Position numbers and translations under genes: made by a program. DNA of 64,000 nucleotides from Embleya hyalina. Lineage in GTDB: Bacteria; Actinomycetota; Actinomycetes; Streptomycetales; Streptomycetaceae. The DNA lies in the NCBI RefSeq assembly GCF_003967355.1, contig NZ_BIFH01000014.1:248001-312000 (forward strand), given 5' to 3'. Positions within the stretch are counted from its first letter, which is position 1; each line of letters begins with the position of its first letter. Below, piece by piece: positions 1 through 64,000 of the stretch. The notes under the pieces are model-generated. The model did not search any database. It saw only the letters and a list, made by a program, of their open reading frames with translations, and was not told where the DNA came from.

Positions 1-1121
1 TGCAGATCTCGTTCATGAAGGACCTGGCCACGTTCCGGAATCCGGTGTCGCGGTTCAGCTTCGTGTCGTATCTGCACGAGGCGGGCCGGCTCGCGCAGTT
101 CGTCAACAACCAGGACTTCTTCCCGACCCGCCAGGAGTTCCACCAGTACCTGGAGTGGGCGCAGGCGAGCTTCACCGACCGGGTGCACTACGGCTCGGAG
201 GTCGCCGCGATCCGGCTGCCCGCGGGCGTCGACCCGGCCTCGGCCGAACATCTGCGCCTGGAGATCCGCGACGGCTCCGGGACCCGTACGGTCGACGCGC
301 GCAACGTGGCCATCTCCACCGGCCTGGTGCCGCGCCTGCCCGACGGCATCCAGGCCGACGAACGGGTGTGGCACAGCTCGGAGTTCCTGGACAAGTACAG
401 CCGGACCGACCCGACCGGACTGCGCACCGTGGCGGTGGTCGGCGCGGGCCAGAGCGCGGCCGAGATCACCCGGTTCCTCTACGACGAACTCCCGCACGCC
501 CGGGTGTACTCGATCATCCCGTCGTACGGCTACTGCGTGGCCGACGACACCCCGTTCGCGAACCAGGTGTTCGACCCGAGCGCGGTCGACGCGTACTACT
601 TCGGGACCGACCGCACCCGCGAGGCGTTCTGGCAGTACCACCGGAACACCAACTATTCGGTGGTCGACGACGAGGTGATCCGCGACCTGTACCGGCGCTC
701 GTACGACGAAGAGGTGCGCGGGGTCGAGCGGTTGCACTTCCTCAACCTGACCCGGGTCGACGAGGTCAAGCGGGCGGGCGACGAGACCCGCGTGTCACTG
801 CTGTCGCTGCTCGACGACGAATCGCCCGAACTGGACGTGGACGCGATCGTGTTCGCCACCGGCTACGAGGCGATGGAACCGAGCCGCCTGCTGGGCGAGT
901 TGGACCGGTACTGCCTGCGCGACGAGGCCGGCCGGCACCGGGTGGGCCGCGACTACCGACTCGTCACCTCGCCCGAACTGCGCTGCGGCATCTATCTCCA
1001 GGGCGGTACGGAGCACACCCACGGGCTGACCTCCTCGCTCCTGTCCAATCTCGCCATCCGCAGCGGCGAGATCGCCGAGTCGATCCTCGGCCGCCGTCCG
1101 GCGGAGGCGCTACACGGCTGA
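1..1121 (+). CDS. Lysine/ornithine N-monooxygenase (SidA/IucD/PvdA family), 5' truncated by window edge
   Basis: Flavin-dependent N-hydroxylase that hydroxylates the side-chain amine of lysine or ornithine with NADPH and O2, the first step of hydroxamate siderophore synthesis in the cytoplasm. The frame is open to the left edge. The first visible residues (QISFMKDLATFRNP) resemble the stretch that follows the FAD-binding N-terminus in this family, so roughly 60-80 residues lie outside. Visible motifs are the NADPH-binding GAGQSAAE at 441-464 and the family FATGYE at 852-869. Substrate choice cannot be told from this fragment. It converges on the next gene with an 18-base gap; any siderophore cluster would lie to the left. 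Confidence 0.88.
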   Translation, partial: QISFMKDLATFRNPVSRFSFVSYLHEAGRLAQFVNNQDFFPTRQEFHQYLEWAQASFTDRVHYGSEVAAIRLPAGVDPASAEHLRLEIRDGSGTRTVDARNVAISTGLVPRLPDGIQADERVWHSSEFLDKYSRTDPTGLRTVAVVGAGQSAAEITRFLYDELPHARVYSIIPSYGYCVADDTPFANQVFDPSAVDAYYFGTDRTREAFWQYHRNTNYSVVDDEVIRDLYRRSYDEEVRGVERLHFLNLTRVDEVKRAGDETRVSLLSLLDDESPELDVDAIVFATGYEAMEPSRLLGELDRYCLRDEAGRHRVGRDYRLVTSPELRCGIYLQGGTEHTHGLTSSLLSNLAIRSGEIAESILGRRPAEALHG

Positions 1122-1139
1122 CGTCACCGACGCGAGCCG

Positions 1140-1862
1140 CTACTTCCCCGCGGGCAGGCGATCCACGACCTGGCCCGCGGGGGGTGCGACGGGCACGCAC
1201 GAGCGTTCGCTGCGGGTGATCCTCGCGTTCTGCGGACGGGTGCCCTCGGAGCGGACGACGACGGGATACGGCTTGCCGTACGCCCGCACGTAGACCGTGC
1301 GCGACCGCCGCCGGCCCTGCGCGTCCCCCTCCCCGTCGACCCGGGTGAGGGGGATCAGCGTACGGCCGTCGATGGTGACCGGTTCGCCCTTGGTGTAGCC
1401 GTCGCCGCCGGGTCCGAAGACCACGCCGGCCGTGTCCAGGGGATCGCTCGGGTCGTACGCGAGCATCGCGTAACGATCGGCGTACGTGCGCCTGTTCGCG
1501 GCGGTGTCGGGCAGGCTCGTGCCGGCCCACTCCCAGAACGCGGCGCCGGCCTTGAGGTAGGACTTCCCACCGACCACGATCGCCTCGCCCGCGCGCCCGT
1601 CCATCTCGAACGTGCCCCGGTAGTCCCGGCCCTGGCGTACGCACAGGTCGAAGTCGACGCGTCTGCCCGCGGTGAGCACCTGGTCGCCGACGATGCGGAT
1701 GTCGTCGGCGCCGCGCAGCAGGCTCGCCGACTCGCGGACCAGGTCCCGCGCGTCCCGGTCGACGTTGGACTCCAGCGCGTCACCGACACCTGCGCAGCCG
1801 GCGAGCGCGGCGCAGCAGAGGACCACCGCCGTGGCGGTCACGGCCATACGGGATGTGTACAC
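1140..1862 (-). CDS. Putative secreted lipoprotein
   Basis: A 240-residue protein of unknown function, predicted to be exported and lipid-anchored on the outer face of the membrane. It has a short basic start, a hydrophobic stretch and the lipobox LAGC at about residues 20-23. The start is GTG at 1862, preceded by AAGGA five bases upstream. The body alternates beta-type stretches (GTFEMDGRAGEAIVVGGKSYLK) reminiscent of the LppX/LprG-like or LolA-like lipoproteins of actinomycetes, but I cannot assign a family with confidence. It stands alone, convergent with the N-hydroxylase gene, so involvement in iron uptake is only a guess. Confidence 0.75.
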   Translation of the reverse strand: MYTSRMAVTATAVVLCCAALAGCAGVGDALESNVDRDARDLVRESASLLRGADDIRIVGDQVLTAGRRVDFDLCVRQGRDYRGTFEMDGRAGEAIVVGGKSYLKAGAAFWEWAGTSLPDTAANRRTYADRYAMLAYDPSDPLDTAGVVFGPGGDGYTKGEPVTIDGRTLIPLTRVDGEGDAQGRRRSRTVYVRAYGKPYPVVVRSEGTRPQNARITRSERSCVPVAPPAGQVVDRLPAGK

Positions 1863-1926
1863 GACGTTCCTTGCCTGCGAAGTTCCGTGCCTGCGAACCC
1901 GGAATCCGACGGGTGGGTATCTCGGG

Positions 1927-2802
1927 TCAGGGTTTGATGCCGACGGCGCCGTAGCCCCAGACGTTCTCGACCTCGTCCAGCGGGTGTCCGGGTTCGCCGT
2001 CCGGGTTCCAGTGGGTGCGCAGTCCGGGTTCGACCAGGTCGAATCCGGCGAACATGGTGCGGATCTCGTCGTGGGGACGCATGGTCATCTCGGCTGAGGC
2101 GTTCTTCCAGCCCTCGGCGCCCTTGCGGCCCTGGTTCGGGTTGGCGTCGAAGGAGGCGTGCGAGAGCAGCAACATGCTTCCGGAGGGCAGCGCGTCGCGA
2201 AGTCGGGCGACGATCTCGTGCGGTTTCTCGTCGTCCCGGATGAAGTGCAGGATCGCCACCAGCATCAGCGCCACCGGCCGGTCGAAGTCGATGACCTCCA
2301 GCACCTCCGGCGCGGACAGGATGTCCTCGGGCGTGCGCAGGTCGGCCCGGGTGAACGTGGTCCGGCCCGGATTCGCGTCGGTCATCAGCGCCCGGCCGTG
2401 CACGAGCACGATCGGGTCGTTGTCCACGTAGGCCACCCGGGCGTCCGGGGCGATCTCGTGGGCCACTTCGTGGGTGTTGCCCGAGGTGGGGATCCCGGTG
2501 CCGATGTCCAGGAACTGACGAATGCCCCGGCGGGCCGCGTAGCGCACGGCGCGGCGCAGGAAGAGCCGGTTGAGCCGGAGGGTGACCGCCAGGTCGGGGA
2601 TCGTCGCGACGATGGCGTCGGCGGCGGCCCGATCGACCGCGAAATTGTTCTTGCCGCCGAGGAGATAGTCGTAGATCCGGGCGGTGTGCGGAACGGTCGT
2701 GTCGATCCGGATGGGCGGCCCGCCCTCGATCTCGTCGAGGCGCGGCAACCGCCAAGCGTTCTCGTCGCCTTCGCCCGTGTCCCCCGCCGGTATGGATGTC
2801 AC
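1927..2802 (-). CDS. SAM-dependent methyltransferase, PF04672 (DUF574) family
   Basis: A 291-residue cytoplasmic protein of the actinomycete PF04672 S-adenosylmethionine methyltransferase family; natural substrates are mostly unknown. The N-terminal signature (DTTVPHTARIYDYLLGGKNN) and the motif I region (FLDIGTGIPTSGNTHEVA) are characteristic, followed by the acidic YVDNDPIVL that would hold the SAM ribose. The frame opens further upstream, but a GTG at 2802 with GGAGG eight bases before it is clearly the start. It is the last gene before the convergent lipoprotein. Streptomyces chromosomes usually hold several paralogues of this family. Confidence 0.88.
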   Translation of the reverse strand: MTSIPAGDTGEGDENAWRLPRLDEIEGGPPIRIDTTVPHTARIYDYLLGGKNNFAVDRAAADAIVATIPDLAVTLRLNRLFLRRAVRYAARRGIRQFLDIGTGIPTSGNTHEVAHEIAPDARVAYVDNDPIVLVHGRALMTDANPGRTTFTRADLRTPEDILSAPEVLEVIDFDRPVALMLVAILHFIRDDEKPHEIVARLRDALPSGSMLLLSHASFDANPNQGRKGAEGWKNASAEMTMRPHDEIRTMFAGFDLVEPGLRTHWNPDGEPGHPLDEVENVWGYGAVGIKP

Positions 2803-3001
2803 GCCGCCTGCCTCCGCACCACAGATTCCGTACGTGCGCCGAGCGTACTGGGGACGTTCGCGGTTGGGGACGTCGGGCAACCGCCGCCGAGGAATCGGGA
2901 CATGCCCCAGGTCGGTCGGCAACCGATCGGGGTGCCCCGCGGGCACGGTCGGCGCCGGCGGTCGGCCCCCGTGGCGCGGACCGCCGGCACCGGCGCGGGC
3001 T

Positions 3002-4777
3002 CTACGCGGGGGCGCCCTCGTCGACCCAGCGGGCGAAGACGTCCACCCGGTCGGCGGGCCAGGCGCCGTCGCAGGGCATGCTGCCCTGGCGCAGCCGGGC
3101 CAGGATCGCCTGCGCGTGCGCGCTGACGTCGTCGTGCGACCACAGGTCGAACATGAAGCTCATCGACTTGCGGTCCATCTCGCGGAACAGCGGCCTGATG
3201 TGCTCGGCGAAGCCGATCGGTCGGTCCGCGGCCGGCAGCGGCACCTCGGGCGTCCGCTCGTTCGCGACGGGGGCCAGTGCGGAGACCCGGGCGCCGGGGG
3301 TGGCGCCGCAGACCCACCACCAGCGGGGTACGGGCATGTGGGCCGGCGGCCTGGCGCCGGGCTGGGAGTTCTCCACCGCGATGCGCGATCCCCACTCGAC
3401 GTAGGCGACGAACGCGGCGCGGAACTCGGCGTCGGTGGGCAGGCCCGCGTCGTTCGCGGCCCGGCCGATCAATCGGGTCCAGCGGGTGCGCCATTCCTCG
3501 GTCAGGGACTTGCCGGCGTGCTCGCTCACCATGTGGTCGTAGCCGCCGTACCGCTCGGAGTACAGCTTGGGGCCGCCGAAGGTCTCGACCAGCCAGGCCG
3601 CCACCCGCTCGGGGTGGTCCGGCGCCATCCGGGCGAACAGCGGGCCGAGCAACGGGTCCTGCGGTACGTACTTGTCGTAGAAGATGTGCGTCATGCGGGT
3701 CAGCGCGGGCAGTCCGCCGGCCCATTCGTAGAGCGTGGGCTCCTCGGAGCGCGGCGGGTCGGCGAAGTTCACGTACCAGTGCATGCCGCTGCAGAACGGC
3801 TTGTTCCGCGAATGGCCGCACCGGCACAGGCTGTAGTGCTCGGTCGGGGCGCCCGGACCGCGCGGCTCCGGTTCGCCGTCGGCGCCGACCAGCGGGATCG
3901 AGCCGGTCACCCGGTACGGTCCGTCCTGCGAGACCTCGATCGCGGGGTCGCGCGGTCGCGGCGGCGGGGACCGTCCGTCGATCAGGTAGTCGAGCGCACC
4001 GGACGGGCAGGCGCGCACGGTGCGGACGATCTCGTCCATGCGGTCGCCGGAGGGCGCCACGAACGGCTCCTCCTTGTGTCGGAAGACCGTGGCGAGCCGA
4101 TCGGTGCACAGGCCCGAGTGCGCGCAGACGCCGCGGTTGTCGGTGATCGCGACGGGCGCGCCGGGGTAGGTCCGCCGCTCGTCGGGCACCCGGCCGGGGT
4201 CCTTGGCACCGGTGAACCCGTTCCGGGCGTGGCTGCCGTCGCACAGCGGCTTGGTGGTCGACTCGCCGCACCGGCACAGCGCGGTCTGCGGCGGCACCGG
4301 GATCGGCTCGCCGAGCCGGTCGGTCACGCGCGTGGCGTTGGTGACCAGGTACGGGCCGTTCGGCGCGACCAGGATCCGGGTCGGCAGACCGGCCTGGAGC
4401 GCGGCGAACTCCTCGACCAGCGCGGCCCGATCGGCCTCGTCGGCGAACAGCCAGGCGAGGTGTTGCAGCGCGGCGGCGGCCTCCTGGACGCCGAGCGGCG
4501 GCTCGGGGTCGGCCTCGGCGCGCAGCCGGGTGACGTCCGCGGCGAGGGCGCGCACGAGGCCGGCCGGATCGTCGTCGGTGGCCGTCGGGTCGACCGGCTC
4601 CGGCTCGGCGACGCTCCCGCCGACCTCGGCCAGCGCCTCGGCGAGCGGGCGGATCACCGTGTCCCGCAGCGGCTCGCCCGCGTCGGCGTCGGTCATCCGA
4701 CGGGTGAGCCGGTGGTCCAGGGTGTGCGCCCGGGCCAGCAGCGACCGCAACCGGTCGGGGATCGGCGCGCCGGTCAC
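3002..4777 (-). CDS. Multi-module redox protein: CDGSH / 4Fe-4S / CDGSH / truncated globin / C-terminal domain
   Basis: A 591-residue fusion. After an N-terminal helical region of about 145 residues come a CDGSH iron-sulfur motif (CRCG near 167, CDGSH near 179), a mono-cluster ferredoxin-like segment (CAHSGLC near 216, CPSGALDY near 256), a second CDGSH-like motif (CRCGHSRNKPFC near 314-326, final part CSGMHW instead of CDGSH), a group II truncated haemoglobin-like domain (about 350-450, with YGGYDHMVSEH), and a C-terminal domain ending PCDGAWP...FARWVDEG. Electron transfer or O2/NO chemistry is inferred. The frame runs far into the divergent TetR gene, so the start was set at GTG 4777; its ribosome site is weak (CGGA). 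Neighbouring TetR is a candidate regulator. Confidence 0.8.
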   Translation of the reverse strand: MTGAPIPDRLRSLLARAHTLDHRLTRRMTDADAGEPLRDTVIRPLAEALAEVGGSVAEPEPVDPTATDDDPAGLVRALAADVTRLRAEADPEPPLGVQEAAAALQHLAWLFADEADRAALVEEFAALQAGLPTRILVAPNGPYLVTNATRVTDRLGEPIPVPPQTALCRCGESTTKPLCDGSHARNGFTGAKDPGRVPDERRTYPGAPVAITDNRGVCAHSGLCTDRLATVFRHKEEPFVAPSGDRMDEIVRTVRACPSGALDYLIDGRSPPPRPRDPAIEVSQDGPYRVTGSIPLVGADGEPEPRGPGAPTEHYSLCRCGHSRNKPFCSGMHWYVNFADPPRSEEPTLYEWAGGLPALTRMTHIFYDKYVPQDPLLGPLFARMAPDHPERVAAWLVETFGGPKLYSERYGGYDHMVSEHAGKSLTEEWRTRWTRLIGRAANDAGLPTDAEFRAAFVAYVEWGSRIAVENSQPGARPPAHMPVPRWWWVCGATPGARVSALAPVANERTPEVPLPAADRPIGFAEHIRPLFREMDRKSMSFMFDLWSHDDVSAHAQAILARLRQGSMPCDGAWPADRVDVFARWVDEGAPA

Positions 4778-4875
4778 GGGGTTCCGCCGGTGCGTCGGCC
4801 CGACGGGATGATGGGACGGTTGAACACGATGATCACGCTCGCTACCCCTGTTTCTCGGTGCGTTGCCGATCAATA

Positions 4876-4893
4876 CAATACAGGAGTGTATTG
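4876..4893 (+). promoter_or_regulatory. Palindromic operator overlapping the TetR ribosome-binding site
   Basis: CAATACA, four bases GGAG, then TGTATTG: a perfect inverted repeat whose spacer is the ribosome-binding core and which ends two bases before the TetR ATG at 4896. It also sits 99 bases upstream of the divergent redox fusion gene. Placement suggests autorepression by the adjacent TetR protein, possibly with control of the divergent gene. Binding is inferred. Confidence 0.65.
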
Positions 4894-4895
4894 AA

Positions 4896-5504
4896 ATGGA
4901 AAGTGCCAACCGCGGTGCCGGTCGGGCGCGGGACGGCGCGATCGACGCCCGCATCCTGGCCGTCGCGGGACACCATCTGGCCCGGGACGGATACGCCGCG
5001 ATGTCGCTCGCGGCGGTCGCCCAGGAGGCCGGCACGACCCGCCAGGCGCTGTATCGACGCTGGCCCGGCAAGGCCGAGTTGGCCGCGGCGGTGGTGACCG
5101 CGCTCGCCGAGGAGGAGCACGACGTCCGCGCCGCCGACCCGTTCGGCACGCTGGTGGCCGAACTCGCCGACTTCCAGCGCGGCGTCGGCAAACCCGGCCG
5201 GATGTCCCTGGTCGGCACGATGCTCCAGGACACCACCGACCCCGAACTGCGCGCCCGCTACCGCTCCCGGGTGATCGCCCCCCGCCGGGCGCGCCTGCTC
5301 GCCGCCCTGGAAGCGGCTCGCGGCCAGGGCCAACTCGCGCCCGACGCCGACCTGGAGGTCGCCCTCACGATGTGCACCGGTTCCTGGTACGGCCGCGAAC
5401 TGGCCGGGGCGCCGGTCCCGACGAACTGGCCGTATCGCACCGCGGCGTTGCTCTGGCGCGCCCTCGGCGGCACGGTCCCGCCGGAGGGCGCCGACGCGAC
5501 GTAA
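4896..5504 (+). CDS. TetR/AcrR family transcriptional regulator
   Basis: A 202-residue DNA-binding repressor. The N-terminal helix-turn-helix is clear (LAAVAQEAGTTRQALYRRWP at about residues 37-56), followed by a ligand-binding all-helical C-terminal domain of the TetR_C class. The start is ATG 4896 with AGGAG upstream; an earlier ATG at 4863 is in frame but lies before the palindrome and has no ribosome site. It is divergent from the iron-sulfur/globin fusion gene and convergent with the next small gene 13 bases away. Its likely operator is the CAATACA/TGTATTG palindrome over its own ribosome site. Confidence 0.9.
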   Translation: MESANRGAGRARDGAIDARILAVAGHHLARDGYAAMSLAAVAQEAGTTRQALYRRWPGKAELAAAVVTALAEEEHDVRAADPFGTLVAELADFQRGVGKPGRMSLVGTMLQDTTDPELRARYRSRVIAPRRARLLAALEAARGQGQLAPDADLEVALTMCTGSWYGRELAGAPVPTNWPYRTAALLWRALGGTVPPEGADAT

Positions 5505-5517
5505 CGGGCGGGCCCGG

Positions 5518-6069
5518 TCATGTCGACGGGTCGAACGGTCGGCAACCGGCGTGCGGTTCGGCGGCGAGCCACGCGGAACGGGGCCGGGCCAGGACCCGAT
5601 CCCGCAGCCGGCCGGCGTCGGCGGCGAAGGCCCGGGCCGCGGCCGTGGGTGTGTCGTGCTCGAAGGACCACTCGGCGTCGGGGTGACCGCCGCAGTCCGC
5701 CGGCGGCGGGCACTCGCGGCCGATCTCGACCTCGCTCAACCAGGGCGGTCCCCAGCGCATGTCGAACGCGCAGCGCCGGGGGAAGTACAGCGCGGCCAGG
5801 AAGGTCCGGCCGTTGGGGAGTTCGAGCCGGCCCTGCACGCTCGCGCAGTGGATCCCGTCGAAGTGTTGGCCGACGTAGTGCACCGAGCCGGGGATGCCGA
5901 GGTGCGCGCCCGATTCGCGCAACCGGGCGTCGGCCTCGGCGAGCGCGGCCCGGACGGCGACCGCCTCGTGACCGGCGACGGAGGGGAAGACCCAGGTGGG
6001 GTCGCCGAGTTCGAGGGGCGTGGGGACGAAGCGCAGGCCGGACGCGGGGTCTTCGGGATCGGTGGTCAT
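5518..6069 (-). CDS. Conserved hypothetical protein
   Basis: A 183-residue soluble protein that I do not recognise. It has no signal peptide or membrane segment. It contains conserved-looking aromatic and cysteine residues (YVGQHFDGIHCASVQG, FPRRCAFDMRWG, ECPPPADCGG), which could suggest metal binding but form no known motif. The ATG at 6069 was chosen because the codon bias and the protein-like sequence begin there, although the frame stays open for another 750 bases across the MarR gene. It lies downstream of the MarR gene on the same strand with a 146-base gap, so it may be co-transcribed with it. Confidence 0.6.
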   Translation of the reverse strand: MTTDPEDPASGLRFVPTPLELGDPTWVFPSVAGHEAVAVRAALAEADARLRESGAHLGIPGSVHYVGQHFDGIHCASVQGRLELPNGRTFLAALYFPRRCAFDMRWGPPWLSEVEIGRECPPPADCGGHPDAEWSFEHDTPTAAARAFAADAGRLRDRVLARPRSAWLAAEPHAGCRPFDPST

Positions 6070-6215
6070 GCGCCGCCGAACCGGTGTCGGACCGGTGCGG
6101 CCGCGGGGAACTCGATCTCGGCGGTCGCGGTCACCGACCGAGCGTGCCGGGTGCGCGCACCTTCGGGCAAGCCGATTCGCGCGGTCGGGCCCGGGGCGGA
6201 CCCGGGCCGGCGCGG

Positions 6216-6791
6216 TCAGGTGTGCGGGGCCTCCATCGCCGGGCGCAGCCGGCCCAGCAGGCCGTACAGCGCGGTGCGCTCGTCGAGGGTGAGCGCGTCG
6301 AGCGCGGCGCGCGTGGTGTGCATCTCGGCCCGGATCCGGCGGATCGTGTCGTGCCCCTCCTCGGTGGCCACCACGTTCTTGACGCGCCGGTCGGCGGGGT
6401 CGGGCTCGCGGCGGACCAGGCCGCGCGATTCGAGCCGATCCACGATGCCGGTGACGTTGGAGGCGTCGCACGCCAGCCGATCGGCCAGCCCGCGCATGGG
6501 CAGCGGGCGGCGCAGCAGGGAAAGCGTCTTGGCCTGCACGGAGGTGAGCCCGTGCCGGCTGACCACCGCGGCGAAGTCGTGGAAGTACGCGGTACCCACG
6601 GCGGCCATGGCGTCCATGATCTCGGCGGTGCTCGGCTCGGCGGGGGCGGTGCCGCCGGCGTCGGGCCCGCCCGGGTGCGCGGTGCCGCTCGTGCCACCGG
6701 GACCGCTCGTGTCGCCCGGGCCGCCCGTATCGCCCGCGCCGCCCCCGTCGCTGGTGTCGCCAAGCCTGTTCATGGCGCCAAGACTGCTCAT
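6216..6791 (-). CDS. MarR family transcriptional regulator
   Basis: A 191-residue winged-helix regulator. After a glycine-rich N-terminal extension of about 40 residues (GGGAGDTGGPGDTSGPGG) comes the MarR fold: helices around HGLTSVQAKTLSLL, recognition region MRGLADRLACDASNVTGIVD and the wing (LVRREPDPADRRVKNVVA). Start at ATG 6791, with an alternative ATG at 6773; neither has a strong ribosome site. It is divergent from an MFS pump, and two matching palindromes lie between them, so it probably represses both itself and the pump/reductase genes in response to a small phenolic or drug-like ligand, as is usual for the family. Confidence 0.9.
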   Translation of the reverse strand: MSSLGAMNRLGDTSDGGGAGDTGGPGDTSGPGGTSGTAHPGGPDAGGTAPAEPSTAEIMDAMAAVGTAYFHDFAAVVSRHGLTSVQAKTLSLLRRPLPMRGLADRLACDASNVTGIVDRLESRGLVRREPDPADRRVKNVVATEEGHDTIRRIRAEMHTTRAALDALTLDERTALYGLLGRLRPAMEAPHT

Positions 6792-6814
6792 GGCCCCAAG
6801 GTAATGCAAAAAGG

Positions 6815-6827
6815 TTGAGGACTTCAA
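6815..6827. promoter_or_regulatory. MarR operator copy 1
   Basis: TTGAGGACTTCAA, an imperfect 13-base palindrome (one mismatch), 24 bases upstream of the MarR start. The same sequence followed by ACCAT recurs at 6883-6895. Its position near the MarR gene suggests autorepression. Confidence 0.65.
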
Positions 6828-6882
6828 CCATTGAACTTGACGTAGCAATTTCCGGGTGTCTACGGTCGGTCTCGCCAATTGC

Positions 6883-6895
6883 TTGAAGACTTCAA
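6883..6895. promoter_or_regulatory. MarR operator copy 2
   Basis: TTGAAGACTTCAA, a perfect 13-base palindrome (TTGAAG A CTTCAA) 42 bases upstream of the MFS start. It shares the core and trailing ACCAT with copy 1, 68 bases away. This copy probably controls the pump/reductase transcript. Confidence 0.7.
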
Positions 6896-6937
6896 CCATC
6901 GAGGCCAACAAGCTTCTCGCTCGCAGAAAGAACACCC

Positions 6938-8413
6938 GTGACCCCCACCCCGCCCGACACGCGACGGTCCGGTGGACCGCTGATCCTCGCCCTCGGCCTG
7001 GCCGCCATGGTCGTCGCGATGGCGCAGACCCAGGTCATCCCGATCCTGGGGCTGCTCCAGCAGGAACTGGACACCACGCCCGCCGGAGTCGGCTGGGTGA
7101 CCACCGCGACGCTGTTGTCGGCGGCGGTGTTCACGCCGCTGCTCGGCCGGTTCGGCGACCAGCACGGCAAGAGGCCGACCCTGATCGGCGTACTGATCGT
7201 GATGATCGCGGGCTCGGTGCTCGCGGCCGTGACGTCCTCGCTGCCGCTGCTGATCGTCGGCCGGGTGCTCCAGGGCGCGGCGACCGCGATCTTCCCGCTC
7301 GCGTTGTCGATCATCCGCGAGGAGGTGCCCGTCGAGAAGCTGCCCGGCGCGATGGCGCTGATCAGCGGCACGCTCGCGTTCGGCAGCGGCCTGTCGCTGG
7401 TGGCCACCGGGCTGCTCACGCGCGGTGACGATCCGAACTACCACCTGGTCTTCTGGTTCTCCGGGATCCTGTCCGTCGTGGCGCTGGTCGCGGTGCTGAT
7501 CCGGGTGCCGGCGAGCCGGGTCAAGGCCGGCGGCCGGATCGACCTGCTCGGCGCGGCCACCCTCGGGCTGTTCCTGGTCCTGCTGCTCCTGGGCATCTCG
7601 CAGGGTCACGAATGGGGCTGGGCGTCCGGCCGGACCGTCGGCTCCTTCGTCGGCGCCGTGGTGATGGCCTTCGTGTGGGTCCTGGTCGAGCGCCGGGTCG
7701 CCGACCCGCTGGTGGACCTGCGGATGTTCGTGCACCGCCCGGTCCTGTTGACCAACCTGGCCGGTCTGTTCGTCGGCTTCGCCGCGTTCACCCAGTTCAT
7801 CGGCATCTCCTACCTGGTCCAGATGCCCGAGCGGGTGGCCGGATACGGCTTCGGCGCCTCGGTGTTGCGGGCCTCGGTGGAGTACCTGCTCCCGGGCGCG
7901 CTGATCTCGCTGCTCGCGGCGCCGCTGGGCGGTCTGCTCGTGGGCCGGATCGGTGCCCGGGCCACGCTCGCGATCGGTTCGGCCGTCGGGGTGGCGGGCT
8001 TCGCCTGGCTCGCCTTCGGGCACGGCGCGTCCGCGTCGGTGATCCTCGCGGGCATGCTCACCGGTATCGCCATCTCGTTCGGCTACGCGGCGATGCCCGC
8101 GCTGATCGTGGCCGGCGTACCGCACCACCAGACCGGCATCGCGAACGGGATCAACTCCATCTCGCGCAGCGTCGGCAGCTCGATCGCCAGCGCGGTGATC
8201 ACCTCGCTGCTCGCGTCCGAGTCGGTCGAGGGCCTGCCCCCCGGCCTCCCGCCGATCCCGACGGAGAGCCGATTCACGCTCGGCTTCGTGATCGCCGGCG
8301 TGATGCTGGTCCTGGTCGTCGGGGTGGCGTTGCTCGGCCTGCAGCGGGTACCCGCCAGGGCCGAATCCACCGCCGTGTCCCACCCGCGGATCCGGGAGTC
8401 CGCGGACGCCTGA
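6938..8413 (+). CDS. MFS multidrug transporter (DHA2/EmrB-like)
   Basis: A 491-residue integral membrane exporter driven by the proton gradient. About 13-14 hydrophobic segments can be traced, with the family loop 2-3 motif (GRFGDQHGKRP near residues 68-78) and motif C-like glycine/proline-rich segments in the fifth helix region. Start is GTG 6938 with AAAG nearby. It is divergent from the MarR gene, with a perfect MarR-type palindrome 42 bases upstream, and is followed after 94 bases by an NADPH-dependent reductase on the same strand. Pump plus reductase under MarR suggests a detoxification unit for a reactive or aromatic compound. Confidence 0.9.
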   Translation: MTPTPPDTRRSGGPLILALGLAAMVVAMAQTQVIPILGLLQQELDTTPAGVGWVTTATLLSAAVFTPLLGRFGDQHGKRPTLIGVLIVMIAGSVLAAVTSSLPLLIVGRVLQGAATAIFPLALSIIREEVPVEKLPGAMALISGTLAFGSGLSLVATGLLTRGDDPNYHLVFWFSGILSVVALVAVLIRVPASRVKAGGRIDLLGAATLGLFLVLLLLGISQGHEWGWASGRTVGSFVGAVVMAFVWVLVERRVADPLVDLRMFVHRPVLLTNLAGLFVGFAAFTQFIGISYLVQMPERVAGYGFGASVLRASVEYLLPGALISLLAAPLGGLLVGRIGARATLAIGSAVGVAGFAWLAFGHGASASVILAGMLTGIAISFGYAAMPALIVAGVPHHQTGIANGINSISRSVGSSIASAVITSLLASESVEGLPPGLPPIPTESRFTLGFVIAGVMLVLVVGVALLGLQRVPARAESTAVSHPRIRESADA

Positions 8414-8507
8414 CCGACCGCCCGTCCCCTCCGCCGGTCCGTTCCGCCGGTCCGTTCCCCACCTCGTCCCGCACCTCGTTCCGCACGTCAGAGAGAGGCC
8501 ACCCGAG

Positions 8508-9527
8508 ATGACTCCCACCACCAGTCGCGAATGGCACATCCTCGCCCGCCCGAAGGGCTGGCCGAAGGAGGAGGACTTCGCGCTGCGCGAGGTCGAGATC
8601 CCGGAGCTCGCGGACGGACAGATCCTGGTCCGCAACCTGTTCCTGTCCGTCGACCCGGCGATGCGCGGGCGGATGAACGACGTCGCGTCGTACACCCCGC
8701 CCTTCGCGCTGAACCAGCCCATGCAGGGCGGCGCGGTGGGCCGGGTCGTCGCGTCCCGGTCGGACGCCTTCGCGGTCGGTGACGACGTGCAGCACTGGCT
8801 CGGGTGGCGCGAGTACTCGGTGGTCGAGGGCCGGGGGGCCGGGGCGGTCAAGGTGGACCCCGACCTCGCCCCGCTGTCCGCCTACCTCGGCGTGCTGGGA
8901 ATGCCCGGCCTGACCGCCTGGGCGGGCCTGCTCGACATCGCGTCCTTCCGCGAGGGCGACGCGGTGTTCGTCTCCGGCGCGGCCGGCGCGGTGGGCAGTC
9001 AGGTCGGCCAGATCGCCCGGCTCAAGGGTGCCTCGCGGGTGATCGGCAGCGCGGGTTCGGCGGACAAGGTCACCCTGCTCGTGGACGAGTACGGCTTCGA
9101 CGAGGCGTTCGACTACAAGGACGGGCCGGTCGCGGAGCAGTTGGCCCTGGCCGCGCCCGAGGGCATCGACGTCTACTTCGACAACGTCGGGGGCGAGCAC
9201 CTCGAGGCCGCGATCGGCGCGCTGCGCACGCACGGCCGGGTCGCGATGTGCGGCGCGATCGCGCAGTACAACGCCACCGAGCCGACGCCCGCGCCGCGCA
9301 ACCTCGCGTTGTCGATCGGCAAGCGGCTGCGGCTGCAGGGTTTCATCGTGACCGACTCCTTCGGCCGGCGCGACGAGTTCCTGACCGAGGTCGGCGGCTG
9401 GCTGCGGAACGGCGAACTCAAGTATCGCGAGACGGTGGTCGAGGGGATCGAGAACAACCTGTCCGCGCTGCTCGGCATGCTGCGCGGGGAGAACATCGGG
9501 AAGATGGTCGTCGCGCTGCCGGAGTGA
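8508..9527 (+). CDS. NADP-dependent oxidoreductase, MDR superfamily (leukotriene B4 12-hydroxydehydrogenase/CurA-like)
   Basis: A 339-residue cytoplasmic zinc-independent medium-chain reductase that typically reduces the double bond of alpha,beta-unsaturated carbonyls with NADPH. The N-terminus (LARPKGWPKEEDFALREVEIP) and FLSVDPAMRGRM are hallmarks of the CurA/PTGR group, and the nucleotide-binding loop GAAGAVGSQVGQIA lies at about 157-170. Length matches the family. ATG 8508 follows GAGAGAGG. It is the second gene after the MFS pump and ends before a strong bidirectional terminator, so the pair probably forms one MarR-controlled transcript. Confidence 0.9.
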   Translation: MTPTTSREWHILARPKGWPKEEDFALREVEIPELADGQILVRNLFLSVDPAMRGRMNDVASYTPPFALNQPMQGGAVGRVVASRSDAFAVGDDVQHWLGWREYSVVEGRGAGAVKVDPDLAPLSAYLGVLGMPGLTAWAGLLDIASFREGDAVFVSGAAGAVGSQVGQIARLKGASRVIGSAGSADKVTLLVDEYGFDEAFDYKDGPVAEQLALAAPEGIDVYFDNVGGEHLEAAIGALRTHGRVAMCGAIAQYNATEPTPAPRNLALSIGKRLRLQGFIVTDSFGRRDEFLTEVGGWLRNGELKYRETVVEGIENNLSALLGMLRGENIGKMVVALPE

Positions 9528-9607
9528 GCGGGCGGGGTCGTCGGCCGGACCGAGCGGCCGGGGCGGGCGACCGCGGTAACCGGACGCGGTGACCGGACGC
9601 GGACGTG

Positions 9608-9647
9608 CCGAAGGGCCGCGCGTGGGGGTCGACGCGCGGCCCTTCGG
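9608..9647. terminator. Bidirectional terminator hairpin
   Basis: A perfect 16-bp stem (CCGAAGGGCCGCGCGT at 9608-9623 with its complement at 9632-9647) and an 8-base loop, between the convergent reductase and CHRD lipoprotein genes. Confidence 0.85.
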
Positions 9648-9692
9648 GATGGTGCGGGCCGGTGACTCACCCTCGGGGGAGGGGAGTTCGAC

Positions 9693-11141
9693 TCAGCCCA
9701 GGAACAGGTAGTCCGCCTGGTACGGCACCTCCGCCGTCGGCCGGGCGGCCGGGTCGCACGAACCCGTCGGTGCCACACCGCCCCGGGTGTTCAGGCGCAA
9801 TACCTGCGTGGTCGCGGAGAGCAGCGCGTCCGGCCTGCCGGTCTGCGTCGCGTTCAGCACCAGCTCGGGGATGTTGCCGTCGCCGTTGGGCAGTTTGCTC
9901 GCCACCGCGCCGGTGACCGCGCTGCCGTCGGGCGCGACCCACTGCGGCGGGCCGGCCGTCGGGGTCACGAACGTGTGCTTGAGGTCGCCCTGGAGCTTGG
10001 CGGCGACGTCGAGCTGGGTGAACGCGGTGCCGCCGTCCTTGGCCGTGCACTGGTAGATCTGCTTGCCCGCGACCACCGACAGGTTCAGCGCCGGCGACTT
10101 CGGGGTGACCTTTCGGGAGAGCTGCCCGCGCACCGCGCCGCCCGGGAACTCGCCCGTGTGCAGGTTGGTGTAGTAGTTCGCCGGCGTCGCGTTGATCCGT
10201 TCCACCAGCGCCGGGTCGATGCCCTCGACGGTGCCGGCCAGTCCCGTCACCGACTGCGGCAGCCCGGCCTTCGCGTCGAACAGCGGCGCGACCACGTCGC
10301 CGTTGGCCCCGGCCGCCGCCCGATGCAGGTGGCCGAGCGTGGGCGGGGCGATGCCGGTCCAGCCGAACGACCAGTCGATGCAGTTGCCCCACGGGCGGAT
10401 CGAGGTGTCGGCCCGACCGTCCGGGTCGGCGGTCTTCTTGCCCTCGGCGTTCGGCACCTCCTGCTTGCCGGTCGCCTCGGCGGGCAGCGTGCCGGTCTTG
10501 AGCACACTGTTCACGTCGGCCGGTCGGGCCAGCTTGACCAACTGCCCGCGTACCGCGCCGCCGGGGAACTCGCCGGTGTGCACGTTGAAGTACACGCTCG
10601 CCGGGTCGCTCTTGATCCGGTCGAGCAGCCCCGCGTCGGTGACCTTGACGGCGCCGGTGACCGCGGTCGCCGAGTCGGGCAGCGGCGACGCGAAGAAGGG
10701 CACCTTCACCTCGCCGTTCCGCCCCTTGTCGCCCAGGTGCAGGTGGGCCGCGGTGGGCGCGCCGATGCCCTCCCACCGGATGCCGAACGACACCTGGTCG
10801 CCCTTGATCCGGACCAGCGCCGTGCCCTTGCCGTCGGGGTCGCCGACCCGCGCGTTGCCGCCGGGAACCTCGTTGGCCCCGGTCAGGCCCGCGGCGAAGA
10901 ACGTCTCCTCGCCGGCCGCGGGCTCGGCGGCGCCGGTCGTGGTCAGGTCGGAGGCGGGCACGGCGCCGGCGTGGTCGGCGCCGTGGCCGACCGTACCGGG
11001 ATCGTTGGCGCCCTTGGCCGCGGCGGCCGGATCGGGGCGCGTGGCACCCGATCCGGTGTCCGAGGACGAGCAGCCGGCGACGGCGAACACGAGACCGGCG
11101 GCGAGGGCGAGTGCGGGCAGCGGATACCTGCGTGCGGACAT
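9693..11141 (-). CDS. CHRD-domain lipoprotein with C-terminal DUF3455 domain
   Basis: A 482-residue exported lipoprotein. The signal peptide ends at the lipobox VAGC (residues about 20-23), followed by a disordered Ser/Gly/Ala linker. Two CHRD (chordin-type) domains follow, each ending in the characteristic NVHTGEFPGGAVRGQL / NLHTGEFPGGAVRGQL. The last 150 residues match DUF3455 (YQCTAKDGG, GPPQWVAPDGSAV, ending VPYQADYLFLG). CHRD proteins are extracellular and of largely unknown biochemical role. ATG 11141 starts the signal peptide; the longer open frame upstream is not coding. The neighbouring upstream gene encodes another lipoprotein, on the same strand with a 110-base gap. Confidence 0.88.
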   Translation of the reverse strand: MSARRYPLPALALAAGLVFAVAGCSSSDTGSGATRPDPAAAAKGANDPGTVGHGADHAGAVPASDLTTTGAAEPAAGEETFFAAGLTGANEVPGGNARVGDPDGKGTALVRIKGDQVSFGIRWEGIGAPTAAHLHLGDKGRNGEVKVPFFASPLPDSATAVTGAVKVTDAGLLDRIKSDPASVYFNVHTGEFPGGAVRGQLVKLARPADVNSVLKTGTLPAEATGKQEVPNAEGKKTADPDGRADTSIRPWGNCIDWSFGWTGIAPPTLGHLHRAAAGANGDVVAPLFDAKAGLPQSVTGLAGTVEGIDPALVERINATPANYYTNLHTGEFPGGAVRGQLSRKVTPKSPALNLSVVAGKQIYQCTAKDGGTAFTQLDVAAKLQGDLKHTFVTPTAGPPQWVAPDGSAVTGAVASKLPNGDGNIPELVLNATQTGRPDALLSATTQVLRLNTRGGVAPTGSCDPAARPTAEVPYQADYLFLG

Positions 11142-11251
11142 GGCGAGTCTCCCCGAAGACTGGGTTTGGTCGGTTGGATGCGTGCGTAACGCGTGTGGCG
11201 CGTGCCTGATGAGCGGTGCGGGCGGACGTCGGTCCGCACCGCTCGGGTCGA

Positions 11252-11866
11252 TCAGTAGCCGTAGCCGCCACCGCTCGTGGTCGGCGCCTTGCTCGTCTGC
11301 GGTGCGCCGGTCGCGGCCGCGCCCGCCTTCTTGCCGTCGGGGGTCACCGCGAACCAAGTCCCGTTCACGCCCTGGCCCTTGGTGTCGCCGGGCTTGGTGT
11401 CGGGCGCGAAGCGGTACACCGGCCAGCCGGCGATGGTGACCTGGGTGCTGCCGTCGCTGCGGGTGACGCTGCCGACCGCGGACTGGTCGACGCCGGTCAC
11501 GGTGACACCGCCGGTGGCGGTGACCGGGGGCCACTGGGTGGCGCAGGCGCCGTCGCAGTTCGACTTGGACGGCTTGGCGGTGTCCTTGTCGAAGCGGTAC
11601 AGGGTGAATCCGTTGCCGTCGGTCACGATCGGGCCGAGTTTGGCGTCGGTGCCGGCCTTCAGGACGGCCTTGCCACCGTTCGCGGTCCCGGGCGTACCGG
11701 CGGTGCCGGGCGCGCTCGGTGCGGACTGCGCCGGCTGCGTGGCGGCCGGCGGGGTGGTGCCGGTGGACGTGTCGCTCTTCGAGTCGCTGCCACAGGCGGA
11801 CAGACCGAGCCCGAGCGCACCGGCGATGGCGACCGCGGCGAGGCCGCGCGTGCTGAAGACAGACAT
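11252..11866 (-). CDS. Lipoprotein of the lipoprotein_15 (PF03640) secreted-repeat family
   Basis: A 204-residue lipoprotein: signal peptide with lipobox LSAC near residues 22-25, a Thr/Ala/Pro/Gly spacer, then two copies of the PF03640 repeat (GPIVTDGNGFTLYRFDKD and the later TIAGWPVYRFAPD), with the CDGACATQWPP segment that usually carries the conserved cysteines. The tail is rich in Ser/Thr/Gly. Start ATG 11866 follows GGGGG. These proteins are often under ECF sigma factor control and sit at the cell envelope; function is unknown. It may be co-transcribed with the CHRD lipoprotein downstream. Confidence 0.88.
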   Translation of the reverse strand: MSVFSTRGLAAVAIAGALGLGLSACGSDSKSDTSTGTTPPAATQPAQSAPSAPGTAGTPGTANGGKAVLKAGTDAKLGPIVTDGNGFTLYRFDKDTAKPSKSNCDGACATQWPPVTATGGVTVTGVDQSAVGSVTRSDGSTQVTIAGWPVYRFAPDTKPGDTKGQGVNGTWFAVTPDGKKAGAAATGAPQTSKAPTTSGGGYGY

Positions 11867-11989
11867 GGTGAACCCCCGGAAAAGATCGATGAATGAGTCG
11901 AACTGCCATACGGGGAACGGAAGAAGTCGGATCCGTTCCCGGGCGGTCGACCGGTGCGCTGCCGGTCGGTGGTGCGTCGACATCCAGCA

Positions 11990-12016
11990 GTACGGGGGAG
12001 GGGTCGAAGAGGGTTC
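11990..12016 (-). promoter_or_regulatory. Possible ECF-sigma-type promoter for the lipoprotein gene
   Basis: On the minus strand GAACC (12016-12012), a 17-base spacer and CGTAC (11994-11990), about 120 bases before the lipoprotein start. The GAACC half resembles actinobacterial ECF -35 elements. This is only a motif match. Confidence 0.3.
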
Positions 12017-12062
12017 AACGGTCGGGAAAGTTTTTTTCGACGGATCCCGACCGGACCCGGAA

Positions 12063-12092
12063 CGGCCCCGGCGAGAATCCTCGCCGGGGCCG
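12063..12092 (-). terminator. Terminator after the zinc-ribbon SDR gene
   Basis: A perfect 13-bp stem (CGGCCCCGGCGAG with its complement) and an AATC/GATT tetraloop, 20 bases downstream of the SDR stop codon on the minus strand. Confidence 0.8.
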
Positions 12093-12111
12093 AAAAGCGC
12101 AGGTCGGCGGC

Positions 12112-13581
12112 CTACCAGGCGGCCGGCGCGTAGTCCTTGAGGAAGCAGCCGTACAGGTCCTCGCCGGCCTCGCCGCGCACGATCGGGTCGTAGACCCGGG
12201 CCGCGCCGTCGACCAGGTCGAGCGGCGCGTGGAAGCCCTCGTCGGCCAGACGCATCTTCTGCGGGTGCGGGCGCTCGTCGGTGATCCAGCCGGTGTCCAC
12301 GGCGGTCATCAGGATGCCGTCGGACAACATCTCCTCGGCGCTGGTGCGGGTCAGCATGTTCAACGCTGCCTTGGCCATGTTGGTGTGCGGGTGGCCGGGG
12401 CCCTTGTAGCCGCGGCTGAACTGGCCCTCCATCGCGGACACGTTGACCACGTACTTCCGGCGCGCCTTCGCCGCCGCCATCGCCGGACGCAGCCGGCTGA
12501 CCAGGACGAACGGCGCGGTCACGTTGCAGAGTTGCACTTCGAGCAGCTCGACCGGGTCCACCTCGTGCACGCGCTGCACCCAGCTGTTGACCGGGTCCAG
12601 GTCGGGGACCAGGCCGCCGGCGTCGATCGCCGTGCCGGTCTCGATCCGGGCGGGCGAGGCCGAGCCGCTGGTCAGCGCGAGCGCGGTGAGCGCCTGCGGG
12701 GTCAGCGCCTGGTCGTCGCCGCGGGACTGGCCGGGCAGCAGTACATGGCCGCTGCCGCCGACGTGGCCGAACGACACCATCTCCGGCAACTCGCCGGCGG
12801 GCAGCGGCGCGGCCTCGGCGGCGGCCAGGGCCGCGTACGCCTGCGGGGTCCGGCGTACCGTCTGCGCGGCGTTGTTGATCAGGATGTCCAGCGGCCCCGC
12901 CTCGGCCACCGAATCGGCCAGCGCGACCACCTGGGCCGGGTCGCGCAGGTCTATCCCGGCGATCTTGAGCCGGTGCAGCCAGTCGGCGCTGTCCGGCATC
13001 GCGGCGAAGCGGCGGATCGCGTCGTTGGGGAAGCGGGTGGTGATCGTGGTGTGCGCGCCGTCGCGCAGCAGGCGCAGCGCGATGTACATGCCGATCTTGG
13101 CCCGGCCGCCGGTGAGCAGCGCCCGGCGGCCGGTCAGGTCGGTGCGCTGGTCGCGGCGGGCCCGGTTGAACGCGGCGCACTCCGGACACAGCTGGTGGTA
13201 GAACGCGTCCACCTCGCGGTAGCGCTTCTTGCAGATGTAGCAGGCCCGCGCGCGCTCCAGGACACCGGCGATCTCGGTGGTGGTGACCGTGGTCAGCGCG
13301 ATCCCCAGCGTCTCGTCGTCGATTCGCCCCGGCGCGCCGGTCGCGGTCGCGGCGGTGACCGCCTCGTCGTTGGCGAGCACCCGGTCCCGACGCTCCTTGC
13401 GGCGGCGCTCCTTGACGCTCTTGTAGATCGCGGCCGTGGCCCGACGGATCCGCACCGCGTCCGGGTGCTCGACGTCGAGGTCCTCCACCTCGGCGAGCAC
13501 GCTCAGGCACAACTCCATACGCGCGGGGTCGATCCCCTCCGCCACGCCCGTATCCGCCTGAATCTCGCTACTCGCTGTCAT
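12112..13581 (-). CDS. SDR-family protein with N-terminal zinc-ribbon and altered catalytic motifs
   Basis: A 489-residue protein. Residues 1-105 are helical and charged (KSVKERRRKERRDRVL). Residues about 113-134 hold CYIC and CPEC, a likely zinc-binding pair. From about 145 a Rossmann SDR domain follows: LLTGGRAKIG in place of the usual TGxxxGxG, NNAA in place of NNAG, and TNMAK where YxxxK is expected, so the catalytic tyrosine is replaced by threonine. Classical dehydrogenase activity is therefore doubtful. The start was set at ATG 13581 because the protein-like sequence begins there. It stands alone with its own terminator. Homologues exist in actinomycetes as SDR proteins of unknown role. 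Confidence 0.75.
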   Translation of the reverse strand: MTASSEIQADTGVAEGIDPARMELCLSVLAEVEDLDVEHPDAVRIRRATAAIYKSVKERRRKERRDRVLANDEAVTAATATGAPGRIDDETLGIALTTVTTTEIAGVLERARACYICKKRYREVDAFYHQLCPECAAFNRARRDQRTDLTGRRALLTGGRAKIGMYIALRLLRDGAHTTITTRFPNDAIRRFAAMPDSADWLHRLKIAGIDLRDPAQVVALADSVAEAGPLDILINNAAQTVRRTPQAYAALAAAEAAPLPAGELPEMVSFGHVGGSGHVLLPGQSRGDDQALTPQALTALALTSGSASPARIETGTAIDAGGLVPDLDPVNSWVQRVHEVDPVELLEVQLCNVTAPFVLVSRLRPAMAAAKARRKYVVNVSAMEGQFSRGYKGPGHPHTNMAKAALNMLTRTSAEEMLSDGILMTAVDTGWITDERPHPQKMRLADEGFHAPLDLVDGAARVYDPIVRGEAGEDLYGCFLKDYAPAAW

Positions 13582-13766
13582 CGCCGTTGCCGTTTCCTGT
13601 GCTCGCCGGTGCCACAAAACCCCGGCGGAACTCTACGTCGTGCCGACACGTGGGCCAATTTTCACAAGGTCGGGTGGTCCGGCGGTCGCACGGCGGTTGG
13701 GGCGTGGCGGGTGGGCGGTCGGTGCGGTCGGGCTCGGCTCGTGTGCCTCGCGGGCCCGCCCCGGCG

Positions 13767-14198
13767 TCAGGCGCCCTGCGCGTAGCCCTGGGCGACGTGC
13801 TCCAGCCACCACTGCGGTGCGGCGTTCATGAGCGTGCCGAAGTCCCAGTAGTCGTGCCAGCGCACGATCAGTCCGTCGCGGAACTCGTGCACGGACACGA
13901 ACGGCAGCACCACCCGCTCGCCGGTCTTCCAGTGCCACTCCTCGGCGTGCTCGGTCACCACGAGGTTGCCCTCGGCGACGGTGCTCTTGTGGTGGTGGAT
14001 GTAGCCGGTGAGCATGTCCAGGCCGAGTCGCAGTCGGGCCTCGATCGCCACCGGGCCGGTCGCGCCGGGCCCGGGCGCGGCGACGTCCGTGTAGTGGCCG
14101 TCGGCGGCGAAGCAGGCCGCGACCTTGGCGAAATCCCGGGCGTACAGGTCCTGCCAGAACTGTTCGATCAGCCGCTTGTTCGCGGTCGCGTCACTCAT
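13767..14198 (-). CDS. SnoaL-like / NTF2-fold protein
   Basis: A 143-residue cone-shaped alpha+beta barrel protein of the NTF2-like/SnoaL superfamily, which includes polyketide cyclases, limonene-epoxide hydrolases and many proteins without known activity. The sequence has the standard N-terminal helix (IEQFWQDLYARDFAKVAACFAADGHYTD) and the strand pattern LIVRWHDYWDFGTLM near the C-terminus, the part that in this fold often holds the Asp/Trp lining of the pocket. No polyketide genes are nearby, so a stand-alone small-molecule or detoxification role is as likely. There is no clear ribosome site before ATG 14198, which could be leaderless. Confidence 0.82.
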   Translation of the reverse strand: MSDATANKRLIEQFWQDLYARDFAKVAACFAADGHYTDVAAPGPGATGPVAIEARLRLGLDMLTGYIHHHKSTVAEGNLVVTEHAEEWHWKTGERVVLPFVSVHEFRDGLIVRWHDYWDFGTLMNAAPQWWLEHVAQGYAQGA

Positions 14199-14343
14199 GG
14201 CGCGAACACTATGTACGCGCGCCGAAACTGAACAGAGGCAAGGTTTCTTTCCGGCCGGGGCCGGCCCGGCCGTGCGGCACAGGCCTCCACCGCCGCGACG
14301 TCGGTCGCGGTGACCCGGGTGCGAAACGCCGCCCGGTGGCCGC

Positions 14344-14889
14344 TCAGGGGCGATCGAGCAGGAGCACGGTCAGCAGCGGCGCGTTCGGCCAGGCCGGGCG
14401 CAGGTCGCAGAGCACGTGGTAGCCCCAGCGTTCGTACAGGGCCAACACCCTGGGGTGGCTCGGGTCGACCAACAGCGTCACCCGCTGCTCGGTGCGGGCG
14501 GACAGCAGCCGGTCGTGGATCGCCCGCGCCGCGCCCGAGCCCCGCCACGGTTCGCGCACCATCAACTCGTTGAGCGCGAAGGTACGCCGTCCGTCCTCCT
14601 CGATGTCCACCGCCGGCACCGGCTCGGTCAGCCCGATCCACCAGCGCGCGCCGGGCTGGAGGGTGTAGCCGAACGCGTAGCCGACCGGGATGTCCCGACT
14701 CCACCCGACCACACACTCGAACCCCGGCGAGGCGGCGTACGCGGCCAGCCGTTCGGCGAAGGTGTCCACCGACTGGAACGGCTGCGCCAACTCGGCCGCG
14801 TACACCTCGGCGTAGACGTCGAGCAGCACCTTCCGGATCTCGTCGAGGTCACCGCCGCGGTGGTGGGTCAGCTCGATCTCGGTCGCCAC
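14344..14889 (-). CDS. GNAT family N-acetyltransferase
   Basis: A 181-residue acetyl-CoA-dependent acyltransferase. The core includes the beta-4 strand FALNELMVREPWRGSGAAR, with the R/Q-x-x-G-x-A-type pyrophosphate loop written WRGSGAA, and the C-terminal ALYERWGYHVL typical of GNAT folds. Substrate unknown. GTG 14889 is preceded by GGAGGAAGC, a very good ribosome site. It lies upstream of the NTF2-like gene on the same strand with a 145-base gap. Confidence 0.87.
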   Translation of the reverse strand: MATEIELTHHRGGDLDEIRKVLLDVYAEVYAAELAQPFQSVDTFAERLAAYAASPGFECVVGWSRDIPVGYAFGYTLQPGARWWIGLTEPVPAVDIEEDGRRTFALNELMVREPWRGSGAARAIHDRLLSARTEQRVTLLVDPSHPRVLALYERWGYHVLCDLRPAWPNAPLLTVLLLDRP

Positions 14890-15043
14890 GCTTCCTCCCG
14901 GTGGGGGTGATCCGTTCCCGAGAGGGGACTTTCCCCGGGCCGCGCCGCACCACGCCCGTGCCGTGATCCTGATGGACCGTCAAAAGCCGTTCCGGGGCGA
15001 GAAATACTCGACGCGGGCGGGCCGGTCGTGATCCCCTGCTCGG

Positions 15044-16522
15044 ATGGCTGACCCCCTCCACGAACGTGACCTCGCCCGACCCGCCCTCGACCTGGTGGCC
15101 GGGGCCGCCGGACGCTACCTGGAGGCGCTGCCCGACTTGCCGGTCCGTGATCCGGCCGCCGACGTGGTGTTCGACCGGCTGGGCGGGCCGCTGCCCGAGC
15201 GCGGCGACGGCACCCTGGCCAGTATCGAGGAACTGCTCGACATCGGTACGCGCGGTGCGATCCAGTCCTCGGGACCCCGGTTCTTCCACCTCGTCGTGGG
15301 CGGGGCCACCCCCGCCGCGCAGGCCGGCGACTGGGTGACCGGGCTGCTCGACCAGCCGGCGGGCCTGTGGATCGGGTCGCCGCTGGCGACCGAGGCCGAG
15401 ACGGTGGTGCTCGGTTGGCTCAAGGACCTGTTCGGGTTGCCCGACACGTACGGCGGAGTACTCACGCCCAGCGCCACCTTCGCCAACCTCACCGCGCTCG
15501 CCTGCGCGCGCCACTGGTGGGCCGCGCGGCACGGCGTGGACGTCGCCGCCGACGGGCTGGCCGGGTTGCCGACCATGCCGGTCCTCGCGAGCGGCTACGT
15601 ACATCCCAGCAATCGCAAGGCACTGCAGATCCTGGGCTGTGGGCGGGACACGATCCGGATCTGCGCGCGCGACGACGCCGGTCGGGTGGACATCGACGCG
15701 ATGGAGCGGGCGCTGATCGAGATCGACGGGCCCGCGGTGCTGATCGCCTCGGCGGGCGAGGTGAACACCGGCGACTTCGACCCGATCGACGCGCTCGCCG
15801 ACCTGGCCCGACGCTACGGCGCCTGGCTGCATGTGGACGGCGCCTTCGGGCTGTTCGCCGGCGTCTCGCCCCGACTGGCCCACCTGGTGCACGGCGTCGA
15901 GCGGGCGCACTCGGTGGCCGCGGACGGGCACAAGTGGCTGAACGTGCCGTACGAGAGCGGCTTCGTGTTCGTGCGCGACGCCGAGATGCTCGGCCGGGCG
16001 TTCGGGTCCTGGAACGCCCCCTACCTGCCGGAGGCCGGGGACACGCATCTCGACTACAACCGGCTCGGGCCCGAATCCTCGCGCCGCGCCCGGGCGTTGC
16101 CGATCTGGGCCACGCTGCGCGCCTACGGCCGGTCCGGCTACCGGGAGATGATCGAACGCCACCACGACCTCGCCCGCCGACTCGGCGAGTTGGTCGAGGA
16201 GGCACCCGAGTTGGAACTGCTCGCACCGGTGAGGCTGTGCGTGGTGTGCTTCCGGTACCGACCGGCCGAGTCGGGCCCGGACGCGCGCACCGAGGCCGAA
16301 CTGGACGCGTTGAACCGGCGCCTCGGGGCCGAGTTGAACGCGGACGGCCGGGTGTACGTGGGCACCACCGTGTACCGGGGGCGGGTGGCGCTGCGCCCGG
16401 CGATCGTGAATTGGCGGACGTCGGCGGCCGATATCGATCTGCTCGCGGCCGTGGTGCGGGAGATCGGCGCCCGGGTGGCGGCCGAGCCGCGCGACGGGGC
16501 ACCCGCGGCCGGCGACTCGTAG
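15044..16522 (+). CDS. Pyridoxal-5'-phosphate-dependent group II decarboxylase
   Basis: A 492-residue fold-type I PLP enzyme of the aromatic-L-amino-acid/glutamate decarboxylase group, which removes the carboxyl of an amino acid to give an amine. Key features: GGVLTPSATFANLTAL near residues 144-159 (PLP phosphate region), LHVDGAFGLFAG near 265 where the Asp pairs with the pyridine nitrogen, and HKWLNVPYESG near 300, with the Lys that forms the Schiff base. Length matches the family. Substrate cannot be read from sequence. ATG 15044 has no strong ribosome site. It is flanked by unrelated genes, divergent from the GNAT gene. Confidence 0.9.
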   Translation: MADPLHERDLARPALDLVAGAAGRYLEALPDLPVRDPAADVVFDRLGGPLPERGDGTLASIEELLDIGTRGAIQSSGPRFFHLVVGGATPAAQAGDWVTGLLDQPAGLWIGSPLATEAETVVLGWLKDLFGLPDTYGGVLTPSATFANLTALACARHWWAARHGVDVAADGLAGLPTMPVLASGYVHPSNRKALQILGCGRDTIRICARDDAGRVDIDAMERALIEIDGPAVLIASAGEVNTGDFDPIDALADLARRYGAWLHVDGAFGLFAGVSPRLAHLVHGVERAHSVAADGHKWLNVPYESGFVFVRDAEMLGRAFGSWNAPYLPEAGDTHLDYNRLGPESSRRARALPIWATLRAYGRSGYREMIERHHDLARRLGELVEEAPELELLAPVRLCVVCFRYRPAESGPDARTEAELDALNRRLGAELNADGRVYVGTTVYRGRVALRPAIVNWRTSAADIDLLAAVVREIGARVAAEPRDGAPAAGDS

Positions 16523-16709
16523 CGCCGCGCGGGTCGGTCGCGGCGATCCGGATCCGATGTCGAAACGATTCCGCGTAGGGGTCCGGGTGGGCGAACGGGG
16601 GGAGTACTTTGAGGAGACCGAGGGCACCTCGTATGCCGTTTGTCCGTGATGGCGCCGTCCGCGGCGGTTCGGGCATTCGAGCACCAGGCCGACCGGAGGA
16701 TTCGAACGC

Positions 16710-16982
16710 ATGTACTCACAGCACTCGATCGCGGGACACCGCCGAAGCCCCCGCCCCACGGTCGAGATGACCTACGGCCTGGCCTGCACGATGTGCGGCC
16801 ACGATCTGCGCGCCCCCGCCGACAAGCCGGCGCCCGACGCGGTACCGGTCGGCCACGTCGAGGAGCGGCAGACCTTCGCCTGTCGAGGGGTGTGCGCGCG
16901 TCTGGCGAGCGGTTCGGCCGACGGCATCGCCGAGGAGCCGGTGTCCCTGGCGGAGCGGATCGCGGCGTTCCCCACGGCCTGA
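16710..16982 (+). CDS. Small hypothetical protein with CxxC motif
   Basis: A 90-residue protein I do not recognise. It begins with ATG 16710 preceded by GGAGG nine bases upstream, which is good evidence that it is translated. It contains CTMCG at about residues 26-30 and a further CRGVC at about 58-62, together a possible four-cysteine zinc site (C-x2-C ... C-x3-C). There is no signal peptide. It is convergent with the ku gene after an 85-base gap that contains short GGGTGCC/GGGTGTC tandem repeats. Confidence 0.65.
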   Translation: MYSQHSIAGHRRSPRPTVEMTYGLACTMCGHDLRAPADKPAPDAVPVGHVEERQTFACRGVCARLASGSADGIAEEPVSLAERIAAFPTA

Positions 16983-17067
16983 GCGCACCCGCCGGCGTCG
17001 CGGCTCGCCGGGTGCCGGGTGTCGGGTGCCGGGTTCCGTGGTGTGGGGTGTCCCGGGCGGGCGCCGG

Positions 17068-17997
17068 TCAGGCGCTGGTGCGTTTGCGGGTGGTCTTCTT
17101 GGCGGCGGCCTTCTTCGCGGTCGACGCCGACTTGCCCTTCCCGGACGAGCCCCCCGCCGACGTCTTCTTCGCGGCCGACTTGCGGGCCGTGCCCTTCTTC
17201 GCGGGGGCCCGGCCGTGGCTCCGGTTGGCCGCCTCGACGCTCGCGGTGAGCGCCGCCATCAGGTCGACGACGTTGTCCGGTGTCGCGGCGCCCTCCTCGC
17301 CCGCCTCGACCGGTTCGGTGCCCTCCAGGCGGGCGACCACCAGCGAGTCGAGGGCCTCCTTGTAGTCGTCGTGCAGGGACTGGATGTCGAAGTCCTCGCT
17401 CAGTGTGTCCATCAGCGAGGTGGCCATCTTCAACTCCTGCGGCCGGATGTCGAAGGTGCCCTCGGGGGCCAGTCCGTCCGCCGCGCGCACCTCGTCCGGC
17501 CACAACATGGTCTGCAGGATCAGGATGTCGTCGTGCACCCGCAGCAGGGCCAGGCTCTCCCGGGTGCGCAGGGTGATCTTGGTGACGGCGGACTTGCCGG
17601 CCTTGGTCAGCGCCTCGCGCAGCAGGACGTACGGCTTGGCCGCGGCCGGGGTCGCGGTCTGGAGGTAGTACGCCTTCGAGAGCATCAGCGGATCGATCTC
17701 GTCGTCGGCCACGAACGCGAGCACGTCGATGACCTTCTTGCTGGGCAGCGGCAATTCCGCCATGTCGGCGTCGGTGAGCACCGCCTGCCGGCCGTCGGGC
17801 GCCTGGTACGCCTTGGCGATCTCCTTGTACGGGACCTCGCGCTCCTCCAACTCGCAGTAGCGCTTGAGCCGGATCCGGCCGCCGTCCGTCTCGTGCACCT
17901 GGTGCAGGGACACGTTGTGTTCCTCGGTGGCGGGGAAGAGTTGGACCGGGATGCTCACCAGTCCGAACGTGATCGCGCCTTTCCAACTGCTGCGCAT
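17068..17997 (-). CDS. ku: Non-homologous end-joining protein Ku
   Basis: A 309-residue bacterial Ku homologue, which forms a homodimeric ring on DNA double-strand ends and recruits the LigD-type polymerase and ligase. The N-terminus (MRSSWKGAITFGLVSIPVQL) and the core RYCELEEREVPYKEIAKAY and LREALTK are diagnostic. From about residue 255 the tail is very rich in Lys, Ala, Ser and Thr (AKKG, KSAAKK, STAKKAAAKKTTRKR), like the basic C-terminal extensions of actinomycete Ku proteins that bind DNA. The start ATG 17997 was chosen by homology; the frame extends further upstream. It is divergent from the polymerase gene at 18099, about 100 bases apart. Confidence 0.96.
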   Translation of the reverse strand: MRSSWKGAITFGLVSIPVQLFPATEEHNVSLHQVHETDGGRIRLKRYCELEEREVPYKEIAKAYQAPDGRQAVLTDADMAELPLPSKKVIDVLAFVADDEIDPLMLSKAYYLQTATPAAAKPYVLLREALTKAGKSAVTKITLRTRESLALLRVHDDILILQTMLWPDEVRAADGLAPEGTFDIRPQELKMATSLMDTLSEDFDIQSLHDDYKEALDSLVVARLEGTEPVEAGEEGAATPDNVVDLMAALTASVEAANRSHGRAPAKKGTARKSAAKKTSAGGSSGKGKSASTAKKAAAKKTTRKRTSA

Positions 17998-18098
17998 CGG
18001 CTCTCCAGAATCGCGGGGCGGGCATGGCCGCCGCTGTGCGTTTTGCTTCGATGTGCCACAAAATGCATCGAAAACGGGCATGAGGGGACCTTTACCGT

Positions 18099-18980
18099 AT
18101 GCCGGACCGCATCGCCACGACAGTCGACGGACGCACCCTGACCCTCACCCACCTGGACAAGGTCTGGTGGCCCGAGACCGGGTACACCAAGGGCCAGGCG
18201 CTGGAGTACTACGCGAAGGTGGCCCCGGTGCTGCTTCCGCACGTCGCCGGACGCGCCGCCTCGTTCATCCGCCTCCCCGACGGTGTCGAGGGCGGGACCC
18301 GGTTCTACGCCAAGCACGTGCCACCCGGTGCGCCCGAGTGGGTGAGCACGATCGAGGTGGTCGGGCACGAGGAGACCAGGCGGCAGGTCGACGTCGACTC
18401 CCTGGCCACGCTGATGTGGGCGGCCAACCTGGCGGCGATCGAGATCCACGTGCCGCAGTGGGGTACCGACCCGGACGCGCACGACCGGCTGGTCCTCGAT
18501 CTGGACCCGGGTCCCGGCGCGGGGATGGCCGAGTGCCGCGAGGTCGCGCTGCTGGCCCGGGACGTGCTCGCCGAGGACGGGCTGACCTGCGTGGTCAAGA
18601 CGTCCGGGAGCAAGGGCCTGCACCTGTACGCGGCGCTGGAGCCGACCCCGGAGGCGGCGACGAGCGCCTACGCGAAGGCGCTCGCACAACGTCTGGAACG
18701 GGAGCGGCCCGAGCTGGTCGTGCACCGGATGGCCAAGAACCTGCGGGCCGGGCGGGTCTTCGTGGACTGGAGCCAGAACGCCTCCGCCAAGACCACCGCC
18801 GCGCCGTACACCCTGCGAGCCGGCCCGGAGCCGACCGTGTCCGCCCCGGTGACCTGGGCCGAGATCGACTCGGCCGCGGAACTGGGCTTCGGCCCCGCCG
18901 AGGTGCTGGAACGAGTGGCCCGGGACGGCGACGGCTTCGCGCCGCTGTTGGCGGCGCGGACCACGGGGCGGCTGCCGTAA
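18099..18980 (+). CDS. ligD: LigD-type polymerase/primase domain protein (NHEJ)
   Basis: A 293-residue stand-alone polymerase domain of the LigD/archaeo-eukaryotic primase class, which fills gaps and adds ribonucleotides at DNA ends during end joining. Signature parts are LTHLDKVWWPETGYTKG near the N-terminus, DRLVLDLDPGPG near 129-140 with the two catalytic aspartates, and VVKTSGSKGLHLYAAL near 166-181. Length fits a lone PolDom protein; no ligase or nuclease domain is fused. ATG 18099 follows GAGGGGACC. It is divergent from ku and convergent with a ligase gene 24 bases away, forming an end-joining island. The symbol ligD refers to the domain only. Confidence 0.93.
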   Translation: MPDRIATTVDGRTLTLTHLDKVWWPETGYTKGQALEYYAKVAPVLLPHVAGRAASFIRLPDGVEGGTRFYAKHVPPGAPEWVSTIEVVGHEETRRQVDVDSLATLMWAANLAAIEIHVPQWGTDPDAHDRLVLDLDPGPGAGMAECREVALLARDVLAEDGLTCVVKTSGSKGLHLYAALEPTPEAATSAYAKALAQRLERERPELVVHRMAKNLRAGRVFVDWSQNASAKTTAAPYTLRAGPEPTVSAPVTWAEIDSAAELGFGPAEVLERVARDGDGFAPLLAARTTGRLP

Positions 18981-19004
18981 CGGTGCCGGGGCCGCGTCGC
19001 GCGC

Positions 19005-19964
19005 TCAGTCCTCGGCCAGGTCCGGGCGTAGGCGGTGCCAGACCGGGTGGCGGAGCAGGCCCGCGCGGGTGCGGGTGGCGTAGCGGACCTCGCCGACCAG
19101 GCGGGGCAGTACCCAGCGGGCGTCGACCAGGGTCGGCTCCGGGGTGAACGGGCACTCGTCGATCGCGGACACCCGCAACAGCTCGCCGAGCACGGTCCGC
19201 TCCCGATCGGCGAAGCCGGACCCGACCGCGCCGACGAAGCGCAGCAGGCCGGCCTCGCGTACCCCCACGAGCAGCGCGCCGGGCAGGTCGGACAGCCGGC
19301 CGCGCCCGGGCACCCAGCCGCCCACGACCACGTCCAGGGTCTGTGCGTGCCGGATCTTCACCCAGTCCGGCGAGCGCGCCCCGGGGGTGTACACCGACTC
19401 CAGCCGCTTGCACACCAGCCCCTCCAGGCCCGCCTCCCGGGTCGCCGCGAGGGCGGTCTCGCCGTGTCCGATCAGCGCGGTCGGCGTCGACCAGTGCGAT
19501 CCGTGCAGGTCGAGCCCCTCCAGCAGGCGGCGCCGCTCCAGATACGGGCGGTCCACCGTGGTGCGCCGATCCAGGAACAGCACGTCGAAGAGCAGCAGCC
19601 GGACGGGCACCACGTCGCGCATCCGGGCCGCCTCGGCAGGGTGGTCGACCAGGCCCATCCGGGACTGCAACCGCTCGAAGTCGCTGTGCCCGTGCCGATC
19701 CGGCGCGACCACCTCGCCGTCCAGGATCGCCGGCCGGGCCCCCAGAACGTCCCGCAACCCCCGCAACTCCGGATAGGCCCCGGTGATGTCCGCACCCGAA
19801 CGGGCCCGGAACGACACCGTCCCGTCGCCCGGGAGGTAGGTGAGGCAGCGTTGACCGTCGAGTTTGGTCTCATAGGCCCAGCGCTCGTCCTCGGCCGCGG
19901 GCGGCAGCGTGCCCGGAGTGGCCAGCATGGGCGGGTAGACGGGCAACTCGGGCGGCTCGGACAT
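19005..19964 (-). CDS. ATP-dependent DNA ligase (LigD ligase-domain type)
   Basis: A 319-residue ATP-dependent DNA ligase. The nucleotidyl-transfer motif I is ETKLDGQR at about residues 31-38, with the lysine that takes AMP. Other motifs are LDGEVVAPD, EGLVCKRLESVY with the family EG.(V/M).K element, and WVKIRHAQTLDVVVGG. The C-terminal OB-fold (GALLVGVREAGLLRFVGAVG) is present. This is the size of LigC or the ligase part of LigD without the polymerase and phosphoesterase domains. With the neighbouring Ku and polymerase genes it gives a complete split NHEJ set. Confidence 0.94.
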   Translation of the reverse strand: MSEPPELPVYPPMLATPGTLPPAAEDERWAYETKLDGQRCLTYLPGDGTVSFRARSGADITGAYPELRGLRDVLGARPAILDGEVVAPDRHGHSDFERLQSRMGLVDHPAEAARMRDVVPVRLLLFDVLFLDRRTTVDRPYLERRRLLEGLDLHGSHWSTPTALIGHGETALAATREAGLEGLVCKRLESVYTPGARSPDWVKIRHAQTLDVVVGGWVPGRGRLSDLPGALLVGVREAGLLRFVGAVGSGFADRERTVLGELLRVSAIDECPFTPEPTLVDARWVLPRLVGEVRYATRTRAGLLRHPVWHRLRPDLAED

Positions 19965-20084
19965 GGGGTGAGCGTGGTCGTACCGCCGCGGATGTACACC
20001 CGGCGTCGCCCGGACGGCGCAGCGTTCGAGGACCGGGCCCGGTCCGGCGGATACGGGCAGGGTCCGGACGGACGCGGGCAGGGC

Positions 20085-20747
20085 TCAGACGAGCAGGCCG
20101 CGGCGGTAGGCCTCGGCCACCGCGGCGGCGCGGTCGCGGACGCCGAGCTTGCCGTACAGGTGCAGCAGGTGGGTCTTGACCGTGGCCTCGCTGACGAACA
20201 GGGCCGCCGCGGCCTCCCGGTTGGTGGCGCCGCCGGCGACCAGGCGCAGCACCTCCGACTCGCGCGGACTGAGCACCGCCGGGGTCGGCTCGGGAGCGCG
20301 GACCCGGCCCATCACCAGGCCGGCCACCGACGGCGAGAGCACCGCCTGCCCCGCGTGCGCGGCCCGCACCCCGCGTACCAGGTCGTCGCGCGGTGCATCC
20401 TTGAGCAGGTAGCCGGTAGCCCCCGCCTCCACCGCCGGCAGTACGTCGCGGTCGGTGTCGTACGTCGTCAGCACCAACACGCGCACGTCCGGGGCTACCT
20501 CGCGCAGGGTCCGGATCGCCTCGACGCCGCCCATCCGGGGCATCCGCAGGTCCATCAGCACCACGTCCACCCCGCCCACCCGGACCCGGTCGACCGCCGC
20601 CGCGCCGTCGCCCGCCTCGCCGACCACGTCGAAGCCGGGGTCGCCGGCGAAGATGCCGCGCAGGCCGTCCCGGACCACCGGGTGGTCGTCGACGATCAAC
20701 AGGCGGATCGGGGCCTCGCCGGGGGCGGGGTGGGCGGCGGCGGTCAT
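20085..20747 (-). CDS. NarL/LuxR-type response regulator
   Basis: A 220-residue two-component response regulator. The receiver domain begins at IRLLIVDDHPVVRDGL; the phosphoacceptor is the Asp in VVLMDLRMPRMGG, and the switch residues are LTT and the Lys in LLKDAP. The C-terminal LuxR helix-turn-helix (LSPRESEVLRLVAGGATNRE, then SEATVKTHL) binds DNA. ATG 20747 overlaps the kinase stop codon by four bases (ATGA), so the two are translationally coupled. The likely target is the ABC exporter operon upstream on the same strand. Confidence 0.95.
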   Translation of the reverse strand: MTAAAHPAPGEAPIRLLIVDDHPVVRDGLRGIFAGDPGFDVVGEAGDGAAAVDRVRVGGVDVVLMDLRMPRMGGVEAIRTLREVAPDVRVLVLTTYDTDRDVLPAVEAGATGYLLKDAPRDDLVRGVRAAHAGQAVLSPSVAGLVMGRVRAPEPTPAVLSPRESEVLRLVAGGATNREAAAALFVSEATVKTHLLHLYGKLGVRDRAAAVAEAYRRGLLV

Positions 20748-22102
20748 GCGGGCGTCTCCTTCGGGGTGGTGCCGGGGGCGGTGCCGGGCGGACCGGTCGG
20801 CACGGACACGTTGACCGTGGTGCCCTCGCCGGGGGCGCCTTCGATGGTGACGGTGCCGCCGACCCCGGCCACCCGGTGGCGCATCGCGTGCAGGCCGTAG
20901 CCGCCGTCTTGGTCGAGCCGGGCGTCGCCGGTGGCGGTCGGGCCGACGCCGTCGTCGCGGACGTCGAGCAGGACCACGTCGTCCAGGTAGGTCAACGAGA
21001 CGCCGACGCGGGTGGCGTGGGCGTGCTTCGCGACGTTGGCCAGCGCCTCCTGCGCGGCCCGGAACAGGGCCACCTCGCAGTCCACCGGAAGCGCCCGCGC
21101 GACGCCGTCGGTCCCGGCGGCGGCCGGCGTGCCGGTGCTCTCGGACCAGCGCGCGACCAACTCGGCGATCGCCTCCGGCAGATGTACCCGCTCCGCGAGC
21201 AGCGCGGGCCGCAACGCCTCGACCGAGCGGCGCGCCTCGTGCAGGCCGTCGCGGGCCAGGTCGCGGGCCTGGTCGAGGTGCCGCTGCCAGTCGGCCGGTA
21301 CGCCGCCGTGCCGGCGGGCCTGCTCGTGCGCGGCGCCGAGTTGGGTGACGATGCCCGCGAGGCCCTGCGCGATCGTGTCGTGGATTTCGCCGGCCAACCG
21401 CTGCCGCTCGGCCAGGACACCCGCCTCCCGGGCCTGGTGGAGCAGTTGCGCGTGCAGGCCGGTGTTCTCCCGCAGCGCGGTCTCCAGGCGCGCGTTGGCG
21501 TCGGCGAGCGCGTTGATGACCTGCTTGCGCTCCTCGTTCTGCACCTGCACGGCGTTGCCGACCAGGACGATCGCGGACGCGATGATCGCGTTGATCGCGG
21601 TGAGCGAGACGTAGAGCGGGAGGTTGCCGACGGTGAACTCGGCACGTCCGCCCATCTGGGCCGGAGTGATCACCGCGGCGGTGGCGACGGTGGCCACCGT
21701 GCCGAGCCGGCCGAAGCCGAAGCGGCGGGCGTCCACGTAGCCGAGGAATGCGAACACCGCGTACCAGGGGTTGAGCGCGACCAGGACTGCGCTCAGTCCC
21801 CACCTGACCCAGAAGTAGAGGTGGAACAGGCGCGGCCGCTCCGGGCCGATCGGCCGGCGGCTGTCCATCCACCACGACCAGGCGCCGGCCACGACGGTCA
21901 GGAGCAGGGCGGCCCGGTACTCGCCGGCGGAGCCGTAGCCGTGCGCGACGCTGAGGGTGGCGAGAACGACCGAGGCGGCGAGGAGGAAGATCGGGGCGAA
22001 CCTGCGATAGCGGGCGATCCGCGCGTCGTCGCACTCGGTGCGGTCCCGGAGAGCGGAGTGCCCGGGGCCGACCCGGCCGGGGGTGCCGTCCGCCGTCGCC
22101 AC
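20744..22102 (-). CDS. Membrane histidine kinase, HisKA_3 type
   Basis: A 452-residue sensor kinase. The N-terminal half has about five or six hydrophobic segments (for example FAPIFLLAASVVLATLSV) and little extracellular sequence, so it may sense membrane state or a drug. The HisKA_3 dimerisation motif is RQRLAGEIHDTIAQGL with the phosphorylated His at EIHDT; the HATPase_c domain carries ALANVAKHAHA, DVRDDGVG and GGYGLHAMRHRV. GTG 22102 was chosen because AGGAAGG lies about ten bases upstream. The stop overlaps the response regulator ATG. It follows the ABC permease, separated by a hairpin. Confidence 0.93.
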   Translation of the reverse strand: MATADGTPGRVGPGHSALRDRTECDDARIARYRRFAPIFLLAASVVLATLSVAHGYGSAGEYRAALLLTVVAGAWSWWMDSRRPIGPERPRLFHLYFWVRWGLSAVLVALNPWYAVFAFLGYVDARRFGFGRLGTVATVATAAVITPAQMGGRAEFTVGNLPLYVSLTAINAIIASAIVLVGNAVQVQNEERKQVINALADANARLETALRENTGLHAQLLHQAREAGVLAERQRLAGEIHDTIAQGLAGIVTQLGAAHEQARRHGGVPADWQRHLDQARDLARDGLHEARRSVEALRPALLAERVHLPEAIAELVARWSESTGTPAAAGTDGVARALPVDCEVALFRAAQEALANVAKHAHATRVGVSLTYLDDVVLLDVRDDGVGPTATGDARLDQDGGYGLHAMRHRVAGVGGTVTIEGAPGEGTTVNVSVPTGPPGTAPGTTPKETPA

Positions 22103-22190
22103 GTCGATCGTTCCTTCCTCGCTGGGGCCTCGGAGGTTTTGGGGTTCTGGTGGGGTATGCACCACCGGGATCCTCACGGGATCCTCTCAT

Positions 22191-22218
22191 CGGCCCCGAA
22201 CGGGGTTCGCCGGGGCCG
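22191..22218 (-). terminator. Hairpin after the ABC permease gene
   Basis: CGGCCCCG / CGGGGCCG, an 8-bp stem with a further CCCCG-CGGGG possibility inside, directly after the permease stop on the minus strand and before the kinase start. It may attenuate rather than stop read-through into the two-component genes. Confidence 0.55.
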
Positions 22219-22220
22219 GG

Positions 22221-23015
22221 TCACTCCCAGCGGAACCAGCGGGCCGAGGCGATGCCGAAGACCAAGGCGTAGCCGGCCAGGACCGGGAACGCGGAACCGT
22301 GCGGCCAGTGACCGGCGGTCGCATCGCCCAGGGCCCGGACGCCGGCGCCGAGCGGGGTGCAGTCGCCGATCGTGCGCAGGGTGTCCGGCATCTTGGCGCG
22401 GGGCAGCCACAGGCCGGCGAAGAACATCGACACGAAGAACAGCACCGCCCCCGCGCCGTTGGCGACCTTGGTGTCGGCGGCGACGGCGGAGACGAACAGC
22501 CCGATCGCGAACAGCGCGAGGGCGGTCAGGACGACGGTGACCACGAACGCGAACGGCGCTCGCGGCAGATGCACGCCGAACGCGAAGCGGGCCACCAGGG
22601 TGATCACGGCGGTGGCCAGCGTGGCGACCGCGCCGTGGATCAGGATCTGCGCGCCCAGTACCCGGCTCGGCGGCAGCGGCGTGGTGGACAACCGACGCAG
22701 CACACCCTTCTCCCGGTAGCCGGCCAGCGCCGGCGGCATCGCGTTCAGCGCGAGCATCGCGAAGGTGAAGGCGGTCAGGATCGGGACGTACGCCTCGACG
22801 ACGCTCTGCCCGTCGAGGTCGTCGCCGTGTTTGCGGGTGCCCGGGATCGAGCCGAGCACGACGAGCAGCACCACGGGAAAGAGCAGGCCCCACAACAGGC
22901 CGACGGGTTCGCGCAGGAACAGGCGCAGTTCGGTGCGGGTGACTTGGGACAGGAGACCGCGCGCGGGGCGGCGGGGGGTGAGGGTGATGGGGGCAGGGGT
23001 GGTCGCGGTGGACAT
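22221..23015 (-). CDS. ABC-2 type transporter permease
   Basis: A 264-residue integral membrane subunit of an ABC exporter. Six hydrophobic segments can be traced, starting with VGLLWGLLFPVVLLVVLGSI and ending with FPVLAGYALVFGIASARWF; the loop YREKGVLRRLSTTPLPP is the conserved coupling segment of the ABC-2 family that contacts the ATPase. ATG 23015 follows GGGAG. It sits 37 bases behind the ATPase gene and before a two-component system, the common arrangement for drug- or peptide-response exporters in Streptomyces (DrrAB-like). Confidence 0.93.
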   Translation of the reverse strand: MSTATTPAPITLTPRRPARGLLSQVTRTELRLFLREPVGLLWGLLFPVVLLVVLGSIPGTRKHGDDLDGQSVVEAYVPILTAFTFAMLALNAMPPALAGYREKGVLRRLSTTPLPPSRVLGAQILIHGAVATLATAVITLVARFAFGVHLPRAPFAFVVTVVLTALALFAIGLFVSAVAADTKVANGAGAVLFFVSMFFAGLWLPRAKMPDTLRTIGDCTPLGAGVRALGDATAGHWPHGSAFPVLAGYALVFGIASARWFRWE

Positions 23016-23052
23016 GCGGGCTCCCGGGTTGAAGTGGGGGGCGGGACGGTGG

Positions 23053-24039
23053 TCAGCGCCGGCCGACGCGGCGGACGTCGGTGTCGGTGGCTGCGTCCGT
23101 GCCGGTCTCGCTGTTGCTGTCGGTGTCGGTGTCGGTCAGCGCCAGGTAGGCGTCGTCCAGGTCGGGGCTGTCCACGCGCAGGTTCTCGGCGATCACGCCG
23201 GCGCGGGCGAGCACCGCGGTGACGCCGGTGAGCACGTCCGGGGCACCGGTGATCACGATCCGGTCGTCGATCTCGGTCAGTTCCCGGACCTGCGGGAGCG
23301 CGGCCAGGTCGGCGCGCATCTCCGGGGTGAGCGGGGTTCGGGGGCGGAAGCGCACGATCTGGTGGCGGATGACGCGTTCGATCAACGCTTGCGGGGTGTC
23401 GAGGGCGACGATCCGGCCGCCGTCGAGCACCGCGACGCGGTCGCAGAGCCGTTCGGCCTCCTCCATGAAGTGGGTGACCAGGAGCACCGTCACCCCCGCG
23501 TCGCGGATCTCCTCCACCAGCGACCAGGTGTTCCGGCGGGCCTGCGGGTCGAGTCCGGTGGTGAGTTCGTCGAGGATCACCACGCGCGGCGCGCCGATCA
23601 GCGCGAGGGCGATGGACAACCGCTGCCGGAGGCCGCCGGAGAGTTTGGCGTACGGGGTGCGCAGGTGCGCGTCGAGGCCGAGCCGGGTGAGCAGCGGGCC
23701 CGGCTCGACCGGGGCGCGGTGGCAGGCGGAGTACAGCTCGATCGCCTCGGCCACCCGCAACTTGTCCGGCAGCGCGCTCTGTTGCAGCTGCACGCCGAGC
23801 ACGCGCCGCACCTCGTCGCGCTGCGTCCGCGGGTCGAGCCCGAGCACGCGTGCGCTGCCACCGTCGGGCCGGCGCAACCCGCTCACGCACTCGACGGTCG
23901 TGGTCTTGCCGGCTCCGTTGGGACCGACCAGACCGAAGATCTCGCCGACGTCGACACCGAAGGAGACGTCCCGCAGGACGGACCTGCCGGGGTAGGACTT
24001 GCTCAACCCCTCGACGCGTACCGCTTCGACATTCGCCAT
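23053..24039 (-). CDS. ABC transporter ATP-binding protein (DrrA-like)
   Basis: A 328-residue nucleotide-binding subunit. Walker A is GPNGAGKTT at about residues 39-47, the signature is LSGGLRQRLSIALAL and Walker B/D-loop is VVILDELTTGLDPQAR (DEL in place of the more common DEP). A C-terminal extension of about 90 residues matches the DrrA-type domain. The last residues are a run of Asp/Thr/Ser (TDTDTDSNSETGTDAATDTD), encoded by short tandem repeats. ATG 24039 is the start by homology. It is the first gene of the exporter/two-component operon. Confidence 0.94.
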   Translation of the reverse strand: MANVEAVRVEGLSKSYPGRSVLRDVSFGVDVGEIFGLVGPNGAGKTTTVECVSGLRRPDGGSARVLGLDPRTQRDEVRRVLGVQLQQSALPDKLRVAEAIELYSACHRAPVEPGPLLTRLGLDAHLRTPYAKLSGGLRQRLSIALALIGAPRVVILDELTTGLDPQARRNTWSLVEEIRDAGVTVLLVTHFMEEAERLCDRVAVLDGGRIVALDTPQALIERVIRHQIVRFRPRTPLTPEMRADLAALPQVRELTEIDDRIVITGAPDVLTGVTAVLARAGVIAENLRVDSPDLDDAYLALTDTDTDSNSETGTDAATDTDVRRVGRR

Positions 24040-24326
24040 GGTGGCCGACCACTCCCCGCACTCCGGGCCGACCTCGTGCCGACCCCTACGAGGATGCGAT
24101 CGGGGCGACCACCCCCGAATCCACCGACAAGCCGCACCCACCGCGCACACCGGTGGACCCCCATCCACCGATCGGTGGATGGCCCAACGGCGGCAGAAGG
24201 CAGGCGCTTCGCGTCATGGGGGAGGCGGGCGACACCGACGGCGGCCTGCATCCGGGCGGCCCGGCGGCGGACAGATTCGGCGAGTGGCCGGCCCGATGCG
24301 GTGCAGCCCGCGCGGTGACGAGCGGT

Positions 24327-24724
24327 CGGGTGCGGTGCGCCGGGGGCCTTGCTGGGTGCGTTGGGATGCTTCCGGCACGCGTTGCGCTTTGGGTTGGGGG
24401 TGGCCGGTGCGGGGCCCGCCTCCGACTCTGGCCCGCCCCGCACCGGCAACCCAAGGCACAACGCGCGCCGGAAATTAGCCGACCCACCCAGGAGGGCTCC
24501 TCGGCAGACTTGACCTGACCTCCCGCCCTTCCCGCCGCTGCCGGCCGGTTTTCGGTGAGCAACACGCGCGTCTCGTCGGGAGTCCCACGTCTCGGAGCCC
24601 CGCACGCCGGCGGCGGCCCGCCTCCGACTCCGGCCTGCCCCGCACCGGCTACCCCAACCCAAAGCGCAACGTGCGCCGGAAGCATCCCAACCCACCCGGG
24701 AACGCCCCCGGCGCACCGCACCCG
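24327..24724. repeat. Inverted repeat element with a third internal copy
   Basis: Two arms of about 88 bases, 24327-24415 and 24637-24724, are inverted copies of each other with roughly 90 percent identity by eye. A third, more diverged copy (24435-24502) lies between them in the orientation of the right arm, and pairs with the left arm to give a long hairpin around GCCGGTGCGGGGC / GCCCCGCACCGGC. The segment CCCGCCTCCGACTC precedes both right-oriented copies. The stretch 24040-24784 contains no convincing gene. It looks like a mobile or structural intergenic repeat, not coding sequence. Confidence 0.7.
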
Positions 24725-24784
24725 ACTGCCCTCCCGCCCCGTCCCGGCCCCGTCTCCCGGTCCCCGCCCGCCTCGTGTCGTTCG

Positions 24785-27700
24785 CTACGCCGTGCGGGTC
24801 AGCAGGTTGTGGATGGTTGAGCCCGGGGACTCCGCCTGCCATGTGGGGTCTTGGGCTGTCAATGCTGCGTAGACGTGGGGCCATTGGGGCTTGCCGGTCG
24901 TCAGGATGGATGCGATTTCGGCCTGGGCCTCGTGGCCGGCCGTTCGGATCCGGGTGGGGGCTTCGAGGCGGTGGGTGGACTCGGCTATCCAGCGGAGGAT
25001 GGTGGCGGCGCCTCTGGCCCTGTGGACCAGGTCCCTTCCGGTGAGGTGTCCCCGCGTGACCAGGTCGTCCAGGTGGGTGTACCACGTGGCGTCGCCGAGG
25101 GCGGATTGGCCGTAGGCGATCGAGGCGAGTGCGTGTGCGCGGTCGAGGACGGCGGAGCGGCGGGCGGAGTGGAAGTCGACCGGGCCGAGTTCGAGGAGCC
25201 TCGCGGGGGAGTCCCGGTGGCGGACCAGGCGGCTCAGGACCTCCCGGGGGAAGGGCTCTCGTTCGTGTTCGGCCAGGATCAGGTCCCAGTCCTGGATGTA
25301 CGGCAGGTCCATCGCCTCGTCGGTGTCGGCCGCACCGGCGCAGCGGCGCAGCTTCGCGACCAACCTGTCGCCGCCCCGCTCGCGGTCGATGCGGGCGGTG
25401 AGCGTGGCGTCGGGGTCGGCCTCGGTGAGCGCCTTGGCCACCAACCGCCCGGCCGTGGCGCCGAGTACGCCCTCCTCGACCAATGCCCCGATCCGGTCCG
25501 CGCCGCCGTGCCGCAGCAGGCCGCGGACGCCGATGAGCCGGTCCGACAGCGAGACCTTCCGGCCGAGTTGGCGCAGCGCGTGCTCGACCACCTCCGGGTC
25601 GGCCGCCTCCACCTTCAGGCGCAGCGCGGACAGGAGCGAGGCGGTGGGCCGGTGGTCCATCAGCAACTGTGCGCGCAGGTCCGGGTCGAGCGCGAGCAGG
25701 TCGTCGGGGCCGGTCGCGGGCCGACCCTGCGGCACCCGGGAGAGCACCACGCGTCGGATCGAGGCGCCCTCGTCCTCCAGCGGTGAGCCGTACAGGTCGT
25801 GGTTGAGTTCGGGGTCGTCGAGCTGCAACAACCGCTTCAGAACCACCGGGTTCTCGGTGTGGGTCGCGACGATCCGCAGCGCGACGTGGTCGTTCGCGAG
25901 GAACGGGTACTCGTCCAGCGCGCGGGACGAGTGCTCGACGTGCCACGAGTACGCCCACAGCGAGGGGTAGGCGTGCGGGCCGAGTCGCGGCAGGATCGCC
26001 ACCAGCGCCTCGGCCGAGGCGTGCAGCAGGAGGTCGGCGGCCGGCCATCGCCAGGCGCGCCGGACCCGCCACCCGGGCTCGCGCACCGTCGCGGCCTCGA
26101 TCGTGTGCGGGGATTCGAGGCGCTGCCAGGCGGCCTCCCGATCCGCCTCCGCGACGGGCCCGGACCCGTCCGCCATCTCCAGGAGTTCCGTGATCGGCCG
26201 ATCCGCCGCCGTCCCCATCGCCGTCAGCGCCCGCAGCCACCGGTCCGGGTCCACGCCCAGGCGGTCGGCCACCAGCGTGCCGACCGCCCGCTTGATCGGG
26301 TCCGCCACGACTCGGTGCCGCCACTTTCGGGGCAGCGGGGTCAGTGCCCGCGTCGGGAGGATGCCGAGGATGTCGGTCGGCCCGACGATGCCGTGCCGGT
26401 AGGCGCCCTCGGCGAGATATTCGCCGCCACCGCCGCGCCCCTGTTCGAAGTACTCACGGATCCAGCGCAAGAACGCGCTCGGCGCGGCCGCGCTCGGCCA
26501 GGTGTCCCCGGACGGGTATTGCGCGGGTCGCTCGGTCGGCGTGCCGGCCAGGATCGCGGCGACCCGGTCCGTCGTCGGCTTCTCCAGGCCCTTGTTCTCG
26601 CCGAGCGCGGCCAGCACCTCCGGCTCGCCCAGGTCGATCAGGTCGTTGGCGATCGATTCGTCGAACACCCGGCGTCCCAGGGCCACCCGCGGCTCGACCG
26701 ACGTGCTCGCGAAGCACGCCCCGTAGAGCCAGCCCGGGTACTCGTAGCCGGGCGCGTCGAACGTCGACAGCGAGGCCAGCGCGGCGAGCACGGCCGGATC
26801 GTCGGGCACCGGCGCGGCCTCGGGATCGCCGCCGGCCGCGCCGGCCAGCGTGCGCAGCAGGTCCACCGCGACCAGGCGCGAGGTGCGGTCCGGCTCGGTC
26901 GCGCGCTCCCGACCCCGACGCTCGTTGGCCGCCGGCGTCGCCGGTTCCGCGGTCGTCGGCACCGATGCGGTCAGCGCGGTCTCGGCCGCTTCGAGCCGGG
27001 CCCGTGCGAGCGCGGCGGCGTCGGCCCGGGCCACCTCCTCGGCGTCCGGCCGGGGGCCCGCCGCCTGCCCGGCCAGCGTGACCAGTTCGGCGAGCGAGCC
27101 GTTGAACTCATCGACCAGGCCCACCGCGATCGCCAACGCCTCGGTGTGGCCCGCGAGGTGATCCCGAGTCAGTTCGGTGAGCCGATCCCGCATGGGGTCC
27201 ACGACCCGGGTCGGGCTCATCCGTTCGATGCTCGCGACCACCGCGTGCGCGGGATAGGCGACGTCCACCAGGTGGACCGGGTCGAGCAGACCGTGCTCGA
27301 CCGCCGCGTCGGCCCAGTCCTCGTCCCGGTTGAACGCCTTGGTGCGCAACCACTCCTGCGGCGAGAGGTCGACCGCCCGACGCCCGTACTCGCGCATGAA
27401 GTTGACCAACTCCAGTTGCAGCGAGGCCCGATCCGCGTCGGTGGCGTCCTCGTGTCGGATCAGGTCGTCGAGCGCCTCGTACGCGAACGGCTCCGCACGG
27501 TTGGCCGCCATCAGCAGCGGGAAGTCGTGCGCGTACGGCTCGTGGACCAGGTCGCGCACGGTGGTTCGACTGGTTCGGGTCTGGAAGCGGTTCGGCAGCG
27601 TGGCCGGATCGTCGTACGGCTCTCCGCTCGCGCGCAGGTCGGCCAGGCCGTCCTCGGCCTTGAGCGCGGCCTCCACCCGCTTGCGGATCTGCGCGGCGGT

Positions 27701-29479
27701 GCTCTTGGCTGTGGTGGTCAGCAACTCTCGGACGCCTTCCGGGCCGTGCCGCTCCCAGACCCTGATGTACGCGTACTGCTGGGCGATCTTGCGGCAGCCG
27801 AACTCCACGGCCCGCGCGGCCAGCTCGGGTTCGCCGCAGGCCACGAGCGGAAGCAGGGTACGGCGGTCGCCGCCGGCGAGAAGTTCCTTGCGCAGGCCCG
27901 GATCCAGCGGCGTGCGGCGGACGATGGTGCGGCGCAGCGACGGGGTCGAGCGCATGCTCATATACGCGGCGGCGTCCACCGCCGGGACCTGCTTGTCGAC
28001 CAGGCGGGCCAGTTCGCGAACGTCCAGGCCGATGTTGCGCGCCAACGCCTCCCACGCTCGCGGGTCGGTGGAGGTGATCGCCGCCTCGTGCACGCGTCGC
28101 GGCAGCGAGCCGCTGGAGAGCAGGTCACGGACCAGCGCGTCGGGCAGCGCGGGCAACACCTCGCGCAGGTCGTCGGGGTCGGCCGAGGTGAGGAGGTGGC
28201 GGTAGGGCTTGGTCAGGGTCGGCGGCGGGCCGCCGACCGGTTCGGCCGGCGCGGTGACCGTGCCCGCCGCGATCTCGGCCAACAACGCGGGCAGCGTCGC
28301 GCGGTACCGGGGCAGCACGGCACGCAGCGTGTGCCAGCGGTCGCCGTGCGCGCCCAGGTGACGGTGCAGCAGATCGCGCAGCTCGGCGTGCTCCGGGAGT
28401 TCGAGGAGGGTGGCCACGGCGGTACGGGCGGGGGTCACCTCGTGGATGATCCGCGCCACGTCGGCGGGCTCGGCCGAGTCGCGGGTGAGCACGGCGATTC
28501 GGGCCAGCGCCGGGTGTTTGGGCAGATCGATGGCCGCGCGCAGTACGGCCGGCGCCGGCCGGGCCACCGGGCCGACCGCCGTCGGATACGCCGTGTAGAG
28601 CGCGACGAGCAACTCCTCCGGACACTCGGCGTCGGCGGCCAGCACCACGGCGATCGCCTCCGGCAGCGGCTCGTCCCGATGCGCCTCGGTCACCGCGGCC
28701 CAATCGACCGCGCGCCGCCAGGTCGTCGGCCGGATTCCGGCCCGCAACTCGGCGATCAGCCCCACGGCCCCCTCGGCCTCCTCGACGGCGGCCGCCGCCG
28801 GATCCGCGCCGCCCGACCCCGCATCGCCCGACCCCTCCGCAGCACCCGACCCCTCCGCACCCGATCCCGCGAGCGCGGCGACCTCGGGCCGTACGTATCG
28901 CACCGCCTCCCCCAACAGCCCACCCCCGCCGTAGCGTTGCAGCGAGAGCAGCCCCCTCAGCTCCTCCGCGACCGTCAACGTCCCGGCGCACACCCGCAAC
29001 GCGTGCACGACCAACTCCGGCCGATCGGCCACCACCGCCGCGCCCAACCGGCGCGGCAGCGCGGTTTCGGCGGGCAGCGCGAGCAGTTCCGCGTGCAACG
29101 CGGCCAACGGGTGCGGCTCGTCGGGATACCGGCCCGGCGTGAGCACCACCCGGCGCATCCACGCGGTCGCCTCGGGGTGCGCGTACACGATGCGATCGAC
29201 GACGGGGTCGGGCTGCTCCAACAGCGCGCCCAGATCGGCCGGGGTCAGCCCCGACGAGTTGGCCGCGACGGTCCGCCGGACCCACGGATCGGGGTCGAGC
29301 ACGGCCAACGAGCGCAGGCGCGAGGTGAGTCGTTTGTCGCCGAGCAGCGTGGCGATCACGTCGTCGCCGAGCCGATGGCGGACGCGGCCGAGGTCGCCCA
29401 CCGCGGCCCCTTCGAACAAAAGTCCGACCAGCAAGGCCTTGTTCGCGACCTGAACCCCAGACACCACACGCCCCCACAC
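24785..29479 (-). CDS. Giant 1564-residue protein of unknown function, alpha-solenoid (leucine-rich-repeat-variant-like)
   Basis: A very long cytoplasmic protein with no signal peptide, membrane segment, Walker motif or catalytic signature that I can see. The N-terminal part has DPDPWVRRTVAANSSGLTP and LLEQPDPVVDRIVYAHP, the spacing of leucine-rich-repeat-variant (LRV) units, and the whole chain reads as short Ala/Leu-rich helices broken by DP or P, consistent with a HEAT/LRV-type solenoid scaffold. Acidic Gly/Ser/Ala linkers occur near residues 200-230 and an RE-rich one near 850-880. Start is uncertain: GTG 29479, or GTG 29464 after GGGGG. No neighbour clarifies its role; it is divergent from ybdK and ends near the repeat element. 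Confidence 0.85.
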   Translation of the reverse strand: MWGRVVSGVQVANKALLVGLLFEGAAVGDLGRVRHRLGDDVIATLLGDKRLTSRLRSLAVLDPDPWVRRTVAANSSGLTPADLGALLEQPDPVVDRIVYAHPEATAWMRRVVLTPGRYPDEPHPLAALHAELLALPAETALPRRLGAAVVADRPELVVHALRVCAGTLTVAEELRGLLSLQRYGGGGLLGEAVRYVRPEVAALAGSGAEGSGAAEGSGDAGSGGADPAAAAVEEAEGAVGLIAELRAGIRPTTWRRAVDWAAVTEAHRDEPLPEAIAVVLAADAECPEELLVALYTAYPTAVGPVARPAPAVLRAAIDLPKHPALARIAVLTRDSAEPADVARIIHEVTPARTAVATLLELPEHAELRDLLHRHLGAHGDRWHTLRAVLPRYRATLPALLAEIAAGTVTAPAEPVGGPPPTLTKPYRHLLTSADPDDLREVLPALPDALVRDLLSSGSLPRRVHEAAITSTDPRAWEALARNIGLDVRELARLVDKQVPAVDAAAYMSMRSTPSLRRTIVRRTPLDPGLRKELLAGGDRRTLLPLVACGEPELAARAVEFGCRKIAQQYAYIRVWERHGPEGVRELLTTTAKSTAAQIRKRVEAALKAEDGLADLRASGEPYDDPATLPNRFQTRTSRTTVRDLVHEPYAHDFPLLMAANRAEPFAYEALDDLIRHEDATDADRASLQLELVNFMREYGRRAVDLSPQEWLRTKAFNRDEDWADAAVEHGLLDPVHLVDVAYPAHAVVASIERMSPTRVVDPMRDRLTELTRDHLAGHTEALAIAVGLVDEFNGSLAELVTLAGQAAGPRPDAEEVARADAAALARARLEAAETALTASVPTTAEPATPAANERRGRERATEPDRTSRLVAVDLLRTLAGAAGGDPEAAPVPDDPAVLAALASLSTFDAPGYEYPGWLYGACFASTSVEPRVALGRRVFDESIANDLIDLGEPEVLAALGENKGLEKPTTDRVAAILAGTPTERPAQYPSGDTWPSAAAPSAFLRWIREYFEQGRGGGGEYLAEGAYRHGIVGPTDILGILPTRALTPLPRKWRHRVVADPIKRAVGTLVADRLGVDPDRWLRALTAMGTAADRPITELLEMADGSGPVAEADREAAWQRLESPHTIEAATVREPGWRVRRAWRWPAADLLLHASAEALVAILPRLGPHAYPSLWAYSWHVEHSSRALDEYPFLANDHVALRIVATHTENPVVLKRLLQLDDPELNHDLYGSPLEDEGASIRRVVLSRVPQGRPATGPDDLLALDPDLRAQLLMDHRPTASLLSALRLKVEAADPEVVEHALRQLGRKVSLSDRLIGVRGLLRHGGADRIGALVEEGVLGATAGRLVAKALTEADPDATLTARIDRERGGDRLVAKLRRCAGAADTDEAMDLPYIQDWDLILAEHEREPFPREVLSRLVRHRDSPARLLELGPVDFHSARRSAVLDRAHALASIAYGQSALGDATWYTHLDDLVTRGHLTGRDLVHRARGAATILRWIAESTHRLEAPTRIRTAGHEAQAEIASILTTGKPQWPHVYAALTAQDPTWQAESPGSTIHNLLTRTA

Positions 29480-29868
29480 TCACCTGTTCGGCTACCGGGA
29501 TCCACCCCATCACAACGGCCGGACATCGGGCGCCCCGACCCCGCCACACTCGGCCCGGAATCGGCCCCCGGCGGCGCACCGGAGCACCACCGAGCCCCGC
29601 CCGCCCCGGTCCCGACCCCGCCCGGACGTGTCGACCTGTGGTGGTTACGGGTACAACCGATCGAGTCCTCCCAAGTAATACGACCTGTCCGGATCTTGGT
29701 CGAGCACGTCGTGGGTCGCGATGCCGCACCGTGTGGGGTTCGGGGACATTCCCGAGGGCTACGGGGTACCGGGGCACGGGTCGTGGCGCGTACCGGCCGC
29801 CGGTGGGTCAAGTCCTGGTGGAGGCCCTGCCCGGCGGGTTCTCGCCCGCTCGAAAGGACGGTTCGGTG
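29480..29868. other. Divergent intergenic region, 389 bases
   Basis: Lies between the giant protein and the carboxylate-amine ligase genes and must hold both promoters. I found no gene, hairpin or clear repeat; the sequence TAATACGACC near 29675 is AT-richer than its surroundings and could belong to a promoter. Confidence 0.4.
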
Positions 29869-30978
29869 ATGACCACCCTGGGTGTCGAGGAGGAGTACCT
29901 GCTCGTGGACCCGGTCAGCGGCCTACCGGCGCCGGCGGCGGAGCGGGTCCGCGCCGAGGCGTGCCTGCGGCCCGGTCTCGGTGTCGGCGACGTGCAGCCC
30001 GAATTGCTCAAGGCGCAGTTGGAGGTGGCGACCCCCGTCTGCAACTCGCTCGACGAGATCGGCGGACACCTGCATCGCATGCGCGGCGAGTTGTCGGCGG
30101 CGGCCGAACGCAGCGGCTGCCGGATGATCGCCTGCGGGACCGCGCCCGTGGGCAACGGCAAGATGATGGAGATCAGCGAACATCCGCGCTATCTGGCGAT
30201 CCGGGCGAACGCCCGACGGCTGGCCGACGTGCAACTGATCCACGGGATGCACGTACACGTCGCCGTGCCGGATCGGGAGACCGGCGTGCAAGTGGTCAAC
30301 CGGATCCGGCCCTGGTTGCCCGTGTTGGTCGCGATGGGCGCCAACTCGCCGATCTGGCAGGGCATGGACACCGGCTTCGCCAGCTGGCGGACGATCCATT
30401 ACGCGCGCTGGCCGGTGGAGGGGCAACCTCCGGTGTTCGTGGACCTGGAGGAGTACGAGCGGCGGGTGGACGCGCTGCTCGCGGTGGGGGTGATGCTGGA
30501 TCGGGGGCAGGTGTACTGGCAGGTGCGGCTGTCCGAGCGGTTCCCGACCATCGAGATCCGCTGCCCCGACGTGCAACTGCGGGCGGACGACGCGGTGATG
30601 CTGGCGGGGCTGGTGCGGGCCCTGGTGGTGACCGCGCTCCAACAGCACGACGAGAAGGCGCCGTACGCCGCGCCCGACCAGGAACTGCTGCGCGCCGCCT
30701 GCTGGATGGCCGCGCGCGACGGATTGGAGGCGGAACTGTTCGGGCCGGTGGGGCCGGCGGGGATCGCGCGGCGGATCGACGCCGGGGACCTGGTCGGCGA
30801 GCTGCTGCGGCACGTGGCCCCGGTGCTGGACGAATTCGGCGACACCGCCCAGGTGTTCGCGCTGGTGGACCGGATGATCCTGGAGGGGACCGGGGCCGAT
30901 CGCCAGCGGGCGGCGTTCGCCGCCGGGGGGCTTCAGAGCGTCATGGACCTGCTGATCTCGGACACTTCGCCGAGGTAG
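29869..30978 (+). CDS. ybdK: Carboxylate-amine ligase, YbdK/glutamate-cysteine ligase type 2 family
   Basis: A 369-residue ATP-dependent ligase of the GCS2/YbdK family, which joins an amino acid carboxylate to an amine and in some members makes gamma-glutamylcysteine. Diagnostic parts are GVEEEYLLVDPVSG at the N-terminus, the GMHVHVAVPD metal/substrate region and the TIEIRCPDVQL strand. Length matches the family. Start ATG 29869 (or GTG 29866) has AAGGA upstream. Actinomycetes carry several paralogues, mostly of unknown substrate, and mycothiol is their main thiol, so glutathione synthesis should not be assumed. Confidence 0.92.
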   Translation: MTTLGVEEEYLLVDPVSGLPAPAAERVRAEACLRPGLGVGDVQPELLKAQLEVATPVCNSLDEIGGHLHRMRGELSAAAERSGCRMIACGTAPVGNGKMMEISEHPRYLAIRANARRLADVQLIHGMHVHVAVPDRETGVQVVNRIRPWLPVLVAMGANSPIWQGMDTGFASWRTIHYARWPVEGQPPVFVDLEEYERRVDALLAVGVMLDRGQVYWQVRLSERFPTIEIRCPDVQLRADDAVMLAGLVRALVVTALQQHDEKAPYAAPDQELLRAACWMAARDGLEAELFGPVGPAGIARRIDAGDLVGELLRHVAPVLDEFGDTAQVFALVDRMILEGTGADRQRAAFAAGGLQSVMDLLISDTSPR

Positions 30979-31084
30979 GAGCAGCGCCGGCGCCGGCGGT
31001 AGGGGGCTCGGTCGGGGGCTCGGTGGGGTACGGCCGGGAAGAAAGGGGCTGACGGGGGGACGGCCCGGCGGGCAGGGTGGGGGT

Positions 31085-32929
31085 GTGTCGACTCCTGCGC
31101 ACCACCCGACTCCCGCGCCTCGGACCGGACACCTGGTGGTGTGCGGCGACGACGCGCTCGCACAGCGACTCTCCTACGAACTGGCGCGCGTCTACGGGGA
31201 GCACGTGACCGTACTGCTGCCCTCGGTGCACCGCAATCACGGCCCCCAGATCGACGATCTCGCCCGGGCCGGCGGTGTGGCGGTGGTCGAGGCCGCCGAA
31301 CCGGACGACGACGCGCTGCGCTCCGCGGGCGTCCCGGGCGCGGCGGCACTGGCGCTGGTGTATCGCGACGACCGGGCCAACATCCACGCGGCGTTGCGGG
31401 CGCGCCGACTCGATCCCCGGATCCGCCTGGTGGTGCGGCTGTACAACCGCAAACTGGGCCGGCATCTGGAGGACCTGCTGGATCGGGCGGTCGCGGCCCG
31501 GGCCGACGACGGGTCGGCCCGGGACGTGACCACCACCGTGCTCTCCGACGCGGACACCGCCACCCCCGCGCTGGTCGCGGCGGCGATCTCCGGCGCGGAC
31601 AAGGTGGTCCAGGCCGACGGACTGCTGCTGCGGGTGGCCGAGCGGGCGGCCGCCGAACCCGATCCGGCGCCCCACCGGCACACCCTCGCACTGGCCGGCG
31701 ACGGCTCCGGCGGCAGTCCCGACCTGCTGCCGGACGAGGCCGACGTGGTCGCCGCCGGGACCACCCGGGGGCGGACCGTACTGCAGACCATCGGCCTCGC
31801 GGAGGGCGCCGCGACGCCCGTCAACCGACCCCGGATGCCCCAGGCGCTGCCGGTGGCCACCCTCTTCCCGCGCCGGCTGCGCTATGCCGTGGTCGGCCTG
31901 GTGGTGCTGCTGTTCGTGTTCGCGGGGCTGACGTGGTGGGTCACCCGGGATCCGCCGATGCGCGCCGCGTACCGCTCGATCCTGGACGTGTTCGGGATGG
32001 GCGATCCCGCGATCGGCGAGAACGCCGGGCGGCAGATCCTCCAGGTCCTGTCCGGAATGGCCGGGATGGCGCTGCTGCCGCTGCTGTTCGCGGTGGTGCT
32101 GGAGAGCCTGGGCACGTTCCGTACCGCGACCATCCAGCGGCTGCCACCGCGCGCCATCGCCGATCACGTGGTGCTGCTCGGACTGGGCAAGATCGGTACG
32201 CGGGTGCTGGATCGGCTGTGCGACCTGGGCGTCCCGGTGGTGTGCGTGGAACGCGATCCGCAGGCGCTCGGCATCGCGACCGCACACGCACGGCGGGTAC
32301 CGCTGGTGATCGGCGACGTCACCCGCGAAGGAGTCCTGGAGGCCGCGCACATCGGGACGAGTCGGGCCCTGCTCGCGCTCACCAGCGACGACGCGATCAA
32401 CCTGGAGGCGGTCCTGTACGCCCGCGAGGTGGACCCCGAACTGCGGGTGGTGTTACGGCTCTTCGACGACGACTTCGCCAAGTCCGTGAACGGCACGCTG
32501 CGCCAGTCCTATCCGCTCGCGCGCACCCGCAGCCGCAGCGTGTCGTCGTTGTCCGCACCGGCGTTCGCGGGCGCGCTGATGGGGCGGCAGATCCTCGGCG
32601 CGATCTCGGTGGAGCGCGAGGTGCTGCTGTTCGCGTCGGTCGACGTCGCGGGGCACCCGGAACTCCAGGGCCACACCGTCGCGGAGTCGTTTCGGGCGGG
32701 CCGATGGCGGGTCCTGGCCCTGGACACGACCGAGCGGCCCGCGCCCGGCGACGCGGCGACTCCGGGCGCGGGCCGCTCGGTCGTCGTACCTGCCTCGGAC
32801 CGGCGGCTGCTCCCGACGGATCGGGTCGTGCTGGCCGCCACCCGCCAGGGGCTGGCGGAACTCCTGCGTGAGGACGTGAGCCGGGCCGATCGGGAGCCGA
32901 GCGAACCGGGCGGCGGGCCCGGAGCCTGA
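31085..32929 (+). CDS. Two-RCK (TrkA-N) membrane protein, potassium-channel-like
   Basis: A 614-residue protein with an N-terminal TrkA-N domain (LVVCGDDALAQRLSYELA, about 17-130), two membrane helices (LRYAVVGLVVLLFVFAGLTW near 263-285 and MAGMALLPLLFAVVL near 324-340) and a second TrkA-N/RCK domain (HVVLLGLGKIGTRVLDRL near 361 onward). Such proteins gate or regulate K+ movement by binding NAD(H) or nucleotides. The canonical TVGYGD filter is missing; VFGMGD stands between the helices. Leucine 457 is encoded by TTA (32453-32455), so translation may depend on the bldA tRNA. The C-terminus ends in a disordered Asp/Pro/Gly tail. GTG 31085 is the start. Confidence 0.85.
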   Translation: MSTPAHHPTPAPRTGHLVVCGDDALAQRLSYELARVYGEHVTVLLPSVHRNHGPQIDDLARAGGVAVVEAAEPDDDALRSAGVPGAAALALVYRDDRANIHAALRARRLDPRIRLVVRLYNRKLGRHLEDLLDRAVAARADDGSARDVTTTVLSDADTATPALVAAAISGADKVVQADGLLLRVAERAAAEPDPAPHRHTLALAGDGSGGSPDLLPDEADVVAAGTTRGRTVLQTIGLAEGAATPVNRPRMPQALPVATLFPRRLRYAVVGLVVLLFVFAGLTWWVTRDPPMRAAYRSILDVFGMGDPAIGENAGRQILQVLSGMAGMALLPLLFAVVLESLGTFRTATIQRLPPRAIADHVVLLGLGKIGTRVLDRLCDLGVPVVCVERDPQALGIATAHARRVPLVIGDVTREGVLEAAHIGTSRALLALTSDDAINLEAVLYAREVDPELRVVLRLFDDDFAKSVNGTLRQSYPLARTRSRSVSSLSAPAFAGALMGRQILGAISVEREVLLFASVDVAGHPELQGHTVAESFRAGRWRVLALDTTERPAPGDAATPGAGRSVVVPASDRRLLPTDRVVLAATRQGLAELLREDVSRADREPSEPGGGPGA

Positions 32930-33091
32930 GCGACGCCGGGGCCGTGTCGGTGCGCGGGGGAATTCGAAGGATGGCCGGATTCGACCTTTATTGTCACGGT
33001 CCGTAACGGTCAGACTGCATGGCGATGTTGTGATCGTGTCGGCGGGTCGGTGACCGGTGGGTCGGTGGCCGGCGAGTCAGTGAAGGATCGG

Positions 33092-34870
33092 GTGAGCTGT
33101 GTGGTGACCGAGGAATCCCCGCCGACCGGGTCGGGTGCGGCCGATGCGATCTTCCACGGCGGTGAGATCGAGACGGTCGCCGGTCCGGCGACCGGTCCGA
33201 GGTCGCCGGACCCGCGGCCCGAGGCGGTCGCGGTCAAGGACGGGCGGATCGTCTTCGTCGGCGACCTGGACCAGGCCCGCGCGCGGTGGCAGGACGACGG
33301 GACCCGCATGCGCGATCTGGCCGGGCGCGCGCTCCTGCCCGGTTTCATCGACCCGCACGGGCACGTGGTCGGCACCGGACTCCAGGAGAGCATCGCCGAC
33401 CTGCTCGGCGAACCCGACGGGGACGTCGAGGACATCGCCGGAATCCAGCGCAAACTGGGCGAGTTCGCGGTGAGCGAGATCGGCTCGCGCTCCACCTGGA
33501 TCATCGGCTTCGGCTATGACGATTCCCGGCTCGCCGAGGAGCGCCACCCCACCCGGGCGGACCTGGACAAGGTCTCGCTCGATCGGCCGGTGCTGGCCAT
33601 CCACCAGTCGTTCCATCTGGGCGCGGTGAACAGCAAGGGCCTGGAACTGCTGAACTACACGGCGCAGACGCCGGATCCGCAGGGTGGGGTGATCCGTCGC
33701 GGGGACAAGTCGATTCCCGAGTACGGTGAACCCGACGGTGTCCTCGAGGAGACCGCGTTCAACCCCGCCGCCGGGCACGCGATCTTCGGCATGGCCGAGC
33801 GGGACAAAGCAAGCTTCCTGGCCAAGGGCTTGGCCGCGGCGGCGAGTTACGGCTTCACCACGGTCCAGGAGGGCGCCGCCGAACTGGACGTACTGGGCCA
33901 ACTGCGGGACGTCGCCGACGCCACACCCGGCGGTCTGCCGCTGGACGTGGTGGTCTACGTCAAGGCGGCCGAGGCGATCGAGCGGCCCGAACTGGTGCGG
34001 GCGAGCCGGGAGTACGACAACGGCCTGCGCGCCGCCGGCATCAAGCTCGTCCTGGACGGCTCCCCGCAGGGCCGCACCGCGTGGTTGCGCAAGCCCTACA
34101 CCACCCCGCCGGACGACATGGACGAGGACTATCGCGGCTATGCCGCGCTCGGCGAGAAGGCCGCGCTCGACCAGGTCCGCGCCGGCTATCGGCACGGCTG
34201 GCAGGTGATCGCGCACGTGAACGGCGACGCCGCGATCGCGCAGCTGATCCGCTGCGTACGCACCGCCGGCGGGGAGGCGGGACCGGGCGATCGGCGCACC
34301 ACCGGGATCCACTGCCAGACGGCCGGCGAGGATCAGATCGAGCAGTTCCGCCTGCTCGGCATCATCCCGTCGTTCTTCTCCATGCATACGTTCTACTGGG
34401 GTGACTGGTACTTCGAAACCGTACTCGGCCCGGTACGCGCGGTCGACATCTCGCCGGCCCGGTGGGCGCTGAAGCGCGGCATGATCTACACCTCCCACCA
34501 CGACGCGCCGGTCGCCCGGCCCAGCTCCATCGCGATCCTGTCCAGCCAGGTCACCAGGCTCACCCGCAGCGGCGAGACGCTGGGCGCGCACCAGTGCGTG
34601 TCGGGCCTGGACGCGGTGCGGTCGATCACCGTCAACGCCGCCTACCAGTACGGCGAGGAGGCGGAGAAGGGCACCATCGAGGTCGGCAAGCTGGCCGATC
34701 TGGTGATCCTGAGCGCGAATCCGGTGACCGTGCCGGGGGCGGAGATCGGTGGCATCACCATCGAGGAGACGATCAAGGCGGGCCGGACGGTCCACCCGCA
34801 GCCGGGGGACGCGCCGTCGGTCCCGATTCCGGACGGCGTGGGGTTGAACCTCTTCGCGCCGCACTGCTGA
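33092..34870 (+). CDS. Amidohydrolase family 3 (YtcJ-like) metal-dependent hydrolase
   Basis: A protein of about 592 residues in the amidohydrolase superfamily, TIM-barrel metallohydrolases that cleave C-N bonds. The HxH metal site is in GFIDPHGHVVG; other conserved regions are IIGFGYDDSRLAE, IKLVLDGSPQGRTAWL, VIAHVNGDAAI and SHHDAPVA, and the C-terminal GTIEVGKLADLVILS is a hallmark of the superfamily. Substrate unknown. The start is unclear: GTG 33092 has GAAGGA just upstream, but the frame is open from 33050 and GTG 33101 is also possible. It follows the RCK gene after a 160-base gap. Confidence 0.9.
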   Translation: MSCVVTEESPPTGSGAADAIFHGGEIETVAGPATGPRSPDPRPEAVAVKDGRIVFVGDLDQARARWQDDGTRMRDLAGRALLPGFIDPHGHVVGTGLQESIADLLGEPDGDVEDIAGIQRKLGEFAVSEIGSRSTWIIGFGYDDSRLAEERHPTRADLDKVSLDRPVLAIHQSFHLGAVNSKGLELLNYTAQTPDPQGGVIRRGDKSIPEYGEPDGVLEETAFNPAAGHAIFGMAERDKASFLAKGLAAAASYGFTTVQEGAAELDVLGQLRDVADATPGGLPLDVVVYVKAAEAIERPELVRASREYDNGLRAAGIKLVLDGSPQGRTAWLRKPYTTPPDDMDEDYRGYAALGEKAALDQVRAGYRHGWQVIAHVNGDAAIAQLIRCVRTAGGEAGPGDRRTTGIHCQTAGEDQIEQFRLLGIIPSFFSMHTFYWGDWYFETVLGPVRAVDISPARWALKRGMIYTSHHDAPVARPSSIAILSSQVTRLTRSGETLGAHQCVSGLDAVRSITVNAAYQYGEEAEKGTIEVGKLADLVILSANPVTVPGAEIGGITIEETIKAGRTVHPQPGDAPSVPIPDGVGLNLFAPHC

Positions 34871-34993
34871 CGTTCGGGTCGCGGTACGCGGGCCGCCCTG
34901 CCCGGGCGGAACGACCGGCGAGTCGTCGTCGTGGTCGTTCGTGGTCGGGCAGGGCGCGCGGGCACAGGGTGTCGGCGTGGGCTCGGGGGTCGG

Positions 34994-35539
34994 TCAGGCG
35001 ATCGGGACGCCGAGGTCCGGTACGACCTCCGCGCCCGGGAGTTCGGCCAGCAGCCGACCCGGGACCCACAACTTCGAGCCGCGGATCCCGGAGCCGACCA
35101 CGACTCCCGGATGCGCGGCGACGGCGGCGTCGATCAGGACGGGCCAGTCGGCGGGCAGGCCGATCGGGGTGATGCCGCCGTACTCCATGCCGGTCGCGGC
35201 CAGCACCATGTCCACCGGCGCGAACGAGGCCTTGCGCGCGTCGAGGCGGCGGCGGACCAGGCCGTTGACGTCCGCGCGGGTGGTGGCGGCGATCACGCAG
35301 GCCGCGTAGCCGACGGTGCCGCCGCGCTTGGCCGCGATCACCACACAGTTCGCGCTGTCGGCCGGGGCCACGTCGTATCGGTCGCAGAACGCGGCGGTGT
35401 CCGCCAGTTCCGGATCGATCGCGGCCACCTTCACCGGCTCGGCGGACGCGGGCGGCCAACCGGCCAGTGCGCGGGCCACGGGCTCCGCGAGCAACTCGGG
35501 TCGGGTCAGGGCGGGATGCAGGTCGAGTGCGGTGGTCAT
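34994..35539 (-). CDS. YbaK/prolyl-tRNA-synthetase-associated domain protein
   Basis: A 181-residue cytoplasmic protein of the YbaK/EbsC/ProX family, whose members hydrolyse mischarged aminoacyl-tRNAs. Typical elements are ANCVVIAAKRGGTVGYAACV, RRRLDARKASFAPVDMVLAATGMEYGGITPIGLP and a final GSGIRGSKLWVPG. The lysine in RKAS aligns with the conserved catalytic-site lysine of the family. ATG 35539 marks the start; upstream in the same frame there is only non-coding sequence. It is convergent with the amidohydrolase and lies downstream of the hemerythrin gene on the same strand. Confidence 0.9.
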   Translation of the reverse strand: MTTALDLHPALTRPELLAEPVARALAGWPPASAEPVKVAAIDPELADTAAFCDRYDVAPADSANCVVIAAKRGGTVGYAACVIAATTRADVNGLVRRRLDARKASFAPVDMVLAATGMEYGGITPIGLPADWPVLIDAAVAAHPGVVVGSGIRGSKLWVPGRLLAELPGAEVVPDLGVPIA

Positions 35540-35631
35540 GGCCCCATCCAAACGCACCCGACGCGGGGATGCGCGCACCCGGCCCGGCGGCGGCCCACGG
35601 TCCCCGGTCCCGGTGGGCGTCGCGCACCGGG

Positions 35632-36300
35632 TCAGCCGCGGACCCGGCGAACCATGCGGGCGTACATCGGCCGCCCCACCGTGTACCAGATCAGCCGGGC
35701 CGGGAGCGGGAGCCCGCCCAGCATCTGCGCCCGCTCGTGGTCCGTCGCATCCTCCAGGACGATGCCGAGCAGCAGCAGGATCTGCGGCTTGGGCGTGGAC
35801 TCGACGAAGTGTTCGCCCATGGCGTGCCACTCCGCCGCGGTGAGCAGGCGCTGGGCCAGCGGCAGCAGTTCGCTCTCCTCGTCGTCCAGGTGTTCGATCA
35901 GCGCCGCGCGGTGTTCGACGAGTGCCGCGACCAGCGCGTCGCGTTCGGTGACCCCGGCGCCCGCCGCCCACGTGGTGGCCAGCCGCTCGGCGACGGCCAG
36001 CGAATCGGCGACCCGCTCGTGTTGCGCCTCCATCCGCAACACCGACTCGGCCTCCAGGTCGACCCGGGCCAGCAGCGGCGGCCACAGCAGCTCGTCCTCG
36101 CCGGTGTGGTGGCCGTGCAGGCCGAGGCGGTACAGGGCGAAGTGCTCGGCGAGCACCTTGGCACGGGCGGTGTCGCCCGGCTCGACCGCGCCGACCAGCT
36201 CGATCAGCAGCCGCGATTCACGCCGCAGCCCGCGGTGGACGACGACCATCTCGCGGGTGTCGAAGCCGGCCTGCGCGGGGGTGATGGGGGTGGTGGTCAT
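35632..36300 (-). CDS. Hemerythrin HHE cation-binding domain protein
   Basis: A 222-residue four-helix-bundle protein with a likely di-iron site. Ligands can be placed at MVVVHRGLRRE, LHGHHTGEDELLWP, MEAQHERVA and ALIEHLDDEESELLP. The C-terminal 80 residues, ending WYTVGRPMYARMVRRV, are common to actinomycete members. Such proteins sense or store O2, NO or iron. ATG 36300 has AAAGGGAT upstream. It is divergent from a SARP-type regulator; four 11-bp-spaced TGGAA repeats lie between the two, so the SARP protein may control this gene as well. Confidence 0.9.
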   Translation of the reverse strand: MTTTPITPAQAGFDTREMVVVHRGLRRESRLLIELVGAVEPGDTARAKVLAEHFALYRLGLHGHHTGEDELLWPPLLARVDLEAESVLRMEAQHERVADSLAVAERLATTWAAGAGVTERDALVAALVEHRAALIEHLDDEESELLPLAQRLLTAAEWHAMGEHFVESTPKPQILLLLGIVLEDATDHERAQMLGGLPLPARLIWYTVGRPMYARMVRRVRG

Positions 36301-36370
36301 GGCGATGATCCCTTTCGGCGGCCCCCGACCCGTCGTCGTGGGGAGTGGTGCAAGCCTCGTCCCGCCGTCT

Positions 36371-36414
36371 TGGAACAATCCTGGAAGGCGCCTGGAAGGA
36401 ACATGGAGCGGCCC
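36371..36414. promoter_or_regulatory. Four tandem 11-bp-spaced repeats, probable SARP binding site
   Basis: TGGAACAATCC, TGGAAGGCGCC, TGGAAGGAACA and TGGAGCGG begin at 36371, 36382, 36393 and 36404, an exact 11-base period. SARP regulators are known to bind heptameric direct repeats spaced one helical turn apart. The site lies 71-189 bases from the starts of the divergent hemerythrin and SARP genes. Confidence 0.65.
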
Positions 36415-36488
36415 GGTCGGGTTGTCCGAGGACCGGTACGGGTGGTCACCGGTGCGCACGTCGACGGATTCGGGTTGGGGTTGGAAAG

Positions 36489-39400
36489 ATGGTGTACCTG
36501 CGCGTGCTCGGCCCGTTCGAGGCCGAGGTGGCGGACGTGACCGTGCCCCTGGGCGGTCCGCGGCAGCGTGCGGTACTCGCGCTCCTGGCGGTGGCGCGCG
36601 GTCGGGTCGTGTCGATCGACCGCATGGTCGAGGACCTGTGGCGCGGCGAGCCTCCCACGCAGGCGGTCACCTCGCTCCAGGCGTACGTGTCCAACCTGCG
36701 CCGGTTGCTCGAACCCGGTCGGCCGCGCCGGGCGCCGGCCACGATCCTGGTCAGCGCGGCGCCCGGCTACGCACTGCGACTGCCGGACGACGCGGTGGAC
36801 GCGTGGCGCTTCGAACGCCTGCTCCACACCGCGCGCGAGCGGGTCGAGGCCGATCCGGCCGAGGCCCGCGAGCTGATCGAAACGGCGCTGGCGCTGTGGC
36901 GCGGACCGGCCTTCGCCGCCGCCTCGGACGAGCCGTGGGCCGTCGCCGAGGCCGCGCGCCTGGACGAACTGCACCTGAGCGCGCGCGAATTGCACATCAC
37001 CGCCGGCCTCCGCTCCGGCGACCCGGCGGACGCGGCGGTCGACGCCGAACGCCTCACCCGCGAGGCCCCGCTGCGCGAGGAGGGCTGGCGGCTGCACGCG
37101 CTGGCCCTGTGGGCGAGCCACCGCCAGGCCGACGCCCTGGCCACCCTCCGGCGAGCCCGCGCGGTGCTGGCGGACGATGTCGGCCTGGACCCGGGACCGG
37201 CGTTGACGGAGGTCGAGGAGGCGATCCTGGGGCAGCGCATGGAGGTGCTGCGGGCGGCGGTGGGGTGGGGCGGTGAGGGCGTCGGCGTCGCCGAACGGGC
37301 CGAGGCCGGTTCGGCGACCGGGTCCGGAACCGCGGCCACTCCTCAAGCCGGTCCCGGCTCCGGGGGCGATGTCGGTGCCGGCTCGGAGGCCCATTCCGGT
37401 TTCGGCGCCGGCTCCGGTCCCGGCGAGCCCTTCGTCGGGCGCGACGAGGAATTGGCCGCGTTGCTCCGGGCGGCTCGGGAGGCCGCGGCCGGCGGGATTC
37501 GGGCCGCGCTGGTCACCGGTGAGGCCGGACTGGGGAAGTCCGCGCTGTTGGGCCGCCTCGGCGCGGAACTGGAGCGCGACGGCGGGCTCGTGGCCACCGG
37601 GCGCTGCCCCGAGGTCGACGGTGCGCCGCCCGCGTGGGCCTGGGTCGAGGCCCTGCGCGCGGTCGCCGCGATCGAGCCGCCGCCGAACGAACTCCTCGAC
37701 GCGCTCGCGCCGTTGTTGGCCGACGACGCGGCCGGCGGGCCCGGTCCCGATACCTCGGCGGGGCGATTCCGGTTGCACCGCGCGGTCTGGGCCTGGCTCA
37801 CCGACGTCGCCCGGCGCCGACCGCTGACCGTCGTGCTCGACGACCTGCACCGGGCCGACGCCGAGACCCTGGCCCTGCTCGCCGCCGGTGTCCGCGCGGA
37901 CGCCGGACCGGCGGGCTCGGCCGCCGACGCGAGGCAGGCGCCGGTACGGCTGTTCGTCGTCGCCGCCTATCGGCCCGACGAGGTCGACGGCAGGCTGACC
38001 GAGACGTTGGCGGATCTCGCCCGCCGGTCGCCGGTGCGGCTTGCGCTGGGTGGGCTGTCGGCGGACGCCGCCGCCCGCGTGGTGGCCTCGGTGTCGCAGA
38101 CCGCCGTCGACGCCGCCACCCTCACCGCGCTGGCCGAGCGCACCGGCGGCAACCCCTTCTATCTCCGGGAGAGCGCACGCCTGTTGGACAGCGAGGGCGC
38201 CCTCGTCGCGCTGTCGGACGTCCCCGAGGGGGTTCGCGACGTGCTGCGCCGCCGGTTGGCGCGGCTGCCCGATCCCGCCGTCGCCGTCCTGCGCCTGGCC
38301 TCGGTCGTCGGCCGCGAGGCGGACGTGGACGTCCTGGTCGACGCGGCCGAGGTGGACGAGGGCGGTGTGCTGGACGCGCTCGACGCCGGCCTGATCGCCG
38401 GCCTGCTCACCGAACCCGCGCCCGGCCGCGTCCGGTTCGTGCACGCGCTGGTCCGCGACACGATGGCCGCCGACCTCAGCGGCCTGCGCCGGACCCGGAT
38501 GCACACCCGGATCGCCGCCGCCCTGGAACGCCTCGGCAGCCACGACGTGTCGGCCCTCGCCCACCACCACGGCCACGGCGTCGGCGCCGCCACCGCCGCC
38601 CGGGCAGTGGAAGTACACATCGCCGCCGCCGAGTTGGCCGAACGTCGCTTCGCCCACGACACCGCCGTCGACCTGCTCGCCCGCGCCCTGGACTGCCTGG
38701 ACCGCGTCCCGACGACCGCGCCCGGCGACCGCGACGCCGAACGGGCCGACCTGTACGGCCGGTTGTTGCGCGCCCGGGTCCGCGCCGGCGACGTCTCGGC
38801 GGCCCGGCGGACGCGGCAACTCGCCTTCGAGGCGGCCGAGGCGGCGGGTCGCGACGATCTCGTCGTCGCGGCGTTCACCGCCTGGACCGTGCCCACCCCG
38901 TGGCAGCGCCGGCCGTACGGGGTCCTGGACGAGCCCGTCGTGGCGGCGCTGCGCCGGTTGTCGGCCCGTACCGATGCGACCCCGGAGATCCGCTGCCGGC
39001 TGCTGGAGGCCTACGCGTCCGAGGTGTCCGAGGAACACATCGTCCCCGACCCGCGAGCGCTCGCCGAGGAGGCCGTGGCGCTCGCCCGCGAGCTCGGCGA
39101 CCCCGACCTGCACGCCCTGACCCTGGCCACGCTGGCGGCCAACCTGGGCCGGCTGCCGGAGCAGGCCGCCCGGGACGCGGCGGCGACCGAACTCAGGGGC
39201 CTGGCCGACGAATACGACCTGCCGGTCTACCGCTGGTACGCCCGCTTCAACCAGGCCACGACGGCGGCCGACCGCAACGACCCCGCGACCGCGCGGCGCC
39301 TGGTCGAGGAGAGCGCGGCGATCGCCGAGGCGTACCGGATGCCCGAGGCGATCGGGGTCGGCGCCCTCGCGCACGCCACACTCGCGCACATCGCGGGCCG

Positions 39401-39983
39401 CCACGAGGAGGCCGAGGAGCGCTACCACCGGGCCATCGAGCCGATGATCGCCCAGGGTTCGCCGCACGCGTTCGGGTTTCGCTGGGTGGCCCTGGCCACG
39501 ATCCGACTCGGCCAGGGCCGGATCGGCGAACTCGCCGAAGAGGCACCGGAGATGCTGGCGACGTTCGGCCCGTTCGCGGCGGACCTGTGCGCGCTCGCGA
39601 TGGCCGCCGCCGGCCGGATCGACGAGGCCCGCGCGATGCGGGCGATGAACGAGCCGATCCGCGCCGACTTCTTCCACACCCTGATGTCCGTGCTCCGCGG
39701 GATGGCGGCGATCGCCCTCGGCGAACGAGAGGAGGCCGCCGCGCTCTACCCGACCCTGCTCCCCCTGGCCGAAGCACCCCCGGCCTGCGCGGGCCTGTCC
39801 ATCGCGATCCACCCCCCGGCCCTGACCCTGGGCGAACTGGCCCGCTTCCTCGACCGAGAACAGGAAGCGCTCGAACACTTCACCCGCGCCGCCGCCATCG
39901 CCGACATCTGGGAAGCGAACGACTGGGCGACCCGGGCACGTTCGGCCCTGGCCCGGCCCGAACGAGCGTCGCCCACCGGCTGA
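36489..39983 (+). CDS. AfsR/SARP-type regulator with BTAD, ATPase and TPR-like regions
   Basis: A 1164-residue transcriptional regulator. Order: OmpR-like winged helix (residues 3-90, LRVLGPFEAEV and YVSNLRRLLEP), BTAD domain (about 97-245), a Gly/Ser-rich linker (about 265-315), an AAA/NTPase domain (Walker A GEAGLGKSAL near 345, Walker B LTVVLDDLHRAD near 445), then about 600 residues of helical repeats of the TPR type. This is the large ATPase SARP class that activates secondary metabolism or development. ATG 36489 is the start by homology. Repeats upstream suggest autoregulation. A small membrane protein gene follows after 53 bases. Confidence 0.93.
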   Translation: MVYLRVLGPFEAEVADVTVPLGGPRQRAVLALLAVARGRVVSIDRMVEDLWRGEPPTQAVTSLQAYVSNLRRLLEPGRPRRAPATILVSAAPGYALRLPDDAVDAWRFERLLHTARERVEADPAEARELIETALALWRGPAFAAASDEPWAVAEAARLDELHLSARELHITAGLRSGDPADAAVDAERLTREAPLREEGWRLHALALWASHRQADALATLRRARAVLADDVGLDPGPALTEVEEAILGQRMEVLRAAVGWGGEGVGVAERAEAGSATGSGTAATPQAGPGSGGDVGAGSEAHSGFGAGSGPGEPFVGRDEELAALLRAAREAAAGGIRAALVTGEAGLGKSALLGRLGAELERDGGLVATGRCPEVDGAPPAWAWVEALRAVAAIEPPPNELLDALAPLLADDAAGGPGPDTSAGRFRLHRAVWAWLTDVARRRPLTVVLDDLHRADAETLALLAAGVRADAGPAGSAADARQAPVRLFVVAAYRPDEVDGRLTETLADLARRSPVRLALGGLSADAAARVVASVSQTAVDAATLTALAERTGGNPFYLRESARLLDSEGALVALSDVPEGVRDVLRRRLARLPDPAVAVLRLASVVGREADVDVLVDAAEVDEGGVLDALDAGLIAGLLTEPAPGRVRFVHALVRDTMAADLSGLRRTRMHTRIAAALERLGSHDVSALAHHHGHGVGAATAARAVEVHIAAAELAERRFAHDTAVDLLARALDCLDRVPTTAPGDRDAERADLYGRLLRARVRAGDVSAARRTRQLAFEAAEAAGRDDLVVAAFTAWTVPTPWQRRPYGVLDEPVVAALRRLSARTDATPEIRCRLLEAYASEVSEEHIVPDPRALAEEAVALARELGDPDLHALTLATLAANLGRLPEQAARDAAATELRGLADEYDLPVYRWYARFNQATTAADRNDPATARRLVEESAAIAEAYRMPEAIGVGALAHATLAHIAGRHEEAEERYHRAIEPMIAQGSPHAFGFRWVALATIRLGQGRIGELAEEAPEMLATFGPFAADLCALAMAAAGRIDEARAMRAMNEPIRADFFHTLMSVLRGMAAIALGEREEAAALYPTLLPLAEAPPACAGLSIAIHPPALTLGELARFLDREQEALEHFTRAAAIADIWEANDWATRARSALARPERASPTG

Positions 39984-40036
39984 ACCGCCCCGGCTGCCGG
40001 CAGAATCCGAAGTCCTGTCGACGGGGGAGGCCGAGG

Positions 40037-40624
40037 ATGTCGGATTCGGAAGAGTTGCCCACGGAGGACGAGCGACCGGCGCTCGGTGATGCGGGGACGC
40101 GACTGCTTCTCGAGCGGCGGCGCCGTCGGCAACTTCGCTACGACGCCTCGGGGTTGCTCGGCGTGCTGGTACTCGTGGCGTTGGCCGCGGTCTTTCGCGA
40201 CTCGCTCGGCGTGGTCTTCGTCCTGGCCGGGATTCCGGTGCTTCTCGGCTTTCTGCTGTCCCGACGCCCCACCGCGGTCCGTGCCGTGGAGCGGATACTG
40301 CACGAATACCCGTGGCATCGCTACGGTTACCGGCTGGAGCGGCAGGGCGAGGGCATGCGCGCCACGCTTCGGCTCGTGCTGCTCGATCCGGTGACCCGGC
40401 GCGCGATCGGCTCGTACGTCGGGGTCGCGCGCTACCTGGTCGACCCGGCCGGAAACCCCCTGGGCGAACTGGTGCTGTTCGCGGGCAATCCCGTCTACGG
40501 CGGCGTGCTGCACCTGCCCGACAGCGCGGAGTTCAGTGTGTTCAGGCGGGTCAAGATCCCCCGCCACACCGACACCGAGGAGGAGTTGGCCAGGGCCCGT
40601 CGCGCCCGCATCGTGCGCGGGTGA
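40037..40624 (+). CDS. Small membrane protein of unknown function
   Basis: A 195-residue protein with a charged N-terminus (LLLERRRRRQLRYDASG), two adjacent hydrophobic helices (GLLGVLVLVALAAVF and VVFVLAGIPVLLGFLL at about residues 44-80) and a C-terminal soluble domain of about 110 residues (HEYPWHRYGYRLERQGEG, VARYLVDPAGNPLGELVLFAG). The topology suggests both termini in the cytoplasm. ATG 40037 has GGAGG eight bases upstream. I do not recognise the family. Its place 53 bases behind the SARP gene suggests co-transcription. Confidence 0.7.
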   Translation: MSDSEELPTEDERPALGDAGTRLLLERRRRRQLRYDASGLLGVLVLVALAAVFRDSLGVVFVLAGIPVLLGFLLSRRPTAVRAVERILHEYPWHRYGYRLERQGEGMRATLRLVLLDPVTRRAIGSYVGVARYLVDPAGNPLGELVLFAGNPVYGGVLHLPDSAEFSVFRRVKIPRHTDTEEELARARRARIVRG

Positions 40625-40652
40625 CTCCGGCGCGGCCGTACACGGTGCCGCG

Positions 40653-41300
40653 TCAGGCGGACGTGCCCGACAGCGCGCTCGCGATGCGGGCGCGGCCCGG
40701 GCCGGTGACGGCTGCCAGACCCGCCGGGCGGCCCGTGGTCAGCAGGAGCAGTTCGGCGACCGGGCCGCGGACCACGTCGGGACCGGTACCCGCCGACCAG
40801 TCCGCGTCGGTGGCCACCAGGCGGGTGCCCCGGCACCGCTTCCGGGCGCCGTAGAACGGGCTGGCCAACACGTGGCCGATGGCCGCCACCGCCTGTTCCG
40901 TGGGCATCTCGCGGCTTCGGCCCAGCGGCCGCGCCGCGTCCTGTCCGTGCACCAGCGCGTCGACGAGGGGGTCGAGCGGTGACGTCAGGGGCGCACGCCG
41001 CGGCGAGCCCGCCGTCTCGCGGAGTCGGGCGATCAGTTCCGCCGGGGTGAACCTGACGGCCAGTGCCCGGGCCTCCTCCGACGTCATCCGGTCGAAGTCG
41101 CCCCGGGCCCGGATCGCGCCCCGGATCATGCCCATCAGCGTCGTACGCGTCGACGTGGTCAGATGCGCCGCCAGTTCGTGCATCGTCCAATCGGAGCAGA
41201 GTGAGGTCACACCCCAGTCGTCCGGCCCCAGTTCGTCGAGGAAGTCGGCGAGGCTCAGTCGCTCGTCCCGCACCCACGCAAGAATCCTGTCGCGATCCAT
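40653..41300 (-). CDS. Maleylpyruvate isomerase family mycothiol-dependent enzyme
   Basis: A 215-residue DinB-fold protein of the mycothiol-dependent maleylpyruvate isomerase group (MDMPI N-terminal domain). The pattern WTMHELAAHL near residue 40 gives one metal-binding histidine; later VDALVHGQDAARPLG contributes the second, typical of the family. These enzymes use mycothiol, the actinomycete thiol, as cofactor in detoxification or isomerisation; the substrate here is unknown. The start is ATG 41300, preceded by GAGGAGAG; the longer frame upstream begins in a GTCGT tandem repeat. It is convergent with the small membrane protein gene. Confidence 0.88.
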   Translation of the reverse strand: MDRDRILAWVRDERLSLADFLDELGPDDWGVTSLCSDWTMHELAAHLTTSTRTTLMGMIRGAIRARGDFDRMTSEEARALAVRFTPAELIARLRETAGSPRRAPLTSPLDPLVDALVHGQDAARPLGRSREMPTEQAVAAIGHVLASPFYGARKRCRGTRLVATDADWSAGTGPDVVRGPVAELLLLTTGRPAGLAAVTGPGRARIASALSGTSA

Positions 41301-41330
41301 GTCCGGCTCTCCTCGGGTCGTGTCGTTCGG

Positions 41331-41350
41331 GTCGTGTCGTGTCGTGTCGT
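41331..41350. repeat. Short tandem repeat (GTCGT)x4
   Basis: Four exact 5-bp units, preceded by two imperfect copies, upstream of the mycothiol-dependent enzyme gene. Such a repeat may slip in length. Confidence 0.6.
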
Positions 41351-41457
41351 CCGGGGCGTACATCAACACGACGAACGAACGGCACCCGAATCGACAGCCC
41401 TCGGAAAAATCTTTTTCGCCGCCCGCGCCCGCCGCCCCCGCGCGGCCCGACCCGCCG

Positions 41458-43197
41458 TCAGCCCTTCGTCGGGCGTGGGCCCGAGCGGATCTCCACGATC
41501 GGCAGCCGCAGGGCCGCCGGGGCGTCCGCCGGGACCGTCGGGGACACCGGTGCGGTGTACGGGACTTGGCGATAGGGCTCGCCCAACTCCGGGCGCTTGT
41601 CGGGCTCGCCGCGGTTCGGCCACATGGCCGTCGCGCGTTCGGCCTGGGCGGTGATGGTCAGCGACGGGTTCACACCCAGGTTGGCGCTGACCGCGGAGCC
41701 GTCGAGGACGTGCAGGCCCGGGTGGCCGTATATGCGTTGGTACGGGTCCACCACCCCCGTGGCCGGCGAATCGCCGATGACGCAACCACCCAGGATGTGC
41801 GCGGTCATCGGGACGTTGGCCAGGTCGCCCCACGAGCCGCCGGCCACGCCGCCGAGGCGGGTCGCGATGCGGCGGACCGCCTCGTGGCCGGCCGGGATCC
41901 AGGTCGGGTTGGGCTCGCCGTGGCCCTGGCGCGTGGTGATCCGGATTCGACCGAACAGGCCCCGCTTCCGGTACACCGTCAGCGAGTTGTCGCGGGACTG
42001 CATGACCAGGGCGATCACCACGCGTTCGGACCAGTCGCGCACGCTCAGGAACCTCAGCTTGGCCGGGTCGCGCACCACCGTGCCGAGCAACTGCCGTACC
42101 CGGGGCCGGTCTCCGTCGGTCAGGAACGTCTGCAGCAGGCCCATCGCGTTCGAGCCCTTGCCATAGCGGACCGGTTCGATGTGGGTGTCCGCGTCCGGAT
42201 GCCACGAGGACGTGATGGCCACCCCGCGCGTCGCGTCGATCACCCCGGTCTTCGGGGCGACCGCACCCACCAGGGCCTCGGAGTTGGTTCGGGTCAACCG
42301 GCCGAGCGTACGGGACAGGCGCGGGAGCGTACCGTCCGCCGCCATCCGGTGCAGCAACCGCTGGGTGCCGAGCGTGCCGGCGGCGAACACGACCTGTTCG
42401 GCGGTCCACGTGCGCGGCGCCCGGGCGGTCGTCGGCGGTCCGCTGCGAATCGTCTCCACCGCGTAGCCGCCGGACGCCCCGCCCGGACCGGCCGCCAGCG
42501 GGCGCACCCGGCGCACGGTGCGCTCCGCGTGTACCTCCGCGCCCGCTCGCTCGGCCAGGTGGAGGTAGTTCTTGAGCAGCGTGTTCTTCGCCCCCACCCG
42601 GCATCCCGTCATGCACGAGCCGCACTCGGTGCACGTGGTCCGGGTCGGGCCCGCGCCGCCGAAGTAGGGGTCCGGCACCTCCTCGCCGGGCCGCTGCCCC
42701 TCCTCGGGGAACAGCACGCCGACGGGCGCGAGACGGAACGAGTCGCCCACGCCCATGTCCTCGGCGACGGCCTTCATGTGCTCGTCGACGGGCGTCGTGT
42801 GCGGGTTGCGCACCACGCCGAGCATACGTTCGGCCTGGGCGTAGAACGGCGCGAGTTCGGCGCGCCAGTCGGTGATGTGGCCCCACTGCGGATCGTCGAA
42901 GAACGGTCGCGGCGGTTGGTACAGGGTGTTCGCGTAGTTCAGCGAGCCGCCGCCCACACCCGCCCCGGCCAACACCACCACGTCCTTGAGCACATGGATG
43001 CGCTGGATGCCGGTCAGCCCGATCGCCGGCGCCCACAGGAAGTCGCGAGCCTGCCACGACGTCTTGGGGAAGTCCGCGTCGGCGAACCGTCGGCCGGCTT
43101 CGAGTACGCCGACCCGGTAGCCCTTCTCGGTCAGCCGCAGCGCCGCGACCGAGCCGCCGAATCCGGAGCCGATGACCAGGACGTCGTAGTCGAACAC
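41458..43197 (-). CDS. GMC-type oxidoreductase (cholesterol-oxidase-like)
   Basis: A 579-residue FAD enzyme of the glucose-methanol-choline family, resembling ChoD-type sterol oxidases. The N-terminal FAD loop is VLVIGSGFGGSVAALRL at residues 6-22; VVLAGAGVGGGSLNYANTLYQ and the C-terminal LHVLDGSAVSANLGVNPSLT are family blocks. The insert CTECGSCMTGCRVGAKNT near 190-207 has four cysteines, a conserved pattern in this subgroup. Substrate is not established; sterol or hydroxy-lipid oxidation is inferred. GTG 43197 with AAGGG seven bases upstream was chosen; the open frame further upstream has no protein-like sequence. Confidence 0.88.
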   Translation of the reverse strand: MFDYDVLVIGSGFGGSVAALRLTEKGYRVGVLEAGRRFADADFPKTSWQARDFLWAPAIGLTGIQRIHVLKDVVVLAGAGVGGGSLNYANTLYQPPRPFFDDPQWGHITDWRAELAPFYAQAERMLGVVRNPHTTPVDEHMKAVAEDMGVGDSFRLAPVGVLFPEEGQRPGEEVPDPYFGGAGPTRTTCTECGSCMTGCRVGAKNTLLKNYLHLAERAGAEVHAERTVRRVRPLAAGPGGASGGYAVETIRSGPPTTARAPRTWTAEQVVFAAGTLGTQRLLHRMAADGTLPRLSRTLGRLTRTNSEALVGAVAPKTGVIDATRGVAITSSWHPDADTHIEPVRYGKGSNAMGLLQTFLTDGDRPRVRQLLGTVVRDPAKLRFLSVRDWSERVVIALVMQSRDNSLTVYRKRGLFGRIRITTRQGHGEPNPTWIPAGHEAVRRIATRLGGVAGGSWGDLANVPMTAHILGGCVIGDSPATGVVDPYQRIYGHPGLHVLDGSAVSANLGVNPSLTITAQAERATAMWPNRGEPDKRPELGEPYRQVPYTAPVSPTVPADAPAALRLPIVEIRSGPRPTKG

Positions 43198-43360
43198 GAG
43201 GGAACCCTTCGCCGGGCGGGCAGTAGGCGTGCCGTGAAATCTCGCGATCCCGGCGATCCTACTCCCCGGTAACCCGGCGAAGGCAGCCCCTCGACGAGTC
43301 GACCGATGTGTCGACCCGTGTGTCGAGCCCGTGCCCGACACGGTTCGGGGGTGGGGCGAT

Positions 43361-43600
43361 TCAGCCGCTCTTGCGCCGGAACGAGCGCTGTTGTGCCGCG
43401 GGCCCGTGCGCACCGTGGATCTTCGAACCGTCGCCACCGGGGTTTTCACCGGCGCCGTCGGTCTTGGTGCCGCGCTTGCGGGCCAGTGCCTCGCGGAACT
43501 TGCGCTTGGTCTCGTCTTCGGCGCTCTCGGGCTCGGCGGCCTCGGTGGCCTCGGGGGCCGTCTCCTCGGGTGTCTCGTTCGCGGGTGTCTCGTCAGCCAT
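43361..43600 (-). CDS. DUF5302 family small protein
   Basis: A 79-residue, highly charged, probably disordered protein of the actinomycete DUF5302 family. An acidic, Pro/Thr-rich N-terminus ([17 protein letters not shown]) is followed by the family core [12 protein letters not shown] and GGDGSKIHG near the middle, and a basic end ([12 protein letters not shown]). Function unknown. ATG 43600 has AGGA seven bases upstream. It lies upstream of the GMC oxidase gene on the same strand with a 163-base gap. Confidence 0.85.
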
Positions 43601-43726
43601 GGTGCGTTCCTGCTCTCGAACTGGATGCGATCCGTGAGCACACCCTTCCATGCCGAGGCCCGCGATGGCACGCCCGGTTGCGGTAACGGCCACAACCGCG
43701 GTCGAATCGGACCGCGACGGACCGGT

Positions 43727-44500
43727 TCAGCTCACCTGGGTCACCTGCGCCGTTCGGATGACCAGGGTGTCGATGAACGCGTCCAGCTCCGGCCACTCGA
43801 AGACCGGCGCGGTCATCCGCAGCAGCACCGCGCCGTGCATCGCGGCCCAGACCGCCAGCGCGTCCTGGAACGGGTCGGTGCCGGCCGCCCGGCCGGCCGC
43901 CTGGGTCCGCGCGATCGCGTCGATGAGGGTCTGGAAGACGTCCATGCGGCTGGGCAGCTTGGCCGGCGACGGGGATGCGGCCGGCGCCCGGGGCGTGTCC
44001 GGCCCGTTCGACGTGTCCGGCTCGTCCGGTGCCTCCGGTGCCTCCGGTGCCTCCGGTGCGTTCGACGCCTCGGACGCCTCCGACGCCGGGCGCATCCGGT
44101 GGAACAGCGCCCGATAGCGGCCCGGGCGCTCCATCGCGAACCGGGCGTAGGCGCGGCAGCCCGCGAGCAGCGAGCGGTCCTCCGTGTCCTCGGCCTCCGA
44201 GGCGGCCAGAATGGCGGCGCGCAGATCGTCGAAGTAGCCGTTGAGGACCGTGTCGAGGATGTCGTCCAGATCGGTGAAGTGCGCGTAGATCGACGGTGCG
44301 GTGATCGCGGCCTCCCGGGCGATCCGACGCAGCGTCACATCGCCGGAGTGGCCGTCGCGCTCGATCAGGTCGGTCGCCGCGGCGAGGATGTCGTCGCGGA
44401 GCAGCGCCCCTTGGCCGCGGCGATTGCGGCGGCGATTCGGCCCGTGGTCGTCGTCCATGGCGCTCAGCGTACGAGGCGTGGGAACGGCGTTGTTCGGCAT
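43727..44500 (-). CDS. TetR/AcrR family transcriptional regulator
   Basis: A 257-residue repressor. The helix-turn-helix is VTLRRIAREAAITAPSIYAHF near residues 55-75, and the C-terminal domain belongs to the WHG/TetR_C class (GCRAYARFAMERPGRYRALF, later WAAMHGAVLLRM). An unusual insert near residues 140-170 (EASEASNAPEAPEAPEAPDEP) is encoded by tandem 9-bp repeats. ATG 44500 has GAGAAGG upstream; ATG 44458 is an alternative. It lies 92 bases behind an MFS pump on the same strand, and the pump promoter carries two similar TTACAnnTGTAA palindromes that are its likely targets. Confidence 0.9.
   Translation of the reverse strand: MPNNAVPTPRTLSAMDDDHGPNRRRNRRGQGALLRDDILAAATDLIERDGHSGDVTLRRIAREAAITAPSIYAHFTDLDDILDTVLNGYFDDLRAAILAASEAEDTEDRSLLAGCRAYARFAMERPGRYRALFHRMRPASEASEASNAPEAPEAPEAPDEPDTSNGPDTPRAPAASPSPAKLPSRMDVFQTLIDAIARTQAAGRAAGTDPFQDALAVWAAMHGAVLLRMTAPVFEWPELDAFIDTLVIRTAQVTQVS
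44025..44060. repeat. Tandem 9-bp repeat inside the TetR gene
   Basis: Four units of TCCGGTGCC (last one TCCGGTGCG) encode the EAPEAPEAP stretch in a loop of the TetR protein. Length may vary between strains. Confidence 0.7.
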
Positions 44501-44591
44501 GGGGCCTTCTCGGGGGTGTGGACGGTGCACGGCACGACGCCCGCCACCCGGCGGCCGGCGGGAGCCGGTGGCCGGGTGGCGGGTCGGGGCT

Positions 44592-46205
44592 TCAGCGCAC
44601 GGTTCGTACCGCCTGGGTGTCGACCGGCTCGGCGGGCTTGCCGGTGGGGACGGTGGCGGGTGCGGCCCGGCGGGGGAGGCCGAAGCCGACCAGCAGGACG
44701 CCGAGCGCGGCGACCGCGGCGGCGACGAGCGCGCCGTTGTTCATCGCGGTGGTGAAGGCGTGGTCGGCGGCCGAGGTGAGCCGGCCGGCCGCGTCCGGGG
44801 ACAGGTGCTCGGCCACGACGTGGGCGCTGGGCAGGTCGTGCCCGGCGACGGCGGTGGGGCCGGTGAGGTGTTGGTCGCCCATCTCGCTCCGGTAGTGGGA
44901 GGAGACCAGCGTGCCGACCACCGCGATGCCCAGCACGCCGCCGAGTTCGCGGACCACGCTGTTCAGCGCGCCGGCCATGGCGGAGAAGCGCACCGGTACC
45001 GACGCGGTGATCTCCATGCTCGCGGGTGCCATCATCATCCCCATCCCGGCGCCCACCAGCATCATCTCGCCGGCGAGGGCGACGAACGGGGTGTCGGTGG
45101 TGGTGGTCAGGCCCATCACGCCCAGGCCGAGCGCGATCGCGCCGAGTCCGGTGGTGAGGGTGCCCCGAATGCCCAGTCGGGCGGTGACGATCGGCGAGAG
45201 CCCGGACATCGCCGCCATCGCCGCCGCGAACGGCATCGCGCCGAGCCCGGCCTTCAGCGTGCTGTAGCCGTGGACGAGTTGGAAGTACTGGGAGAGCACG
45301 AACAGCGTGCCGAACAGGGCGAAGAAGGTGATCGCCAGCGTGCCGGCGGCGAGGACGAAGCCGCGGTTGGCGAACAGGCGCACCTGCACCATGGGTTCGT
45401 CCCGACGCAGTTCCCGGACCACGAACGCCGCGGCGACCACGACGAAGACGACCGGTTCGACGAGGGTGACGGTGTCGGTCCAGCCGCGCTCGGGCGCCTC
45501 GATGATCGCGTCGACCAGGATGCCGAGGCCGATCACGGACAACACGGCGGCGGGCAGGTCGAGTCGAGCGGTGCCCTGGCGCGGGATGGTCGGGACGATC
45601 CGCAGGATGCCGACGAGCGCGGCGAGCACGAGCGGGACGTTGATCCAGAACGCGCTCGACCAGGAGAAGTGCGTCAGCAGCGCGCCGCCGGTGACCGGGC
45701 CGATCAACACCCCCACCCCGGCCGAGGCCGACCAGACGGCGAACGCCTTGGCGCGCTCGGCGGCCGGGAACATCCGGATGATGATCGCGAGCGTCGCGGG
45801 CATCACGAAGGCCGCGCCCAGACCCATCACCGCGCGCCAGGCGATCAGTTCGCCGGCGGTCGTGGACACCGCGGCGACGGCCGAGCCGCCGCCGAACAGG
45901 ACCAGGCCGCCGAGAAGGGCGCGGCGGGCGCCGAACCGGGCGCCGAGGCTGCCGGCGAGGAGCAGCAGGGCGGCGAAGACGAGGGTGTAGGCGTCGGTGA
46001 TCCACTGGAGGTCGGCGGTCGACGCGTCGAGGCCCTTGGCCAGGGACGGCAGCGCGGTGTTGAGCACCGAGTTGTCCAGCGTCACCGCGACGAGGGTCGA
46101 GCACAACACGAGCAGCGCGGCCCACCGCCGGGGGTACCCGGCGGGATCGGGAACGTCGGTCGGTGTCGGTGATGCGGTGGTTCGGGTCGATGCGGTGCCG
46201 GTCAC
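44592..46205 (-). CDS. MFS transporter, DHA2 (EmrB/QacA) family
   Basis: A 537-residue 14-helix drug:proton antiporter. Conserved parts are VTLDNSVLNTALPSL in the first helix (motif D1), LAGSLGARFGARRALLGG in loop 2-3 (motif A) and the motif C-like GVGVLIGPVTGGALLTHFSW in helix 5. The C-terminal helix ends LGVLLVGFGLPRRA before a disordered tail. GTG/ATG start at 46205. Two palindromes, TTACATCTGTAA and ATACAGCTGTAA, lie 32-70 bases upstream, pointing to control by the TetR gene behind it. The other side of the operator faces a decayed SDR gene. Confidence 0.93.
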   Translation of the reverse strand: MTGTASTRTTASPTPTDVPDPAGYPRRWAALLVLCSTLVAVTLDNSVLNTALPSLAKGLDASTADLQWITDAYTLVFAALLLLAGSLGARFGARRALLGGLVLFGGGSAVAAVSTTAGELIAWRAVMGLGAAFVMPATLAIIIRMFPAAERAKAFAVWSASAGVGVLIGPVTGGALLTHFSWSSAFWINVPLVLAALVGILRIVPTIPRQGTARLDLPAAVLSVIGLGILVDAIIEAPERGWTDTVTLVEPVVFVVVAAAFVVRELRRDEPMVQVRLFANRGFVLAAGTLAITFFALFGTLFVLSQYFQLVHGYSTLKAGLGAMPFAAAMAAMSGLSPIVTARLGIRGTLTTGLGAIALGLGVMGLTTTTDTPFVALAGEMMLVGAGMGMMMAPASMEITASVPVRFSAMAGALNSVVRELGGVLGIAVVGTLVSSHYRSEMGDQHLTGPTAVAGHDLPSAHVVAEHLSPDAAGRLTSAADHAFTTAMNNGALVAAAVAALGVLLVGFGLPRRAAPATVPTGKPAEPVDTQAVRTVR

Positions 46206-46236
46206 GAGCTGCCCCCATGGATTAACGCCTGTTTCC

Positions 46237-46248
46237 TTACATCTGTAA
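46237..46248. promoter_or_regulatory. TetR operator copy 1 (TTACATCTGTAA)
   Basis: TTACA TC TGTAA, an inverted repeat with a 2-base centre, 32 bases upstream of the MFS start. A second copy with one mismatch is centred 27 bases away. Confidence 0.65.
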
Positions 46249-46263
46249 ATCTAAGTCTTCGAC

Positions 46264-46275
46264 ATACAGCTGTAA
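46264..46275. promoter_or_regulatory. TetR operator copy 2 (ATACAGCTGTAA)
   Basis: ATACAGCTGTAA contains the perfect 10-base palindrome TACAGCTGTA and matches TTACAnnTGTAA with one mismatch. It lies 9 bases before the remnant SDR start at 46285. Confidence 0.65.
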
Positions 46276-46284
46276 AGCCAAGGA

Positions 46285-46485
46285 GTGGCAAAGTCGGCGG
46301 CACTCGTCACCGGGGCGCGCCGGGGCATCGGTCGCGCCGTCGCGGAGCGGTCGCCCGCCGATGGGGCGCTGGTCGCGGTGCGCTACGGCCGGGCCTTCGT
46401 GGTGCGGGCCGAACTCGGCGTACGACGGCGGCCGGATCGTGACCGCCACCTCGGGGGCGACCCGCGCGTCGCCGGATCGGGTCGG
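46285..46485 (+). pseudogene. Decayed short-chain dehydrogenase (SDR) remnant
   Basis: From GTG 46285 the frame reads VAKSAALVTGARRGIGRAVA, the classic TGxxxGIG N-terminus of an SDR, and continues to about residue 36 (ALVAVRYG). The SDR similarity then breaks off. In another frame from about 46421, YDGGRIVTATSGATRASPDRV resembles the later GGRIVxxSSG strand of SDRs. About 90 residues between these parts and all of the YxxxK region are missing, so the gene is a deletion/frameshift remnant. It is divergent from the MFS gene and shares its two operators, so it was probably once a target of the same TetR. Confidence 0.7.
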
Positions 46486-46554
46486 CGGCCGGCCCGGCCT
46501 GCCGGCAACCGCCGCCCCGCGCCGCCGACTTCGGGGCCGCGATCGCCCTCGCCG

Positions 46555-47259
46555 CTACAGGTCCCGCGTCACGCCCAGCGGTGCGCAGTGCAGGCTGCCG
46601 TGCGCGGCGGGGGCGGCGATCCAGGTGTCGGCGCTGACGAAGTCCCGCCCGCGCTGGTGTGCTTCGCGGGCCGGGGTCGGGTCGGCCCAGGTCACCGCGA
46701 GCGGGTTGTGCTCGACGTCCCACTTGGCGCCGCCGAGCGCGCGGTCGTCGGAGGAGGTCGCCTCGACGTGGGTGAGCAGGCCGGTCTCCGTGGCCAACAC
46801 ACCCGCGTGCCACAGCGTCACGCCCGCGTCGGTGTGCACGATCGCGGGCGGCGTGCGGAGGGTGAGCCCGGTGCCGTCGTGGCGTTCCGAGTCGAAGCGC
46901 AGCACCAGCCGGCGCGGGATGGTCGGCAACACCACGTCCAACACGAGGTCGCCGTCCGGGACATGGCCGAACAGGCACGAGGTGAACCGGATCGGCCCGG
47001 CGGACAGGGTCGTGGCCAGCGCCGAGTGGGCGAACCGATCGCCGGACCGGGTCACCGACACCCCGTACTGTCCGAACACCTGCGGCGCGGGCGGCCGCGG
47101 GCCGCTCGGGCGGGCCGTGGTCTCCATGCCGATGGTCGTGTACAGGCCGGCCGGCGTGCGCAGGATCCCGCCGTGGAAGACCCGGACCTCGTCGTGCGCG
47201 AGCAGGATCTCGGGCGGCCTGACCAGCTCGATGTCCACCGGGGCAGTGCTGTCGCTCAT
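46555..47259 (-). CDS. Conserved hypothetical protein
   Basis: A 234-residue soluble protein that I do not recognise. It has no signal peptide or membrane helix. The sequence is rich in beta-type stretches (VRVFHGGILRTPAGLYTTIG, GDLVLDVVLPTIPRRLVLRF, GVTLWHAGVLATETGLLTHV), suggesting an all-beta or jelly-roll fold. Codon bias supports coding. ATG 47259 has only a weak ribosome site. It ends 69 bases from the last recognisable SDR remnant sequence and has no obvious partner. Confidence 0.65.
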   Translation of the reverse strand: MSDSTAPVDIELVRPPEILLAHDEVRVFHGGILRTPAGLYTTIGMETTARPSGPRPPAPQVFGQYGVSVTRSGDRFAHSALATTLSAGPIRFTSCLFGHVPDGDLVLDVVLPTIPRRLVLRFDSERHDGTGLTLRTPPAIVHTDAGVTLWHAGVLATETGLLTHVEATSSDDRALGGAKWDVEHNPLAVTWADPTPAREAHQRGRDFVSADTWIAAPAAHGSLHCAPLGVTRDL

Positions 47260-47591
47260 GTGGGCGACCCTATCGCCGGGGCACCGGAAGACCCGGCGCC
47301 CCGCAGGCCGCCCCCGATACCCCGCGTCCCGCCTCGGCGATGCGTTCGGGCTTCCCCCACTCGGCCCAATCGGGGGCTATCGGGCGTTGTGCGCAAACCG
47401 CGCCCCCCGGGCGCCGGCGGGCGGGTACCGCGTGACCTGCGGGAGCGGTGTCGATGCGGTATTTCGGTCCCGTTCGGCGGGCGCATAGGGGATTCGAGCC
47501 GCCATATCGTGGGGACACTTTCCGGTTACGGCTTCGCCTATACCGCCCCGGAACGCCCCACGCGTCACCCGACAGGCGCATACTGAGGGAG
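47260..47591. other. Intergenic region, 332 bases
   Basis: Lies between the divergent hypothetical gene and the small gene at 47592. I see no supported gene, tRNA or hairpin. CCTATACCG near 47535 could be part of a promoter for the small gene. Confidence 0.35.
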
Positions 47592-47813
47592 ATGACGACC
47601 TCAGCCGTGACCCGGCGCATTCTGCCCACCAGTCCCTTCAATGTCCCGGTCGCTCCCATCATCGAGGATTTCGAACTCGGTGCTCGAGTGACGCACGATC
47701 AGTACGGACTCGGTCGGATCGTCGGTGTCGAAGAGGACATCGCGGTCACTGTCGACTTCGGATCGCGCCAGGAACGCATCTGCCGTCCCTACGCGAAGCT
47801 GAGCAATCTCTGA
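47592..47813 (+). CDS. Small conserved protein with Tudor-like fold signature
   Basis: A 73-residue protein. The second half (ELGARVTHDQYGLGRIVGVE, then AVTVDFGSRQERICRPYAKL) has the GxRVxHxxyGxGxV pattern found in small Tudor/SH3-like domains such as the C-terminus of UvrD/PcrA helicases and CarD, which bind RNA polymerase. Binding to a nucleic-acid machine is inferred. ATG 47592 is preceded by GAGGGAG. A strong terminator follows 49 bases downstream, so it is probably a single-gene transcript. Confidence 0.8.
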   Translation: MTTSAVTRRILPTSPFNVPVAPIIEDFELGARVTHDQYGLGRIVGVEEDIAVTVDFGSRQERICRPYAKLSNL

Positions 47814-47861
47814 ACCAACACGACACGGTTCCGCACGTCCCGACACCACGCGGTCGGTACG

Positions 47862-47898
47862 AGGAGGCGCCCCCGGGACAACCGGGTCGGCGCCTCCT
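47862..47898 (+). terminator. Terminator after the Tudor-like gene
   Basis: AGGAGGCGCC / GGCGCCTCCT, a perfect 10-bp stem with an inner CCCGG/CCGGG extension, followed by TTC. It isolates the leuA control region from upstream transcription. Confidence 0.85.
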
Positions 47899-47947
47899 TC
47901 GCGTTGTGGGGCACGGCTTGTTTCGGACCCTGACACACACCGAGACA

Positions 47948-47960
47948 TCAGGTTGTCAGA
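47948..47960. promoter_or_regulatory. GntR-type operator upstream of leuA
   Basis: TCAGGTTGTCAGA. The reverse complement of the element before the adjacent GntR gene is TCAGGTTGTCTGA, a 12/13 match. It overlaps the expected -35 region of the leuA leader transcript, so binding would repress. Confidence 0.55.
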
Positions 47961-47970
47961 CAAGTTGTGC

Positions 47971-47976
47971 TACCGT
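47971..47976 (+). promoter_or_regulatory. Probable -10 element of the leuA leader transcript
   Basis: TACCGT (TAnnnT class) ends 7 bases before the leader peptide ATG at 47984, implying a leaderless leader-peptide transcript. There is no clear -35. Confidence 0.4.
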
Positions 47977-47983
47977 CCCGGAC

Positions 47984-48031
47984 ATGAAGCCGCGCGTTGT
48001 CCTTCTTCTCGGCCGCCGCGGCGGGGTCTGA
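47984..48031 (+). CDS. leuL: leuA leader peptide (attenuator)
   Basis: A 15-codon frame, [15 protein letters not shown], with three successive leucine codons CTT CTT CTC at 48002-48010 (CTT is rare in this GC-rich genome) and three valines. It precedes the 2-isopropylmalate synthase gene by 73 bases. Leucine leader peptides before leuA are known in Actinobacteria. Ribosome stalling at the leucine codons would decide between two mutually exclusive hairpins downstream. There is no Shine-Dalgarno; a leaderless start is likely. Confidence 0.75.
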
Positions 48032-48072
48032 TCCGACCGGCACCCCGCCGCGGGGTTCGGTGTCGCCGGTCG
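48016..48072 (+). promoter_or_regulatory. Attenuator hairpins before leuA
   Basis: CCGCGGCGGGGT (48016-48027) is perfectly complementary to ACCCCGCCGCGG (48042-48053), giving an anti-terminator. The alternative hairpin pairs CGACCGGC (48034-48041) with GCCGGTCG (48065-48072), enclosing ACCCCGC/GCGGGGT. The two cannot coexist. No U-run follows, so termination may be factor-dependent. Confidence 0.65.
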
Positions 48073-48104
48073 ACCCCTCCGAGGAGCGAGGACGATCCCG
48101 CACC

Positions 48105-49919
48105 ATGACCGAACACACCATCACCGACCGTGACCGTGCGGCCGGGCACACCTTCCCCACCCTGCGCACGCCCGCCGGCCCGATCCCCGAGGGCCGCCCG
48201 CACTGGAACCGGCAACGCCCCGGCACGATGCCGCACCACCGCTACCGCCCGGCGCACGAGCGGGTCCGCGTCGATGCCGACCCGGCCCGGCGGAGTTGGC
48301 CGGACAATCGCATCGAGCAGGCGCCGCTGTGGGTCCCGGTGGACCTGCGCGACGGCAACCAGGCGCTGGCCGAACCGATGGACCCCGTACGCAAGCGGCG
48401 GATGTTCGACCTGCTGGTGGCGATGGGCTACAAGGAGATCGAGGTCGGTTATCCCTCGGCGAGCCGGGCCGACTTCGACTTCGTCCGGCATCTGGCGGAG
48501 AACGACGCGGTACCGGACGACGTCACCGTCGTGGTCTTCACCGCCGCGCGGACCGACCTGATCGAACGTACGCACCAATCGATCGAGGGCCTGCCGCACG
48601 CCGTCGTACACATGTACACCGCGACCGCGCCGACGTGGCGCGAGGTCGTGCTCGGCCACGACCGGGCCGCGCTGCACGCGCTGATCCTGGCCGGCGCGAA
48701 GGACGTGGCACGCGGCGCCGACGCGCGACCCGGGGCGGACATCCGGTTCCAGTTCTCGCCGGAGGTGTTCAACCTGACCGAGCCCGACTACGTCCTGGAG
48801 GTGTGCGACAGCCTCACCGAACTGTGGGACGCGAGCCCGGACCGGCCGGTGATCCACAACCTGCCGGCCACGGTCGAGATCGCCACGCCGAACGTGTACG
48901 CGGACCAGATCGAGTACATGCACCGCCATCTGGCCCGCCGGGACGCGGTCGTGCTGTCCGTGCATCCGCACAACGACCGGGGGACGGGCGTCGCGTGCGC
49001 CGAGTCGGCACTGCTCGCGGGGGCGCAGCGGATCGAGGGCTGCCTGTTCGGCAACGGTGAGCGGACCGGCAACGTGGACCTGGTCACGCTCGCGCTGAAC
49101 CTGTACACGCAGGGGGTGGATCCGATGATCGACTTCTCCGACATCGACGAGATCCGACGCACGGTGGAGTACGCGAACCGGATCGATGTGCACGCCCGGC
49201 ATCCGTACGGCGGGGATCTGGTCCACACCGCGTTCTCCGGCACGCACCAGGACGCGATCAGGAAGGGCTTCGCGCACCACGCGCGCGAGGCCGAGCGGCT
49301 GGGGGTGGGGCAGGACCGGGCGCCGTGGAACGTGCCGTATCTGCCGATCGACCCCGCCGACCTCGGGCGCGACTACGAGGCGGTGATCCGGGTCAACAGT
49401 CAGTCCGGCAAGGGCGGCATCGCCTACCTGATGCAGAGCGCACACGGCCTGGACCTGCCGCGTCGGCTCCAGATCGAGTTTTCCCGCGTGGTCCAGGAGG
49501 CCACGGACGACAGCGGCGAGGAGATCGGCGCGGCCGAGTTGGGGGCGCTGTTCGGGCGGGAGTACCTGGAGCGGCGTACGCCGGTGGAGGTCACGCGGTG
49601 GCGAGCGGAGGAGCCTGCGGCGGGGCGGCATCGGTTCGTCGGGACGCTCGTCGGGCCGCTCTTCGGGTCGCGTGCGGTGGTCGGGGAGGGCAACGGGCCG
49701 CTGTCGGCCCTGACCGCCGCGCTGGGTACGGCCGGGATCCGGGTCGAGATCCTGGACTACGTCGAGCACTCGATCGGCGCGGGCGGGGATCGGCAGGCGG
49801 CGGCGTATGTGGAGTGCCGGGTGGACGGGGTGACCCGGTGGGGAGTGGGGATCGACACGTCGATCCTGGCGGCCTCGGTGCATGCGACGTTGTCGGCGGT
49901 GAACCGGGCACGGGGTTGA
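48105..49919 (+). CDS. leuA: 2-isopropylmalate synthase
   Basis: A 604-residue enzyme that condenses 2-ketoisovalerate with acetyl-CoA in the first committed step of leucine synthesis. The TIM barrel has [13 protein letters not shown] near residues 82-94 (metal/substrate region), [20 protein letters not shown] and [13 protein letters not shown] with the HxH metal ligands near 285. The C-terminal region (about 470-600) is the LeuA dimer regulatory domain that binds leucine for feedback inhibition. ATG 48105 is the likely start; GAGGA lies upstream but rather far. It is preceded by a leucine leader peptide and followed after 61 bases by a GntR regulator. Confidence 0.96.
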
Positions 49920-49935
49920 CGCGGGTTAGAATTCA

Positions 49936-49948
49936 TCAGACAACCTGA
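49936..49948. promoter_or_regulatory. GntR operator in the promoter of its own gene
   Basis: TCAGACAACCTGA, an inverted repeat TCAG-5-CTGA, 32 bases before the GntR start and just after a TAGAAT -10-like hexamer (49927-49932). The reverse complement matches the leuA upstream element. Confidence 0.55.
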
Positions 49949-49980
49949 GATGCACCAGACGTGACGTAAGGCGACACACG

Positions 49981-50673
49981 ATGACGTTCGGCCCCCTGCG
50001 CCGCAACCCGCTGGTCGGCCAGGCGGCCGAACGGCTTCGGGACCAGATCGCCGCCGGGCGCTGGCCGATCGGGACGAAGCTGCCCGGGGAGGTGGCACTC
50101 GGCCGGGAACTCGGCATCGGGCGGTCGACGGTGCGGGAGGCGATCCGCGCGCTGGCCGGTGCCGGACTGGTCGAGTCGCGGCAGGGGTCCGGCGTCTTCG
50201 TGATCGCGACCGAGCCGACGGAGGACCTGACCGCGCGGTTGCGGCGGGCGTCGGCGGTCGAGGTGTACGAGGTGCGCAACCTGATCGAGGTGCGGGCCGC
50301 GATGTTGGCGGCGGAGCGGCGTACGGACGAGGACCTGGCGGTACTGGAGGCCAGGCTGCTCGCGCGGGCCGCGGCGCTCGGCGACGACGAGGCGTACATC
50401 GACGCCGACATCGCGTTCCACGCGGCGATCGTGGCGGCGGCGCACAACGAGGTGCTGACGGACCTGTTCGCGGTGTTCCAGGTCACGATGCGCCCCGGCC
50501 TGCTGGACCTGTTGGCGGCAATGGACGCAAAGGACCTACGAGCCACTGCGGCCGACCCGGGAGCCGACGCCCACGCGGCCATGGTCGCCGCAATCCGAGC
50601 GGGCGACGCGGCGGCGGCCGGCCGGGTGACGGAGAAGGAACTCGAGGTCAGCCTGCGAATCCTCCGCGACTAG
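49981..50673 (+). CDS. GntR-family regulator, FadR/FCD subfamily
   Basis: A 230-residue regulator. The N-terminal winged helix is clear: RLRDQIAAGRWPIGTKLPGE, LGIGRSTVREAIRALAG and the wing GLVESRQGSGVFV. The C-terminal FCD domain (about 90-225) is all-helical with a metal/carboxylate pocket suggested by AYIDADIAFHAAIVAAAHNE and GADAHAAMVAAI. FCD regulators usually sense organic acids. The gene lies 61 bases behind leuA. An inverted repeat in its promoter recurs upstream of leuA, so it may couple leucine synthesis to a keto acid or branched-chain metabolite. ATG 49981 is the start. Confidence 0.92.
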   Translation: MTFGPLRRNPLVGQAAERLRDQIAAGRWPIGTKLPGEVALGRELGIGRSTVREAIRALAGAGLVESRQGSGVFVIATEPTEDLTARLRRASAVEVYEVRNLIEVRAAMLAAERRTDEDLAVLEARLLARAAALGDDEAYIDADIAFHAAIVAAAHNEVLTDLFAVFQVTMRPGLLDLLAAMDAKDLRATAADPGADAHAAMVAAIRAGDAAAAGRVTEKELEVSLRILRD

Positions 50674-50946
50674 GGCCCGTCCGGCGGATCCTGCGCGAGC
50701 GGATGCACCTCTCGCGTCCGGGTGGACGTCCGCGGACCGACCCTCGGGGTGCCCCGCGCGCCGGCGCCGGCGCCGGCGACGGTGACCCGTGCCCGGGGTG
50801 CGGGCGTGGCTTGCCGGGGTCGGCCTGGCTTGGGGGGCTTTGCTCCGGGTCGGTCGGTCTCGTTGGTGCTTCGGTTCCGTGCCGCCTCGGGCCTGCTTCC
50901 GTGTCGGTCCCGGGCCTGCTTCGTCGCAGGGATTGTGGCTACTCGC

Positions 50947-51525
50947 TTATTTCGGGCTGTCGGCGTTGTGCAGTGTGCGCAGGGCCCTGTCGAGTCGGAG
51001 CCGCCTGGCCTCCGGGGTGAGGGCTTGGAGCAGCGGCAGGATCAGCAGGTAGCGCCCGGTCCGGTCGAGTGCCTCGAATGCCTTCCTCGCCCCGGGGTTC
51101 GCGTCGAGTACCGCCGCGAGGTCGGGCGGCACCGTCGCGGTTTTCTGGGACTCGTAGGCCGCCGCCCATCGCCCGTCCTCCTGCGCCCTGCGCACCTCGG
51201 CCAGTCCGGGTTCGCGCATCCGTCCCGCGGCCGTCAGCGTCGCCACCTTGTCGACGTTCACCTGCGACCACAGGCTCCTGGGCCGACGCGGCACGTACTT
51301 CTGCAGGTAGTGCCGCTCGTCGAACGACCGCCGCTGCCCGGAGACCCAGCCGTAGCACAGTCCGATGTCGACCAATTCGTCGTCGGTCACCGTCGGAATG
51401 CCGGACTTCTTCCTGGCCACCTTGATCCACACACCCTCGTGGCGGGTGTGGTGCTCGGCCAGCCAGCTTTCGAACGCCGCGCCGTCCGCGAAAGCGATGA
51501 CCTCCACCCCGGCGATCTCATCCAT
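50947..51525 (-). CDS. YdeI/OmpD-associated family protein
   Basis: A 192-residue cytoplasmic protein of the YdeI/OmdA family. Recognisable are EHHTRHEGVWIKVARKKSG near the N-terminus, LVDIGLCYGWVSGQRRSFDE and YLQKYVPRRPRSLWSQVNVDK in the middle, and the YLLILPLLQALTPEARRLRL end. Members are linked to small-peptide resistance in some bacteria, but the molecular function is uncertain. ATG 51525 gives the usual N-terminus; no ribosome site is evident, so it may be leaderless. It stands alone, divergent from the monooxygenase pair. Confidence 0.87.
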   Translation of the reverse strand: MDEIAGVEVIAFADGAAFESWLAEHHTRHEGVWIKVARKKSGIPTVTDDELVDIGLCYGWVSGQRRSFDERHYLQKYVPRRPRSLWSQVNVDKVATLTAAGRMREPGLAEVRRAQEDGRWAAAYESQKTATVPPDLAAVLDANPGARKAFEALDRTGRYLLILPLLQALTPEARRLRLDRALRTLHNADSPK

Positions 51526-51753
51526 GCGGCACAAACTATCCCCCGCGCCACCCGCCCGCCCGGCCGGCCGGATCCGGCTCCGTCACCCCCACCGCCACCC
51601 ACGACGCCCGGCGCCGCTCGGCGGCTCCCGCCGTCCCCGTCGGGCCCGGCGGGTGGGGCCGGCTCGGGGGTGCGGGTGTCGTTGGGAATAGTGGGCGTGG
51701 GATTCTGCTTGGACGGGGTGATTGAGAGTTCAACTACTGAGAGAGTGGTCATC

Positions 51754-52866
51754 GTGCAGTTCGGGATCTTCACCGTCGGTGACGTCACCGTCGACCCCAC
51801 GACCGGTCGGGAGCCGACCGAGCACGAGCGGATCAAGGCGATGGTGGCCATCGCGCTGAAGGCCGAGGAGATCGGCATGGACGTGTTCGCCACCGGTGAG
51901 CACCACAATCCGCCGTTCGTGCCGTCCTCGCCGACAACGATGCTCGGCTACATCGCCGCGCGGACCGAGCGGATCATCCTCTCCACCTCGACCACGCTGA
52001 TCACGACCAACGACCCGGTGAAGATCGCCGAGGACTACGCGATGCTCCAGCACCTGGCCGACGGCCGGGTGGACCTGATGATGGGCCGCGGCAACACCGG
52101 GCCGGTGTACCCGTGGTTCGGCCAGGACATCCGCCAGGGCATACCGCTGGCGATCGAGAACTACGCGCTGCTCCACGAGCTCTGGCGCAAGGAAGTGGTG
52201 GACTGGGAGGGCCGCTTCCGTACCCCGTTGCAGAGCTTCACGTCGACGCCGCGCCCGCTGGACGGCGTACCGCCGTTCGTCTGGCACGGGTCGATCCGCA
52301 GCCCGGAGATCGCCGAGCAGGCGGCCTACTACGGCGACGGGTTCTTCGCCAACAACATCTTCTGGCCGCGCGACCACTTCGTGCGCCTGATCAACCTCTA
52401 CCGGGACCGCTTCGAGCACTACGGGCACGGTACGCGCGAGCAGGCCATCGTCGGCGTCGGCGGACAGATCTTCATGCGGCGCAACTCGCAGGAGGCGGTG
52501 CGCGAGTTCCGTCCCTACTTCGACAACGCGCCGGTCTACGGGCACGGTCCGTCGTTGGAGGAGTTCACCGACCAGACGCCGCTGACCGTGGGCAGCCCGC
52601 AGGAGGTCATCGACAAGACGCTGACCTTCCGCGACTCGTTCGGCGACTACCAGCGCCAGCTGTTCCTGATGGACCACGCGGGCCTGCCGCTGAAGACCGT
52701 GCTCGAACAGCTCGATCTGTTCGGCGAGGAGGTACTGCCGGTGCTGCGCGCGGAGTTCGCCGCCCGGCGGCCGGCCGAGGTGCCGGACGGGCCCACCCAC
52801 GCGGCGCTGGTCGCCCGGCGCGACGCGGCGGCGGTGCCGGCCGACGCCGTACCGCAGACGTCCTGA
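51754..52866 (+). CDS. LLM-class flavin monooxygenase (CE1758 family)
   Basis: A 370-residue luciferase-like monooxygenase that oxidises a substrate with reduced FMN and O2. The N-terminus VQFGIFTVGDVTVDP, the block EEIGMDVFATGEHHNPPFVP and RVDLMMGRGNTGPVYPWFG fit the CE1758 subfamily, which is nearly always encoded next to a CE1759-type FMN reductase. Here that reductase follows 44 bases downstream. The substrate is unknown. GTG 51754 matches family N-termini; GTG 51745 is possible. Upstream lies TGAGAG-TTCAACTAC-TGAGAG, a possible regulatory repeat. Confidence 0.9.
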   Translation: MQFGIFTVGDVTVDPTTGREPTEHERIKAMVAIALKAEEIGMDVFATGEHHNPPFVPSSPTTMLGYIAARTERIILSTSTTLITTNDPVKIAEDYAMLQHLADGRVDLMMGRGNTGPVYPWFGQDIRQGIPLAIENYALLHELWRKEVVDWEGRFRTPLQSFTSTPRPLDGVPPFVWHGSIRSPEIAEQAAYYGDGFFANNIFWPRDHFVRLINLYRDRFEHYGHGTREQAIVGVGGQIFMRRNSQEAVREFRPYFDNAPVYGHGPSLEEFTDQTPLTVGSPQEVIDKTLTFRDSFGDYQRQLFLMDHAGLPLKTVLEQLDLFGEEVLPVLRAEFAARRPAEVPDGPTHAALVARRDAAAVPADAVPQTS

Positions 52867-52910
52867 CGCCCACCGAACTCGGCGGCACGGAAAGGGAGAA
52901 GGTAACAGTC

Positions 52911-53561
52911 ATGGCAGCACCGCTGAAGCTCGTGGTCGTCTCGGCCGGACTCGGCAAGCCGTCGTCCACCCGGCTGCTCGGCGACCGGCTCGCCGAGGCG
53001 ACCCGCCGGAGCCTGGACGAGCGGGAGGTCGCGGTCGAGGCGCACACGATCGAACTGCGCGACCTCGCCGTGGACATCGCGCACAACCTGGTCACCGGCT
53101 TCCCGCCGCCCGGGTTGCGGGCCGCGATCGACACGGTCGTCTCGGCCGACGCGCTGATCGTGGTCTCGCCGATCTTCAGCGCGTCCTACAGCGGGTTGTT
53201 CAAGTCGTTCTTCGACGTCCTGGACAACACCGCGCTGATCGGGAAGCCGGTGCTGATCGCGGCGACCGGCGGCACGGCGCGGCACTCGCTCGCCCTGGAG
53301 CACGCGCTGCGGCCGCTGTTCGCCTACCTGCGGGCCACGGTCGTACCGACCTCGGTGTACGTGGCCACCGACGAATGGGGCGCGGCGGCCGGGGAAGGCG
53401 TCGAGGGAGTGGGCACGCGGATCGCCCGCGCAGGCGGCGAACTGGCCGACTTGGTGGCCGGGTCGCCGCCACACCCGGTGACCCGGCCGTCGTCCGCGAC
53501 CGACACGGTCGACGAGGTCGTGCCATTCGCCGAGCAGTTGGCGGCACTCGGACGGGGCTGA
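52911..53561 (+). CDS. NADPH-dependent FMN reductase, LLM partner (CE1759 family)
   Basis: A 216-residue flavodoxin-like reductase supplying reduced FMN to the adjacent monooxygenase. Features are VVVSAGLGKPSSTRLLGDRL (phosphate-binding loop), SPIFSASYSGLFKSFFDVLD and IAATGGTARHSLALEHALRP. ATG 52911 is preceded by GGGAGAAGG, a strong ribosome site. A double-stem terminator follows. The pair forms a two-component flavin monooxygenase system. Confidence 0.92.
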   Translation: MAAPLKLVVVSAGLGKPSSTRLLGDRLAEATRRSLDEREVAVEAHTIELRDLAVDIAHNLVTGFPPPGLRAAIDTVVSADALIVVSPIFSASYSGLFKSFFDVLDNTALIGKPVLIAATGGTARHSLALEHALRPLFAYLRATVVPTSVYVATDEWGAAAGEGVEGVGTRIARAGGELADLVAGSPPHPVTRPSSATDTVDEVVPFAEQLAALGRG

Positions 53562-53569
53562 GCGGGCCC

Positions 53570-53616
53570 CGACAGCCGGCCGTCGACGGGGTGGGCCCGT
53601 CGACGCTCGGCTGTCG
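53570..53616 (+). terminator. Terminator after the FMN reductase gene
   Basis: Outer stem CGACAGCCG / CGGCTGTCG and inner stem GTCGACGGG / CCCGTCGAC, 9 bp each, 9 bases after the stop codon. Confidence 0.85.
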
Positions 53617-53766
53617 AATCCGCCGCGCCGGCGATCGGCCCTCGCCGCGCGGCGACGCGCTGCCCGGCCGCCGACGAGGCGTCCGGTATTCGGAATCCCG
53701 TTCTCGATATGTGGGCTTCTCGTTACCCTCCTGTCCCGATCGTCACGGACGGAGAGGTGGAGGCAC

Positions 53767-54138
53767 ATGATCGAGGCGACGGCACTGCCGACTCCCTGGC
53801 AGGTCAGGTTCCGGACCGACGACAACGAGGGCCTGGCCGACACCCTCAAGGCCGGCGTCGGCGGCTCGGCCGGCATGCGGCCGCACGAACTGCTGGAGGC
53901 GGCACTGGCCACGTGCATGGCCATCTCCGCGCGCATGGCCCTGGCGGACCTGGGCATCGGCGACGCCGACGTGGACGTGCGCGTGCACCTGGAACGCGGC
54001 GAGGCACAAACCCGCTTCCGATACGAACTCGTGCTGGACCCGGCCCTGGAGACCCATCGGGAAGCGGTCATGGAGCGGGTCGAACGCTCACCCGTACGCT
54101 CCACGCTGAGCAAACGACTGATCTTCGACCCCGCCTGA
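53767..54138 (+). CDS. OsmC family protein
   Basis: A 123-residue OsmC/Ohr-fold protein, small thiol-dependent peroxidases in their active members. The conserved helix with a cysteine reads LLEAALATCMAISARMAL near residues 42-59, followed by VDVRVHLERGEAQTRFRYEL and the C-terminal ERVERSPVRSTLSKRL. Only one cysteine of the usual redox pair is visible, so peroxidase activity is uncertain. ATG 53767 follows GGAGAGGTGGAGG. Confidence 0.87.
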   Translation: MIEATALPTPWQVRFRTDDNEGLADTLKAGVGGSAGMRPHELLEAALATCMAISARMALADLGIGDADVDVRVHLERGEAQTRFRYELVLDPALETHREAVMERVERSPVRSTLSKRLIFDPA

Positions 54139-54179
54139 GCAACGATCCGACGAGCGTCGCACCGGCCGGCGCCGCCGCG

Positions 54180-54821
54180 CTACACGCCGAACATGTCCCG
54201 GCAGGCGTCCAGGCCCGTGACCTCGACCGGGATGGTGCGATGCGCCGCCCACGCCTCACGGGTCAGCCGCAGGCGGAGGAAGGAGCGGGGCTCACCCTCG
54301 TGCGCCAGGACGTCGACGCCGTCGTCGACGTAGCCCAGGCGGCGCGAGACCCCCAGCGACGGGGCGTTGTCGAACAGCGCGGCCGAGACCGCCCAACGTG
54401 CGTCCAGGCCGGTGAAGGCCAGTTCCAACAACCCCGCGCGCATCTCGGTGCCGAAGCCCTGCCCCTGGTGGGCCAGGCCAAGCCACGAGCCCGAGCCGAT
54501 CTCGCGCCGGTGGGCGAAGTCCTTGGCGACGCCCTCCTGCGTCCCGATCACCCGGCCCTCGTGCACGACGGCGAGCAGCAGGCGCCAGTCGTCCGGTTGC
54601 CAGTGGGCCCAGGTACCCCAGTAGAACCGCAGCGCGTTCCGGGCCTTCGCCGGTTGCGGCTCGCGCGTCCACGGCAGGCTGAACGGCATGTAGTCGGGAG
54701 CGTGCACACCCTGTTCGGCCAATTCCACCAGCGCCACCAGGTCGTCCTGGGTCGCCGGGCGCAGTTCCAGCCTGGGCGTGTTCACGCGGATGCCGAATAC
54801 CGGCCAATGATCGGTGAGCAT
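54180..54821 (-). CDS. GNAT family acetyltransferase (RimJ/RimL-like)
   Basis: A 213-residue acetyltransferase. It starts with [20 protein letters not shown], the RimJ/RimL-type opening, and has the acetyl-CoA loop region [21 protein letters not shown] (Q-x-x-G-x-G/A) and [19 protein letters not shown] near the C-terminus. Substrates of such enzymes include N-termini and small molecules. ATG 54821 has no ribosome site, so translation may be leaderless. It is convergent with the OsmC gene and downstream of the TetR gene on the same strand. Confidence 0.88.
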
Positions 54822-54864
54822 GGTCGATTGTGGGCGAGATCCCGACGCCGATGCCACGGGATTT

Positions 54865-55497
54865 TCAGCGCGCCGCCGTCGGCGCCAGCCCGTGCAGCAG
54901 CAGGTCGGCGAACGCGTCGCCGACCTCGCGGGGCGACATCGGCCCGTCGAACTGGTACCAGCTGTTCAGGTGATGCACGCCGCCGAAGAAGTTGTGCGTG
55001 GCGATGTCGGCCGATACGTCCCGGCGCAGCAGGCCCTCGCGCTGGCCCTGTTCGATCAGCGCGCGGAACCGCTCGTGGTAGCGCCGACGTTCGGCCCGGA
55101 TCTCGGCGCTCCTGTCGGGCGCGAGCAGGTGCATCGAGCGGAAGTAGACCACCGCGTCGTCGATGTTGCCGAGGGTGGTGACCACCACGTCGGCGGCGGC
55201 CTCGCGCAGCCGGTCGAGCACCGGCTCGGGCCCGTCGGCGATGGTGTTCAGGCGTTTGGTCTGCATCGCCAGCATCCGGTGGTAGATCTCGACGAGGAGA
55301 TCGTCCTTGGACGCGTAGTAGTGGTACATCGCACCCTTGGTGACCCCCGCCGCGGCCACGATCTCCTGGACCGAGGTGCTTTCGAAGCCACGCTCGGCGA
55401 ACATCCGGGAGGCGATCCGCACCAACCGCTGCGGCAGCGACGCCCCGTCGGCGTCGGACTCGACCGGCGCCGCGTTTCCGCGACCTCTTGCCGCCAT
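54865..55497 (-). CDS. TetR family regulator of a fatty-acid/acyl-CoA operon
   Basis: A 210-residue TetR regulator. The helix-turn-helix is [23 protein letters not shown]; the C-terminal part resembles KstR2-type domains that bind acyl-CoA ligands ([33 protein letters not shown]). ATG 55497 has AAAGG nine bases upstream. It is divergent from an acyl-CoA dehydrogenase and two dehydrogenases, and a perfect 16-base palindrome lies in the gap. Autoregulation and repression of that operon, relieved by an acyl-CoA, is inferred. Confidence 0.9.
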
Positions 55498-55544
55498 GAT
55501 GTTCAACCTTTCGCGGGAGCTTACGGGCGTCAGTCTAGCCAAGA

Positions 55545-55560
55545 TACCGACCGGTCGGTA
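55545..55560. promoter_or_regulatory. TetR operator palindrome TACCGACCGGTCGGTA
   Basis: A perfect 16-base palindrome 48 bases upstream of the TetR start and 139 before the acyl-CoA dehydrogenase. ACCGACCGGTCGGT-type sites are typical of actinomycete TetR regulators of acyl-CoA metabolism. Confidence 0.8.
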
Positions 55561-55698
55561 CCGTTAATCGGACACGTCGCGTTCCGTGCGCGGCGCGCGC
55601 ACATCCCGGGACCGCGTCGTGCACGTCCCGCGAACCCTACGGACTCGGCGCCGTCGACGCCGTCGACTCGGGAACGACCCAGGAAGAGGTACGCGCCG

Positions 55699-56922
55699 GT
55701 GGACTTCGGCTACGACGCCCGGACCGAGGAACTGCGTGAGCGGCTGCTCGCGTTCATGACCGAACACGTCCACCCCGCCGAGGCCGTGTTCGACGAACAG
55801 GTGGCCGCTCCGGGCGCCGACCCGTGGGGCCGCCCGCCGGTGCTGGAGGAGCTGAAGGCCGAGGCGCGCCGACGCGGCCTGTGGAACCTGTTCCTGCCGG
55901 GCGCCGAGGGCGCGGGGCTGACCAACCTGCAATACGCGCCGCTGGCCGAGATCGCCGGGCGCAGTCCGCACCTGGCCCCGGAGGCGCTGAACTGCGCCGC
56001 GCCGGACACCGGCAACATGGAGCTGCTGCACGACTTCGGCACCCCGGAGCAGCGGGAGCGCTGGCTGAGGCCGCTGCTCGACGGCACCATCCGCTCGGCG
56101 TTCTGCATGACCGAGCCCGACGTCGCCTCCTCCGACGCCACCAACATCACCACGAGCATCGTGCGCGACGGCGACGACTACGTGATCAACGGCCGCAAGT
56201 GGTGGTCCTCCGGGGCGATGGCGCCCACCTGCGAGATCCTGGTGGTGATGGGCCGTACCGACCCCGACGCGCCGCGCCACCGCCGGCAGAGCATGATCCT
56301 GGTGCCGCGCGACACCCCGGGGGTGGACATCCGGCGCGGGATGCACGTCTTCGGCTACACCGACGGCCCGCACGGCGGACACGCCGAGGTGGTCTTCGAG
56401 GACGTACGGGTGCCCGCGACCAACCTCGTCGGCAACGCCGGCGACGGCTTCGCGATCGCCCAGGCCCGGCTCGGCCCCGGGCGGATCCACCACTGCATGC
56501 GGCTGATCGGGATGGCCGAGCGCGGCCTGGAGCTGATGTGCCGCCGGGTGCTGGCGCGCGAGGCGTTCGGCGGACCGCTGGCCGAGCAGGGCGTGATCCA
56601 GGAATGGATCGCCGAATCCCGGGTGCGCATCGAGCAGTTGCGGCTACTGGTCCTGAAGACCGCGTGGCTGATGGACACCGTGGGCAACCGCGGCGCGCAC
56701 CGCGAGATCCAGTCGATCAAGATCGCCACGCCGAGCACCGTGGAGTGGATCCTGGACAAGGCCATCCAGGCGCACGGCGCCGGCGGCCTGTCCCAGGACT
56801 TCGTCCTCGCCTCGCTGTGGACGCACGCCCGCACGCTGCGCCTGGCCGACGGGCCGGACGAGGTACACCGTCGTTCGCTCGCCCACCGCGAACTCAAGCC
56901 CTACCGAGACGCGGACCAGTGA
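55699..56922 (+). CDS. Acyl-CoA dehydrogenase (ACAD10/11-like)
   Basis: A 407-residue FAD enzyme that introduces the alpha,beta double bond into an acyl-CoA. Family blocks are [16 protein letters not shown] (FAD/substrate region, residues about 135-150), GRKWWSSGA, typical of the ACAD10/11 subgroup, [22 protein letters not shown] and [22 protein letters not shown] 55699 follows GAGG and gives the normal length. It is the first gene of a three-gene set with two SDRs, an arrangement for oxidation of a branched or hydroxylated acyl chain. Transcription is probably repressed by the divergent TetR. Confidence 0.93.
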
Positions 56923-56988
56923 ACCGCGCAGCCCGTTGACGCGGACCATGAGCCGCGCAGCCCGTTCCGACCGAGAGGCAGCCGCCCC

Positions 56989-57744
56989 GTGACCGACACC
57001 TCCCGCCCCGTGGCCATCGTCACCGGCGCCAGCCGCGGCATCGGCCTGGGCATCGCCCAGGCGCTGGTCGCGCGCGGCGACCGGGTCTGCGTGACCGCGC
57101 GCGGCGCGGACACCCTGGCCGAGGTGGTCGCCTCGCTCGGCGGCTCGGAGCATGCCATCGGCGTCGCGGGCAAGGCGCACGACCCGGCCCACCAGGACGC
57201 CGCCGTGGCCGCGACCCTGGAGGCGTTCGGCCGGATCGACATGCTGGTCAACAACGCCGGGATCAACCCCGTCTACGGCCCGCTGGTCGAACTCGACCTC
57301 GACGCCGGGCGCAAGATCCTGGAGGTCAACCTGCTCGCCGCGCTGGCCTGGACCCAGCGGGTGTACAAGGCGTGGCTGGGCGAACACGGCGGCGCGATCG
57401 TCAACGTGTCCTCGATGGCCGGCGAGCGGCCCGCGCAGGGCATCGGCTTCTACGGCGTGAGCAAGGCCGCGCTGACCCACCTGACCGCGCAGCTCGCGAG
57501 CGAACTCGGGCCGCGCGTACGGGTGAACGCGGTCGCGCCGGCCGTGGTCAAGACCGTCTTCGCGACCGCGCTGTACGAGGGCCGGGAGGAGGAGGTCGCG
57601 GCGGCGTACCCGATGGGCCGCCTCGGCGTGCCCGAGGACGTGGCCGGCGCGGTGGCGTTCCTGCTGTCCGAGCAGGCGGGGTGGATCACCGGCCAGACGC
57701 TGCTGGTCGACGGCGGCGTGAGCCTGTCCGGCGGTGTGGGGTGA
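56989..57744 (+). CDS. SDR family oxidoreductase (FabG-like)
   Basis: A 251-residue short-chain dehydrogenase using NAD(P)H. It has GASRGIGLGIAQ (cofactor loop, residues 12-23), NNAGIN near 88, the catalytic Ser in VNVSSMAGE and YGVSKAALTHLT (YxxxK), and the closing GQTLLVDGGVS. GTG 56989 is preceded by GAGAGG. Its stop overlaps the next gene start by four bases (GTGA). It probably oxidises the beta-hydroxyacyl intermediate made after the acyl-CoA dehydrogenase step. Confidence 0.93.
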   Translation: MTDTSRPVAIVTGASRGIGLGIAQALVARGDRVCVTARGADTLAEVVASLGGSEHAIGVAGKAHDPAHQDAAVAATLEAFGRIDMLVNNAGINPVYGPLVELDLDAGRKILEVNLLAALAWTQRVYKAWLGEHGGAIVNVSSMAGERPAQGIGFYGVSKAALTHLTAQLASELGPRVRVNAVAPAVVKTVFATALYEGREEEVAAAYPMGRLGVPEDVAGAVAFLLSEQAGWITGQTLLVDGGVSLSGGVG

Positions 57745-58526
57745 CGGTGCTCGCGGGGGCGGGCGTGGTGGTCACCGGGGGCGGCGCGGGGATCGGCGCG
57801 GCCCTGGCCCGCCGCTTCGCCGCCGCCGGTGCGCGGGTGGTGGTCAACGACCTCGACCCGGACGCCTCCCACGCGGTGGCCGCCGACATCGACGCCGTCG
57901 CGCTGCCGGGCGACGCGGCCACGGAGGCGGGCGTCGCGGCGCTGATCTCCGGGGCCCGGGCGGCGCTCGGCGAGGTCGACGTCTACTGCGCCAACGCCGG
58001 TATCGGCGAGGGCGTCGGCCTGGACGCGTCCGAGGAGGCGTGGGAGCACTCCTGGGACGTCAACGTGATGGCGCACGTGCGCGCCGCGCGACTGCTCACC
58101 CCGGCCTGGCTGGCGCGCGGTCGCGGCCACCTGGTCACCACGGTCTCCGCCGCCGGGCTGCTCACGATGTTGGACGCGTCGGCGTACGCGGTCACCAAAC
58201 ACGCGGCGTACGCGTTCGCCGAGTGGATGGCGATCACGTACGGCGCCAAGGGCATCACGGTCCAGGCGGTCTGCCCTCGGGGTGTGCGTACGGCCCTCCT
58301 GGACGCCTCCGGCCCGGCCGCCCGCCTGCTCCTGGACGACGACGCCCTGGCGCCTGAGCAGGTCGCCGACACGGTCGTCGACGCGGTCGCGGCGGGCGCC
58401 CCGTTCCTGATCCTGCCCCACCCCGAGGTGGCCCGCATGTACGCGGGCCGCGCCGCCGACCCGGACCGCTGGCTGACCGGCATGCGCAAACTCCAGGGCA
58501 GACTGGACCAGGCCCGGGAGGGCTGA
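57741..58526 (+). CDS. SDR family oxidoreductase
   Basis: A 261-residue classical SDR. It has TGGGAGIGAALARRFAAAGA (cofactor loop), NAGIGEG, TTVSAAGLLTMLDASAYAVTKHA with the Ser and YxxxK catalytic pair, and PRGVRTALL. Its GTG 57741 overlaps the preceding stop, so the two SDRs are translationally coupled. The C-terminus (MYAGRAADPDRWLTGMRKLQ) is longer than in FabG-type proteins. Substrate unknown; context suggests acyl or steroid-like alcohol oxidation. Confidence 0.92.
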   Translation: MTVLAGAGVVVTGGGAGIGAALARRFAAAGARVVVNDLDPDASHAVAADIDAVALPGDAATEAGVAALISGARAALGEVDVYCANAGIGEGVGLDASEEAWEHSWDVNVMAHVRAARLLTPAWLARGRGHLVTTVSAAGLLTMLDASAYAVTKHAAYAFAEWMAITYGAKGITVQAVCPRGVRTALLDASGPAARLLLDDDALAPEQVADTVVDAVAAGAPFLILPHPEVARMYAGRAADPDRWLTGMRKLQGRLDQAREG

Positions 58527-58561
58527 GGCACCGTCGCCGCGTCGGAGGAACGGCCGCGGAC

Positions 58562-59122
58562 TCAACCGGAGTTCGGACGCCACGCCTGCGGCGCGAGGCT
58601 CTTCGGGCCGAGGCCGGGTACCGCTGTGCGCTCGGTGCCCGACCTGGGTTTCCTCGGGTCGGCTGATGCGGGAACGTGCGACACGATCACCCACCGATCG
58701 CGGGAACGCTTCCAGACCACCTTCTCGTCGACGTGCACCCACGAGGACGTGGCGGCGGCGAATGCCTTGATCTTGACGTCGTACAGGTCGACGGAGATCG
58801 GTTGTTCCCACGCGTAGGTGACGTCGCGCCACTGCTGCCGGCCGTGCGCGCTCATCCGCAGTTCGGCATCCTGCTCGCCTCGGTCACCGCCGATGTCGAG
58901 ATGCCGGGCCAACTTCGGCACATCGCCCGCGTTGAGCAGTGCGACGTAGCCGTCCAGGTACTTCCGCAGTCGTCCTTCATCCGGTACGGAATCCTGCTCC
59001 GCAGAGCTTGATGCGGCATTGCCGCCATCGCCCCCGCAACCCGCCGAAACAATCGCGAGCAGCATCCCCAGCGCGACTGCCGCAACCTTGCGCCACACGG
59101 GCGCTGTACCACGAACGGCCAT
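58562..59122 (-). CDS. Putative lipoprotein
   Basis: A 186-residue exported lipoprotein. Signal peptide with a basic start (VWRKVAAVALGMLLAIVSAG) and lipobox SAGC at about residues 26-29, then a Ser/Ala/Gly-rich spacer. The mature part (RLRKYLDGYVALLNAGDVPKLARHL, DRWVIVSHVPASAD) has an NTF2-like pattern of one long helix followed by strands. Function unknown. ATG 59122 has GGAGGGGGGA upstream. It is convergent with the acyl-CoA operon. Confidence 0.82.
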   Translation of the reverse strand: MAVRGTAPVWRKVAAVALGMLLAIVSAGCGGDGGNAASSSAEQDSVPDEGRLRKYLDGYVALLNAGDVPKLARHLDIGGDRGEQDAELRMSAHGRQQWRDVTYAWEQPISVDLYDVKIKAFAAATSSWVHVDEKVVWKRSRDRWVIVSHVPASADPRKPRSGTERTAVPGLGPKSLAPQAWRPNSG

Positions 59123-59200
59123 CGGTCCCCCCTCCGTTCACCGGGGGTGCCTTTCCAACAAACGCCATCGACAACCATTTCGCGGGTCCGGCGGTCGTGT

Positions 59201-60316
59201 TCAGGCCACGAGCAGGCGCAGGCCCAGTTCCGCCGCGTCGAGGTCGGCCAAGTCGCCGTTGCGCTCGGACCACCGGCCGCAGGCGAGGTCGTCGCGGAGC
59301 CGGTGCACCGCCCGCTGCTCGGCCTCCGGGCCGACGCGGGTCCACAGCGAGATCGCGCGGCGCACGGGTTCGTCCAGGTACGCCTCGGGGCGGCGCCAGT
59401 ACGCCTCGAAGAAGCCGTCGGCGCAATCCCACGGGATGAGCACCGGCTCCAGGCGGGCGCCGATCGTGCCGGCCAACCGCTGCACCGAGGGGCGGCCGGC
59501 GACGAGTCCGGTGACCTCGGGCAGATAGTCGCGGATGAGCCAGAACCGGTCCCGCCACGCGGCGTCGTGGGCGTCGTGCGTGAACACCACCACGCGCCGG
59601 GCCACTCGCCGCATCTCGCGCAGCCCGGCGATCGGGTCGCGCCAGTGATGGATGGTGCTGAAGGCCATGGCCGCGTCGAAGGACTGGTCCGGGAACGGAA
59701 GGCTCTCCGCCTCGGCCGCCACGCACGGGGCCGCGCCCGCGGGACGCTGCGCCCGCATGACCGCCGACGGCTCCACCGCGGTCACGTCGCGGTCCGGGGG
59801 TTCGTACGAGCCGGTGCCGGCGCCGACGTTCAGGACGGTTCGGGCGTCGCCGAGTGCTGCCCAGACCCGCGCGGCGATGCGCGGCTCGGTGCGGCGCGTC
59901 ACCGGGTACGCGGATCCGATCGTGTCGTACAACTGGGCCCCGAGTACCTTCAGTTGGTCCTCCGAGGTGGTTCTGATCCCCATTGCCCGTGCCTCCAGTT
60001 CCGAGTCGATGGCCGTCACCATGGCGGCGGCCCGGTCGCGCTGCTCCAGCAGCAGAGCGCGCAATCGGCGCAGGCGCGCGACCGCGTCGGTGTCGGGGTC
60101 GTCGACCAGATCCGCGATCTCGCGCAGCCCGAAGCCGAGTCGCCGATAGGCGAGCACCTCCCGCAACCGCTCCACGTCCCCGGCCGCATAGGCCCGGTAG
60201 CCGGCCCTCGTTCGTGTGGACGGCCGCACAAGCCCGATCTCGTCGTAGTGATGCAGCGTCCGGACGCTCACACAGGCCAACTCGGCCACACGCCCCACAG
60301 TCAGGTGCTCCTCCAC
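59201..60316 (-). CDS. MerR regulator fused to a SAM methyltransferase domain
   Basis: A 371-residue fusion. Residues 1-75 form a MerR winged helix (LTVGRVAELACVSVRTLHHY, then EIGLVRPSTRTRAGYRAY), followed by the coiled dimerisation helix (RLRRLRALLLEQRDRAAAM). From about residue 140 a class I methyltransferase domain follows (VLNVGAGTGSYE motif I, VTAVEPSAVM, SFDAAMAFSTIHHW). A regulator whose effector domain is a methyltransferase could sense SAM or modify its ligand. GTG 60316 starts one base after a predicted transcription start, so it is probably leaderless, from a MerR-type promoter with a 19-base spacer. Nearby targets are not evident. Confidence 0.85.
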   Translation of the reverse strand: MEEHLTVGRVAELACVSVRTLHHYDEIGLVRPSTRTRAGYRAYAAGDVERLREVLAYRRLGFGLREIADLVDDPDTDAVARLRRLRALLLEQRDRAAAMVTAIDSELEARAMGIRTTSEDQLKVLGAQLYDTIGSAYPVTRRTEPRIAARVWAALGDARTVLNVGAGTGSYEPPDRDVTAVEPSAVMRAQRPAGAAPCVAAEAESLPFPDQSFDAAMAFSTIHHWRDPIAGLREMRRVARRVVVFTHDAHDAAWRDRFWLIRDYLPEVTGLVAGRPSVQRLAGTIGARLEPVLIPWDCADGFFEAYWRRPEAYLDEPVRRAISLWTRVGPEAEQRAVHRLRDDLACGRWSERNGDLADLDAAELGLRLLVA

Positions 60317-60323
60317 ACCCCCG

Positions 60324-60354
60324 ACAATGCGCCATGACGCCACGTGAGGGTCAA
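60324..60354 (-). promoter_or_regulatory. MerR-type promoter with 19-base spacer
   Basis: On the minus strand TTGACC (60354-60349), a 19-base spacer containing CTCACGTGGCGTC, and CATTGT (60329-60324). Long spacers are typical of MerR-controlled promoters. Transcription would start at about 60317, next to the GTG. Confidence 0.55.
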
Positions 60355-60372
60355 GCATCGGCGGTTCGTGCG

Positions 60373-60570
60373 TCAGCTGCGGATTGCGCTGGTCAGGGCT
60401 GTCCACGCGGCTGTGGTTATCGTCAGGTGTCCGATGCTCGGGTCTTTCGAGTCGCGTATCGGGACGATGCCCGGGAGATCATCGCGGACCTCGACACAGT
60501 TGCCTTGATCCCCGTTGCTGTACGTGCTCTTTCGCCATGTCGTGACGTCTGCGCCTCGGGTCTTTCCCAT
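60373..60570 (-). CDS. DUF397 domain protein
   Basis: A 65-residue protein with the DUF397 signature (WRKSTYSNGDQGNCVEV, then VPIRDSKDP and AAWTALTSAI). DUF397 proteins are small actinomycete partners of the XRE/DUF5753 regulators, like BldB and WhiJ systems. It overlaps the 3' part of the upstream XRE gene by about 148 bases in another frame, far more than usual. ATG 60570 is the start. Confidence 0.9.
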   Translation of the reverse strand: MGKTRGADVTTWRKSTYSNGDQGNCVEVRDDLPGIVPIRDSKDPSIGHLTITTAAWTALTSAIRS

Positions 60571-61397
60571 GCTTCCAACTCCTGGATGACTGCTCGGATC
60601 ATCGCTGCCGACTCTCTCGGGGACAGAGCGTAGGCTCGTAGACGATCGTAGGCCGCCTGATGGTCGGCGACGGTGGTTGGATCCTCGCGCAACTGTCCGG
60701 TGTGGCTGCCTTCGAGGTATGCGACGGGCTCGCTGTCCGGGAGCGTCAGAAGGGTCAGCGATCCACCCAACACCGAGTGCGCCCCGGCGTCGAACGGCAG
60801 GACCTGGATCGTGCCGTACTGCGTATCCATCCGGGGCAACAGTGTTTCGAGTTGTGCGCGCATGACGGCCGGCCCACCGATCGGCCGAGCGATGGCTGCC
60901 TGATCGAGGATCGCGTCGTACCGTGGTGGGTCCTTCCGCGTGAAGATGCGTTGGCGATTGATGCGCGCGATGACGCGACGTTCGATCTCGGCCGTCGGCG
61001 CACCGGGCTCGAACCCGATGAATTGGGCGCGGGCGTAGTCGGGGGTTTGCAGCAGACCGGGAATCGTCTGTCCCGCGTACTCCAGGATCTGGATCGCCGT
61101 CGCCGCCAGCGTCATGAACGCGCGGTAGCGGTCCGGGAATTGGTCGTGCTCCACCATCTCGTACAGTCGCCCGAACAGACCGTCCGTCTCGAACGTGATG
61201 TCCAGCCGTGCCGGCATGTCCGGTGGGATCGCGCTTTCGCCTGTCTCGTACCGGGACAGGGCTGCCTTGCTATAGCCCAGGATCGACGCGCACGTCGTCA
61301 GTGACATGCCCACGTTGTTGCGCTTGACCCGAATCTCACGTCCGTACATTCGGCGAGGCGAGCCTTGGGGGTCGACGTCTTTTTCTCGATATCGCAC
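60423..61397 (-). CDS. XRE-family regulator with DUF5753 domain
   Basis: A 324-residue WhiJ-like regulator. The helix-turn-helix is VKRNNVGMSLTTCASILGYS / KAALSRYETGESAIPP, followed by the DUF5753 domain (QTIPGLLQTPDYARAQFIG, later GGSLTLLTLPDSEPVAYLE). Members of this family usually end soon after the MIRAVIQELEAW helix; here the frame continues about 45 residues (RHGERARTATGIKATVSRS) while reading through the DUF397 gene, which could mark a lost stop codon or a frameshift. GTG 61397 has GAGGG eight bases upstream. Confidence 0.85.
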   Translation of the reverse strand: MRYREKDVDPQGSPRRMYGREIRVKRNNVGMSLTTCASILGYSKAALSRYETGESAIPPDMPARLDITFETDGLFGRLYEMVEHDQFPDRYRAFMTLAATAIQILEYAGQTIPGLLQTPDYARAQFIGFEPGAPTAEIERRVIARINRQRIFTRKDPPRYDAILDQAAIARPIGGPAVMRAQLETLLPRMDTQYGTIQVLPFDAGAHSVLGGSLTLLTLPDSEPVAYLEGSHTGQLREDPTTVADHQAAYDRLRAYALSPRESAAMIRAVIQELEAWERPEAQTSRHGERARTATGIKATVSRSAMISRASSRYATRKTRASDT

Positions 61398-61637
61398 GGG
61401 TGTTCCCTCTTTCGTTCCACCGCAAATCGGTAACGGCGCCGAGATGCGCAGGTCGGTTCGCCCACTTCATGATGGGACGCAGGGCGACAGACCGTGTGCG
61501 AAACGGAGCGGAAGTCCCCTTGTTCGAGAACGTCGCCGGACGCAGGAGCCGAAAGGTCCTGACGGCGGCGGGCGTTGGGGGCGGGGATCTACCTGGCAGC
61601 GGACCCCACCCCCGGCGTGCCTCAAGAGAAAGGACAC

Positions 61638-61883
61638 GTGCCCACGATGACATATCGAATCGGGTGGACTCAACGTGGTGCGACGCCCGCGCCGGAGGTG
61701 CATCGCGACCGGCAGGACGAGCGCCTGAGGCTGTTGGTTCGGGAGTGGGTTGCAAAATCGCAGACCGAGAGCGCTGCATCTGTCCCGGTCCCGACTCCCG
61801 CAGGGTGGTTGTGGTTGCGACGGTTGTGGCCGGCTCGGCGATTGTTGGTGCGGTTCCGCTCGGATGGACGGACCGGGCGATGA
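61638..61883 (+). CDS. Small hypothetical protein, translationally coupled to next gene
   Basis: An 81-residue protein of unknown function, rich in Arg, Trp and Leu (LRLLVREWVAKSQ, WLWLRRLWPARRLLVRF). Start GTG 61638 has AAAGGA directly upstream. Its stop codon overlaps the next start (ATGA at 61880-61883). It lies divergently from the XRE regulator with a 240-base gap, the usual arrangement of small genes controlled by such regulators. No motif, signal peptide or homologue that I can name. Confidence 0.6.
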   Translation: MPTMTYRIGWTQRGATPAPEVHRDRQDERLRLLVREWVAKSQTESAASVPVPTPAGWLWLRRLWPARRLLVRFRSDGRTGR

Positions 61884-62398
61884 CCATTCGGAAGTGGGTC
61901 TTGGGGAATACGCAGGAAGACATCGCCAAGGGGCGGGAGTTCTTCGAGCGTTACCGGCATGCGTGGTGCCGGGACTCGTATTCGGGGCGGGAAGGTGCGC
62001 TCATGGATGTGCAGGGGCGACAGGTGCATTTGCGGCTGCGTACCGGGACGGAATTCACCTCGAATGTGCGGGACTTGGTGATTCTGCGGCTGGCGCCGCC
62101 CGCATTGGGGAGTGAAGTGCGGTATGTGGGTGGGGGAGACGCGAGTCTTCGGCCCGAGGGGATGCTCGTGGAGCTGTGCGCTGTGGATGACGGCGTGCTT
62201 GCGACGGTGCAACCGGCCGACGGGGAGGCGTGGTTCGCGTTGTTGGCGGATTTGGAGCGGGCCGGGTGTCCCGTGGGGGCGGTGGCGGAGTGGGGGGAGC
62301 CGCCGTTTTTGGTGGGCGTGGAGCCGGAGGACGCGTTCGGTGAGATCTGGGAGCGGATCAAGGCCGCTCAGGACGCCTGGTGGGTGCGGGGGCGATAG
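61880..62398 (+). CDS. Hypothetical protein, second gene of coupled pair
   Basis: A 172-residue soluble protein I do not recognise. It opens with WVLGNTQEDIAKGREFFERY and is rich in short beta-type stretches (GRQVHLRLRTGTEFTSNVRD, GDASLRPEGMLVELCAVDDG) ending with a helix (EDAFGEIWERIKAAQDAWW). ATG 61880 overlaps the preceding stop by four bases, so it depends on translation of the small gene. Codon use is slightly less GC-biased than its neighbours, which would fit recent acquisition. Confidence 0.65.
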   Translation: MTIRKWVLGNTQEDIAKGREFFERYRHAWCRDSYSGREGALMDVQGRQVHLRLRTGTEFTSNVRDLVILRLAPPALGSEVRYVGGGDASLRPEGMLVELCAVDDGVLATVQPADGEAWFALLADLERAGCPVGAVAEWGEPPFLVGVEPEDAFGEIWERIKAAQDAWWVRGR

Positions 62399-62439
62399 GC
62401 GGCGCCCCCGTCACCCGCCGGGTCCTGCGGGCCCCCGTG

Positions 62440-63777
62440 CTACAGGGTGCGCGTGGGGGGCATTCCGGAGTGGCCCGTGGGTGGGGTCTTGACGGCCAGG
62501 ATCTGGTTCACGCCGATTCGGTTCTGTTCGAAGGCCAGGGCCGAGGCGGCCATGTAGAGGCGCCAGACGCGGACTCTGCCCGGGGTCGTCAGCGTGGCCG
62601 CCCGCTCCCGGTCGGATTCCAGGTTGGTCACCCATGCGCGCAGCGTGGTCGCGTAGTGCTCGCGGAGCGCGTGTACGTCGCGGACCTCGAGCCCGGCCTC
62701 CTCCAATACCGACACCGTGGTGCCGATCGGGGCCAACTCGCCGTCGGGGAAGACGTAGCGGTCGATGAACTCGTCGACCTGGTAGGTCTCCTCGTTCGGC
62801 ACGGGGCGGCGGGAGATCTGGTGGTTGAGCAACCGCCCGCCGGGGCGCAGGAGTTCGTACAGCGTGTCGGCGTAGGCGCGGAACTGCACGCGGCCCACGT
62901 GTTCGGCCATGCCGATCGAGGAGATCGCGTCGTAGGGGCCGTCGGCGTGCTCGCGGTAGTCCTGGATCCTGATCTCCACCCGCCCGGTCAGACCGGCCTC
63001 GGAGACCCGCTTGCGAGCCAGGTCGGCCTGTTCGTGCGAGATGGTGATGCCGACCACCTGCACGCCGTAGTGCTCGGCGGCGTGCAGCGCCATCGAACCC
63101 CACCCGCAGCCGACGTCGAGCAGCCGCATCCCGGGGCCGAGCGCGAGCTTGCGGCAGATCAGGTCCAGCTTCGCCCGCTGGGCGTCCTCCAACGTCGCGT
63201 CGGGGCGATCCCAATAGGCGCACGAGTAGACCATGGACGGGCCCAGGACCAGCCCGTAGAAGTCGTTGCCGACGTCGTAGTGGTGCCGGATCGCCTCCTG
63301 GTCGCGGCGCACGCTGTGCAGCACGCCCCGGCGGCGCCGGACCTCCTCGGCGGGCGCCGGCGGCGGCACCGGCAGGCCGGTCAGGGTGAGCATCGTGCCC
63401 AGCGGGCGGGCCGCGTCGCGCGCGGTACGCCCGGCGGCGCGCAGCCGGGCGGCGGGTCCGAACCGGGCGCCGGAGACGCCCGCCACCGGCCCCACCGGCA
63501 CCGGCTCGTCGCGGTTGAGCGCCAGCCCGGACAGCCGGGTCAGCGCGTCGTAGAGGTCACCGTCGACATCGAGGTCGCCCGACACCCAGCCGCGGGCGAA
63601 GCCGAGTTCGCCCGGCGACCACACCAGTCGGCGCAGCGCGCGGCGATTGCGCACCACCAGCGCCGGACCGTCCGGCGGACCGGCCTCGCTGCCGTCCCAG
63701 GCCCGGATCCGGATCGGCGACGGGCGGCCGAGGACCTGCTGAGCCAGTGCGGCGAGGCGGTCGGCGGTGTGCGGCAT
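62440..63777 (-). CDS. cfa: Cyclopropane-fatty-acyl-phospholipid synthase family methyltransferase
   Basis: A 445-residue SAM-dependent enzyme that adds a methylene bridge to, or methylates, the double bond of membrane lipid acyl chains. The N-terminal domain (VVRNRRALRRLVWSPGELGF, ARGWVSGDLDVDGDLYD) is followed by the catalytic part: HHYDVGNDFYGLVLGPSMVYSCAYW, motif I LLDVGCGWGSMALHAAEHYG, VGITIS, SIGMAEHVG and YVFPDGELAPIG. ATG 63777 has GGAGG eight bases upstream. It is convergent with the coupled hypothetical pair. Confidence 0.94.
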   Translation of the reverse strand: MPHTADRLAALAQQVLGRPSPIRIRAWDGSEAGPPDGPALVVRNRRALRRLVWSPGELGFARGWVSGDLDVDGDLYDALTRLSGLALNRDEPVPVGPVAGVSGARFGPAARLRAAGRTARDAARPLGTMLTLTGLPVPPPAPAEEVRRRRGVLHSVRRDQEAIRHHYDVGNDFYGLVLGPSMVYSCAYWDRPDATLEDAQRAKLDLICRKLALGPGMRLLDVGCGWGSMALHAAEHYGVQVVGITISHEQADLARKRVSEAGLTGRVEIRIQDYREHADGPYDAISSIGMAEHVGRVQFRAYADTLYELLRPGGRLLNHQISRRPVPNEETYQVDEFIDRYVFPDGELAPIGTTVSVLEEAGLEVRDVHALREHYATTLRAWVTNLESDRERAATLTTPGRVRVWRLYMAASALAFEQNRIGVNQILAVKTPPTGHSGMPPTRTL

Positions 63778-63946
63778 GACGGATTCCTCCGCGGTGGTGG
63801 ATCCCCGGACTCCCGAGCCGGGCGACACCGTTGCCCCTACCCCACGCGCGCCACGACTCGAACGGAATTGCTCCGTCCGGGCCGGCCGGCCGCCCCGGAC
63901 GGAGCAGGACGGCCGCCGGCCACGCGCACCGAGCGCGACGCCGAGG

Positions 63947-64000
63947 TCACAGCACCTTGGACAGGAACGCCTTCGTGCGCTCGTGCTGTGGGTTGGCCAG
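63947..64000 (-). CDS. C-terminal end of an amino-acid ABC transporter ATP-binding protein (partial)
   Basis: The last 17 codons visible before the right edge read LANPQHERTKAFLSKVL and a stop, the conserved C-terminus of polar amino-acid ABC importer ATPases of the GlnQ/GluA type (NPxHERTKxFLxKVL). The rest of the gene and presumably the permease and binding protein genes lie to the right. Only the tail supports this, so the substrate is unknown. Confidence 0.75.
   Translation of the reverse strand: MANPQHERTKAFLSKVL

Follow-up and report, generated by a model that had tools for sequence, protein, structure and literature searches.

The leuA gene of the window, that is, of the whole stretch of 64,000 nucleotides of Embleya hyalina DNA that was analysed, is preceded by a copy of the LEU element, a leader of a known kind, and its features make it probable that this element is a translation attenuator of the leaderless, ribosome-mediated type: by stalling on the Leu codons, a ribosome would free the SD of leuA. 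We also lean slightly towards a wider reading, in which the LEU element would be a class-wide modular translation attenuator with one leaderless pseudoknot scaffold, whose sensor codons are at the same time the anti-SD and are adjusted from gene to gene (only Leu at leuA and one leuC, Val/Ile/Leu at leuB-ilvE); it would also drive stand-alone LeuA allosteric domains, and the actinobacterial leucine genes would form a ribosome-directed regulon.

The LEU element was described upstream of leuA in most Actinobacteria by Seliverstov et al. 2005 (PMC1262725), as consisting of a leader that contains a Leu run, a pseudoknot, and a stem at the base in which the Leu codons pair with the leuA SD. In that paper it was found only before leuA and one transposase gene, whereas here it also precedes leuB, one leuC and stand-alone LeuA_dimer-like genes. 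Mutations in the leuA leader of Streptomyces coelicolor (Craster et al. 1999, as summarized in PMC1262725) had some effect, one inconsistent with classical attenuation. Passages of two transcriptome reports list a leuA leader in Corynebacterium glutamicum (PMC4046766) and in C. diphtheriae (PMC5784534), and a passage of another report gives, for Mycobacterium abscessus, a uORF that precedes leuA and is protected by ribosomes (PMC4974804); among the listings and passages returned by our literature search, no later mechanistic study of the LEU element was found. The element itself is thus already known; what is added here is a case for translational control, a possible explanation of the mutation paradox, and codon-retuned copies before leuB.

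Architecture of the leuA leader

The features of this region are the following, all on the plus strand except the palindrome, to which no strand is assigned.

47953-47963, palindrome TTGTCAGACAA in the promoter, likely a GntR/FCD operator (conserved motif in type-B loci)
47971-47976, plus strand, -10-like box TACCGT, separated by 7 nt from the leader ATG (TANNNT spacing)
47984-48031, plus strand, leader peptide frame (a Leu-run leader is found by script in 214/243 leuA upstream regions)
47996-48012, plus strand, 5' strand of the base stem (RNAfold of 47984-48105)
48002-48010, plus strand, sensor Leu codons CTT CTT CTC, also the putative anti-SD strand (codon counts; duplex of the Leu run with the SD)
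48016-48027, plus strand, 5' strand of pseudoknot stem S1, within the leader frame (spacing, covariation)
48034-48041, plus strand, 5' strand of pseudoknot stem S2 (shuffle score; covariation in 188 elements)
48042-48053, plus strand, 3' strand of S1 (complementarity, shuffle score, covariation)
48065-48072, plus strand, 3' strand of S2 (shuffle score, covariation)
48079-48096, plus strand, 3' strand of the base stem, with the leuA SD region (GAGGAG at 48081-48086, GAGGA at 48088-48092; RNAfold)
48105-49919, plus strand, leuA, 2-isopropylmalate synthase with the LeuA_dimer allosteric domain (Pfam HMGL-like, IPMS_D2 and LeuA_dimer; NCBIfam leuA_yeast above cut-off)
49981-50673, plus strand, GntR/FCD regulator gene adjoining leuA (Pfam GntR and FCD)

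The initial annotation had proposed a 15-codon frame with three successive Leu codons, CTT twice among them, a perfect 12-base pairing and a strong hairpin, and all three were recovered. The frame runs from the ATG at 47984 to the TGA that ends at 48031, with CTT CTT CTC inside it, and CTT does not occur among the 46 Leu codons of the leuA body (CTG 36, CTC 8, TTG 2). The segments 48016-48027 and 48042-48053 are perfectly complementary (12/12), and the hairpin at 48034-48072 was confirmed by RNAfold of 48030-48075, with -24.8 kcal/mol. The pairing and the hairpin had been taken as mutually exclusive, which holds for the inner part of the hairpin (CCCCGC/GCGGGG), with which the 12-bp pairing competes, but not for its outer 8 bp: S1 (48016-48027/48042-48053) and S2 (48034-48041/48065-48072) cross as an H-type pseudoknot, therefore the 12-bp pairing is compatible with the outer half of the hairpin. 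A further stem, formed by the Leu codons with the leuA SD region (47996-48012/48079-48096), had been missed; in the RNAfold structure of the whole leader (47984-48105, -66.5 kcal/mol) it comprises 17 pairs, four of them G-U, and one bulge at 48087. RNAfold cannot make pseudoknots, and this nested fold contains the 12-bp stem and not the outer arms of the hairpin. The window copy therefore shares with the LEU element of 2005 its position directly upstream of leuA, the Leu-run leader, the H-type pseudoknot, the base stem with the SD and the alternative hairpin. With Rfam 15, no match above the gathering score was obtained in the window or in six loci that carry LEU or LEU-like elements; the matches to mir-1304 and ftsZ-DE had scores far under their gathering scores and were taken as chance.

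The conservation of this architecture was analyzed in 243 leuA upstream regions (240 distinct), which came from the genome of the window and 40 relatives, from 80 named loci, and from samples of the phylum and the class. The 214 Leu-run leaders were reduced to 200 with an acceptable leuA start, of which 198 were distinct; among the 29 regions without a leader by script, some are positioning artefacts (L157, L166, L189, L107) and some are apparently true absences (e.g. L015, L101). For the two-stem score, a null was obtained from 120 dinucleotide shuffles of 40 elements; the window scores 58 against a 95th percentile of 36.65, and this percentile is exceeded by 188 of the 198 distinct elements, the ten below it being left out of the covariation and spacing counts.

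In these 188 elements, both stems stay paired through two-sided changes in an alignment that was fitted to the pairing; for instance, S1 position 9 is GC in 99 elements and AT in 70, and S2 position 4 is CG in 101 and GC in 71. When 82 diverse elements were aligned with MAFFT, pairing in S1 reached 98.9%, with changes on both sides at 8 of its 11 pairs and 74 double-change cells, against 18.6 in shuffles (0/500). A second, compact MAFFT alignment (A2, 83 elements) gave double changes at five S1 pairs and none in S2, which is nearly invariant there, and further pair types over the whole structure of A2 were not above shuffles (401/500 as high). The spacing is nearly fixed, given that the S1 core begins 5 nt past the Leu run in 179/188 elements, and the leader stop lies 2 or 5 nt past the 11-nt S1 core in 168/188. 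The Leu codons and the pairings are hence kept in relatives, the conservation on which the initial annotation had made its proposal depend. The alternative inner hairpin, present in the window, reaches three or more consecutive pairs in 103/188 elements, with a mean of 2.26 against 1.93 for shuffled flanks, relatedness uncorrected; it was rejected as the main switch, because its excess over shuffled flanks was seen with relatedness left in and only 103/188 elements have the three pairs.

In 179/198 elements the end of a TANNNT box lies 6-10 nt ahead of the leader start, against 0-2 elements at five control offsets, which suggests that the transcript of the window begins at or beside the leader ATG. 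The leaderless leader peptide that had been put forward as a possibility is supported by this spacing and by a passage of PMC8079986, in which the leuA leader of S. lividans is reported as leaderless and without a typical terminator. Upstream of the box, the palindrome TTGTCAGACAA is likely the operator of the neighbouring GntR/FCD regulator, to judge from its conservation: of the 80 named type-B leuA loci (L059-L138), 79 have TTGTCNGA or TCNGACAA no more than 330 nt ahead of the leuA match, with a background in the rest of these loci of 0.044 per kb. A GntR/FCD homologue is found at 78 of these 80 loci, in 75 upstream on the opposite strand, in two upstream on the same strand and in one downstream, and in the window it sits downstream of leuA. 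This regulator probably constitutes a second layer of leuA control.

Leu codons as a putative anti-SD strand

In 69 named loci within the set of 198, the leader runs contain CTC 111, CTT 99, CTG 19 and CTA 1 times, that is, CTT or CTC in 210 of 230 codons, and the leuA bodies of the same loci contain CTG 2129, CTC 907 and CTT 23 times among 3151 Leu codons. The duplex between the Leu run and the SD has a mean energy of -13.19 kcal/mol with its own partner versus -12.19 with permuted partners (sd 0.17, z -5.7, 0/5000 permutations), and four control windows in the same permutation test gave z -0.7, -1.4, -0.7 and +0.2. At the wobble position, T or C is also chosen in favour of the own SD (p 0.019). 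A phylogeny-aware test on 98 disjoint sister pairs was only suggestive, with 54 pairs better, 39 worse and 5 ties (p 0.15). CTY codons may also be chosen since a single tRNA reads them; SD pairing and a shared tRNA could both be reasons for the preference, and the present data do not separate the two.

The effect of a ribosome on the SD was modelled by folding with the ribosome block as a constraint, pseudoknots ignored, in 194 elements (four of the 198 are longer than 200 nt and were left out). The mean SD openness was 0.39 with the block on the first Leu codon, versus 0.24 with no ribosome and 0.24 with the ribosome at the stop; it was above the no-ribosome value in 153/194 elements and above the at-stop value in 152/194, a modest gain that is absent in 41/194 as compared with no ribosome. 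When the run was replaced by CTG in silico, the mean openness was 0.37, and it was higher in 144/194 elements. In the window element, stalling raises the openness from 0.17 to 0.43; in L010, a neighbour with 97% identity whose SD region differs, the change is in the wrong direction (0.31 to 0.20), and in L011 the block does not move the openness (0.29, 0.29).

Distribution of the element and its copies before other genes

The source genome (12.05 Mb, 78 contigs) has three leuA homologues, and the element was found at the leuA of the window (model E 3e-12) and at that of contig 20 (E 2e-8), the next best match having an E-value of 0.24; the copy on contig 24 has no element by script. Unlike in the description of 2005, the window element serves a second leuA copy of the genome, one with its own GntR regulator. 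In three genus mates the window leuA is present with 97, 90 and 87% identity. In the class sample, LeuA was detected at E 1e-60 in 89 of 98 genomes, and the element precedes at least one leuA copy in 86 of these 89, and 92 of the 102 copies; in the remaining three genomes the model places the element at the leuA match (G163), just before the leuA match (G140) or near the end of another contig (G191). The covariance model, R1, was built from 82 elements, and matches weaker than about E 1e-3 were left out. It matches 191 of 197 sampled class genomes, some of which supplied training sequences, yet the mechanism of so widespread an element was left open by the 2005 paper and Rfam 15 has no match for it. 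Two loci that do not belong to the class (L147, L148) have leaders with a Leu run whose fold differs and stays under the pseudoknot threshold; a third, L149, has a weaker Leu-rich leader.

Some leuA loci depart from this pattern. The loci L015-L023 are second leuA copies, of family f3, without a LEU element by script, and in L015 the gene seems to start right after a promoter. In L169 (genome G178), reading by eye shows a single Leu codon, preceded by Val, ahead of the core in the leader of the leuA element (MLPRTTVLRRRGGA); here the scaffold seems to have been kept while the Leu run eroded.

The element was also found before leuB. In a survey of 70 of the 93 best LeuB places, in a few of which the upstream region is cut by the contig end (L414, L420, L422), it was present at E 1e-3 or better in 12 loci, the E-values being those for the stretches searched. 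Together with loci fetched earlier, 17 distinct leuB leaders were obtained, in which the sensor stretch mixes Val, Ile and Leu codons (e.g. MRHALILRCRGGA, MQWSVRILSCRGGAR, MRSVLVLIECRGEAY). Ile or Val occurs in 17/17 of them and LLL in none, and LLL occurs in 156 of 161 distinct leuA leaders; for Leu versus Ile plus Val, leuB and leuA leaders differ with p 2e-23. Two biases bear on this contrast: it is favoured by the selection of the leuA leaders through their Leu run, and counteracted by the use of a leuA-trained model to find the leuB leaders; the first is limited because the 92 of 102 leuA copies of the class sample do have the Leu run. The identity of leuB was confirmed with NCBIfam at the three loci tested, and ilvE was found downstream at the two tested; the mixture of Val, Ile and Leu fits an operon that runs on into ilvE at these two loci. 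A change of codons with the scaffold kept is what would be expected of a ribosomal sensor and not of a fixed protein-binding site; it is the strongest new support for ribosomal sensing, and represents an independent test of amino-acid sensing. Among the papers returned by a literature search, no prior report of such leader elements at actinobacterial leuB or ilvE was found, as judged by titles and the openings of abstracts. At several leuB loci, roughly 150-350 nt separate the element from the first SD-led frame further downstream, therefore masking of the SD cannot by itself account for the control at these loci.

Before other genes the element is scarcer. In one locus (L313, genome G223) a LEU element with an LLL leader stands directly before leuC; leuC as a general target was rejected, since none of 30 leuC loci (of 58 leuC places) had the element at E 0.01 or better and L313 is the only case. 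Genes for small stand-alone proteins similar only to the LeuA allosteric domain carry it as well: L314, above the Pfam cut-off, and L311, L321 and L323, below it, form one family (f6) with LEU-like elements, Leu/Val leaders and model E-values from 5e-8 to 8e-4.

Upstream of leuB, a conserved frame of 20-60 residues with a motif like ALQEAMDRRDNGG or ending in PDDN was observed by pattern in 19 of the 70 loci (L327, L331, L334, L345, L351 and others, L351 being from the genome of the window); at least L406 looks like a chance match, and in L335 the pattern missed one. Five of these frames were tested without an NCBIfam match, three of them also without a Pfam match.

Mode of control and alternative explanations

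In the mechanism that we consider probable, the transcript would start at the leader ATG and 70S ribosomes would load on its 5' end. When leucine is plentiful, the ribosome would pass the Leu codons, open S1 and end at the stop located 2-5 nt past S1, and the bare Leu codons would pair with the leuA SD, resulting in poor translation of leuA. When leucine is short, the ribosome would stall on CTT CTT CTC and mask the anti-SD strand, the pseudoknot of S1 and S2 would form immediately downstream of the ribosome, and leuA would be translated from a free SD. Across the spacer, the pseudoknot probably acts as a bridge that brings the Leu codons and the SD together. The stalling, the release of the SD, the direction of control and the role of the pseudoknot are all inferred from sequence, conservation, covariation, codon choice, spacing and the codon swap at leuB. 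In particular, the near-fixed spacing and the constraint folding fit a translational attenuation in which the stalled ribosome covers the anti-SD.

The cysteine genes of M. smegmatis are reported to follow this logic, with leaderless poly-Cys leaders that bring about translation attenuation by SD masking (cited in PMC13236596); such leaders of mycobacteria were described by Canestrari et al. 2020 (cited in PMC13236596 and PMC9094748). By what the citing passages state, these systems resemble the window element in the short frame, which in the window is putatively leaderless, in the run of cognate codons and in the proposed masking of the SD, and differ from it in that the window has leucine for cysteine; the conserved pseudoknot between the sensor and the SD may be a further difference. 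With the classical attenuators of Actinobacteria (the trp, ilvB and leuS leaders) the window shares the cognate codons in a predicted leader peptide and the alternative stems; in contrast to them, its sensor codons would themselves be the anti-SD, and a terminator scan found no intrinsic terminator (GC stem plus U run) within 47984-48105, the sole plus-strand terminator-like site in 47600-48400 being that at 47903-47917, which precedes the leader. Classical transcription attenuation is therefore unlikely, and the control point is likely the translation of leuA through the pairing of the Leu codons with the SD. The proposal of a ribosome-mediated attenuator in the initial annotation thus appears right in kind, as regards a leucine-sensing ribosomal leader, but not as classical transcription attenuation, given the absence of the terminator.

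Transcription could also be attenuated without an intrinsic terminator, if the position of the ribosome determined a stop before leuA by Rho or by pausing of the RNA polymerase. The leader frame and its strong stems suit the coupling of transcription and translation, Rho was suggested for the terminator-less cys leaders of Actinobacteria (PMC1262725), and the distance to the first SD-led frame at several leuB loci speaks for it. We nonetheless regard this explanation as unlikely: besides the lack of an intrinsic terminator, the compact conserved pseudoknot that fills the spacer would be a poor loading site for Rho, and the pairing of the Leu run with the SD would have no role, yet own partners pair better than permuted ones.

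A different proposal is that of the 2005 authors, who favoured a binding protein and put forward the orthologues of ML1624, citing their co-occurrence with the element and the outcome of the codon mutations (PMC1262725); the pseudoknot would then be the site of a regulatory protein, and the Leu codons would matter only as the anti-SD strand. The strong conservation of S1 and S2 agrees with it, but a protein site needs no reading frame, and the run is kept within a frame that starts in the leaderless manner and whose stop lies at a nearly constant distance; moreover, the scaffold is kept before leuB while the sensor codons change to the Val/Ile/Leu mix in all 17 distinct leaders. The present data hence favour ribosomal sensing, and a binding protein seems to us quite unlikely. 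If the sensor codons are also the anti-SD, the earlier codon mutations altered two things at once, and the paradox of the S. coelicolor leuA leader would be resolved, because changes in the Leu codons also destroy the stem that masks the SD.

Finally, a leader that merely boosts leuA translation by reinitiation, with no leucine sensing, as a passage of PMC4833913 proposes for leader genes near a main gene, is very improbable, since the leader stop and the start of leuA are a median of 76 nt apart (10th-90th percentile 67-112) versus the proposed 10-11 nt, a strong fold lies between them, the frame relation varies (78, 66 and 54 of the 198 elements) and the conserved CTY runs would be left unexplained. 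A frameshift or fusion into leuA was rejected on the same variation in frame, although in the window the +1 frame is open into leuA.

A leader of another type was observed in genome G140 (L324), where the peptide MQVELLLSPPR is followed by a GC hairpin and a T run, before a gene that we take from its appearance to be leuS; this arrangement is likely a classical attenuator with Leu codons.
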